Source of the DNA: Desulfobacterales bacterium
GTDB lineage: Bacteria; Desulfobacterota; Desulfobacteria; Desulfobacterales; Desulfosalsimonadaceae
Direction of reading: 5' to 3'
Length of the DNA: 39,243 nucleotides
Assembly (NCBI GenBank): GCA_018334555.1
Contig: JAGXLR010000007.1
Coordinates: forward strand, 1-39,243
Made by a program: the position numbers and the translations under genes. This document shows positions 1-39,243 of this stretch, piece after piece. Positions within the stretch are counted from its first letter, which is position 1. The number at the start of each line of letters is the position of its first letter. Below the pieces are notes generated by a model. That model saw only the letters and a program-made list of their open reading frames with translations, searched no databases and was not told the DNA's origin.

Positions 1-9
1 TTTAATTTT

Positions 10-161
10 GACGATCTCGTAAAAAGTCTATTTTAGATGGCAAAGAAAAAAGTTCAAGATCAAGGCGACGCAAATTTCGAGGAATGCAGCGTACATAGGA
101 GTACGTGAAATTCCGAGAAATGCAGCGCAACGCAGATATTGGACTTTTTACGAAGCCATCA
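10..161 (-). repeat. Foldback repeat A, copy 1
   Basis: A 152-base element bounded by inverted ends of the form TCGTAAAAAGTC / GACTTTTTACGA. Its reverse complement matches 7254-7406 along its whole length with scattered substitutions. It holds an internal direct repeat around the GCTGCATTCCTCG motif. No protein is coded convincingly. The structure is that of a MITE or REP-like dispersed element; that reading is inference. Confidence 0.85.
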
Positions 162-195
162 AGGTTTAATTTTTATTTTAGACGCTTTCGCTGCT

Positions 196-342
196 GTCAT
201 TCCGAGGAGCAAAAGCGACGAGGAATCTTGATTGCTAAAGATTTCTCGCTGCCGCTCGAAATGACAATGCGGATGTTTTTTAGAGTTACTTTCTGTAAAA
301 ATACCGCACCAGCGGAATAAATCGCTTTTTACGAAGCCATCA
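196..342 (+). repeat. Foldback repeat B, copy 1
   Basis: A second dispersed element begins with a hairpin (196-265) whose arms read GTCATTCCGAG and CTCGAAATGAC, followed by a tail ending GCTTTTTACGAAGCCATCA, the same end motif as repeat A. A direct-orientation copy lies at 7446-7588 with high identity. Similar GTCATTCCGAG hairpins are known as dispersed repeats in several bacterial phyla. The stretch 1-391 holds only these repeats. Confidence 0.8.
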
Positions 343-394
343 ATAAAATAAATCGCAAAGACGGCGGTAAAACTTCGAATACGGGGTTTGCGTG

Positions 395-1027
395 ATGTTT
401 AGAATATTTATTGCAGACGACCATGCAGTGGTGCGTGAGGGGCTGAAACAGATCATCTCCGAGGTATCGGATATGCGGGTGGTCGAGGAGTCGGATAATG
501 GATTTGATGTGGTCTCCTATGTCGAGATGAATCCTTATGATGTCATCGTTTTGGACATCACGATGCCCGGACCAAATATTCTCGATCTTATCAAAGAATT
601 ACGTCAAAAAAAGCCCAGGCTCCCCATTCTGGTGCTTAGCATCCATCCAGAGGAGCAATATGCAGTCCGTGTTTTACGGGCAGGCGCTTCCGGCTACCTG
701 ACCAAGGAAAGCGCCCCGGATGAGCTGGTCAGCGCCATCCGAAAAGTGGCCAATGGCGGTAAGTATGTGAGTGCTGCCTTGGCGGAGAAAATTTTGTTCA
801 CCCTGGGGACGAACGAGGAGCAAATGCCCCATGACAACCTCTCCGACAGGGAATACCAGGCGCTTTGCATGATCGCTTCAGGCAAAACCGTCAAGAGTAT
901 CGCGGAGGAACTGAACCTGAGCGAAAAAACCGTAAGCACCTATCGCACGCGTGTGCTGCAGAAGATGGGGATGAAAAGCAATGCGGAGATCACCCACTAT
1001 GCTTTCAAGTATGGATTGGTAAATTAA
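395..1027 (+). CDS. NarL/FixJ-family response regulator
   Basis: A two-domain transcriptional regulator of about 210 residues. The N-terminal receiver domain (about 1-120) has the acidic pair in IADDH, the phospho-acceptor Asp54 in the VLDITMPG segment and the conserved Lys in the LTKESAP segment. A LuxR-type helix-turn-helix fills about 147-209 (LSDREYQAL ... LSEKTVSTY). A GTG at 392 directly precedes the ATG at 395 and either could start; a GGGG stretch at 382-385 is the only ribosome-site candidate. No histidine kinase gene is adjacent, so the partner and the regulated genes are unknown. The gene lies between repeat elements and a separately promoted CGGC-type gene. Confidence 0.93.
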   Translation: MFRIFIADDHAVVREGLKQIISEVSDMRVVEESDNGFDVVSYVEMNPYDVIVLDITMPGPNILDLIKELRQKKPRLPILVLSIHPEEQYAVRVLRAGASGYLTKESAPDELVSAIRKVANGGKYVSAALAEKILFTLGTNEEQMPHDNLSDREYQALCMIASGKTVKSIAEELNLSEKTVSTYRTRVLQKMGMKSNAEITHYAFKYGLVN

Positions 1028-1071
1028 TCGGCGCGAGCCTTTTAATTCGCCTGGTTCTCTCTATTCAGGGT

Positions 1072-1101
1072 TTGACAACCTTCTGAAAGGCTGTTTATGA
1101 T
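1072..1101 (+). promoter_or_regulatory. Sigma-70-like promoter
   Basis: TTGACA at 1072-1077 and TATGAT at 1096-1101 are separated by 18 bases. The pair sits about 47 bases upstream of the 1148 gene and is the best housekeeping-type promoter in the gap 1028-1147. It probably drives the CGGC-type gene and the NifU-like gene. Confidence 0.6.
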
Positions 1102-1147
1102 ATATGGATCTTTATTTTAACATTTACCAAACAGAGGAGCAAGTTAC

Positions 1148-1525
1148 ATGGCAAACATTGGTATTATTCGATGTGAAAAGAATGAGCAGCGATGCCCTTT
1201 AACCAACTGCATCAAAAGCCTGCGCAATACCCAGCAGGCGTTTTCCGATTATGAAGACGCGGAACTAATTGGCGTGTTTACCTGCCGCTGCCCCGGTGAT
1301 AATGTGGCCAATCTCGGTAAAATTCTGCAGAGCAAGGGGGCGGAAGCCATTCATGTGTGTACCTGCACCTTTGCCAACAAGGGCGATGACGGCTGGGTCA
1401 TGGGGGATGGATTCTGCGAAAACATTGATGAGCTGATGCAGCGATTATCCGATGCGGTGGATGTTCCTTGTGTGAAAGGCACCGCCCATCTGCCGGAGGG
1501 ATATGAACCGAAGGTTTTTAAATAG
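1148..1525 (+). CDS. CGGC-domain-like metal-binding protein
   Basis: A 125-residue cysteine-rich protein. It opens with a short beta strand and a Cys9/Cys16/Cys21 cluster, then FTCRCPG (Cys46, Cys48), VCTCTFANKG (Cys71, Cys73), Cys90 and Cys108. This layout fits the CGGC domain family, thought to bind metal through its cysteines. The usual CGGCPG core reads C-R-C-P-G here, one residue shorter. Start: ATG preceded by GAGGAG at a good distance. It is followed after 14 bases by an IscU/NifU-like gene, hinting at a shared role in metal or Fe-S handling. Function is not established. Confidence 0.75.
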   Translation: MANIGIIRCEKNEQRCPLTNCIKSLRNTQQAFSDYEDAELIGVFTCRCPGDNVANLGKILQSKGAEAIHVCTCTFANKGDDGWVMGDGFCENIDELMQRLSDAVDVPCVKGTAHLPEGYEPKVFK

Positions 1526-1539
1526 ACGGATAGCAAACA

Positions 1540-1980
1540 ATGGCGGATACGTTTGATGATTTTGTCGAGGCGCTTCAGTCTCAAATAGATGAGGATACCC
1601 GGCAAACTTATGGCGAAAAATTCTTTCAGCGCTGGAAAAATCCCCGTTATCTGCAGACCCTGATGAGTCCGGACGGCTATGCGAAGGAAACCGGCAGTTG
1701 CGGGGATACCATCGAGGTGTATTTAAAGTTCGAAAAAGGCAGGGTTAGTGAAGCCGGCTTTCAGACGGACGGGTGTGGCACAAGCCTGGTTTGCGGCTCC
1801 TATGCCGCCCAGATGGCCATGGAAAAAACGCCCGAGGGGCTGAGCGAAATAAGCGGTGAAGATATTCTGGCCGAGCTTGGGGGGCTGCCGGCTGAAGACG
1901 AACATTGCGCTTTTTTGTCGGTAGCCGCCCTTCAGTCGGCATTGGAGGATTATATGAGCCGCAAGGGGCGATGCCGATAA
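1540..1980 (+). CDS. IscU/NifU N-terminal-like Fe-S scaffold protein
   Basis: A 146-residue protein. The second half (about 50-135) follows the NifU-N/IscU pattern: Cys54 in the SCGDTIEVYLKF strand, Cys79 in TDGCGTSLVCGSYAAQ and Cys123 in EDEHCAFLSVAAL. These are the three cluster ligands of the family, and Cys85 is extra. The first 45 residues form a leader not typical of IscU. In the family, such proteins assemble Fe-S clusters in the cytoplasm for transfer to apo-proteins. No cysteine desulfurase is adjacent, so it is not a standard isc or nif cluster. Likely co-transcribed with the CGGC-type gene. Confidence 0.85.
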   Translation: MADTFDDFVEALQSQIDEDTRQTYGEKFFQRWKNPRYLQTLMSPDGYAKETGSCGDTIEVYLKFEKGRVSEAGFQTDGCGTSLVCGSYAAQMAMEKTPEGLSEISGEDILAELGGLPAEDEHCAFLSVAALQSALEDYMSRKGRCR

Positions 1981-2189
1981 AATAATTCTGCTGCCTTCCC
2001 CATAGCCTTCCTGACAAACCCAGCCGGGCAAGCCTTGATGGCCCCGTAAAAAAAACCGCCTATGCCGCCTGGGCGGAATCTTTAAAAAACGGTCGGTATT
2101 TTTATGTCTGGCACCAATCGCCCATTTGAAGCCCGCTAATGTCGTGTGTATATTAATTGATAGGGATTCTGTGGTTATGGAGACCGATG

Positions 2190-2990
2190 ATGGGAATTAA
2201 TGAAGGGGATATGGTTGTCTGTTACTTCAAGGATAAAGGGCCAAAGCTGGTTCGGGCGACAGCGGACGGGGAGGTCAACACGGCTCACGGGAAACTGTCT
2301 TTTTCAAGAATGCTTGGCAGGCCATATGGCGACACCATTACAACCAGCATGGGCCATCATGTGTATTTGCTGAGGCCCACGGCTGAGGATCTGGCCATGG
2401 GGGTGCGCCGGATTTCGAATATCAACTATCCCAAGGATATTTCACGAATTCTTTACAGAATCGGCATTAGGCCGGGCGCCCGCGTGGTTGAACTCGGTGC
2501 CGGCTCCGGGGCCATGGCCATCAGCCTGGCTTTTGCAGTGGGCGAGGAAGGCCTGATATATGCCTATGATATCCGGGAGGACATGCTTACATGTACCGGC
2601 AAAAACTTGCGTCGGGTGGGGCTGGACCGCCGTGTAGAGCTGAAATTTCGGGAAAAAATGGAGCCGCTGGCAGAGAAGGAGGTGGATGCGGTTCTGATGG
2701 ATATTCCGACACCCTGGCAGGAGCTCGATGTCGCCTGGGAGGCCCTTTGCTGGGGAGGGTACCTGGCATGCACGGTGCCTACCTATGACCAGCTGGGCGA
2801 GCTCGCCGTTTGTCTGGCCAAAAAATCCTTTCTTCCCCTCGAGGCCATGGAAATCATGTGCCGCCCCCTAAGGGCGGAGAGGGGGCGGACACGCCCGGAA
2901 TTCAAAATGATCCCCCATACGCAGATGATTCAGTTTGCCGCTAAAGTGGCGCCGGTCGATGTCGATGAGGGGGAGGAGGCGGCTGATTGA
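2190..2990 (+). CDS. TrmI-like tRNA (adenine-N1) methyltransferase
   Basis: A SAM-dependent methyltransferase of about 266 residues. It has an N-terminal beta domain (about 1-85), then a Rossmann fold with the SAM motif VVELGAGSGAMAIS and the acidic strand AYDIRED. The catalytic-region motif VLMDIPTPWQ resembles the LDLPxPW motif of TrmI enzymes, which methylate adenine 58 in the tRNA T loop. ATG codons occur at 2187 and 2190; GGAG at 2179-2182 favours 2190, so an upstream TTG at 2157 is unlikely. The C-terminus is an acidic tail. The phosphoglycerate mutase gene follows after a short gap. Confidence 0.85.
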   Translation: MGINEGDMVVCYFKDKGPKLVRATADGEVNTAHGKLSFSRMLGRPYGDTITTSMGHHVYLLRPTAEDLAMGVRRISNINYPKDISRILYRIGIRPGARVVELGAGSGAMAISLAFAVGEEGLIYAYDIREDMLTCTGKNLRRVGLDRRVELKFREKMEPLAEKEVDAVLMDIPTPWQELDVAWEALCWGGYLACTVPTYDQLGELAVCLAKKSFLPLEAMEIMCRPLRAERGRTRPEFKMIPHTQMIQFAAKVAPVDVDEGEEAAD

Positions 2991-3037
2991 AGACCGGATA
3001 AGGGCTCCTGATTTTTTCGCCTGTGAGAGGATTGATG

Positions 3038-3784
3038 ATGCATAGACTCGTTCTTTTAAGGCACGGTGAAAGCCTCTGGAACAAGGAGAATCGGTTTACC
3101 GGGTGGGCCGATGTGGATCTAACCGATGCCGGCATCCGAGAGGCCAGATCCGCGGGCCGGATACTCAAAGAAAAAGGCTTTGTCTTTGACATTGCCTTTA
3201 CCTCTGTTTTAAAGCGCGCCATTCGCACCCTCTGGATCATAATGGAGGAGATGGATCGGGTATGGATTCCGGTAGAAAAATCCTGGCGGTTGAATGAGCG
3301 GATGTACGGTGGACTCCAGGGCCTTGATAAGGCTGAAACGGCAAAAAAGTATGGCGATGAACAGGTTCAAATCTGGCGGCGCAGCTATGATACGGCGCCC
3401 ATGGCCTTGGACGCAAACGATCCCCGGTATCCCGGTTTTGATCCGAAGTATGCGGGGCTGGATAAAAGCCGGATGCCAAGGACGGAGAGCCTGAAAGATA
3501 CGATTGAACGGTTTCTGCCCTATTGGCATGAGACTATCGTGCCGAAAATAAAAGACGGCAAGCGCGTTATCATCGTTGCCCATGGGAACAGCCTGAGGGG
3601 GCTTGTCAAACACCTGGACGATATATCGGAACAGGAAATCGTCAAGCTCAATATACCCACCGGCATCCCGCTGGTTTATGAGCTAGACGATGCGTTAAAG
3701 CCTCAAAAAAAATACTACCTGGGCGAGCCTGATGCCGTTGCACGCGCCGAATCAACAGCAGCGAACCCGGGCAAATCAAAATAA
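3038..3784 (+). CDS. gpmA: 2,3-bisphosphoglycerate-dependent phosphoglycerate mutase
   Basis: About 248 residues, matching the usual length of GpmA (about 250). The catalytic phospho-histidine lies in [10 protein letters not shown] near the N-terminus, followed by [10 protein letters not shown], the [11 protein letters not shown] segment with the catalytic Glu, and the second catalytic His in VAHGNSLRG. It interconverts 3- and 2-phosphoglycerate in cytoplasmic glycolysis or gluconeogenesis. ATGs at 3035 and 3038 follow GAGAGG (3025-3030); 3038 gives the better spacing and the family start [10 protein letters not shown]. The last 20 residues are a non-conserved tail. Confidence 0.95.
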
Positions 3785-3844
3785 ATAATGTCCGCACGGG
3801 CAGCGTTATTTTGATTTTTTCTTCAGGCGGGAGGATAGAGCGTT

Positions 3845-4312
3845 ATGAAATTAACCGATTACCTGGATCAAGAGTTGATCTATATGGATTTTAATGCGGA
3901 TAATAAGTCCGCCCTGCTGAGAAAAATTGCCGACCGCGTATCTGAGCGCTTTCCTGAGGTCAACCGCAAGGAATTGTATGAGAAGCTGAACCGGCGCGAA
4001 CAAGCCGGCAGTACCGGGATCGGCCGCGGTGTAGCGATTCCGCATGCCACGGTTGATGGCCTGCCCAAAACCGTTTGCATGCTGATATGCATTTCAAAAG
4101 GGATATCTTTTGACGCCGTGGATCAGCTTCCCGTTCGCCTCGTCTTTTTTCTGGTCAGTCCGCCCGGAGAAACCGGGTTGCATATCAAATTGCTTGCAAG
4201 GATCGCCCGCCTTGTCAAAAAGGCGGAGTTTTTAGACACGGTGGCCACATCCTGCAACTCTGAGGAAATCTACAGGCAGGTTGCAAAAGAGGATAATCGC
4301 CATGTCGAATAA
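3845..4312 (+). CDS. PTS EIIA (fructose/PtsN type) domain protein
   Basis: A 155-residue single EIIA domain. The motif GIGRGVAIPHAT holds the phosphorylatable His67, and the region LVFFLVSPPGETGLHIKLLARIARL is typical of EIIA-Fru/Ntr proteins. In the family, His is phosphorylated by HPr or NPr, and PtsN-type proteins often regulate potassium transport rather than move sugar. No EIIB/EIIC permease is nearby. The gene is first of four overlapping or abutting genes ending in two cation/proton antiporters, so a regulatory role on these transporters is a reasonable inference. GGGAGGA upstream supports the start. Confidence 0.88.
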   Translation: MKLTDYLDQELIYMDFNADNKSALLRKIADRVSERFPEVNRKELYEKLNRREQAGSTGIGRGVAIPHATVDGLPKTVCMLICISKGISFDAVDQLPVRLVFFLVSPPGETGLHIKLLARIARLVKKAEFLDTVATSCNSEEIYRQVAKEDNRHVE

Positions 4313-4664
4313 GGAAGAAGCGGATATGCAGCTCCTGTTCGTGGTGGTAAAGGATCACCATCAGGTGGAAGACATCCTGACCGGTTTTCTTGAGCTCGGT
4401 TTAAGGGGGGCGACGGTTATTGATGTGAGGGGCATGGGACAGATTATCTCGTCTGAGATACCCATATTCACGGGGTTTAAATCTCTATTTCCCGGATGGG
4501 GGGCGGATACCTATATGATTATGTCCGTGGTCGATCGACAGTCCCGGGAAAAAGCCTTTCAACTGGCACGGGAGGTTTGCAGTAATTTTGAATCTCCGGG
4601 CTCCGGAATTATGTTTACTTTGCCTGTCTCCCATGTGGAGGGGTTGGCAGAGGAGATACGCTAG
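4302..4664 (+). CDS. PII-like regulatory protein
   Basis: About 120 residues with alternating strands and helices: QLLFVVVKDHHQVEDILTGF, then LGLRGATVIDVRGMG, and a C-terminal strand-helix. This resembles the ferredoxin-like PII fold, but the classical T-loop tyrosine motif is not visible. It overlaps the EIIA gene by 11 bases; ATG 4302 follows AGAGGA at eight bases and is preferred over the in-frame TTG at 4281. Its stop abuts the GTG of the next antiporter gene. PII-like proteins next to transporters usually sense nucleotides and gate the transporter. Ligand unknown. Confidence 0.7.
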   Translation: MSNKEEADMQLLFVVVKDHHQVEDILTGFLELGLRGATVIDVRGMGQIISSEIPIFTGFKSLFPGWGADTYMIMSVVDRQSREKAFQLAREVCSNFESPGSGIMFTLPVSHVEGLAEEIR

Positions 4665-5873
4665 GTGCTCCAGACCATTGTCGGCCTTTTTATTCTGTTA
4701 TTTATATCCCTGTTGGGATATCGCAAAACTTTTGTAAGGGTGCCGCTTCCCGCCGGGGCAAAATTTTTCTTTCTCACCGGAACGGAGTTTATTTTTATCG
4801 GGCTCGCCCTGGGCGATCAGTTCATCGGCGTACTTGACCGAACAACGATTGGGCATCTGGGGCCGCTGTTTAGTTTGGGGCTGGGCTATTTCGGCCTGGT
4901 TTTCGGACTGCAGTTCGAAATCGGAAAAATTCGACGGTTTCCGCGTGCGTTTGTTTCCGCTACCGCTATCCAGGCGGCAGTAACATTTGTATGGGTTTTC
5001 GCCCCGTTTCTCTGGCTGCTTTATCAAATTGATCCCGCCGCTTCCACGGTTGGCTCAGCCTTGGCCATAGGCGCCGTCGCATGCTGCACATCCCCCACCA
5101 TGATCGCCCTGATCGTAAAGGAATCCGCTTGCCGTCCAACCGGTGCCGTTGACTTGATTCGCTATATCGGCGGATTTGACACGATTATTGGTTTTACGCT
5201 TTTCGGAGCGGCCGTCTGCATGATGCATCATGCGCCCCCGCCGCTGGGCATCGATTATTTGCCGGTTCTGCAATGGATCGGCGCATCGATAGTGGTCGGC
5301 ATCGGTATGGGGGTCCTCCTGCATTTGCTTACCCAGGTGCATTGCGCTGAAGATGAGCTCTGGGTATTTATCATCGGTATTATCACCTTTGCCGGTGGGG
5401 TCTCCCTGTTTTTCGGCCTCTCCCCGCTTTTCGTGAATATGGTCGCCGGTATCACGGCGGCCAACCTTCCCGGCTCCAAAGACCGGGTATTTGTTGCGCT
5501 GGCCCGCCAGGAAAAACCTTTCTACATTGTATTCCTCATCCTGGCAGGGGCGGTTTGGCGGCCCGGGACCCTATTGGGCCTCGTGCTGGCCTTCGCCTAC
5601 CTGGTTTTTCGAATTGTCGGCAAGGTTTTGGGCGGCTATGTGGCTGTCCGCGCTATCGCCGGAGAATTCAGTGTTTCCCCCTGGGTTGGGTTCGGGCTTT
5701 TATCCCAAGGCGGCGTCGCCATTGCCATGGCCATGGATTTTTATCTCTCAGGCGGCAGCCCCCTTATCGACGTGATTGTCGCCATGTTGGTGCTCGCCGT
5801 TATTGTAAATGAACTGATCAGTCCTGAATTGACCCAGCGCCTTTTGACGGGAGCGGGAAAAGGGGTCGCGTGA
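4665..5873 (+). CDS. Cation/proton antiporter, first of a pair
   Basis: A 402-residue integral membrane protein with about 11-12 hydrophobic segments, consistent with the Na+/H+ exchanger (CPA) family. The segment GAVACCTSPTMIALIVKES and a later membrane-embedded acidic position in YIGGFDTIIG match the unwound helix and ion-binding Asp region of the family. GTG start immediately after the previous stop, with GAGGAG in the upstream gene as ribosome site. Tight coupling to the EIIA and PII-like genes suggests regulated ion flux. The transported ion cannot be told from sequence alone. Confidence 0.88.
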   Translation: MLQTIVGLFILLFISLLGYRKTFVRVPLPAGAKFFFLTGTEFIFIGLALGDQFIGVLDRTTIGHLGPLFSLGLGYFGLVFGLQFEIGKIRRFPRAFVSATAIQAAVTFVWVFAPFLWLLYQIDPAASTVGSALAIGAVACCTSPTMIALIVKESACRPTGAVDLIRYIGGFDTIIGFTLFGAAVCMMHHAPPPLGIDYLPVLQWIGASIVVGIGMGVLLHLLTQVHCAEDELWVFIIGIITFAGGVSLFFGLSPLFVNMVAGITAANLPGSKDRVFVALARQEKPFYIVFLILAGAVWRPGTLLGLVLAFAYLVFRIVGKVLGGYVAVRAIAGEFSVSPWVGFGLLSQGGVAIAMAMDFYLSGGSPLIDVIVAMLVLAVIVNELISPELTQRLLTGAGKGVA

Positions 5874-7210
5874 GACGGGTCGCCGGGCTATTGGTCATCG
5901 TCATTTTTATGGGCCTTGTGTCTGCCGGCGTCGGCGGCTGGTGTCACCTGGAAGGCGCCCGCCAGTCCCTTTCTTTTGGGTTCTTACTGATCGCCGCCTA
6001 TTTATTGGGCGATATTCTTTCATGGTTTCGGTTCCCAAAGATTACGGGCTATATCGTTGCCGGTGTGTTCGCGGGCCCCTATGTGTCCAATTTTATTCCC
6101 ATGGATACGGTTGTCGGCTTAAAGCTTCTGGATAGCCTGGCACTTGCGGTTATCGCGCTTTCAGCCGGGGGCGAACTGGAACTGGCCGGAATTAAAAGGC
6201 GCTGCCGGCGTATCTGTTGGGGCGTGGCGTTTCAGGTAATCGGCGTCTTTACCGGGATATTTCTTCTTATCCTTGCTGGCAGCCAATTTATTCCCTTTTT
6301 AAAAAACGCTCCGGCGCCGGTGGTCCTCTCAGCCGCAGGGATTATCGGCGTGCTTTCAATCGCCCGCTCCCCTTCTTCGGCAATGGCCATTATCAGTGAA
6401 AGTAAGGCGAAAGGGCCGTTTACGGAAACGATGCTTGGCGTCACTTTGATTATCGATGTCCTGGTTATCGCGTTGTTTGCCGTAGCCGTTTCTGTGGCGC
6501 TTGCGGTGGCCCAGCCGGATGTCCGTGTGGATGCCGTTTTTCTGATCAGTGTCGGTATTGAGCTAATTGGATCGATCCTCATTGGCATCGCGCTCGGTTG
6601 GGCTGTCGATTATTATATAACGCGGTTTGGCGCAGAACTGCCGGTATTCATTCTGGGTACGGCGTTTCTGGTGACATTTTTTTCCGATCAATTCGCCCGG
6701 TTTTTGGACACCTTTTATGCGATCCGTTTTCACTTGGAACCCCTGCTTACCTGTATGACGGCGGGATTTTTTATACGCAATTTCACGAAAAACGGGGATT
6801 TTTTCATTAAACGGCTTGATCGCCTGTCGCTTCCGGTCTACATTTTGTTTTTTTCGCTTGTCGGCGCCTCCCTGAATCTGGCCGCACTCCGGCAGACCTG
6901 GATGCCGGCCCTATTGCTAGTCATCGGGCGCTCTTTTTTTATATGGACGAGCGCCTGGTTATCCGGCCGATTGGGGGGTGACCCGCCGGTATTTGCTCAG
7001 ATGGCCGGTTTTTCCTATATCGCACAGGCCGGCGTCAGCCTCGGCCTTTGCGGTATTCTCGGCAGAAGCTTTCCCGATTGGGGGGCGGCTGCGGCGGTGA
7101 TGGTGGTGGCCATGATTTCCATCAACCAGTTGATAGGCCCGGTAACATTCAAATACGCCCTTGATAGGGTGGGGGAAGCTCGGGGCAAACGGCACGCCAC
7201 AGACAGCTAG
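5870..7210 (+). CDS. Cation/proton antiporter, second of a pair
   Basis: A 446-residue membrane protein with about 12 hydrophobic segments. The motif LSIARSPSSAMAIISES followed by GVTLIIDVLVIALFA is characteristic of CPA-type Na+/H+ exchangers, with the ion-binding Asp in LIIDV. GTG start overlaps the previous stop by four bases (GTGA), indicating translational coupling. It is not a near-identical duplicate of the upstream antiporter, so the two may form a hetero-oligomer or serve different ions. A slightly charged hydrophilic tail ends the protein. Repeat elements begin about 45 bases downstream. Confidence 0.9.
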   Translation: MRRVAGLLVIVIFMGLVSAGVGGWCHLEGARQSLSFGFLLIAAYLLGDILSWFRFPKITGYIVAGVFAGPYVSNFIPMDTVVGLKLLDSLALAVIALSAGGELELAGIKRRCRRICWGVAFQVIGVFTGIFLLILAGSQFIPFLKNAPAPVVLSAAGIIGVLSIARSPSSAMAIISESKAKGPFTETMLGVTLIIDVLVIALFAVAVSVALAVAQPDVRVDAVFLISVGIELIGSILIGIALGWAVDYYITRFGAELPVFILGTAFLVTFFSDQFARFLDTFYAIRFHLEPLLTCMTAGFFIRNFTKNGDFFIKRLDRLSLPVYILFFSLVGASLNLAALRQTWMPALLLVIGRSFFIWTSAWLSGRLGGDPPVFAQMAGFSYIAQAGVSLGLCGILGRSFPDWGAAAAVMVVAMISINQLIGPVTFKYALDRVGEARGKRHATDS

Positions 7211-7253
7211 CGGATTACCGGGTTACTTTTAAGGAACTTCGGGTATTAGGTAT

Positions 7254-7406
7254 TGATGGCTTCGTAAAAAGTCCAATATCTGTGTTGCGCTGCATCCCTC
7301 GGAATTTCACGTACAGCTAAGTACGCTGCATTCCTCGGGATTTTGCGCGCCTTGATCTTGAACTTTTTACTTTGCCATCCTAAAATCGACTTTTTACGAG
7401 ATTGTC
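7254..7406 (+). repeat. Foldback repeat A, copy 2
   Basis: Inverted copy of the element at 10-161, with ends CGTAAAAAGTC / GACTTTTTACG. Together with copy 1 it brackets the 395-7210 gene block in opposite orientation. No coding potential is seen; the gap 7211-7622 holds only this repeat and repeat B. Confidence 0.85.
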
Positions 7407-7445
7407 AGGTATTAGGTTAAAAAAAATCAAAAGCTCCGTGCCTTT

Positions 7446-7588
7446 GTCATTCCGAGGAACGAAAGTGACGAGGAATCTTGATTGTTCAAGATTCCTCGCT
7501 GCCGCTCGAAATGACAATGCGGATGTTTTTAGGGTTACTTTCTGCAAAAATACCGCCGCGGCGGAATAAACCGCTTTTTACGAGGCGG
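7446..7588 (+). repeat. Foldback repeat B, copy 2
   Basis: Direct-orientation copy of 196-342, including the GTCATTCCGAG hairpin, the AATGCGGATGTTTTTAG segment and the GCGGAATAAA...GCTTTTTACGA tail. The A-B order is the same at both sites but A is flipped, so the two elements moved or inverted separately. Confidence 0.8.
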
Positions 7589-7622
7589 AATGCAGGTTTG
7601 TAATGCGTTCATCCAAAGTCTG

Positions 7623-9245
7623 CTAGAAAGTGTACTCCATGCTTATGTAGAACAGTCGGTCATCCTCGTCGGCATCTTCGGGCGTCCCATACAAGCCGGA
7701 AAGTAAAGATTCCGTATAATCGCGGTCGATCCATTGATAGCCGGTTCTCATTTGGAGCATATGCTCCACGAGGGGCTGGTTCCAGTAAACCTCCCAGACA
7801 CTGCCGCGGGTATTTAGCTTTCGGTAAGGATCCACAGAGGCAATATTCAAACCGACCCAGTGTTCCGAGCCGTCGAAATATTCCAGTCCGATTTTCGGGT
7901 TAAGCAGTTTTTCGGATGGCACGTGGTATCTGATGCCCGCATAAACCGCCCATGCATCTTCGGAATCATCGTTGTCCTCACATCCCAGATAGGGGCCAAT
8001 GGATTGGATGCCATTATTAATTTTTTTTATGGAGGCAAGGTCCTTGGGGTTCTCGGGGTCCAGGGCAAGGGATGTGATAATTTCAGGCGACAGCGCCTCA
8101 CTTTCCAGGGGGATGCCGTTTATCAGGATTTGATCGTCATTGGGGTCCGTTTCGCTGTATGCCACACTGGCAAATAAATCCAGCGGCAGGTCAAAAATCC
8201 TGTCATTTGACAGCTGGAACGTATACTTGTCCACATGGCCGAGTTCGTCGGGAAAGTCAACCGTCGCCGGATTCTTATCCCGGAGCAGAAGAAGCTGATT
8301 CAGGCTCTCCTTGAATTCATTGTCGCCGGTGGGACGAAGGTTGTCCACACGAAACCATTGCAGGACGCATACGGAGTTGTCCAGAAACGGAATCCGGGCG
8401 TTGAACTGGGCTGTATAGAAATCTATGTCCTCAAGGCCCTCCGCATCCCCTATAAACGGATAGGCGTCGGTGTCATCCTCACTTCTGGCGTAGATCAGGT
8501 TTAATGATTTGGCAAAAGAATGGTTGAAATAAAAGGTCAGTGCGGCGCCGTCGGACTCCGCATTAAAGGTAAGGTCCGGATAGGTACTCATGGAGGGCCG
8601 ATTGTATCGGTATTTGGTTAAATATCCGCCGGAAGTGGGCAAACGGCCGAATGTCAGATTGACTTTTCTATCCAGCCATAAAGGCCGGTAATCCACGTAG
8701 GCCCTTTTTACTTTGATCGCACTGTCTGAAGGCTCATTTGAATATTGAAAATCCGGAATACTGACGTCTTCCGGATCATTCCATGACCCCCAGAGTTTGT
8801 ACATGGTCAGCGTCGCATGGAACTGGACCTCCTCAGCGGGCTGGGCCATAAACTTGAGATCCAAATAGTTGACGAATGCGTTGTCGTATTCATCCTCGAT
8901 CCTATCGTCATCATCATCCCGGACCAGGTCGAAATAGGAAGAACGCAGATACGCTTCGTTTCCCAGCCGGTATTTTTCGATCACTCCGGTATCCCGGATG
9001 GTTTGCTTGTAGACATGGGAGATATGATCCTTAAGCGTATTGATTTGCTCCTGCTGTCTTGTGATTCGATCCTCTAATTCCCCGGCTTCCTTTTTCTGCT
9101 CGTCTAGCTTCCGGTTAAGATCCTGCACCTGCTGCTGCCAATTTTCGTTTTCGCCTTTGTCATTTTTGGCCGCAGAGGGCGAAGCTGCAAACATGAACAG
9201 ACATAATAAAAACCCAATAAACGCTACCCGTCTTAAAAACTGCAT
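7623..9245 (-). CDS. Outer-membrane porin-like protein (DUF3373 type)
   Basis: A 540-residue exported protein. A signal peptide spans about 1-26, ending near SPSAA. Residues about 35-75 are a heptad-rich coiled coil, probably the periplasmic stalk. The rest alternates short amphipathic strands with acidic loops (for example VRDDDDDRIEDEYD) and ends ISMEYTF, a terminal Phe typical of outer-membrane beta-barrels. This matches the DUF3373 family of putative porins common in Desulfobacterota and Campylobacterota. CGGAGG precedes the ATG. It lies 104 bases downstream of the small exported protein and may be co-transcribed. Substrate unknown. Confidence 0.85.
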   Translation of the reverse strand: MQFLRRVAFIGFLLCLFMFAASPSAAKNDKGENENWQQQVQDLNRKLDEQKKEAGELEDRITRQQEQINTLKDHISHVYKQTIRDTGVIEKYRLGNEAYLRSSYFDLVRDDDDDRIEDEYDNAFVNYLDLKFMAQPAEEVQFHATLTMYKLWGSWNDPEDVSIPDFQYSNEPSDSAIKVKRAYVDYRPLWLDRKVNLTFGRLPTSGGYLTKYRYNRPSMSTYPDLTFNAESDGAALTFYFNHSFAKSLNLIYARSEDDTDAYPFIGDAEGLEDIDFYTAQFNARIPFLDNSVCVLQWFRVDNLRPTGDNEFKESLNQLLLLRDKNPATVDFPDELGHVDKYTFQLSNDRIFDLPLDLFASVAYSETDPNDDQILINGIPLESEALSPEIITSLALDPENPKDLASIKKINNGIQSIGPYLGCEDNDDSEDAWAVYAGIRYHVPSEKLLNPKIGLEYFDGSEHWVGLNIASVDPYRKLNTRGSVWEVYWNQPLVEHMLQMRTGYQWIDRDYTESLLSGLYGTPEDADEDDRLFYISMEYTF

Positions 9246-9349
9246 TGCAAACCTCCGAATTTAAGTTGTCTATTTCGTTCCGGCGCTATTAAATGGGGAA
9301 CTACCTCTGGTTGATCATGTTGCGGAAGTTAGGCGCGGCCGATAAGCCC

Positions 9350-9778
9350 CTAATCCCAGACCCCGATACCTTCTTTTGAGGTATTTTTATCCTTGGCATG
9401 TTTGAGCAGGTAAATCAGAATCTGTTCCTTTTGTTCAGGGCTTTCCCATGGAATTTTCTGAAAAATGGCGTGCCCATTCTTTTCAATCAGGAGAATCCAT
9501 TGCCTTTGGGTTTTCCGGGATGGCGAAAAATCATTCTTTGTATGGCAGCGTTTAAAGCATATGGAATTTTCGAACTGATTTTGTGGAAAAGGCGGCATGG
9601 GCTTTTTCCTGAGCTTTTTTATCAAGGCGGGGGATAAATCAATCAGTGCCTCTTCATCCATTGGGGTAAGGGCATTAGTCGGATGGGGTAGGAAGACATA
9701 CAAACAAATCAGGATCAAACAGGTGCAAATTAAAAACGCTTTTAAGATGAATGGCCTTACGATACGGCAGTCTCGCAT
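9350..9778 (-). CDS. Small exported protein with a CX3CH heme-like motif
   Basis: A 142-residue protein with an N-terminal hydrophobic segment (about 8-31), a signal peptide or anchor. The only cysteine pair after it is Cys74-F-K-R-Cys78-His79, a CX3CH arrangement instead of the canonical CXXCH of c-type cytochromes. The context resembles small monoheme cytochromes: a preceding Pro-rich linker, then SRKTQRQW and a C-terminal SPEQKEQILIYLLKHA helix. His92 in KNGHAIF could be a second axial ligand. No strong ribosome site is seen. Heme binding is unproven; a zinc or disulfide role is an alternative. Confidence 0.6.
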   Translation of the reverse strand: MRDCRIVRPFILKAFLICTCLILICLYVFLPHPTNALTPMDEEALIDLSPALIKKLRKKPMPPFPQNQFENSICFKRCHTKNDFSPSRKTQRQWILLIEKNGHAIFQKIPWESPEQKEQILIYLLKHAKDKNTSKEGIGVWD

Positions 9779-10112
9779 GAATAACCCAACAGAATGCTTC
9801 AGGATTAGTAAAATATGGAACCCATTCAGTCCTTAATCTATTTTTGAAATTAGGTACAATTACCAAAAAAATAACTGTATTTCAAAACTAAAATGACGAA
9901 AAATCTAGATTTTTTTGGCCCTGAATGCCCTCGTCTGCCTGTCCGGAATCGGCGCCATACTAGCGGATCAATCGGATAGAAGCCGGGTTTATCCATTACT
10001 CAGGGGTATTTATGGCAAAACGCGCCTGAAAAAATGGTTTACAATGAGCTGGCGGACAGATAGACCTGAAATCGTCCATTGACCAACTGTTTTATCGGAA
10101 AGGAAAGTATTG
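9779..10112. other. Intergenic region between divergent genes
   Basis: A 334-base gap between the small exported protein gene and the plus-strand DUF364 gene. The part 9840-9910 is A+T rich and probably holds promoters, but no convincing -35/-10 or sigma-54 pair was found. Short open frames here have no ribosome site. AAGGA at 10100-10104 belongs to the next gene. Confidence 0.5.
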
Positions 10113-10838
10113 ATGTCCGCTATTTTTGACGAATTAAAAAGGCGGGTGCGCCCCCTGTTGGCGAACAACCAACTGCTCGAGCAAAAAGTCCGGATCAAAG
10201 CCCGGCCCCTTAGCACGGAGGAAGCCATCGGCAACCCGGAAGCCAATGACTTCCCCTTGCAGAAGGGCAAGGAGCGGCTGATGCAGGCGGAGTTCCAAGG
10301 CGCCCTGGGGCAGGCCTATACCGACCAGTTTGGCGATTACGAGGGCACCATGGGCGAGATCCTTGCGATGCCGCTTTCCAATAATTTTCGCCGGGCCATT
10401 TTTGTTGCCGCCATCAATGCCGCCCTTCGGTATTTGGGAAAAATCGAGAGAACCATTCACTGCCGGGATGAGGGGCCGGCCATGTGCGGTAGGCAGCTGC
10501 CCGCATTTATTCAGGAGCGCTATGGAAAGCCCAGGGTCGCCTTAATCGGATTTCAGCCCCGGATGGCCGAAAACCTGGCGGCGCATTTCCCCCTCCGGAT
10601 TGTGGATATGGATCCAGAAAATATCGGGACCTCTCCCAATCGGGTCGAGATTGAGTCTCCGGAGGCAACCCGGGCGGTCGTCGAATGGGCGGAGCTTTTA
10701 TGCGTTACCGGAACCACCGTTGTCAACGATACCGTCGGGCCTTTTTTGGGCGATAAACCGGTAGTTTTTTATGGTACCACCGTTGCCGGTGCCGCCTATC
10801 TGATGCATTGGCAGCGATTCTGCCAAGAGAGCAAATAG
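10113..10838 (+). CDS. DUF364-type protein
   Basis: A 241-residue cytoplasmic protein. The C-terminal half has the Rossmann-like layout of DUF364 (putative heavy-metal chelation): RVALIGFQPRM, an acidic second strand VDMDPENIG, then AELLCVTGTTVVNDT and the KPVVFYGTTVAGAAYLM strand. Residues such as HCRDEGPAMCG in the middle include two Cys and one His that could bind metal. AAGGA eight bases before ATG 10113 supports this start over TTG 10110. It converges with the related gene at 10845-11606, leaving only six bases between the stops. In many anaerobes such genes accompany molybdenum-enzyme functions; the exact role is unknown. Confidence 0.75.
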   Translation: MSAIFDELKRRVRPLLANNQLLEQKVRIKARPLSTEEAIGNPEANDFPLQKGKERLMQAEFQGALGQAYTDQFGDYEGTMGEILAMPLSNNFRRAIFVAAINAALRYLGKIERTIHCRDEGPAMCGRQLPAFIQERYGKPRVALIGFQPRMAENLAAHFPLRIVDMDPENIGTSPNRVEIESPEATRAVVEWAELLCVTGTTVVNDTVGPFLGDKPVVFYGTTVAGAAYLMHWQRFCQESK

Positions 10839-10844
10839 GCCAGG

Positions 10845-11606
10845 TTATCGCAGCCGCAGGTTGACTTTTTTTACAAACCCTTTGAACTGCCGCATGCCTC
10901 CGGCGGAGCTGACCACTTGAAGGACTGCGGACGGATCGGAGACAACCACGCCGGAAAGGCAGGTTACCGGCATGTCTTTGAAAACTTCCGGCACCAGCGG
11001 GGTGGATGCGCCAAGGACGACCACCTCCCGGCAGTTGGAAGCGCAATGGAGGAACTGATCCATCGTGTGGTTAATGATTGATGTGGCAGTGATTAGAGCG
11101 ATTTGGCAATCCGGGAGCCGTTCGGGGATTTGTGTGTCCGGCTGAAGCGATTCGGCCGGGCGGTCCTCTTTCTCAAATATAATGAGCTCACCGGCTGTTT
11201 TCCGGAGGGGACCGATTAACGGTCCGAACATGCCCACCATGCCGACCCGGTCCGTGGCGCGGATTTTGATAAAATCCAGTATATCACCGTCTTTGAAGCG
11301 GCCACTGTCGACATTGGCCAGGGCGTTGGCGGTCGCCATGCCGACGGCGGTTTCTATCTTTTTCGAGGAGCCGATAAGGTTTAGCAGTGCCAATGCCGAC
11401 CGGCCTTCAAGCGGCAGCGAACCGCTGAAAAGGCTGCATCGTTCCGGCATATCCCGATGAAAGGTAAAGGCAAGACCGGTTTGACCGTTGTCCAGCACGA
11501 CCGCCGTGTATCCCAGCCCGATCCGCACACTGGTGACGGTTCTCGCTTGAGCCGCTGTCCGCAGCCGATCCCTGATTCTATTCCGGATATCCATAGGATT
11601 GCGCAT
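10845..11606 (-). CDS. DUF364/DUF4213-type protein
   Basis: A 253-residue protein. The N-terminal part (SVRIGLGYTAVVLDNGQTGLAF ... ALLNLIGSSKKIETAVGMATANAL) matches the DUF4213-like ENGP-type fold, and the C-terminal part is the Rossmann-like DUF364 domain (VGMVGMFGPLIGPLR, ALITATSIINHTMDQFL, REVVVLGASTPLVPEVF). This family is described as putative heavy-metal chelation. Its start overlaps the upstream six-cysteine mini-protein gene by 29 bases, which places it downstream of fdhD in one transcript. ATG at 11606 is used; a second ATG lies at 11594. A link to formate dehydrogenase metal supply is inference from position. Confidence 0.82.
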   Translation of the reverse strand: MRNPMDIRNRIRDRLRTAAQARTVTSVRIGLGYTAVVLDNGQTGLAFTFHRDMPERCSLFSGSLPLEGRSALALLNLIGSSKKIETAVGMATANALANVDSGRFKDGDILDFIKIRATDRVGMVGMFGPLIGPLRKTAGELIIFEKEDRPAESLQPDTQIPERLPDCQIALITATSIINHTMDQFLHCASNCREVVVLGASTPLVPEVFKDMPVTCLSGVVVSDPSAVLQVVSSAGGMRQFKGFVKKVNLRLR

Positions 11607-11796
11607 TTCTTAGTTCCATCGATTGCCTCTGGCGCCGGGGGCGTTCTTTATGTTGCCCCCGACATATCCGACATCGGCTGTCGCTGCATATCTGGCAGGA
11701 AAAACAGTCCGGGCAGTCATGCTTTTTCGGTGCATCGGGATCCTGCTCCGGTATGTAGAGTTTTCCGGGAAGCCCCGGGATTTTTTTAAATGGCAT
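11578..11796 (-). CDS. Six-cysteine mini-protein
   Basis: A 72-residue protein whose core (28-45) has six cysteines in the pattern CxxCxxCxxCx4CxxC, framed by an IPGLPGKLYIPEQ N-terminus and a basic C-terminus. It has a very good ribosome site (GGAGGG about eight bases before the ATG). It begins 15 bases after fdhD ends and overlaps the DUF364 gene by 29 bases. The pattern suggests zinc or Fe-S binding. I do not recognise a named family. Given the strong ribosome site and operon position I consider it a real gene. Confidence 0.7.
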   Translation of the reverse strand: MPFKKIPGLPGKLYIPEQDPDAPKKHDCPDCFSCQICSDSRCRICRGQHKERPRRQRQSMELRNAQSYGYPE

Positions 11797-11811
11797 TTGA
11801 CAAGCCCTCCC

Positions 11812-12645
11812 TTATGGAACGATTCGATTGCCGCCGCAAAAGATCATCAGTTTATCGTGCTTCGTGCATCCCAGCGTCATATCGACCGAACGGGCGAGAT
11901 CAACGGCCAGGGCCGTAGGCCTGGATATGCCGAATAACATTTTGATCTTTGCACGGGCGGCTTTTTGGACCAGTTCGTAGCTAAGCCGCGATGACATAAC
12001 CCCTAAAACGACCGACGGCATTTTGTCGTCCAGCACCACGCGCCCGATCGCCTTGTCCAGGGCATTGTGCCGGCCGACGTCTTCGGCAAAGGAGATGGGG
12101 GCCAATGCTTGGTCAAATATCATGGCCGCATGCGCGCTGTGGGTTTTTGGGTGGAGTACTTGGTATTTAGGCAGCCTATGGATGCAGCCAAGGACCTCTT
12201 CGATAGTAAACTGGTGATGGCTGATGACCGGCGTCAGGGGCCGGCAGGTGGCTCCAGCCGGTTGATCCTTGCAGATCCCGCATCCGGTCGGGATGCCGGT
12301 TTGCTTTTTATTGCACATGTCGCCGGTTTTTTGCCGTCGTCCGGGGGATAGGGTAACCGTCGCCGTATTGACGCCGGCCGCCGCGCTGAAGTCCACGGAC
12401 AACAGGTCATCCAGATGTTCAATGACCCCCTCGGAAAGGCAGAATCCGGCGATAAGGGCCTCTTCATCACCGGGGCTGCACATAACCAAAGAATACGGAT
12501 TGCCATCAATAACTATGGATAATGGCTTTTCAAGAATTATGGCTTCTTTTACGCTCTTTTCCCTGCCATCCTCGTAGACCGTAATCTGCTCTTCCCTGTA
12601 GTTTTTTGTCTCTTTCGGTTTATCGGCAGAGTTCACAGGAATCAT
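11812..12645 (-). CDS. fdhD: Formate dehydrogenase accessory sulfurtransferase FdhD
   Basis: About 277 residues, the usual FdhD length. The conserved CxxC (Cys122-G-I-Cys125, within TGCGICKDQ) is the sulfur relay that passes sulfur from a cysteine desulfurase to the molybdenum or tungsten bis-MGD cofactor of formate dehydrogenase. Other family signatures are SPGDEEALIAGFCLSEG, FAEDVGRHNALDKAIG, SSRLSYELVQKAARA and GISRPTALAVDLA. ATG 12645 is chosen; GTG 12648 is adjacent. It overlaps the upstream HsdR-N-domain gene by 26 bases. No formate dehydrogenase gene is in the window, so its client is elsewhere. Confidence 0.96.
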   Translation of the reverse strand: MIPVNSADKPKETKNYREEQITVYEDGREKSVKEAIILEKPLSIVIDGNPYSLVMCSPGDEEALIAGFCLSEGVIEHLDDLLSVDFSAAAGVNTATVTLSPGRRQKTGDMCNKKQTGIPTGCGICKDQPAGATCRPLTPVISHHQFTIEEVLGCIHRLPKYQVLHPKTHSAHAAMIFDQALAPISFAEDVGRHNALDKAIGRVVLDDKMPSVVLGVMSSRLSYELVQKAARAKIKMLFGISRPTALAVDLARSVDMTLGCTKHDKLMIFCGGNRIVP

Positions 12646-13174
12646 CACATTCTCTTTCAGTCAGGATGTCCATGACGTACAGGATCCGCCCGGCCTTTTC
12701 CCGCCGTTTTTCAGAAACCGGTGCCGGCGGATGCGCCCTCAGCGAAGCGACGGCGGACTCTCTTGGGGCCATGGCGGCCAGGCCTTCCCCGATGACTTTG
12801 CCGGTATCCGTATCGAGGACGTGCGCATCAATACCGTTTGTCACGACGGTTACGGGAACAGTGTATGCCTCGATCAGGCAGGCAGCCGCAATCGCCGGTT
12901 TATGACGCGATACCAGGGACCCCGGCCCGTAGACGACAATCGCATAGGCGGTGCCCTCGAGCCGGACAACAAAATCAATACGGGCATGGCCGGTTTTGCC
13001 GTCAACGGTGACGGGCAGCATGATACGGCTGGCAATTTCATTTTTTTGGTAGCCTTTTTCTTCCACAATATAGCGGACGATTTGCTGTCGTGCCTGTTCA
13101 TCGTGGGTCAGGGTGATGGTTTCACCGGTCAGAAAATCGGTGGTTTCGCCGAGTATGACGTATCCTTTTCCCAT
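12620..13174 (-). CDS. HsdR N-terminal-like domain protein
   Basis: A 184-residue protein. The central part (DEQARQQIVRYIVEEKGYQKNEIAS ... ARIDFVVRLEGTAYAIVVYGPGSLVSRHKPAIAAA) resembles the type I restriction HsdR N-terminal nuclease-like domain: an acidic ID pair followed by a beta strand. The usual ExK of the nuclease is not evident (AIVVYGPG in its place), so catalysis may be lost. It stands alone with no helicase or methylase genes, as in several Desulfobacterota where it is a free-standing domain. It ends CDDSCELCR. AAAGGAGG precedes the ATG, and the gene overlaps fdhD. Role unknown. Confidence 0.72.
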   Translation of the reverse strand: MGKGYVILGETTDFLTGETITLTHDEQARQQIVRYIVEEKGYQKNEIASRIMLPVTVDGKTGHARIDFVVRLEGTAYAIVVYGPGSLVSRHKPAIAAACLIEAYTVPVTVVTNGIDAHVLDTDTGKVIGEGLAAMAPRESAVASLRAHPPAPVSEKRREKAGRILYVMDILTERECDDSCELCR

Positions 13175-13203
13175 ATGCCTCCTTTAACAGATGTTGGCGA
13201 TGC

Positions 13204-13812
13204 TTACGGCGCCGGCAGTCGGCTGATCAGGTAGATACCGTAGGTTGCCCGTAAATTGGGCATAAATGCCACATAATTGCCGGTTTTATCCTCGCGGTCC
13301 GTGTTGATGGTTGCCACCTTTAATATATGAAAGCCCACTTCATGGGCGAATGTCGTGAAGTCCTTGATGGACAGCACCCGAATATTGGGCGTATCATACC
13401 ATTGGTACGGCAGTTGGGCCGTTATCGGGGCACGACCCGTGAACAACAGTTGCAGACGGGCATACCAGTGCCCGAAATTCGGAAAACTGACCACCACTTT
13501 TCGTCCGATCCGGAGCATGGAACGGATCAGCGTCAGCGGATCATAGACCTGCTGCAGGGTCTGGCTCAGAACCACATAGTCAAAGGTATCATCCGCATAA
13601 TCCTCGATTTCTTCGTTTATATCACCCTGGATCACCGTGAGTCCTTTATTGATGCATTCCGCAACCCGGGATTCGATAATCTCCACGCCGGTTTCCATCG
13701 CCTGCTTATGGTGCTTGAGATGGTATAGCAGCTCGCCTTCCCCACAGCCGAGGCCGAGTACTTTTGATTCGGGCTTAATCCATGAGGCGATGATCTGCAG
13801 ATCATAGCGCAC
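13204..13812 (-). CDS. metW: MetW-like methyltransferase-fold protein
   Basis: About 202 residues. The start is GTG 13812, giving VRYDLQIIASWI, the typical MetW N-terminus; GGATGGAA inside the end of metX is the ribosome site, and a longer frame reaching 13926 would overlap metX. The SAM motif reads VLGLGCGEGELLYHL, with Gly where family members usually have Asp. Further motifs are VVLSQTLQQVYDP and VVVSFPNFGHW. MetW works with MetX in bacterial methionine synthesis and is thought to activate it. Operon with metX, seven bases apart. Confidence 0.93.
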   Translation of the reverse strand: MRYDLQIIASWIKPESKVLGLGCGEGELLYHLKHHKQAMETGVEIIESRVAECINKGLTVIQGDINEEIEDYADDTFDYVVLSQTLQQVYDPLTLIRSMLRIGRKVVVSFPNFGHWYARLQLLFTGRAPITAQLPYQWYDTPNIRVLSIKDFTTFAHEVGFHILKVATINTDREDKTGNYVAFMPNLRATYGIYLISRLPAP

Positions 13813-13819
13813 GGCAGCA

Positions 13820-14989
13820 TTATTCCATCCGCTCGTAGACACTGTCGATAAATCCTTTGATAAGATTCGCAAGGCGCTCGTTTGGAAGCAGGAAGGCGTC
13901 ATGGCCCCACTCGGCTTCGATTTCACAAAAACTGACGTCCAGCCCCCTTTTTTTCATGGCCTTGACCATGTCGCGGGATTGGTACGTCGGATAGAGCCAG
14001 TCCGAGGTAAATGAGATCACCAGAAAGCGGGCCGAAGCCTTGAGGAATACATCCACCGCAGATGATTGCCCGCTTTGCTGGGTCAGATCGAAGTAGTCGG
14101 CGGCTTTGGTGATATAGAGGAACGAATTGGCGTCAAAGCGTTCGACGAACTTGGCGCCTTGATGGCGCAGATAGCTTTCCACCTGGAAGTCGCTGTCAAA
14201 ATTAAAGGAAAAATTATCCCTGTCCTGTAGCCGGCGGCCGAATTTTTGCCGCAGGGCATCATCGGAGAGATAGGTGACATGGCCGATCATACGGGCGACA
14301 GAAAGCCCCACATTCGGCCTTGGGCCGTCATAGTAGTCGCCGTTGTTCCAGTTCGGATCCGCGATAATCGCCTGCCTGGCCACCTCGTTGAAGGCAATGG
14401 CCAGGGCCGAATGCCGCATGGTGGTTGCCAGGGGGATGGCGGAGAGAACCATTTCCGGGTACTGGATACACCATTGAAGCACCTGCATGCCCCCCATGGA
14501 GCCGCCGGTCATGGAAAGTATCCGCTTGATGCCGAGATAGTCGAGAAGCGCTTTCTGCGCCCTTACCATGTCCCCGATGGTAACCATGGGGAAGCTCAGT
14601 CCATAGGGGGCACCGGTGGCGGGATGGGTCGAGGCCGGGCCGGTAGAGCCCATGCACCCGCCAAGCACATTCGAGCAGACGACAAAATACTTATCCGTGT
14701 CAATGCCTTTGCCCGGTCCTACCATATTATCCCACCAGCCCGGCTTGTCATCGGTCTCAGAGTAATGGCCGGCCACGTGGGAGTCGCCGGTCAGGGCATG
14801 GAGCACCAGGACCACATTGCTTTTATCCGCGTTCAGGCGGCCCATGGTTTCATAGGCAATCGTGATGGGCCCCAGCCGGCGACCGCTGTCGAGCGCCATC
14901 TCATTGGGCGGCTCGGCAAAGGTAAAATACTTTTTCTCGACCCGGCCGACGGAACGACCGGATCTGTCGTGGGTAATATATTCGCTCAT
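13820..14989 (-). CDS. metX: Homoserine O-acetyltransferase MetX
   Basis: About 389 residues, alpha/beta hydrolase fold. It transfers acetyl (or succinyl, depending on the clade) to homoserine in methionine synthesis. Visible are the oxyanion-hole segment LVLHALTGDSHVAG, the nucleophile elbow MTGGSMGGMQ with the catalytic Ser, the late Asp in FTSDWLYPT and the catalytic His in AEWGHDAFL. The start at MSEYITHD (14989) lies just after the terminator hairpin; a longer frame to 15025 would begin inside that hairpin. No clear Shine-Dalgarno is present. First gene of the minus-strand met/fdhD cluster. Confidence 0.96.
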   Translation of the reverse strand: MSEYITHDRSGRSVGRVEKKYFTFAEPPNEMALDSGRRLGPITIAYETMGRLNADKSNVVLVLHALTGDSHVAGHYSETDDKPGWWDNMVGPGKGIDTDKYFVVCSNVLGGCMGSTGPASTHPATGAPYGLSFPMVTIGDMVRAQKALLDYLGIKRILSMTGGSMGGMQVLQWCIQYPEMVLSAIPLATTMRHSALAIAFNEVARQAIIADPNWNNGDYYDGPRPNVGLSVARMIGHVTYLSDDALRQKFGRRLQDRDNFSFNFDSDFQVESYLRHQGAKFVERFDANSFLYITKAADYFDLTQQSGQSSAVDVFLKASARFLVISFTSDWLYPTYQSRDMVKAMKKRGLDVSFCEIEAEWGHDAFLLPNERLANLIKGFIDSVYERME

Positions 14990-15010
14990 ATTTTTGGTTA
15001 TAAACAAAAT

Positions 15011-15034
15011 AAGGGGGGATATCAATCCCCCCTT
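15011..15034 (-). terminator. Terminator between cooS and metX
   Basis: A perfect 10-base-pair stem (AAGGGGGGAT / ATCCCCCCTT) with a 4-base loop. On the minus strand it is followed by TATTTTGTTT. It separates cooS from the metX-led cluster and could also act on the plus strand. Confidence 0.8.
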
Positions 15035-15064
15035 TTAGTGGCCCCGGATTGTTTAAAAACAGAA

Positions 15065-17047
15065 TCAGGCGGACTTTTGACGCGCCGGGGCATCCTCCAG
15101 AAAATGTTGCCTCGCCTTGTCAATACCCAGTTCTTTCCGCTTTTTATCAATATGGGCGATCATCATCCGGGCCATTTCCTTCGGCTCGGGTGAAAATCCC
15201 CATTTTCCGAGCCCCTGTTGCTCCAGTCCGTTGAAAAGCAGCTCATGGAATCGGGTCCCCGCGACAATGGGGAAGGTGACCCCGAATACCGTGTACACCC
15301 CTGAAGCCACGAAGTAGTGGCCGATGGAAATCGCCTTCTCGCTCATCCATTCAGGAGCGGCTCCGGCAGCCGGAAGATCCGCCATACTTTCACCGAGGCC
15401 GCCTTCCTTTACCATTTCAGCAGCAGCGATAAGTATACGACTGTTGTCGACACAGGAGCCCATGCCAAGTACCGGCGGCATCCCTACGGTTTCGCATACT
15501 TCACGGAGCCCGGGCCCCGCCAGGTATGAAGCTTCAGGCGTCAGCAGTCCGGCTTTTGCCAGAGATATCTGTGAACAGCCGGTCTGGAGCACGAGCACAT
15601 CGTTTTTTATCAGCTCCTTTACGAGCTCGACATGCACATAGTCATGTTTTACCCGGGGGTTGGTGCAGCCGACGACGCCGGCAACGCCCCGGATCCGTCC
15701 GTTGATAATATTCTCGTTAAGGGGGGTATAGCTGCCCCGGAACGAGCCGCCGAGCATATAGTCGATGTATTCATGGGAGAATCCGTGAACCCCCGTGTTT
15801 GTTATCTGCGGGATTTCAATCGGCATCCTCCGGTTTTTGAACCGGGCAATCGATTGAATCACGATTTCATCCGTGGTTTCCTTCGGGCTGTGCTCATGAA
15901 ACGCCAGATGCTGAACCCCCTCGATATGGCAGCGGGGATTGGTCGTAAACAGGCGGGTCCCGTAGCATTCGGCCACTTTGCCAAGTCCCTGCTTGATGCA
16001 CTGGACATCTACCGCCATGGCGTCAACAGCGCCGGTGACCAGGACCGCCTCCGTTGACATGAAATTGCCGGCATGCGGTATCCCGTGTCTGGACATCATT
16101 TCCGTCCCTGAACAGCACATCCCGACAAGGTTAATCCCCTCTGCGCCGGCTGTCTTTGCCGCCTCCACAAGGGTGGGCTCATTGACCGATTCGAGCATGG
16201 ATTCGAACAGGTTGGGCTCATGACCATGAACGATGATGTTGACCATGTTCTCTTTCAGGACGCCCATGTTGACATCCGCTGCGACCGGTACCGGCGTCCC
16301 GTAGAGAATGTCGGAAATTTCTGTGGCCACCATGGAGCCGCCCCAGCCGTCTGATAGAGCGGTACGGCTGCTTTGGCGGGTGATGTTCTCATAATGCTGG
16401 TCAACGCCCATGTGGGTGCGATGCATCAGCTCCATGATCTCCCGCATGGCGCCTCGGGGAACGATACCCTGCCTTCGCCAGGTTTCCAGCGTTTTTTCAG
16501 GCACCCGCTTCATGAACGGGATCTCGCCGTCGACCTGCGTATACGTGCGTTCGAGCTCCTTGTAGAGTTCCCTGGCGACATCCTCGGGGGTTCTTCCCTC
16601 TACCTCGATGCCGACCGAGCGGGCGACGGCCTCAAGCTTTATGACATCCTTGATCCTGTAGTCCGGAATTTTGCCCTCAACCACGTCGCGGAAAACATCC
16701 AGCATGGACATCCCATGATCCGTGTGGGCGGAAGCCCCTGAAGCGACCATCCTGGCAAAGTTTCTTGCCATAATGGTATCAATGGTTGCCCCGCATACGC
16801 CGACCTTCCCATAGGGATCCTTGGCGTTTAACCGGCAGGGGCCCATCGAACAGTGCTTACAGCATGCTGAATCCGCTCCGATGGGGCATGCTTTCATTGT
16901 TGATGCCCGGTCAAATGCGATTTCCACGCCGTCCCTTCTCGCCTTTTCGAGCATTTGCGCTGTCGTATCACAAATGGTGGCATCCTTTGGATCAAGGAGC
17001 CTTTTCTCTTTTTTATCTTTGTCTGTGGTTTTTGCTTTGTCTGGCAT
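15065..17047 (-). CDS. cooS: Anaerobic CO dehydrogenase catalytic subunit (Ni-Fe)
   Basis: About 660 residues. It interconverts CO and CO2 on a Ni-4Fe-4S C-cluster. The D-cluster cysteines (Cys54, Cys62) and B-cluster cysteines (Cys63, Cys66, Cys71, Cys85) sit in the N-terminal CPIGADSACCKHC and GPC..GVC segments. The C-cluster ligands are all present: His in IIVHGHEP, and Cys in GMCCSG, VDVQC, VVGCTN, QTGCSQ and GSCVDN. The catalytic-acid Lys of SEKAISIG and the HYFVASGVY segment are conserved. ATG 17047 follows GGGGGGA. No cooF, cooC or acetyl-CoA synthase genes are adjacent. Expression probably starts at the sigma-54-like promoter 17132-17147. Confidence 0.97.
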   Translation of the reverse strand: MPDKAKTTDKDKKEKRLLDPKDATICDTTAQMLEKARRDGVEIAFDRASTMKACPIGADSACCKHCSMGPCRLNAKDPYGKVGVCGATIDTIMARNFARMVASGASAHTDHGMSMLDVFRDVVEGKIPDYRIKDVIKLEAVARSVGIEVEGRTPEDVARELYKELERTYTQVDGEIPFMKRVPEKTLETWRRQGIVPRGAMREIMELMHRTHMGVDQHYENITRQSSRTALSDGWGGSMVATEISDILYGTPVPVAADVNMGVLKENMVNIIVHGHEPNLFESMLESVNEPTLVEAAKTAGAEGINLVGMCCSGTEMMSRHGIPHAGNFMSTEAVLVTGAVDAMAVDVQCIKQGLGKVAECYGTRLFTTNPRCHIEGVQHLAFHEHSPKETTDEIVIQSIARFKNRRMPIEIPQITNTGVHGFSHEYIDYMLGGSFRGSYTPLNENIINGRIRGVAGVVGCTNPRVKHDYVHVELVKELIKNDVLVLQTGCSQISLAKAGLLTPEASYLAGPGLREVCETVGMPPVLGMGSCVDNSRILIAAAEMVKEGGLGESMADLPAAGAAPEWMSEKAISIGHYFVASGVYTVFGVTFPIVAGTRFHELLFNGLEQQGLGKWGFSPEPKEMARMMIAHIDKKRKELGIDKARQHFLEDAPARQKSA

Positions 17048-17131
17048 ATATCCCCCCTGTCCTTTGAGGTTTGGAATTAGCACACGGGTCGGCCCCCATA
17101 CGTGCGCATGCTTCCTTTTAATAAAAGAGTA

Positions 17132-17147
17132 TACAATTAGCGTGCCA
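17132..17147 (-). promoter_or_regulatory. Sigma-54-like promoter of cooS
   Basis: On the minus strand the sequence reads TGGCACG-CTAA-TTGTA, against the consensus TGGCACG-N4-TTGCA. The -24 element is perfect and the -12 element has one change (C to T). It lies about 85 bases before the cooS ATG, so a leader of about 70 bases is expected. Confidence 0.65.
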
Positions 17148-17239
17148 CAAAGCCTGTATCTAAAATATTTGATTATATTTCAGAAAGTTGGTTTTATAAA
17201 AGCAGGATAAAGGTTAAAATGGGACGAAAGTTTCCATGC

Positions 17240-17272
17240 TTGAAACAGGTGTTTGATACAAAAATGTCTCAA
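17240..17272. promoter_or_regulatory. Candidate shared enhancer between divergent promoters
   Basis: An inverted repeat TTGATACA-AAAA-TGTCTCAA (17253-17272, 7 of 8 arm bases paired) follows a related TTGAAACA at 17240. It sits about 110-130 bases upstream of the cooS promoter and about 170-200 bases upstream of the 17444 promoter, the distances expected for an activator of sigma-54 polymerase. Protein identity unknown. A second hairpin (TAAGGTT/AACCTTA) lies at 17338-17361. Confidence 0.4.
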
Positions 17273-17443
17273 ATTAGGAGGGGGCGTATCAAGTTTTCCG
17301 GTTGGAAAGACAGGGCATCTAATCGCCCCGATTTTCGTAAGGTTGTTTTTATGAAACCTTAGCCCGTTCGATACGGCTCATTCGGGGTAAGACCATCGGG
17401 GAAATCCGCGCTTTTTCCCGCACAGCAGGATTTCTGTAATCTT

Positions 17444-17459
17444 TGGCATGATAAGTGCA
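17444..17459 (+). promoter_or_regulatory. Sigma-54-like promoter of the DVU0772-like gene
   Basis: TGGCATG-ATAA-GTGCA matches TGGCACG-N4-TTGCA at 14 of 16 positions counting the free spacer, with both the -24 GG and the -12 GC intact. It precedes the ATG at 17517 by about 57 bases. Confidence 0.6.
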
Positions 17460-17516
17460 TTATCTATCCATGCGGTTTGCAGAATATCTTTGAAGGCTTA
17501 ACATAGGAGAAGCGAA

Positions 17517-17873
17517 ATGATGCATCTACACGAGTTAAAGCAGCAGAAGGATCTGATCGGCTCAATTGATTGGGACATGACCCCGGAGGAGGCGGTAACC
17601 CTTTACCTGGAGTGGGGAAACAACTGGGCGCACGGCCATGTTATCAGATCAAAGGCGGATTTTTCCAACTATTTCGTAGTCTACGCATGGGATGCGGAGC
17701 CGGTGATCTACCTGATCCGTCGAAACTCCGAGGACGCCGAGGAAATGGCAAAAATCTGGATGCCGGCGGACATCAAAGATTGGTTTTTGGATTCGATAGG
17801 CCACAACAAGGGGGTCTATGCCGTGGCCGGCCGGGTCCGGGAGTGGCTTGAAAAAGAGTTGTATGAGGGCTAG
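17517..17873 (+). CDS. DVU0772-family-like conserved protein
   Basis: A 118-residue acidic soluble protein with the characteristic block [17 protein letters not shown], followed by [23 protein letters not shown] and [11 protein letters not shown]...[10 protein letters not shown]. It resembles the family named after DVU0772 of Desulfovibrio vulgaris, small proteins of unknown function found in sulfate reducers; this identification is from memory of the family. No cysteines and no signal peptide. AGGAGA sits six bases before ATG 17517. It is led by a sigma-54-like promoter divergent from cooS, and the DUF255 gene follows 16 bases after its stop. Confidence 0.75.
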
Positions 17874-17889
17874 GCGGGGTGTGTCCGAT

Positions 17890-20091
17890 ATGAGCGGTCA
17901 AACAGAAAAAACAGGCATGAATCGCCTCATCAATGAAAAGAGTCCCTACCTGATTCAGCACGCGTATCAGCCGGTGGACTGGTATGCCTGGGGTGAGGCG
18001 GCCTTCAAACGGGCCAAAAGCGAAGATCGACCGGTGCTGGTATCCATAGGGTATTCTACCTGCCATTGGTGCCACGTTATGGCAGGGGAATCCTTTGATG
18101 ATCCGAAGATCGCGGAATTGATGAACAGATACTTTGTGAATATCAAAGTGGATCGCGAGGAACGGCCGGATGTCGACTCGTTCTATATGACGGCGGTGTC
18201 CTCACTGACCGGATCGGCCGGTTGGCCGTTGAACGTTTTTTTAACCCCTGACGGCAAACCATTTTTCGGAGGGACGTATTTCCCGCCGCAGGCCCGCCAT
18301 GGCATGCTCGGCTGGGCGGATGTGTTAAATCGGATCTATCAAGCCTGGAAGGATCCGGGCCAAAGGGCAAAGATCGAATCCTCGGCCGCTGAGATCGGCC
18401 AAAAGCTGGAACAGCATTTCTCCGGGGCGTCTTACCATGGGGACGATACGCCGCTTTCTTTGGACCTCGTGCGGGATGCGGTCCAGGCCTTTGCCGAGGA
18501 TTATGATACAAAAAACGGGGGCTTCGGCAGTGCGCCGAAATTCCCGATGCCGCCCATCTTAAATTTTTTGCTCACTTTTTATCGGTTCTCCAGGGAAACC
18601 GGCCAGGAAAGCCCGCTCGGGGAGAAAGCATTCGGAATGGTAAAGGACGCCCTCGACGCCATGGCAAAAGGCGGCATATACGATCATATCGGCGGAGGGT
18701 TCCACCGCTATTCAACCGATGCCATTTGGCATGTGCCGCATTTTGAAAAAATGCTCTATGACAATGCCCAGCTGATAGAAGTCTATACGGATGCCTATCA
18801 AATAACGGCCGATCCCTATTATGCCGATGTGGCAGGGCGGACGATAGACTACGTGCTGCGGGAGATGACGCATCCGGAGGGCGGCTTTTATTCAGCAGAG
18901 GATGCGGACAGCGCGCCGCCGGATCCGTCAGGCGGGCAGCCGGGCAAGCGGGAAGGGGCGTTCTATGTGTGGTCTTTTGAGGAGCTGGAATCGCTTTTGG
19001 CAGTCGAACCCGCTGGTACGGCGGCAGAGGTCTTCTACTATATTTTCGATGTCCGGGAAGACGGCAATGTGGCCCAGGATCCGTTCGGCGAATTCAAGGG
19101 CCGCAATATCCTGCATCAGGTCCATTCCATCGATGAGGCGGCCGCGCATTTCGGTTTGCCTGAAAGAAAGATCAGGGAGTCGCTTGCTCGGGTAAAAAAA
19201 AGGCTGTTCGTTTCCCGGCAAACCAGGCTGCGCCCCCACCTGGACGATAAGATATTGACCGCCTGGAACGGCCTGATGATCTCTGCGCTGGCCCGGGCGT
19301 CAGTGGTTTTTGATTCTCCAGGCTATCTCGCTGCGGCAGAGGGGGCGGTTGGTTTTATTTACAACGCGCTATATGACCCGGATACGCGCAGGCTCTATCG
19401 TCGATGGCGGGACAAAGCGGCCGGGGTCGCCGGACTCGCCGACGATTATACGTTTCTGATAAACGGACTGATCCACCTATACGAGGCAAACTTCAAGCCC
19501 TGGCTGCTCGAATGGGCCCTTGAGTTAATGCATAGATTTATTGACGATTTTGTCGATCCCCATTCGGGGATGGTCTATATGAACCCGAAGTCGCACGACC
19601 CATACCTGGCGTTTCAGATGAAAGATGCTGTTGACAACGTCACCCCTTCCGCCGCATCCGCCGCCGTGCGGGGCCTGGTGAAACTGTATCGAATCAGCGG
19701 GGACAGGGATTTTGGTGCGGCGGCCGAGGCTATTTTCCGATACGCCGGCGGGGAGATGGGCCGTTTTCCGAAAATGGCGCCTTATCTTATGACGGCTGCC
19801 CTGATTTCATCTGCCAAACATGTCCATATGGTGATTGCCGGCAGTCCCAAGCGTGCGGAAACCAAAAAAATGATCGATGCGGGCCGTCGTGCCGGCGGGG
19901 TGGGGCAAAGCATGGTGGTGGTCGGGGACGATGCGGATAGGGCGAAGCTGTCCCGCGTGCTACCGGATGCCGAAAACACAGGAATACCGGCCAGCGGGGC
20001 GGTGGCGCAAGTCTGTTTTGAACGGGCATGTCGGCCGCCTATAGATTCGCCAGAAAAATTGACCGAGCAGCTTGAACGTGGGTTTAAATAA
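17890..20091 (+). CDS. DUF255 thioredoxin-fold / YyaL-like protein
   Basis: About 733 residues. The N-terminal thioredoxin-like DUF255 domain (about 10-175) has the family motif [10 protein letters not shown] (Cys58, Cys61), [15 protein letters not shown] and the [10 protein letters not shown] segment. The C-terminal part is an alpha/alpha-barrel like that of glucoamylase or N-acylglucosamine epimerase folds ([44 protein letters not shown]). Homologues include bacterial YyaL and animal SPATA20; their reaction is not known. ATG 17890 is chosen; GTG 17881 and ATG 17917 are alternatives. It follows the DVU0772-like gene closely and is likely under the same sigma-54-like promoter. Confidence 0.93.
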
Positions 20092-20338
20092 GTTATTTTA
20101 AGTAAAGGAGGTTTTTTAATAGGGCGGAGGAAGAACGATTTAGATGGCAAACGATGTGTCTCCTCCATGTGGGTGCCGTGCGGTGTCTCGTTTGAGCCAT
20201 GGGGAAATGAGGGTGCGGTAGGCGCAATAAGACAGGCCATGTCGACGAAGCCCGCATAAAGGGTGTCTATTTGCCTGGGGCGGTTTTTGCCCCTATCGGC
20301 AGTTTTTTAAACGGAAACAAAAAAAAGGAGGTTGTCGG
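20092..20338 (+). other. Intergenic region with an orphan ribosome site
   Basis: AAAGGAGG near 20105 is followed by a T-rich stretch and no start codon in range. A 25-codon frame from ATG 20143 has a distant GGAGGA but no other support. A weak GGGGC...GCCCC hairpin lies near 20278. No gene is called. Confidence 0.4.
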
Positions 20339-20650
20339 ATGGATGTCAGAGATTTTTGTAACGGTCTGGAAAGTGAGTTGACGGCATGGAAGGCCAAACT
20401 GTTTGATGTCGTCTCCCGGGCGGATCAGTTGGGTACGGCCGAGAAGGAAAAAGTATGGGCCAATTTTAACGACATGAAAATGATCATTCAGGACCTGGAG
20501 GATAAGATCGGCCAGTTGAAATACGAGTGTCCGTCCGAATGGAGCCCGCAGAAAAAGGAAATCGAAGATGCCCACGTCGATATGCGGGGCAAATACGAAG
20601 AAACACTGGATTATATAGGCAACGCGGCCCCGTACTCCGTGCCGGGTTAA
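20339..20650 (+). CDS. Small helical (coiled-coil) protein
   Basis: A 103-residue, mostly alpha-helical, highly charged soluble protein. Two helical stretches (about 5-35 and 38-65) have heptad-like spacing of Leu, Ile and Val, and a Trp-containing third helix follows. Residues include Cys8 and Cys64 (YECPSEW). The layout recalls the small sll1863-like stress proteins of cyanobacteria and other bacteria, but similarity is only of general pattern. AAGGAGG at a good distance supports the ATG. A strong terminator follows at 20684, so it may form its own transcription unit. Function unknown. Confidence 0.75.
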   Translation: MDVRDFCNGLESELTAWKAKLFDVVSRADQLGTAEKEKVWANFNDMKMIIQDLEDKIGQLKYECPSEWSPQKKEIEDAHVDMRGKYEETLDYIGNAAPYSVPG

Positions 20651-20683
20651 GGACATAGGGGGCAGGGCGGTTTTCATTTTAAA

Positions 20684-20715
20684 AAAGAGCGGCGTCGCTA
20701 GCCGCTCTTTTCTTT
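20684..20715 (+). terminator. Rho-independent terminator
   Basis: A perfect 10-base-pair stem, AAAGAGCGGC / GCCGCTCTTT with a 7-base loop, followed by TCTTT. It lies between the small helical protein and the nitroreductase gene, whose ribosome site starts at once after it. Confidence 0.88.
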
Positions 20716-20731
20716 CAAAGGGGTGATCCAT

Positions 20732-21364
20732 ATGGAATTCCGTGATGTTATCTATGGCCGACGGGCGGTGAACTTTTTTGATCCGGAGAAGGACGTTTCC
20801 GAAGATCTTTTGCGCGAGATGGTCGAGATGGCGAGCCATACGCCTTCGGGGTTTAACCTTCAGCCATGGAGCCTGATGGTTTTAAGGGACAAGTCGGATA
20901 AGCTGCGTTTGCAGCAGCACGCGTGGAACCAGCCGAAGGTCAGCGAGGCTCCGGTAACCATGCTCGTGCTGGCGGATACCGACGGCTGGAAACCCGGGCA
21001 TCCGTTTGTTGAGAAGAATTTTAGAGAGATGGTAAGAACGGGAGCGATGAAAGAGGCGCAGCGCGACTGGTTTGACGGCGTCTGCCAGTCCCTTTACGGC
21101 ACCTCGGAGGCCCGGCGCGTCGCCTATGCGTGCAAAAATACCGGATTTTTTGCCATGGCATTAATGCTTGCCGCAAAAAGTTTAGGACTTGACACCCACC
21201 CGATGGATGGTTTTGATATGGAAGGGGTTCATAAGGAATTCAATATTCCTGATAATTACTGGATTCCTCTATTGATGGCGGTCGGATATTTCAGATCGGA
21301 TAAAACCCTTTTGCCGCCAAAATGGCGAAAATCTTACGATGAAATCGTCGTTTCATTTGTATAA
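20732..21364 (+). CDS. Nitroreductase-family flavoprotein
   Basis: About 210 residues. The N-terminal FMN-binding motif GRRAVNFFDPEKDV with Arg-Arg, then ASHTPSGFNLQPWSLMVL, and the late AKSLGLDTHPMDGFDMEGV plus LLMAVGYF strand are the usual landmarks of NAD(P)H nitroreductase-like FMN enzymes. They reduce nitro-aromatics, quinones or similar compounds in the cytoplasm; the natural substrate is not predictable. AAAGGGG eight bases before ATG 20732 makes this start better than GTG 20723. It directly follows the terminator and precedes the glutaredoxin-like gene by 28 bases. Confidence 0.9.
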   Translation: MEFRDVIYGRRAVNFFDPEKDVSEDLLREMVEMASHTPSGFNLQPWSLMVLRDKSDKLRLQQHAWNQPKVSEAPVTMLVLADTDGWKPGHPFVEKNFREMVRTGAMKEAQRDWFDGVCQSLYGTSEARRVAYACKNTGFFAMALMLAAKSLGLDTHPMDGFDMEGVHKEFNIPDNYWIPLLMAVGYFRSDKTLLPPKWRKSYDEIVVSFV

Positions 21365-21392
21365 ATCGTTCCGTTAAAAGGAGTTGACCCCT

Positions 21393-21650
21393 ATGGCGAC
21401 ACCGGAAGTGATGATGTATACGTTAAGCACCTGCAGCCACTGTAAATCGACCAAGAAGCTGCTGGATGCGTGCAATGTGGCCTATGATTTCGTTGACGTG
21501 GATTTGTTGGATGCCGAAGAGAGGAAGACCATCCTTGAAGACGTTAAAAAACTAAACCCCAAGTGTTCTTTTCCGACGATTAAAATCGCCGACCAGGTGA
21601 TCGTGGGATACAAGGAACAGGAGATAAAGGAGGCGCTCGGCATATCATGA
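21393..21650 (+). CDS. Glutaredoxin-like thiol oxidoreductase
   Basis: About 85 residues with a thioredoxin fold: strand VMMYTLSTC, redox motif Cys14-S-H-Cys17, strand YDFVDVDLL, the cis-Pro loop CSFPTIKI and the GYKEQEI helix start. Such proteins reduce disulfides or glutathione-like mixed disulfides. Start: ATG 21393 after AAAAGGAG. Its stop overlaps the next gene start by four bases (ATGA), so it is translationally coupled to the ferredoxin-thioredoxin-reductase-like protein, which likely reduces it. This pairing suggests that electrons come from ferredoxin rather than NADPH. Confidence 0.9.
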   Translation: MATPEVMMYTLSTCSHCKSTKKLLDACNVAYDFVDVDLLDAEERKTILEDVKKLNPKCSFPTIKIADQVIVGYKEQEIKEALGIS

Positions 21651-21979
21651 CGGCAGAAGAGCTATATGAAAAGTTAAGGAAGGCCCAGGCGCCCAAGGGA
21701 TACCTTTTCAACAGGGACAAGGAATTCGTCATGGAGCTACTGAACGCTCTCTTGGTTAACAAGCAGAGATACGGGTACATGTCCTGCCCCTGCCGGCTGG
21801 CATCCGGGGACAAGGAAAAGGACAGGGACATCATCTGCCCCTGTGTTTATCGCGCCAAAGATGTCGAGGCATACGGCAGCTGCTACTGCGGCCTGTATGT
21901 GTCAGAGGAATGGAACGCGGATAAAATTCCGCATGTCTATGTGCCTGAGCGCCGCCCGCCGGAAAAGATTGATTTTTAG
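21647..21979 (+). CDS. Ferredoxin-thioredoxin reductase catalytic-subunit-like protein
   Basis: A 110-residue protein with the six conserved cysteines of FTR beta subunits: Cys47-P-Cys49, Cys64-P-Cys66 and Cys79-Y-Cys81, in SCPCRLA, IICPCVYRAKD and GSCYCGLYVS. By family analogy, four bind a 4Fe-4S cluster (Cys47, 64, 66, 79) and Cys49-Cys81 form the active disulfide. It passes electrons from ferredoxin to a thiol partner, here probably the coupled glutaredoxin-like protein. No variable (alpha) subunit is present, as in archaeal and bacterial stand-alone FTRs. Confidence 0.93.
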   Translation: MTAEELYEKLRKAQAPKGYLFNRDKEFVMELLNALLVNKQRYGYMSCPCRLASGDKEKDRDIICPCVYRAKDVEAYGSCYCGLYVSEEWNADKIPHVYVPERRPPEKIDF

Positions 21980-22020
21980 AAATCCTGAATCGAGCCTAGG
22001 ATAGGAAAAGAGAAACGCCA

Positions 22021-22878
22021 ATGGCTGATACCGAGCCTTTACAGTCAACGGTAGACATCGGGGACAGTAATATCAGTTATTTGCACTACAAGGGCGAAGG
22101 CGAGCCCTTGATCATGCTTCATGCCACGGGGTTTAACCCCTGGCTCTGGCATCCCATCGCCCGGGGGCTAAGTGATACCTATCAAATTTTTTGCCCGTAT
22201 TTCTGCGATTACCGGGAGATGGATCCGGAAGCCGGCGGTTTCCATTGGATGCTTTTGGCCGAAGACCTGGTGAAATTTTGTGACGCATTGAATTTGGCGT
22301 CCCCCTGCATGGTTGGCCACTCCATGGGCGGCGCGGTAATCACCCTGAGTGCCGGAAAATTCGCTTTCAGCGCGGAAAAAATAGTTCTCATCGAACCGAT
22401 TTTCCTGCCGCAGGATTTTTATAACATTGAAATGGGGGTGCAAGACCATCCATTGGCGAGCAAATCCATTAAACGGCGAAATCAGTGGCAGGATCAAAAC
22501 GAGGCCCGGACATATCTCAGATCAAGACCGCTCTTTAAGAATTGGGATGATGAAATGCTGGAATTATACATCCGGTACGGGATGGTCGGTTCGGATGACG
22601 GCGGACTGGCGTTGGCCTGCCATCCTTACAGGGAGGCGGCGCTGTTTATGGGCGGGATGGGCCATAATCCATGGCCCACCATTCCGGCGGTTAAATGTCC
22701 GGTGCTCGTATTGGAGGGGGAGCATACGGAAAACAAGGGGCTTATCGATTTCAGGGCGGCGGCTGACAGGTTCCCGAACGGGGCCTATCAGCAGGTAAAA
22801 GACGTTGGCCACCTGATCCCGATGGAAGCGCCGGAGCTGACCGGATCGATTATCCGGTCCTTTTTTGCCCATCATTAG
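22021..22878 (+). CDS. Alpha/beta hydrolase
   Basis: A 285-residue alpha/beta hydrolase. The oxyanion strand is EPLIMLHATGFNPWLW; the nucleophile elbow VGHSMGG has Ser101; the C-terminal His is in VKDVGHLIPME. The acidic member, usually Asp after strand six, appears as Glu in LVLEGEHTE. No signal peptide, so cytoplasmic. Substrate unknown; the closest layouts are haloperoxidase and esterase-like enzymes. A GGAAAAGAG ribosome site precedes the ATG. A phosphatase gene follows 16 bases later. Confidence 0.88.
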   Translation: MADTEPLQSTVDIGDSNISYLHYKGEGEPLIMLHATGFNPWLWHPIARGLSDTYQIFCPYFCDYREMDPEAGGFHWMLLAEDLVKFCDALNLASPCMVGHSMGGAVITLSAGKFAFSAEKIVLIEPIFLPQDFYNIEMGVQDHPLASKSIKRRNQWQDQNEARTYLRSRPLFKNWDDEMLELYIRYGMVGSDDGGLALACHPYREAALFMGGMGHNPWPTIPAVKCPVLVLEGEHTENKGLIDFRAAADRFPNGAYQQVKDVGHLIPMEAPELTGSIIRSFFAHH

Positions 22879-22894
22879 ATTCCTTTTGGCTATT

Positions 22895-23461
22895 ATGCGC
22901 TCTATCGATGGTATAAAAAATTTGGATGTGCCGTTTAGCGGATCCTACTGGGTGATTGCGGAGTGGTTTCTGGCCGGATGCCACCCCTGTTTCTACGCCC
23001 CTTACGAATGCCCGGAGATCCTTTCAAGGATAGTCCATGCGGGGATTCGCAATTTTATCGATTTGACCCAGGCTGATGAACGGATTCCGGGAGGGATGCA
23101 ACCGGCGGATTACTCCGCGGGCCTTAATCGGATTGCCGATGCCAAAAATATTGCGCTCCGGCATCGGCGCCAGCCGATCATCGATCGAAATGTGCCGGGG
23201 CGGGCCGTGATGTCTCAAATTCTGGACGGGATCGATGAATCCATTTCGAATCATTTGCCGGTTTATGTTCATTGTATGGGCGGCATTGGCAGGACCGGAA
23301 CCGTCGTCGGGTGCTACCTGGCCCGCCACGGCTATGCTTCGGGCAACGAGGTCATCCGGTATATCGCGGATCTGAGAAGGCATGTCGATTTTATTGACTG
23401 GCCGTCGCCGGAGAGCCGTAAGCAGGTGGAGATGGTCGTATCCTGGGTGAAAGGCGAGTGA
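22895..23461 (+). CDS. Dual-specificity/protein tyrosine phosphatase-like protein
   Basis: About 188 residues. The signature HCX5R is intact: His126, Cys127 and Arg133 in VHCMGGIGRTGT, the phosphate-binding loop of cysteine-based phosphatases. An IDLTQADE segment lies upstream. The start is uncertain: ATG 22895 has a weak ribosome site, and TTG 22865 in the same frame overlaps the upstream gene. It likely acts on phosphorylated proteins or small phospho-compounds. It is co-directional with the hydrolase and probably the same unit. Confidence 0.82.
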   Translation: MRSIDGIKNLDVPFSGSYWVIAEWFLAGCHPCFYAPYECPEILSRIVHAGIRNFIDLTQADERIPGGMQPADYSAGLNRIADAKNIALRHRRQPIIDRNVPGRAVMSQILDGIDESISNHLPVYVHCMGGIGRTGTVVGCYLARHGYASGNEVIRYIADLRRHVDFIDWPSPESRKQVEMVVSWVKGE

Positions 23462-23573
23462 AAAAGGCTCAGGGTTCAAGGGGTAAGGCCTGCGTGCCAA
23501 AAGCCTTATCCGCCAGTTCCTGTCCGGTTTGTCCAAATTTGTCCAATCAGCAGGGCCTCCTTTCTTAATAGAC

Positions 23574-23587
23574 GATTAAAATTAATC
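23574..23587. promoter_or_regulatory. Palindrome upstream of the CoADR-like gene
   Basis: GATTAAAATTAATC has perfect 6-base arms and lies 168 bases upstream of the ATG at 23755. A tandem TTTGTCCAA repeat sits just before it (about 23529-23545). Operator function is only a guess; no sharp promoter was seen in 23462-23754. Confidence 0.25.
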
Positions 23588-23754
23588 TTGCCAAACCGGA
23601 GGGAAAATTTTATATTAAAAATTTTGAGTCTATGCTTATATCTTTTTTGCATTTCACGCGAGAGCACATGAAATGATGGGAGATCATTGAGCTTTGATTT
23701 TTTATGATCCCGAACGATGGCGGGGTCGGTAGGTATATGAAAGGAGGCCTATAG

Positions 23755-25458
23755 ATGTCTATGAACGTAGTGGTCATTGGTGCCGTTGCCGTCGGTTCCA
23801 AGGCGGCGTGCCGATTCAAGCGGCTGCAGCAGGATGCCCGTGTGACCCTGATTGATGCGGATGAATACATTTCCTATGGGGGCTGCGGCATACCCTACTA
23901 TATTTCCGGTGATGTCAGCGAGGAATCCCAGCTTCGCTCCACAAGTTTCCATATGGTCAGGGATGAACGTTTTTTCAAGGAGGACAAGGGCATTGACGCC
24001 ATGCCCGGCACCCGGGCCTTAAAAATTGACCGGGAAAAAAAGACCGTCAGAATACGGAAAAATGATGGATCGGAGGAAGATTTGCCCTATGACAGGCTGG
24101 TGCTTGGCACGGGTACGCGGCCAAAGGAGCTCAACATCCCCGGCCTGGAACTGGACAATATATACCGGGTCGGCAACCTCCACGACGCCATGCGAATCAA
24201 GGAGATGATCGTCTCGGGTCAGGCTGAGCGGGCAGTCGTTATCGGCGGCGGCTTTATCGGCCTTGAGATGGCCGAAGCGCTTTCCGATATGTGGGAAATC
24301 GAAACTTCGGTGGTGGAGTATTGCGATCAGATTATGCCGGGTTTTGTCAGCCGGAATCTTGCCGGAATGGCTCAGAATCGTATGGAAGCGAACGGGGTCG
24401 CCTTTTATCTGTCTGAATCCGTCGAGGCGATCGAAGGCCGGGAAAAGGTTGAGGCCGTAAAAACCAGCCAGCGAACGATTGAGGCGGACCTTGTAATTAT
24501 GGCCGTGGGCGTCGAGCCCAACACCGAACTGGCTAAAGATGCGGGGCTTGAGGTTTCGCCCGCCGGCTTCCTGGTGGTCAACGACCATATGCAGACCACG
24601 GATCCGGATATTTATGCCGGCGGCGACTGCGTTCAGATACCCCATCTGGTTACCGGCAAACCCGGGTTCTTCCCCTTGGGCTCCATGGCCAATCGCGAGG
24701 GACGCGTCATAGGCACCAATTTAGCCGGAGGCGACGCCCGGTTCCCGGGTGGTGTCGGCAGTTTTGTCGTCAAAATCTTTGACGGTGCCTTAGCGGGCGC
24801 CGGGCTTACCATTGAAACCGCCCTCAAAGAAGGATACGATGCCGCCAGCGTCCAGGTGGCGCAATTCGATCGGGCGCATTTTTACCCGGAAAAAGAAATC
24901 ATCTATCTCGAACTCGTATTTGACAAATCAAATCGCCGCGTTTTGGGAATTCAGGGTTTCGGGCCCGTTGAAAGCGGGATGTTCGCACGGGTCAATGCTG
25001 TGGCGACGGTGCTTCAGTACAATCCCACGGTAGATGTCGTCAGCAACCTCGAGTTGGCCTATTCACCGCCGTTTGCCTCGGCCATGGATATCGTCAACGC
25101 CCTTGGCAACGCCGCTGAAAATTTTATTGAAGGCAGATTCAAGCTGCTTAAGCCTGAGGAATTCCAAGAATGCTGGATGGAAGGCAACAAAAACGGCTGC
25201 TATTTCCTTGACTGCCGTGCCAGTGCCGATGCCAAGCCGTTTGAGGAAAAATATCCGGATATTTGGAAGAGCATCCCCCATGATGAGCTCTATAGGCGCA
25301 TGGACGAAGTGCCGAGGGACAAGAAGCTGATCCTGCTCTGCAATACCGGCGTGCGCTCCTATGAAGCCCAGCTCGATTTGGCGGCTGAAGGCATCGAGGA
25401 TACCGTCAGCGTTGCGCCGGGGATGGCGGGATTAAAGGAATGTGGATTAAAATTCTAA
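23755..25458 (+). CDS. CoA-disulfide-reductase-like flavoprotein fused to rhodanese
   Basis: A 567-residue flavoprotein. The N-terminal FAD Rossmann fold (VVVIGAVAVGS) is followed by Cys44 in YGGCGIPYY, the redox Cys of CoA-disulfide reductase/NADH oxidase-type enzymes. A second NAD(P) Rossmann motif (AVVIGGGFIGLEMAEAL) and the FAD motif TDPDIYAGGDC follow. The last 100 residues are a rhodanese-like domain with Cys529 in LLCNTGVRSYEA. Similar fusions reduce CoA-persulfide or polysulfide, giving sulfide handling. AGGAGG seven bases before ATG 23755. It starts its own unit in the thiol-redox region. Confidence 0.92.
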   Translation: MSMNVVVIGAVAVGSKAACRFKRLQQDARVTLIDADEYISYGGCGIPYYISGDVSEESQLRSTSFHMVRDERFFKEDKGIDAMPGTRALKIDREKKTVRIRKNDGSEEDLPYDRLVLGTGTRPKELNIPGLELDNIYRVGNLHDAMRIKEMIVSGQAERAVVIGGGFIGLEMAEALSDMWEIETSVVEYCDQIMPGFVSRNLAGMAQNRMEANGVAFYLSESVEAIEGREKVEAVKTSQRTIEADLVIMAVGVEPNTELAKDAGLEVSPAGFLVVNDHMQTTDPDIYAGGDCVQIPHLVTGKPGFFPLGSMANREGRVIGTNLAGGDARFPGGVGSFVVKIFDGALAGAGLTIETALKEGYDAASVQVAQFDRAHFYPEKEIIYLELVFDKSNRRVLGIQGFGPVESGMFARVNAVATVLQYNPTVDVVSNLELAYSPPFASAMDIVNALGNAAENFIEGRFKLLKPEEFQECWMEGNKNGCYFLDCRASADAKPFEEKYPDIWKSIPHDELYRRMDEVPRDKKLILLCNTGVRSYEAQLDLAAEGIEDTVSVAPGMAGLKECGLKF

Positions 25459-25577
25459 GGTTCATACCGTCTTAATCTTACTCTCTAAAGATAAGCTCTC
25501 TTCCGCTCCAATTTGAAAAGTGCGGGGTGGGGGAGAGCCCTTCCGATATTGTCACCTAAACTGAGGTCCCTGCTCCT

Positions 25578-26243
25578 TTAGGCGCTCGGCTTTTTAGCCA
25601 GCAGACATGCCCATCCGTGAAAATGGGGCCGGCCATGGGAATGATCGGGCTCCACATTTTCATAGTAGTTAATAATGGAAAAATCCGCGAAAACGGATTT
25701 TAGCTCATCTTTGGCAAAATAATGGGCGATACCGGCCGCCGTGTCGCTCACGTGGGCTGCGGAGATGCGCCCGGGGTTTCCTTTTTTCAGTTTGTAACCG
25801 GGATCGGCCACTGTAAAAACATTGGCATACAATATACCGCCCGGCTTGAGGGCGGTTTTGATCCCTTTTACGGTCCGTCGGCGGACGGCATCCCTCAGAT
25901 GGTCAAGGACCGTCGCCGCCACTATTATGTCAAAAGATGCCGTCGGAAAATCAAATTCAGAAAGATCCGTCCGCCGTGTCTCAATCGGCACGCCCTTTTT
26001 CGAAGCCAGCTTTTCGAGCTTCTCCAGGCCGACACCGGAACGATCGACCCCGACCACCCGGCATCCCTTTTCCGCCAGATACAGGCCGTAGCGGCCCTCT
26101 CCGCAGCCGAGATCGAGTGCTGACATCCCCTCGAGGTCTTTGTCTTTGAAGTGATCGGAAAATTCGGGCCGTACCTCGATGCCGTAATAACAATCATTGC
26201 CGCTGTAGACGGTGTTGAATGTCTGTGTCCGAGTAGAATCCAT
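25578..26243 (-). CDS. Class I SAM-dependent methyltransferase
   Basis: A 221-residue methyltransferase. The SAM motif is SALDLGCGEGRYGLYLAEKG, followed by the acidic strand VVGVDRSGVGLEKLEKL, then FDFPTASFDIIVAATVLDHL and LKPGGILYANVF. The overall layout resembles TehB-like methyltransferases. The C-terminal part has several His residues (DHSHGRPHFHGW) that may bind metal or simply form a loop. It has no near operon partners and is convergent with the CoADR-like gene. Substrate unknown. Confidence 0.88.
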   Translation of the reverse strand: MDSTRTQTFNTVYSGNDCYYGIEVRPEFSDHFKDKDLEGMSALDLGCGEGRYGLYLAEKGCRVVGVDRSGVGLEKLEKLASKKGVPIETRRTDLSEFDFPTASFDIIVAATVLDHLRDAVRRRTVKGIKTALKPGGILYANVFTVADPGYKLKKGNPGRISAAHVSDTAAGIAHYFAKDELKSVFADFSIINYYENVEPDHSHGRPHFHGWACLLAKKPSA

Positions 26244-26269
26244 CTTTGATTTCCTTCAATACTATGTTA

Positions 26270-26490
26270 AACCTAAATTGAGCGTTTCAATTTTTTGAAG
26301 GTTTAATTTTTATTTTATTTTTAGGATATTAGGATATTGAATCATTTTTTAAATCAAAAAATTTGAAACCCTCCGGGATTTTCAATTTCACCGCATCTAC
26401 TGCGTCAAATGATGTCTCGCATAGGCGCCTATCGCTCGACATCATTTTCCTTGTATCTGCGGCAAACTTGAAAATCGCTCAATTTAGGTT
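26270..26490 (+). repeat. MITE-like element, copy 1
   Basis: A 221-base foldback element with 15-base perfect inverted ends AACCTAAATTGAGCG / CGCTCAATTTAGGTT, and an internal hairpin with arms AAATGATGTC / GACATCATTT. No ORF. A direct copy lies at 26604-26815. Taken together these fill most of the 602-base gap 26244-26845. Confidence 0.9.
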
Positions 26491-26603
26491 ATAAAATTCA
26501 GATTAACTTAACATAACACAGGTTCATCGCCACATCCACCGTTACCTGTGGCTATCGATTGTTGTTGACTTGAAAGGGGCGATCGGTTACTAAAATTTAT
26601 TTA

Positions 26604-26815
26604 AACCTAAATTGAGCGTTTCAATTTTTTGGAGGTTTAATTTTTATCTTATTTTTAGGATATTGAATCATTTTTTGATCAAAAAATTTGAAACCCTCCG
26701 GGATTTCCAATTTCACCGCATCTACTGCGTCAAATGATGACTCGCATAGACAACTATCGCTCGACATCATTTTCCTTGTATCTGCGGTAAACTTGAGAAT
26801 CGCTCAATTTAGGTT
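26604..26815 (+). repeat. MITE-like element, copy 2
   Basis: Same ends and internal arrangement as copy 1, 212 bases, with short deletions and point changes including one that breaks the inner hairpin arm (AAATGATGAC). It ends 30 bases before cysQ and might influence its transcription. The segment between the copies (26491-26603) has no gene. Confidence 0.9.
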
Positions 26816-26845
26816 AAAATATTCATTTATTTAAGGTGAAGCCTG

Positions 26846-27664
26846 ATGATTCAATTTCTGCCGAGCATCATCAAAGCCGCGGTCTTGGCCGGCAATGCGG
26901 CGCTGGAGGTCTACCAACAGAATTTCTCAGTTACTGAAAAACCGGATCACTCGCCTTTGACGCTGGCCGATACCCGGTCTCAAGCCATTATCAGCGAGGC
27001 GCTTAAATCCACCGACATCCCGGTTCTAAGCGAAGAAGGCGGGGATATTGCATTCAAGGAGCGGAAAGACTGGGAGAGGCTCTGGATCGTCGACCCCCTG
27101 GATGGTACCAAGGAGTTCGTCAAAAAAAATGGCGAGTTTACGATCAATATTGCGTTGGTGGAAAACCATGTGCCGGTTATGGGGGTTATCTACCTGCCGG
27201 TTTTTTCCAGGCTCTACTACGGGATTTATGACAAGGGCGCGTATCGTGCGGAGATTGTTGCCCCTGAGAACATCGAGAATATTGCGCCGGAGCAGATAAT
27301 GGAAACCGCCAACCCGCTGTCAATCAAAATCGACGCCTCAAGGATTTATACGATTGTGGCCAGCCGCTCCCATCTCACGCCGGCGGTCGAGGCGTTTGTG
27401 GAAGATAAAAAGCGGGATTACGGCCATGTGGAGTTTATCTCAGCCGGCAGCTCCTTAAAATTCTGTGAGGTGGCTGAAGGCAACGCGGATATTTATCCCC
27501 GGCTTGGGCCCACCATGGAATGGGATACGGCGGCCGGTCAGGTCATCGCCCAGGCGGCGGGCGCCCGCGTCTATCGCTATGATACGGGCGGGGATTTGCT
27601 ATACAACAAGGAGGATTTGAAGAATCCATGGTTTGTTGTGACCAACGGACGCGATGATGGGTAA
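26846..27664 (+). CDS. cysQ: 3'(2'),5'-bisphosphate nucleotidase CysQ
   Basis: A 272-residue member of the inositol-monophosphatase superfamily. Metal-binding motifs are LSEEGGDI (Glu pair), VDPLDGTKEFVKKNGEFTINIAL and the late EWDTAAGQVIAQAAG. It hydrolyses the PAP by-product (or PAPS) to AMP (or APS), recycling the nucleotide left after sulfotransfer. ATG 26846 follows AAGGTGA. It sits 12 bases ahead of the Sat/APS-kinase fusion, which fits PAPS metabolism rather than dissimilatory sulfate reduction, where APS is used directly. Confidence 0.95.
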   Translation: MIQFLPSIIKAAVLAGNAALEVYQQNFSVTEKPDHSPLTLADTRSQAIISEALKSTDIPVLSEEGGDIAFKERKDWERLWIVDPLDGTKEFVKKNGEFTINIALVENHVPVMGVIYLPVFSRLYYGIYDKGAYRAEIVAPENIENIAPEQIMETANPLSIKIDASRIYTIVASRSHLTPAVEAFVEDKKRDYGHVEFISAGSSLKFCEVAEGNADIYPRLGPTMEWDTAAGQVIAQAAGARVYRYDTGGDLLYNKEDLKNPWFVVTNGRDDG

Positions 27665-27676
27665 TTGGAAGGCGCT

Positions 27677-29389
27677 ATGAGTGACCCGATATTAGAGGCG
27701 CACGGCGGGCATCTCGTCGATTTGATGGTTGATGAAAAGCGGGCCGAACTGCTCAAGGAGATCGCCAATGATCTTCCGGATGTCATTTTAAACGACCGAC
27801 AGCTTTGCGACCTTGAACTTCTGGCCACTGGCGGATTCTCACCGCTGGAAGGGTTCATGGTGCGGGCCGATTATGAGGCGGTTCTTGACCGGATGCGCCT
27901 TCAGAGCCAGATTTTGTGGCCGATTCCCATCTGTCTGGATGTCAATGACTCCGTGGCGTCCAATCTAGAGGCGGGCCAGTCGGTCGCCCTGCGGGATCCT
28001 GAGGGCTTTATGCTGGCCGTGATGCATGTTGAAGATATATGGCCCGTGGACCGTGAAAAGGAGGCGGACCGGGCCTATGAGACCCGTGATACAACCCATC
28101 CGGGCGTTGCCTACCTGTTTAATAAATCCGGCGACTACTATATCGGCGGGCGTCTGGAGGTAGTAAGCGTTCCGCTTCACTTCGATTTCAAGCAGCTCCG
28201 GATGACGCCGACGGAAGTCAGAAATATCTATGGCAAGCTTGGTTGGCAGCGGGTTGTGGGTTTTAAAACCCGGCATCCCCTTCATCGTCCGATGTTCGAG
28301 ATGACCACGAAGGCCATGCGGCAGGCCCGGGCCAATCTATTGCTGCTGCCGGTGGTGGGCATGACCCGGCCCGGAGACTTCGACCACTATACCCGGGTGC
28401 GCTGCTATCGATCCGTTGCCAAACACTACCCACCGGAAACCCATGTACTCTCTTTACTGCCACATGCGATGCGCCTTTCAGGACCAAGGGATGCGGTTTT
28501 AGACAGTATTATTGCCAGAAACTACGGGTGTAGCCACTTTATCGTCGGTCATGATCATGCCAGTCCTGGTCCTGATAGAAACGGCACGCCGTTTTACGAA
28601 CATGATCGGGCAAGACGCGTTGCCGCCGAATTTTGCAGTGAAATCGGGGTCGAAATCATGCCGTTCGAAGAAATGGTTTATCTGCCGTTTGAGGATGAGT
28701 ATCGATCCGTTGACCAGGTGGCCGAAGGAACAGAAACAATTTCTCTCACCGCCTCGGATATCCGTCAGCGGATCCGTGAGGGGCGACGGATCCCGGAATG
28801 GGCCACATTCCCGGAAGTCGTCGAAGAACTGCAGAAGGCCTATCCACCCCCGCGGCGTCAGGGATTTACGGTGTTTTTAACCGGCCTGTCCGGTGCCGGC
28901 AAATCGACCATCGCCAAGGTTATTTACTCTAAATTTCTTGAAATCGGCGACCGTCCGGTGACCCTTCTTGACGGGGACATCGTCCGCCGCAATCTCTCCA
29001 GTGAGCTCTCCTTTAGCAAAGAGCATCGGGATATCAATGTGCTGCGGATCGGATTCGTGGCCAGCGAGATCACAAAAAATCGGGGCATCGCTATATGTGC
29101 GCCGATTGCCCCCTATCAGTATACCCGTGATGAAATCCGGCGGGTGATCGAGGAATACGGCGGCTTCATCGAGGTCCACGTATCCACCCCGCTCGAGGAA
29201 TGTGAAAAGCGGGATCGCAAGGGGATGTATGCCAAGGCCCGGGCCGGCCTGATCAAAGGATTTACCGGTGTCGATGACCCCTATGAATCCCCCGCATCCC
29301 CGGAGATACGGCTTGATACGACCGATATGTCCCCGGTCGAGGCGGCCCAGGAAATTTTACTGTTTTTGGGCAAGAAAGGCTTTATTTGA
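27677..29389 (+). CDS. Sulfate adenylyltransferase-like / APS kinase fusion
   Basis: About 570 residues. Residues 1-380 are ATP sulfurylase-like (PUA-type start, then catalytic domain); 395-570 is an APS kinase with the P-loop GLSGAGKST (403-411), DGDIVRRNLS and ECEKRDRKGMYAKARAG. In the Sat domain the motif normally QTRNPxHRAHE reads KTRHPLHRPMFEM (197-209), so the Asn and second His are replaced by His200 and Met206, and GRDHAGPG reads GHDHASPG (291-298), losing the catalytic Arg. The kinase half looks intact. ATG 27677 follows GGAAGG. Between cysQ and a UDP-sugar dehydrogenase gene, suggesting PAPS supply for polysaccharide sulfation. Confidence 0.9.
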   Translation: MSDPILEAHGGHLVDLMVDEKRAELLKEIANDLPDVILNDRQLCDLELLATGGFSPLEGFMVRADYEAVLDRMRLQSQILWPIPICLDVNDSVASNLEAGQSVALRDPEGFMLAVMHVEDIWPVDREKEADRAYETRDTTHPGVAYLFNKSGDYYIGGRLEVVSVPLHFDFKQLRMTPTEVRNIYGKLGWQRVVGFKTRHPLHRPMFEMTTKAMRQARANLLLLPVVGMTRPGDFDHYTRVRCYRSVAKHYPPETHVLSLLPHAMRLSGPRDAVLDSIIARNYGCSHFIVGHDHASPGPDRNGTPFYEHDRARRVAAEFCSEIGVEIMPFEEMVYLPFEDEYRSVDQVAEGTETISLTASDIRQRIREGRRIPEWATFPEVVEELQKAYPPPRRQGFTVFLTGLSGAGKSTIAKVIYSKFLEIGDRPVTLLDGDIVRRNLSSELSFSKEHRDINVLRIGFVASEITKNRGIAICAPIAPYQYTRDEIRRVIEEYGGFIEVHVSTPLEECEKRDRKGMYAKARAGLIKGFTGVDDPYESPASPEIRLDTTDMSPVEAAQEILLFLGKKGFI

Positions 29390-29391
29390 AA

Positions 29392-30684
29392 ATGGACAAA
29401 CAGGCGACGCAGATTGCGGTAATCGGGCTCGGCTATGTCGGGCTGCCGGTGGCCGTGACATTCGGCCGGCAGTATCGCACCATCGGATATGATTTGAAGG
29501 AAAAACTGATTGAGCGTTATAAAGAATATGTCGATCCGGCTGGTGAGCTTACGGGCGAGGAGATGAAGGCAGCGGTGCGGCTGGAATATACGGCCGACCC
29601 GCGGCGAATTCATGAAGCGGACGTGATTATTGTGGCCGTTCCGACACCGATTGATGAGGCCCGCCAACCGGATCTCAAACCGCTGATGGGGGCGTCTGAA
29701 ACCACCGGCCGTTACATGAAAAAGGGGGCCGTGGTGGTTTTCGAGTCTACCGTTTACCCAGGAACCACCGAAGATGTCTGCGTCCCCATACTTGAACGGA
29801 TGTCCGGGTTCGCCTGGAAGACGGATTTTCACGTCGGTTATTCCCCGGAGCGGATCAATCCCGGCGATAAAGGTCATAGGCTCGAGAATATACTTAAAAT
29901 CGTCTCCGGTGATGATGAGGCCACCCTGAATTTGCTGGCAGAGCTTTACGGATCCATCATTACGGCCGGTATATACCCTGTCGCCTGCATCAAAGAGGCG
30001 GAAGCCGCCAAGGTGATCGAGAACACCCAGCGGGATTTGAATATCGCCTTGATGAATGAACTGGCGGTGATATTTGATAAATTGGGGATTGATACCACGA
30101 ATGTGCTGCAGGCGGCATCGACCAAGTGGAATTTTCTTCCGTTTCGTCCCGGCCTGGTCGGCGGCCACTGCATCGGCGTAGATCCGTACTACCTGACCTT
30201 CAAGGCGGAAACCTCCGGGTATCATCCCGAAGTCATCCTTGCCGGCCGCCGGATCAACGATAATATGGGAAAATATATCGCCGAGAAAACTGTAAAGCTG
30301 ATGACGCGGATTCGCGGCAATATAAAAAAATCGAAAGTGGCCATACTGGGGCTTACATTTAAGGAAGACTGTGCTGATTTGAGAAATACAGGCGTAACCG
30401 GCATTATTGAAGAACTTTTGGCCTACGGCATTACGCCTTTGGTCCATGATCCGCTTGCGGATGCAAAAGAGGCCCTGTCTGTGTACGGGATCAGTCTTGC
30501 GCCATGGGAATCCTTGAAAGATATGGACGCGGTGATCCTGGCGGTGGGCCATCAATTCTACAAGGAAATGCCCATCCAGGAATACGTGAACCTATTGAAT
30601 TCCGAAGGCTGCATCATCGATGTCAAATCCATTTTCGACCCCAACGCGGCGGCCAAAACCGGCGTCCAGTTCTGGCGGCTATGA
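29392..30684 (+). CDS. Nucleotide-sugar dehydrogenase (UDP-GlcNAc/UDP-glucose type)
   Basis: About 430 residues. N-terminal NAD-binding motif VIGLGYVGLPVAVTFG; then VAVPTPID, ESTVYPGTTE, SPERINPGD; the central helical domain; and the catalytic Cys in GLVGGHCIGVDPYY. The C-terminal UDP-binding domain has ILGLTFKEDCADLRNTG. This matches the TviB/WbpO-like branch that oxidises UDP-N-acetylhexosamines to uronates, though UDP-glucose is possible. The start overlaps the end of the Sat/kinase gene region: TTG 29386 overlaps its stop and ATG 29392 follows, so translation is coupled. It would feed surface polysaccharide synthesis. Confidence 0.94.
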   Translation: MDKQATQIAVIGLGYVGLPVAVTFGRQYRTIGYDLKEKLIERYKEYVDPAGELTGEEMKAAVRLEYTADPRRIHEADVIIVAVPTPIDEARQPDLKPLMGASETTGRYMKKGAVVVFESTVYPGTTEDVCVPILERMSGFAWKTDFHVGYSPERINPGDKGHRLENILKIVSGDDEATLNLLAELYGSIITAGIYPVACIKEAEAAKVIENTQRDLNIALMNELAVIFDKLGIDTTNVLQAASTKWNFLPFRPGLVGGHCIGVDPYYLTFKAETSGYHPEVILAGRRINDNMGKYIAEKTVKLMTRIRGNIKKSKVAILGLTFKEDCADLRNTGVTGIIEELLAYGITPLVHDPLADAKEALSVYGISLAPWESLKDMDAVILAVGHQFYKEMPIQEYVNLLNSEGCIIDVKSIFDPNAAAKTGVQFWRL

Positions 30685-30714
30685 AGCGGATGGTATGGGG
30701 GATCCCGGGACTTT

Positions 30715-31518
30715 TTATAAAGCCATCATGGTGGCCTTCTTGAATTCAGCCGTCATTACCCCCATCATAGCAGGCAAATCCGGGCTGTCGAGGTTTTCTT
30801 CGATCATTCGTTCAAACGCGCTGCCAATGACGACCCCGTCTGCAAATTGAGAGATGGCACTCACATGTTCAGGGCTCGAGATTCCGAATCCAACGCAGAT
30901 GGGAAGGGCGGTAACGGATCGCAGAAGCTCGGTGTGCCGGCGGATATCCGTGGTATCCAGGCCCTCGCTGCCGGTAACGCCCGTTTTTGAGACCAGATAT
31001 AGAAATCCGGAGGCATTGGCGGTTATGCTTGCCATGCGTTTTTTGGGTGTGGTGGGAGCCACCAGGCGAATAAAGGAGAATCTATCGGAATCCCATTTAC
31101 CAATCAATTCGTCGGCCTCTTCAGACGGCAGATCCACGACCAGAAGCCCATCGGCACCGGCATTCAGGGCATCCTTGTAGAACTCAGTCGCCCCGTAGGC
31201 CATTATAGGGTTGTAGTAGCTGAAAAGGATCACCGGCACTTGGCTGTTTTTTCGCAGTTTCCGTGTCATTTCCAGAACATCTTTCATATATACCCCATGT
31301 TGTAAAGACCGTGTGGATGAGCGTTGAATAACCGGTCCATCTGCCGTTGGGTCTGAAAAGGGTACGCCCAGTTCAAGAATATCCACCCCGTTATCACACA
31401 TGGTTTCTATGATTTTCTGGGAGGTTTCGATATCCGGATCCCCGGCGGTGACAAAACCTACAAGTGCTGCTTGATGGTTTGCTTTTAATTCTTGGAATTT
31501 ATTATCTATCCTATTCAT
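30715..31518 (-). CDS. trpA: Tryptophan synthase alpha subunit
   Basis: A 267-residue (beta/alpha)8 enzyme that cleaves indole-3-glycerol phosphate to indole and glyceraldehyde 3-phosphate. The catalytic Glu49 and Asp60 (ILELGVPFSDPTAD) align with the classic positions. Further motifs are VGFVTAGDP, LLVVDLPSEEADEL and ICVGFGISSPEHV. ATG 31518 follows AAGGAGCG. Last gene of the trp operon, about 100 bases after trpB; that gap holds short tandem GGTATAG-like repeats. It converges with the UDP-sugar dehydrogenase gene, 30 bases apart. Confidence 0.97.
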   Translation of the reverse strand: MNRIDNKFQELKANHQAALVGFVTAGDPDIETSQKIIETMCDNGVDILELGVPFSDPTADGPVIQRSSTRSLQHGVYMKDVLEMTRKLRKNSQVPVILFSYYNPIMAYGATEFYKDALNAGADGLLVVDLPSEEADELIGKWDSDRFSFIRLVAPTTPKKRMASITANASGFLYLVSKTGVTGSEGLDTTDIRRHTELLRSVTALPICVGFGISSPEHVSAISQFADGVVIGSAFERMIEENLDSPDLPAMMGVMTAEFKKATMMAL

Positions 31519-31617
31519 ATAGCTTGCCGCTCCTTATGATTTTATACCATTCCAAAATCGTTCTAAGTAACTTAACGGTCTAAGGTTTAAGGTATAGGGT
31601 ATAGGGTTAAAAAAATC

Positions 31618-32812
<1,195 letters not shown>

Positions 32813-32829
<17 letters not shown>

Positions 32830-33496
32830 TGAAGATCCTCCTTAACGCGTGTTGGCATTTATATTGTTCCACGGCACTTACAAACGCCATGGTTTTTTTT
32901 ATGTCTTTTCTGCCGGGGGCGGCCTCGACCCCGGAGCTCACATCCACGCCGTGCGGCTTGGCGCTTTCAATGGCCGTTACAACATTTTCCGGTTTCAGGC
33001 CGCCGGCAAGGAGAAACGGATGTCGCTCTCCGAATCCGGCGGCCGCCTGCCAGTTCCAGGCCATGGCGTTTCCGCCCGGAAGAAATCCCTGGGCGCATTC
33101 GAGAAGGTAGGCGTCCGCCCCATAACTCTCGGCCGCCGCAATCGACGGTTCGCCCTCTAAATATAAAGCTTTTATCACGGTCAGGCCGTTGCTTTTGAGT
33201 TTTCGGGCGACTTTCGGCGGCTCCTGGCCGTGTAGCTGAATGCCGGTAAGCCCGCTTTTTTCAGCCACCTCGAGCATCGCATCCGCGGTTTCGTTGACAA
33301 ATACACCGATGGTCTGCACCGTTTCAGGCAAAGCCCGGCATATTCGGAGTGCTTGGCCGGTGCTGACGCATCGCCGGCTTTTGGGAAAAAACACGAGCCC
33401 GATGGCCTGGATTTTCATCTCCGCGCATGCGAGCGCTTCATCCGGATCGGTGAGCCCGCATATCTTGATTTCGCATGTTTGGCTGGTTTCTTTCAT
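32813..33496 (-). CDS. trpF: Phosphoribosylanthranilate isomerase
   Basis: A 227-residue TIM barrel. The catalytic Cys is in [11 protein letters not shown] and the general acid Asp in [26 protein letters not shown] and [10 protein letters not shown] are also family signatures. It converts phosphoribosylanthranilate to the carboxyphenylamino-deoxyribulose phosphate. It is a separate gene, not a TrpC-TrpF fusion as in enterobacteria. It sits 14 bases after trpC. Confidence 0.97.
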
Positions 33497-33510
33497 CTTA
33501 CCTTCTGTTG

Positions 33511-34299
33511 TTATTTTATTAGTGTTCGTAAAAATTCTTCCGGATCGTTTGCCAAAACCAGGTGCTCCCCGATCAGGAAGTCGTATATCCCCGAATTTCG
33601 ATTTTTTTCAATATCTGAGCGCGTTCGGATGCCGCTTGCCGCCACCGGCGTCTGGCCGGGGGGCAAATCCTTTGCCATGTCGATGGCGATTCGGATGTCG
33701 GTTTCCAGCGTCCGCAGATTCCGGTTGTTGATGCCGATCAGGCGCGCCCTGCTTTTTTTGACGGTCTCCATATCCGCCGGGCTGTGTACTTCCACCAGGG
33801 CATCCAGGCCGATTGATTCGCATATCGCCAGGTATTCTTCCAGTTGCTTTGGACTCAATAGGGCGACGATCAACAGCACGGCATCAGCAGAAATCACTGC
33901 GGATTCATAGATCTGATAGGCGTCAAAGATAAAATCCTTCCGCAGAACCGGCAAACCAATGGCACTTCTGGCGGCCTGCAGATCCCCAACGCCGCCATTG
34001 AACCAGTGCGTCTCGGTCAGAACCGACACAGCCGACGCCCCGCCCCGTTCATAGGCGGCCGCAAGTTCAGCCGGGTCCAGATGGCGGCGGATATTACCTT
34101 TTGAGGGCGAGGCACGCTTAATTTCTGCAATAATGTGGGTATCCCTCGTATCGCCTGGCGTTAACCGGTCGATAAACGGCCGCCGATCCCGCCGGTATTC
34201 AGCATCCCGCCTGAGGCTTTGCTCCGACCGGCGCCTTCGCGCCAATCGAATGTCGGACTTTTTTTGTTCCGTGACCTTTTTCAAAAAATCCTCCCGCAT
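33511..34299 (-). CDS. trpC: Indole-3-glycerol phosphate synthase
   Basis: A 262-residue TIM barrel. EIKRASPSKGNI carries catalytic Glu and Lys; LRKDFIFDAYQIYES the second Lys; LVEVHSPADME and GINNRNLRTLE are conserved. It closes the indole ring in the fourth committed step. Its ATG overlaps the trpD stop by one base (TGATG). Confidence 0.97.
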   Translation of the reverse strand: MREDFLKKVTEQKKSDIRLARRRRSEQSLRRDAEYRRDRRPFIDRLTPGDTRDTHIIAEIKRASPSKGNIRRHLDPAELAAAYERGGASAVSVLTETHWFNGGVGDLQAARSAIGLPVLRKDFIFDAYQIYESAVISADAVLLIVALLSPKQLEEYLAICESIGLDALVEVHSPADMETVKKSRARLIGINNRNLRTLETDIRIAIDMAKDLPPGQTPVAASGIRTRSDIEKNRNSGIYDFLIGEHLVLANDPEEFLRTLIK

Positions 34300-35315
34300 C
34301 AGGCATTCTCCCGGGTAAATGCGATCAACTCGTCAAGCTTTTTTCTCGCGCTCCCGCTGTCAATGGCTTCTTCGGCCATCCGGATGCCGTCCGGCAGTTT
34401 TTCCGTCTTGCCGGCGGCTACCAGGGCGGCCGCCGAGTTGATCAGGACCACATTTCGGCGCGGCCCTTTCTCACCGTCCAAAATTTTCAATGTGATATCC
34501 GCGTTTTCACCGGGGCTCCCGCCGGCAAGAGTTCTCGGATCCGCCGGCTCTTCGAAAAATTGTTCCGGTGAGATATCATAGGTTTGGATGCAGCCGTCCT
34601 TTAGCTCTGATATCCGGGTCGGCGCGCAGACTGTGATTTCATCCAATCCATCATGGCCGTGAACCACAAAGACTCTTCGGGATCCAAGTTTTTGCAGCGT
34701 CCGGGCAAACATTTCCGTCAGCTCAGGGGCATATACGCCAAGAACCTGACAGTTGGCTGCCGCCGGGTTGGTGAGCGGGCCCAGCATATTAAAAATGCTC
34801 CGGATGGCAACATCCTTTCTGGCGGTGGCGGCAAAACGCATGGCCCCGTGATATTTGGGCGCAAAAAGAAAACCGATCCCAATGTCGGTCACTGCCTCTT
34901 CAACAAGCTCCGGATCAAGGTCCAGGTTCATGCCTAACGTCTCCAGCACGTCGGCGCTGCCGCACTGGCTGGAGACGGACCGGTTGCCGTGTTTGGCCAC
35001 CGTGACTCCGCAGCCGGCGACGACAAATGCGGTGGTAGTTGAAATATTAAAGGTCATGGCCTCATCCCCTCCAGTTCCCACAATGTCGACAATGGTTGAA
35101 GCCGGGGTTTCAATCCTTCGGGCTTTTCGCCGCATAGCGTTGGCCGCGCCGGCCAGCTCTTCATAGGTTTCCCCCTTGGTGGCCAGGGCCGCCATAAAAG
35201 CGCCGATCTGTGCGTCCGTGAGGTTGCCGGAAAATATTTCTTCAATCATTTGCGCCATTTCAGAGCTATCCAGGTCTTCGCGCCGGGTGATCCTCCTTAG
35301 CTTTTCAGTGAACAT
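34299..35315 (-). CDS. trpD: Anthranilate phosphoribosyltransferase
   Basis: About 338 residues. The PRPP-binding motif is VDIVGTGGDEAMTFNIST, followed by VAKHGNRSVSSQCGSADVLE and GIGFLFAPKYHGAMRFA. It joins anthranilate to phosphoribose. The frame extends to 35372, but ATG 35315 with AGGAGGAAG in front gives the conserved start MFTEKLRRI and overlaps trpG by 11 bases. TrpG is a separate gene, not fused as in E. coli. Confidence 0.97.
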   Translation of the reverse strand: MFTEKLRRITRREDLDSSEMAQMIEEIFSGNLTDAQIGAFMAALATKGETYEELAGAANAMRRKARRIETPASTIVDIVGTGGDEAMTFNISTTTAFVVAGCGVTVAKHGNRSVSSQCGSADVLETLGMNLDLDPELVEEAVTDIGIGFLFAPKYHGAMRFAATARKDVAIRSIFNMLGPLTNPAAANCQVLGVYAPELTEMFARTLQKLGSRRVFVVHGHDGLDEITVCAPTRISELKDGCIQTYDISPEQFFEEPADPRTLAGGSPGENADITLKILDGEKGPRRNVVLINSAAALVAAGKTEKLPDGIRMAEEAIDSGSARKKLDELIAFTRENA

Positions 35316-35898
35316 AACGGACTTCCTCCTCTTTCGCCAAATTAACAAAGTTCCGCAGGATGCGTTTGCCAATGGTCGTCATGATGGATTCCGGATGGAA
35401 TTGGATGCCTTCGGTCGGGTGGACGCGATGCCTGATGCCCATGATCTCACCGTCGTCGGATTCTGCCGTTATCTCCAGGCAGTCCGGAAGCCCGGTCCTG
35501 GAAACCGCCAGTGAATGATAACGCATGGCGGTAAAGGGCCTATTGATGTTTGTAAACAGCCGCTTGCCATCGGCCGTTATGGTTGAGATCTTACCGTGCA
35601 TGATTTTGCCGGCGGAAACAATTTTACCACCAAAGGCGGCGGCGATGGCCTGGTGACCCAGGCAGACCCCCAGAATGGGAATGCATCCGGAAAATTCCCT
35701 TATAACCGACATGGAAAGGCCTGCCGCTTCCGGCATCCCCGGGCCGGGGGAGATTACGAGACCGTCAATCCAATCCGCCGATAGATCCTCTATGGAAAAC
35801 TTGTCATTGCGAAGCACCCGGACTTCCGCATCCAGTTGGCGCAGGTACTGCACCAGGTTATAGGTAAACGAGTCATAGTTGTCGATCACAGCGATCAT
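35305..35898 (-). CDS. trpG: Anthranilate synthase glutaminase component
   Basis: A 197-residue class I glutamine amidotransferase. The nucleophile Cys is in ILGVCLGHQAIA; the His-Glu pair in GIQFHPESIMT; VISPGPGMPEAAG forms the oxyanion strand. It supplies ammonia to TrpE, and can also serve PabA function in many bacteria. Its ATG overlaps the trpE stop by four bases. Confidence 0.96.
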   Translation of the reverse strand: MIAVIDNYDSFTYNLVQYLRQLDAEVRVLRNDKFSIEDLSADWIDGLVISPGPGMPEAAGLSMSVIREFSGCIPILGVCLGHQAIAAAFGGKIVSAGKIMHGKISTITADGKRLFTNINRPFTAMRYHSLAVSRTGLPDCLEITAESDDGEIMGIRHRVHPTEGIQFHPESIMTTIGKRILRNFVNLAKEEEVRYVH

Positions 35899-37391
35899 TG
35901 GTTGTCTCCTGTTTGGTTTTGCCGATTGATGAGTTCAAGGGCCCGTTGGATGGCCATGGCCTTGTTCACGGTTTCAACGCGCTCTTTTTCCGGGTCTGAA
36001 TCGTATACAATACCGGCGCCGGCGTTTACGGTGAGCCTGCCGTCTTCAATGCAGGCGGTCCGGATAGTAATCGCCAGATCCATGTTGCCGGAAAAGGAAA
36101 TATAGCCGACCGCACCGCCGTACGGGCCGCGCGGGAAGTCCTCCATTTCGGAAATAATCTCCATCGCACGGACCTTTGGCGCCCCCGAAAGGGTGCCGGC
36201 CGGGAAACTGGCGGCCAGCAGATCCCATGCATCGTATTGCGGATGCAGGTCGCAGCAGATGTTGGATACCATGTGCATGACATGCGAATACCGCTCTATA
36301 AACATGAGGTCCGTCACCTGGACGGTGCCCGTCTGCGCCACCCGCCCCAAATCATTGCGTCCCAGGTCTACCAGCATCAAATGCTCGGCACGTTCTTTCT
36401 CGTCCTTTAACAGTTCATCGGCCATTGCCCGGTCCCTCGGTTCGGATTTCCCCCGGGGGCGGGTGCCGGCTATTGGCCGAAGCGTTGCAACGCCGTTCTC
36501 CAGTCGTACCAGGGTTTCCGGTGACGAACCGACAAGGGCCATATTATCGAGTTTTAGGAAAAACATGTAGGGCGAGGGGTTGATGTAGCGCTGGACGCGA
36601 TAAAGGGAGATTAAATTCGTCGGCGCCGGTGAGACAAACGGTTGTGAGACGACCGTCTGGATAACCTCACCGGCCGTAATATAGGAGATGATTTTTTCTA
36701 CCCGGGATCGGAAATCGGCTTCCCCATAGGTCGGTTTCAAGTCCATCGGCGGCTGCATTACCTGCGGCGGGTCGGCATAGGGTTTCATAATATCGCGATG
36801 CAGCTCGTCGAGCCGTCCGATGGCGCGGACAAAGGCGCTGTCCGGATTCGGGTCATCCGAGGTATAGGCAATCGCGATTATCTGCAGGGTATTGCGGACG
36901 TTGTCAAAAATCAGCACTTCATCGGGCATTACAAAATGCGCCAAAGGTTTTTCGGACGGCCATTGATTGGGGATGTCCTCAAAAAAGGAGACCGCCTCAT
37001 AAGAAATGTAGCCCACCAGTCCGCCCCAGAACCGTGGCAGCCCTTTAACTCCCGCCGGTTCGTAGCGTTTCATAAATTCCCTGACAATGGCAAACGGGTC
37101 GTTGTTGTGGGCCATTTCCTCTGCATCGCCGTTCTCCCGGATTTGCACGGTATCCCTGAAAATTTTGACGTGCGTTCGGGCGGAGACGCTCAAAAAACTA
37201 AACCGCCCCCATCGCTCCCCGCCTTCAACACTTTCCAGCAGCAGGGCAGGGCCCTTTTTGTCATCGATTTTCTCCAGAACCGATACCGGGGTATCCCTGT
37301 CAGCAAGGATTTCCCTGCATATGGGCACGACGTTATATGTCTGGTAAAGCTGCTTGAAGCTTTTTTTGTCCGGAAACTGCTGCAGTTGCAT
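35895..37391 (-). CDS. trpE: Anthranilate synthase component I
   Basis: A 498-residue chorismate-utilising enzyme, first committed step of tryptophan synthesis. The LLES motif (51-54), part of the tryptophan feedback site, is present near the N-terminus. The catalytic C-terminal domain has SSPETLVRLENG, RPIAGTRPRG, LMLVDLGRNDLGRVA and FPAGTLSGAPKVRAMEII. AAAGGAG precedes the ATG. First structural gene of the operon, after the attenuator (37442-37645). So both feedback and transcriptional control by tryptophan are likely. Confidence 0.98.
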   Translation of the reverse strand: MQLQQFPDKKSFKQLYQTYNVVPICREILADRDTPVSVLEKIDDKKGPALLLESVEGGERWGRFSFLSVSARTHVKIFRDTVQIRENGDAEEMAHNNDPFAIVREFMKRYEPAGVKGLPRFWGGLVGYISYEAVSFFEDIPNQWPSEKPLAHFVMPDEVLIFDNVRNTLQIIAIAYTSDDPNPDSAFVRAIGRLDELHRDIMKPYADPPQVMQPPMDLKPTYGEADFRSRVEKIISYITAGEVIQTVVSQPFVSPAPTNLISLYRVQRYINPSPYMFFLKLDNMALVGSSPETLVRLENGVATLRPIAGTRPRGKSEPRDRAMADELLKDEKERAEHLMLVDLGRNDLGRVAQTGTVQVTDLMFIERYSHVMHMVSNICCDLHPQYDAWDLLAASFPAGTLSGAPKVRAMEIISEMEDFPRGPYGGAVGYISFSGNMDLAITIRTACIEDGRLTVNAGAGIVYDSDPEKERVETVNKAMAIQRALELINRQNQTGDNQ

Positions 37392-37441
37392 TTAACGCTC
37401 CTTTAAACGAATCGCTTTTTTACGGCCTTTGGCCTGCCCAT

Positions 37442-37475
37442 AAAAAAAGCCGTGAGATTCATCCCACGGCTTTTT
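37442..37475 (-). terminator. Second hairpin terminator of the trp leader
   Basis: On the minus strand, GCCGUGGGA / UCUCACGGC with a UGAA-type loop (one G-U pair), flanked by A5 and U7 tracts. It lies between the attenuator hairpin and trpE and shares the CCGTGGG core with it. Confidence 0.85.
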
Positions 37476-37480
37476 GAACT

Positions 37481-37520
37481 AAAAAAACCGTGGGCTTGGG
37501 CCTTGGGCCCCCACGGTTTT
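37481..37520 (-). terminator. Attenuator terminator of the trp leader
   Basis: On the minus strand, AAAACCGUGGG pairs with CCCACGGUUUU across a 15-base loop and ends in U7. It begins about 33 bases after the leader-peptide stop codon, the position of a classical 3:4 terminator. Confidence 0.88.
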
Positions 37521-37552
37521 AATGGTTTGTCTTTTTGGTATGTTAACTTGTC

Positions 37553-37645
37553 TTAAAGACAGCCGCCGGAGGACCCACCTATCTGGGGCCACCACCACCA
37601 GCAGCTGTTGTTTGTTTGTGCTATGTCACCATATGGGTTTATCAT
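37553..37645 (-). CDS. trpL: trp leader peptide with four Trp codons
   Basis: A 30-codon frame, ATG at 37645 to TAA at 37553, with four consecutive UGG codons at positions 16-19 (37589-37600). Ribosome stalling there when charged tRNA-Trp is scarce is the classical attenuation trigger. The RNA can form AGCUGCUGG (37598-37606) with CCGGCGGCU (37561-37569) as the 1:2 stem. UGGGUCC (37571-37577) can pair with GGGCCCA (37504-37510) as an antiterminator that would block the hairpin at 37481-37520. The ribosome site is weak (GAG about 11 bases upstream). Confidence 0.88.
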   Translation of the reverse strand: MINPYGDIAQTNNSCWWWWPQIGGSSGGCL

Positions 37646-37772
37646 TGTCTTAACTCGTGCCCATCCATCACATACTTCGCGTATGCCTGTGGTTTAAATT
37701 TTCGCCTTCCCTATACTTATACATATTATCCCATTTATGGATGAACACTAACTATTTCGTCTATTTTCTGAT

Positions 37773-37802
37773 TTTGTAATGAATACCGATACTGTTTGTC
37801 AA
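37773..37802 (-). promoter_or_regulatory. Candidate promoter of the trp operon
   Basis: On the minus strand, TTGACA (37802-37797) and TACAAA (37778-37773) with an 18-base spacer. This would give a leader of over 100 bases before trpL. A second A+T-rich candidate (GATAAT / TATAAG) lies near 37715-37735. Confidence 0.5.
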
Positions 37803-37908
37803 GCAGTTTTTTTTATTATGCCGAGCGCCAAAAAAGTTGAGGATGTCCCGCATGGTTTGCCCCATTAGACATAATTTGGGCGACATGGTATTGGATTTAT
37901 TGCAAAGC

Positions 37909-37950
37909 CGTTATGCTAACCATTGACAAAGATGGGCATAACGCTACAAT
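37909..37950 (+). promoter_or_regulatory. Promoter with overlapping operator-like inverted repeat
   Basis: TTGACA at 37923-37928 and TACAAT at 37945-37950 with a 16-base spacer form a good sigma-70-type promoter. An inverted repeat, CGTTATGC (37909-37916) and GCATAACG (37936-37943), with inner CCAT/ATGG arms, straddles the -35 box. A regulator bound here would block transcription. A further imperfect palindrome (GCCC-ATTA-TAAT-GGGC) lies at about 37860-37881. Confidence 0.6.
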
Positions 37951-37975
37951 CAATTTAGGAAGGAGATAGGGTCAA

Positions 37976-38032
37976 ATGTTATCCTTGGTTTGGCCGGTGG
38001 GGGCTGGAAGTATTGATTGGGTCCATATATAG
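37976..38032 (+). CDS. 18-codon ORF ahead of the lipoprotein gene
   Basis: A short frame, ATG 37976 to TAG 38030-38032, with AGGAAGGAGA upstream at a slightly long distance. The predicted peptide is hydrophobic and contains two Trp. It lies 26 bases downstream of a good promoter and 15 bases before the lipoprotein gene. It may be a leader peptide or a small membrane peptide, or chance. Codon use cannot settle this. Confidence 0.35.
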   Translation: MLSLVWPVGAGSIDWVHI

Positions 38033-38047
38033 GCATTGGGGTGAGGC

Positions 38048-38329
38048 GTGAAACGGAGAAATGCATTTTCGATAGGGATGTTAATCGGTCTGACAGCCTT
38101 TTTGGGGCTGCTGTCCGGCTGTGGCGGATTTTTTGAGCAGTATGACGTATACGCCACGGGCGAACATGTCTCGGAAAAATATGCCCTCAAAACTTTCGAG
38201 GGCAGGGTCTGTGTATTGGGAGCGCAGGTTCCGACAGGGGGGGAGGGCTACCGAAATACCGCCTCGCGTTTGCTGAGCGGGGTGTTAAAGGAGCACGCCT
38301 GTCAAGCGACAATTATTTTTGAAGTCTGA
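38048..38329 (+). pseudogene. Lipoprotein gene truncated by an IS21-type element
   Basis: A 93-codon frame with a lipoprotein signal: basic MKRRN, hydrophobic segment, and lipobox LLSGC with Cys25 as the lipid-modified residue. A strand-helix segment (RVCVLGAQVP ... TASRLLSGVLKEHA) recalls lipoproteins of the LpoB/CsgG-like fold, a weak impression. From about residue 85 (38300) the sequence is the terminal repeat of an IS element, and the stop lies inside that repeat, so the last nine residues are not native. GTG 38048 follows GGGGTGAGG. The original gene was probably longer; its remainder is not in the window. Confidence 0.65.
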
Positions 38330-38388
38330 CGACAATTAAAATTGCGGTCCGACGACAATTATAATTGAGGTCTGGCGACAATTACAAA
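38306..38388. repeat. Tandem terminal repeats of the IS element
   Basis: Three and a half units of about 23 bases built on (G)CGACAATTA-N-ATTG-N-GGTC begin at 38306, 38328, 38351 and 38374. Spacers are absent, which rules out a CRISPR. They fit transposase-binding repeats at an IS21-type end. Confidence 0.75.
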
Positions 38389-38671
38389 ACCCCCAATTAT
38401 TACCTAAAATTCTCAGTTTTCAGCCTCTCTGTTTGGTTCCGTCTTCTACTTTTTATAATCTGCTTTGCAACTTTATCGATGTATATGCTATGTCGTTACC
38501 GCCTGTTCCGGAGGATAGGGCAATGCTGGGAAGCAACCCGAGCGCCGGAGCAGGTGACCGAAGCATGGGGCCGTGCGCTTTTTGCACGGCCCTTTCCTCT
38601 GTCATCATGCTTTGGTCCATAAAGCGATAAATCCTGGGGGTTTGGGGGCAAAGCCCCCATTATAATAGATG

Positions 38672-38911
38672 TTATTCCCCTTCATAATAGCCTGTCCGTC
38701 TGTGCGTTAAATGATGTTTTACCAATATACGGGCAATGGTCCTTTCCGATGGGATTGGTTCCACACAAAGCGCATCGAGTCGGTGTCGGATCTTTGCCGG
38801 CCCACAAGGCAAAGCGCGATTATATAACTCCAGGCGTACGATTTTAACGATCTCTTCAATTTCCTGCTTGGTCCGTAGCAATTCAGGTGGTATTGGCGTT
38901 GCTTGACTCAT
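38672..38911 (-). CDS. HTH protein, likely truncated integrase N-terminus
   Basis: A 79-residue protein whose second half (PCGPAKIRHRL ... PIPSERTIARILVKHHLTHRRTGYYEGE) matches the helix-turn-helix region that precedes the catalytic domain in rve-type integrases and transposases. The catalytic domain is missing because the frame stops right after this region. Its ATG overlaps the end of istB by 29 bases, so it is translated with the IS genes. It may be an accessory DNA-binding protein of the IS or the remnant of a longer transposase. Confidence 0.6.
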   Translation of the reverse strand: MSQATPIPPELLRTKQEIEEIVKIVRLELYNRALPCGPAKIRHRLDALCVEPIPSERTIARILVKHHLTHRRTGYYEGE

Positions 38912-39243
38912 TTGTATTTTTCCTTTTTTCGGCTTGTTCCATCCGGTAGCTCGGCAGGTTCAATTCCAGGATCACACTGTGATGAACCACCCGATCGATT
39001 GCGGCGGCTGTGGTCATCGGATCCTTGAATATCTTTTCCCACTGCGAAAACGGCAGATTGCTGGTGATCATAACGCTGCCCTGTTCATAGCGTTCGGCAA
39101 AAAATGTAAAAAGCACTTCCATTTCTTCCCGGTTTTGCTGAACATAGCCGATATCATCGATAAAAACCGCATGATATTTTTTCATCTTCTTGAAAAACCC
39201 GGCCAGCTTCAGCTCTTTTTTGGCCGCAAGCAACTGTTGCACC
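38883..39243 (-). CDS. istB: IstB-like ATPase of an IS21-family element, partial
   Basis: The C-terminal 120 or so residues of the IS21 helper ATPase; the gene continues past the window end, so its start and Walker A motif are not visible. Walker B reads AVFIDDIGYVQQ; the sensor segment is MITSNLPFSQWEKIFKD; then MTTAAAIDRVVHHSVILELNLPSYR, the conserved IstB C-terminus. IstB remodels target DNA and activates the IstA transposase. The ORF reads through to the last base. Confidence 0.93.
   Translation of the reverse strand, partial: VQQLLAAKKELKLAGFFKKMKKYHAVFIDDIGYVQQNREEMEVLFTFFAERYEQGSVMITSNLPFSQWEKIFKDPMTTAAAIDRVVHHSVILELNLPSYRMEQAEKRKNTNESSNANTT

Follow-up and report, generated by a model that had tools for sequence, protein, structure and literature searches.

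The window, a stretch of 39,243 nucleotides from a Desulfobacterales bacterium, carries on its forward strand a tight trio of genes (26846-30684) coding for CysQ, for a fusion of an ATP-sulfurylase (Sat)-like domain to an APS kinase, and for a TviB-like nucleotide-sugar dehydrogenase (Table 1). Only 12 bases separate the end of cysQ from the ATG of the fusion gene, and the dehydrogenase gene starts at the stop codon of the fusion, overlapping or abutting it. A TTG at 27665 appears in the list of open reading frames as an alternative start of the fusion gene but is probably not the true one. Pfam recognizes PF14306, PF01747 and PF01583, in that order, in the fusion protein (hereafter the window protein).

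Table 1. Features of the fusion gene and its flanking genes in the window. Amino acid positions of Pfam domains in the window protein are counted from the Ser encoded at 27680.
Feature	Position	Strand	Remarks
cysQ, 3'(2'),5'-bisphosphate nucleotidase	26846..27664	+	TIGR01331 above cut-off; directly upstream of the fusion
Sat-like/APS-kinase fusion gene	27677..29389	+	570 aa; ATG at 27677; GGAAGG just 5'
N-terminal PUA-like subdomain of the Sat-like half	27695..28168	+	PF14306 (PUA_2), aa 6-163
ATP-sulfurylase-like (adenylyltransferase) subdomain, predicted to be catalytically dead	28193..28837	+	PF01747, aa 172-386; residue comparison
Degenerate QxRNPxHxxH motif KTRHPLHRPMFEM	28265..28303	+	Q195K, N198H, H204M (yeast numbering)
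Degenerate GRDHA motif GHDHASPG	28547..28570	+	R290H (yeast numbering)
APS kinase domain, motifs intact	28859..29386	+	PF01583 (aa 394-546)
Kinase P-loop GLSGAGKST	28883..28909	+
Nucleotide-sugar dehydrogenase, closest to Vi polysaccharide TviB	29386..30684	+	TIGR03026 above cut-off

A preliminary description of this locus had proposed that the Sat-like half has lost the equivalents of yeast Asn198, His204 and Arg290 while the kinase is intact. Read from the base sequence, both sulfurylase motifs and the P-loop lie where they had been placed, and gap-free alignments with the yeast, Penicillium and Aquifex sulfurylases, in which KTRHPLHRPMFEM stands opposite QTRNPMHRAHREL and GHDHASPG opposite GRDHAGPG, bear out N198H, H204M and R290H relative to yeast Met3. 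A fourth change that had escaped that list, Q195K, affects the sulfate-binding glutamine, and the full set in yeast numbering is Q195K, N198H, A203P, H204M, R205F, and R290H. Four of the eight core residues are lost (the Gln, the Asn, the second His of HxxH, and the Arg of GRD); Arg197, His201, Arg202, Asp232, Asp291, and His292 are retained. The kinase was described correctly as well: the window protein has GLSGAGKST, LDGDIVRR, ICAPIAPY, DRKG, and KGFTGVDDPYE. An alignment shift that would bring back the canonical residues is ruled out, both motifs being aligned without gaps. Sequencing or assembly error is likewise ruled out: a 92% identical homologue (L002) has the same four changes, which must then be biological, and related losses occur across 108 sequences.

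What these residues do is well documented in active enzymes. In canonical sulfurylase structures, APS is held at its sulfate by the QxRN Gln and Arg, at its α-phosphate by the Thr, the Asn and the backbone of the Arg, and at its ribose by the GRDH-loop His. The Asn also belongs, together with the two HxxH histidines and the SGTxxR Arg, to the pyrophosphate or transition-state site (PMC3779200). In human PAPSS1, replacement of either HxxH His by Ala abolished ATP-sulfurylase activity (PMC11697783).

The comparison was extended to 80 full-length homologues from genome contigs, nearly all labelled Desulfobacterales, Desulfobacteraceae or deltaproteobacteria, and to 42 further fusions taken from related whole genomes. 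After removal of duplicates, the alignment comprised 108 fusions (that of the window included), 29 Desulfobacterales Sats and reference sequences, to which phylum-wide sequences were added later. His204 is missing from all 108 Desulfobacterales fusions, where it is replaced by Gln (90), Leu (11), Glu (4), Met (2), or Thr (1), and is present in 43 of 43 canonical sulfurylases, 42 of which read QRNHRH/GRDHA and one GRDAA. Retention of the other positions is uneven: Arg290 persists in 28 fusions, Asn198 in 63, Arg197 in 82, and Gln195 in 83. None of the 108 combines all eight core residues, and much of the pocket is nevertheless kept in the family (Thr196, His201, Arg202, Asp232, and His292). The kinase motifs, on the other hand, are near-invariant among 124 fusions, with the P-loop G-L-[SP]-x-[AS]-G-K-S-T in every one and ICAPIAPY in 119. 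Lys195, His198 and Met204 are common to the window protein and L002, whereas Gln195, Asn198 and Gln204 are found in L119, from the same genus, and in L003. The loss of His204 is therefore old, and Q195K, N198H and Met204 were added recently in the subclade of the window protein.

The preliminary description had suggested a phylogeny of Sat/APSK fusions with these positions aligned, and such a tree groups the window protein with an enzyme of Thiobacillus denitrificans (Tbd_0210; PDB 3CR8). In the maximum-likelihood tree of the Sat domain, 3CR8 is sister to the Desulfobacterales fusions (support 0.98), and Aquifex, the fungal enzymes and standalone Sats fall outside this clade. 3CR8 is a hexameric APS kinase with the same order of domains, Sat-like followed by APS kinase, and about 40% identity to the window protein in a structural alignment. 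It too has lost the second His of HxxH, which is Gln there as it most commonly is in the Desulfobacterales fusions, and it shares with the window protein changed Asn198 and Arg290 and an intact kinase. The T. denitrificans enzyme is described as having the same make-up, an inactive Sat-like domain joined to a kinase, with this domain proposed to hold the hexamer together (PMC13213808). The hexamer is that of the T. denitrificans enzyme; the window protein was modelled as a monomer. Sequence, motifs and tree all place the window protein in the T. denitrificans type, although 3CR8 is the more eroded of the two: the GxxKxxD loop and about 25 residues around yeast positions 128-152 are missing from it and present in the window protein. 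No active close homologue with the same substitutions was found, and the one characterized protein of the same clade is reported to be inactive.

A second precedent for an APS kinase with an inactive Sat-like domain comes from Entamoeba histolytica. EhAPSK (23vk/23vl) carries a non-functional Sat-like domain N-terminal to an active APS kinase, and deletion or point mutation of that domain lowered the kcat of the kinase 20- to 100-fold. The domain contacts the partner kinase and in this way increases kcat, but the authors warn that the deletion protein aggregates (PMC13213808). EhAPSK differs from the window protein in being a dimer whose Sat-like part is far more diverged, such that only aa 21-126 align. 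The Tyr of its Glu90-Tyr133 contact appears, by way of Aquifex Tyr142, to correspond to Phe168 of the window protein. Among solved structures, the best sequence match is the bifunctional Sat/APS kinase of Aquifex aeolicus (PDB 2GKS), which has the same domain order but keeps the canonical QTRNPMHRVH and GRDHA and branches outside the degenerate clade. The fungal sulfurylases (Penicillium 1I2D, yeast 1G8F) share the two-domain fold and represent the mirror case, with an active Sat half and a dead kinase-like half, which in Penicillium is regulatory. In the literature available for searching, no relevant account of such fusions in Desulfobacterales turned up. The T. denitrificans oddity proves to be the normal state of Sat-APSK fusions across the Desulfobacterales, and the window protein is of note chiefly because the type is so widespread and because it is probably misannotated.

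Most Desulfobacterales genomes examined have such a fusion beside a separate Sat. Among 60 relatives, 43 genomes have a verified fusion (G017, whose frame is split, was omitted), and 41 of these have another Sat match, as do 13 of 13 further fusion genomes from across the phylum. The two exceptions are G050 (560 contigs) and the window's own draft genome (G000, 265 contigs), in which another Sat was sought and none was found. In G001, of the same genus, sat is flanked on one side by a gene for a 274-aa-type protein and on the other, beyond one intervening gene, by a qmoC-like gene. The orthologues of these flanks in the window's genome (C209:306-1124 and C121:221-1390) are both situated at contig starts, and the start of sat is not among the 305 bases left over on C209. 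With a contig end next to each syntenic flank, there is a strong circumstantial case that the sat gene of this genome probably lies in an assembly gap; its true absence was judged unlikely, the contigs breaking at both expected flanks (C209:1-306, C121:1-221). CysDN as a source of APS and CysH as a consumer of PAPS were rejected for this genome, where there is no match to PF01507. Two aprA genes are present in the same genome.

The surroundings of the fusion gene offer a likely destination for PAPS. CysQ clears the PAP that remains once PAPS is used, and in 21 of the 81 loci inspected cysQ is the immediate same-strand neighbor of the fusion. Genes for nucleotide-sugar enzymes recur downstream of the fusion across loci, and the trio of the window suggests synthesis of a sulfated surface polysaccharide. 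Elsewhere in the genome, three Sulfotransfer_3 genes occur on C8, C117, and C43 (L205-L207), those on C8 and C117 beside glycosyltransferase genes, and their products are likely users of PAPS. Most likely, PAPS would serve to sulfate surface glycans. Further upstream in the window (23755-25458) lies a gene for a pyridine nucleotide-disulfide oxidoreductase whose C-terminal stretch looks rhodanese-like by eye; in the window's family, such a gene is often located upstream of the fusion at a distance of three genes.

The Sat-like half is maintained under strong purifying selection, as seen from the low dN/dS between the window protein and L002: dN is 0.046 and dS 0.77 in the Sat catalytic part, 0.064 and 0.69 in the PUA-like part, and 0.015 and 0.50 in the kinase, and other close pairs give a similar picture. 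An AlphaFold model of the window protein (42 sequences, monomer) reached a pLDDT of 87.4 and a pTM of 0.74, with low-confidence stretches in the kinase at 439-447 and 529-531, and matches 1i2d, 1m8p, 2gks and 3cr8 along the whole length of the two-domain fold. The pocket itself is not set apart: excess conservation as a sign of ligand binding was not significant, 18 pocket positions having a mean majority frequency of 0.78 against 0.72 for random positions of the catalytic subdomain (P = 0.13), and among the residues that are invariant in canonical enzymes, those of the pocket have no advantage in retention over the others (0.68 vs. 0.76). A fold that is held while its active site is not specially guarded favors a scaffold over an enzyme.

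From these comparisons, we infer that the window protein is very probably a monofunctional APS kinase whose catalytically dead Sat-like domain is kept as an oligomerization or regulatory scaffold. The C-terminal P-loop kinase would convert APS and ATP to PAPS, and the Sat-like domain, with His204, Asn198, Gln195, and Arg290 replaced, would be unable to join ATP and sulfate. By analogy with what is reported for T. denitrificans and Entamoeba, that domain would hold the oligomer and probably tune the kinase. APS would be supplied by the separate Sat of dissimilatory sulfate metabolism, and PAPS would be spent by sulfotransferases, with the neighboring CysQ disposing of the resulting PAP. The lesser erosion of the fusions compared to 3CR8, in particular the retained GxxKxxD loop and much of the pocket, and the draft genome in which a separate Sat was not found count against this interpretation. 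The preliminary description had left the Sat-like domain as inactive, altered in specificity, or regulatory; the first and last of these are strengthened by the family-wide disappearance of a histidine whose replacement abolishes activity in PAPSS1 (PMC11697783), and the second loses ground.

Among the alternatives, the one that fares best, albeit still improbable, is that the catalytically dead domain binds APS (or sulfate or a nucleotide) and acts as a ligand-responsive regulator or holds APS for the kinase. Thr196 and His292, which elsewhere contact the α-phosphate and the ribose of APS (PMC3779200), are kept in 107 of 108 fusions, the universally lost His204 sits on the pyrophosphate side, and the inactive kinase domain of the Penicillium sulfurylase, which serves as an allosteric site, provides a mirror precedent (PMC13213808). 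However, the sulfate contacts Gln195 and Arg197 are each missing from roughly one fusion in four, Gln195 being Lys in the window protein, and no statistical excess of pocket conservation accompanies the two retained residues. An APS-binding module through which the kinase could detect or take up APS made by the dissimilatory pathway is similarly doubtful; if it did exist, it would divide sulfate between respiration and sulfation.

It is distinctly less probable that the Sat-like domain still makes APS through a rewired site, for example with His198 or His290 replacing the lost groups, and that the enzyme is truly bifunctional. Six pocket residues do persist in the window protein (Arg197, His201, Arg202, Asp232, Asp291, and His292), its own draft genome yielded no other Sat, and its score against NF004040, the NCBI equivalog model of the PRK05537 “bifunctional” family, is 832 bits for a cut-off of 669. 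Yet that name requires a functional sulfurylase site, and all three of its motifs (QxRN, HxxH, and GRD) are broken in the window protein; the “bifunctional” database label is probably wrong here. Moreover, His204 is lost in every member of the family, the sister enzyme 3CR8 is reported to be inactive, and relatives possess a separate Sat. Replacements at 195, 197, 198, and 290 form about 60 combinations among relatives and differ even within the genus (Gln/Asn/Gln vs. Lys/His/Met at 195/198/204), which leaves no stable rewired site. As the NCBI model names these fusions bifunctional, gene-based surveys of sulfate metabolism in which sat is the marker would include a copy that is probably dead.

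A changed specificity, with the domain adenylylating or cleaving another substrate, is more improbable again: in its favor, the domain evolves under purifying selection and preserves the nucleotidyltransferase fold along with several ligand-side residues, but the pocket substitutions are scattered without a new consensus, pocket positions show no excess conservation, and the drift of the catalytic positions among many residues speaks against any one new specificity. Ongoing pseudogenization, in which a Sat half devoid of any role would be decaying, could draw on the scattered catalytic residues and on the recent additions of Q195K, N198H and M204 to an older loss of His204, but is the least credible reading and is largely refuted by purifying selection (dN/dS of about 0.06 over the Sat half) and intact frames (full-length and open in 80 of 80 homologues), and a length and domain architecture that are constant across the order also stand against it.

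Degeneration of the sulfurylase site is not restricted to the 3CR8 clade. In a second group (L166, L167, L169, L170, L175, and L177), His204 is kept and other core residues are lost, with motifs such as HNAHKA paired with TPNHADPF or HCAHKE paired with SADHGDPF; the sulfurylase site was apparently lost independently here. L154, a member of the 108-fusion set, branches with this group. In two loci, L162 (G198:C54) and L163 (G218:C26), the fusion lies within an open frame of 837 to over 1060 aa, whose N-terminal extension of 265-490 aa has no Pfam match and is either real or merely reflects the lack of an upstream stop. Near the base of the tree stands L161 (G245:C103), with QTRNPMHRAHQE/GRNHADPG; this fusion is the only Sat found in genome G245 and keeps QTRNPMHRAH and GR, an almost canonical site in which D291N is the single change among the core positions examined. 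A standalone Sat is present in G162, a genome from the same family whose fusion has the wrecked motif HTLDTMHRAEQA (L173, G162:C18), and the two genomes offer a natural comparison for how an enzyme half becomes a scaffold.
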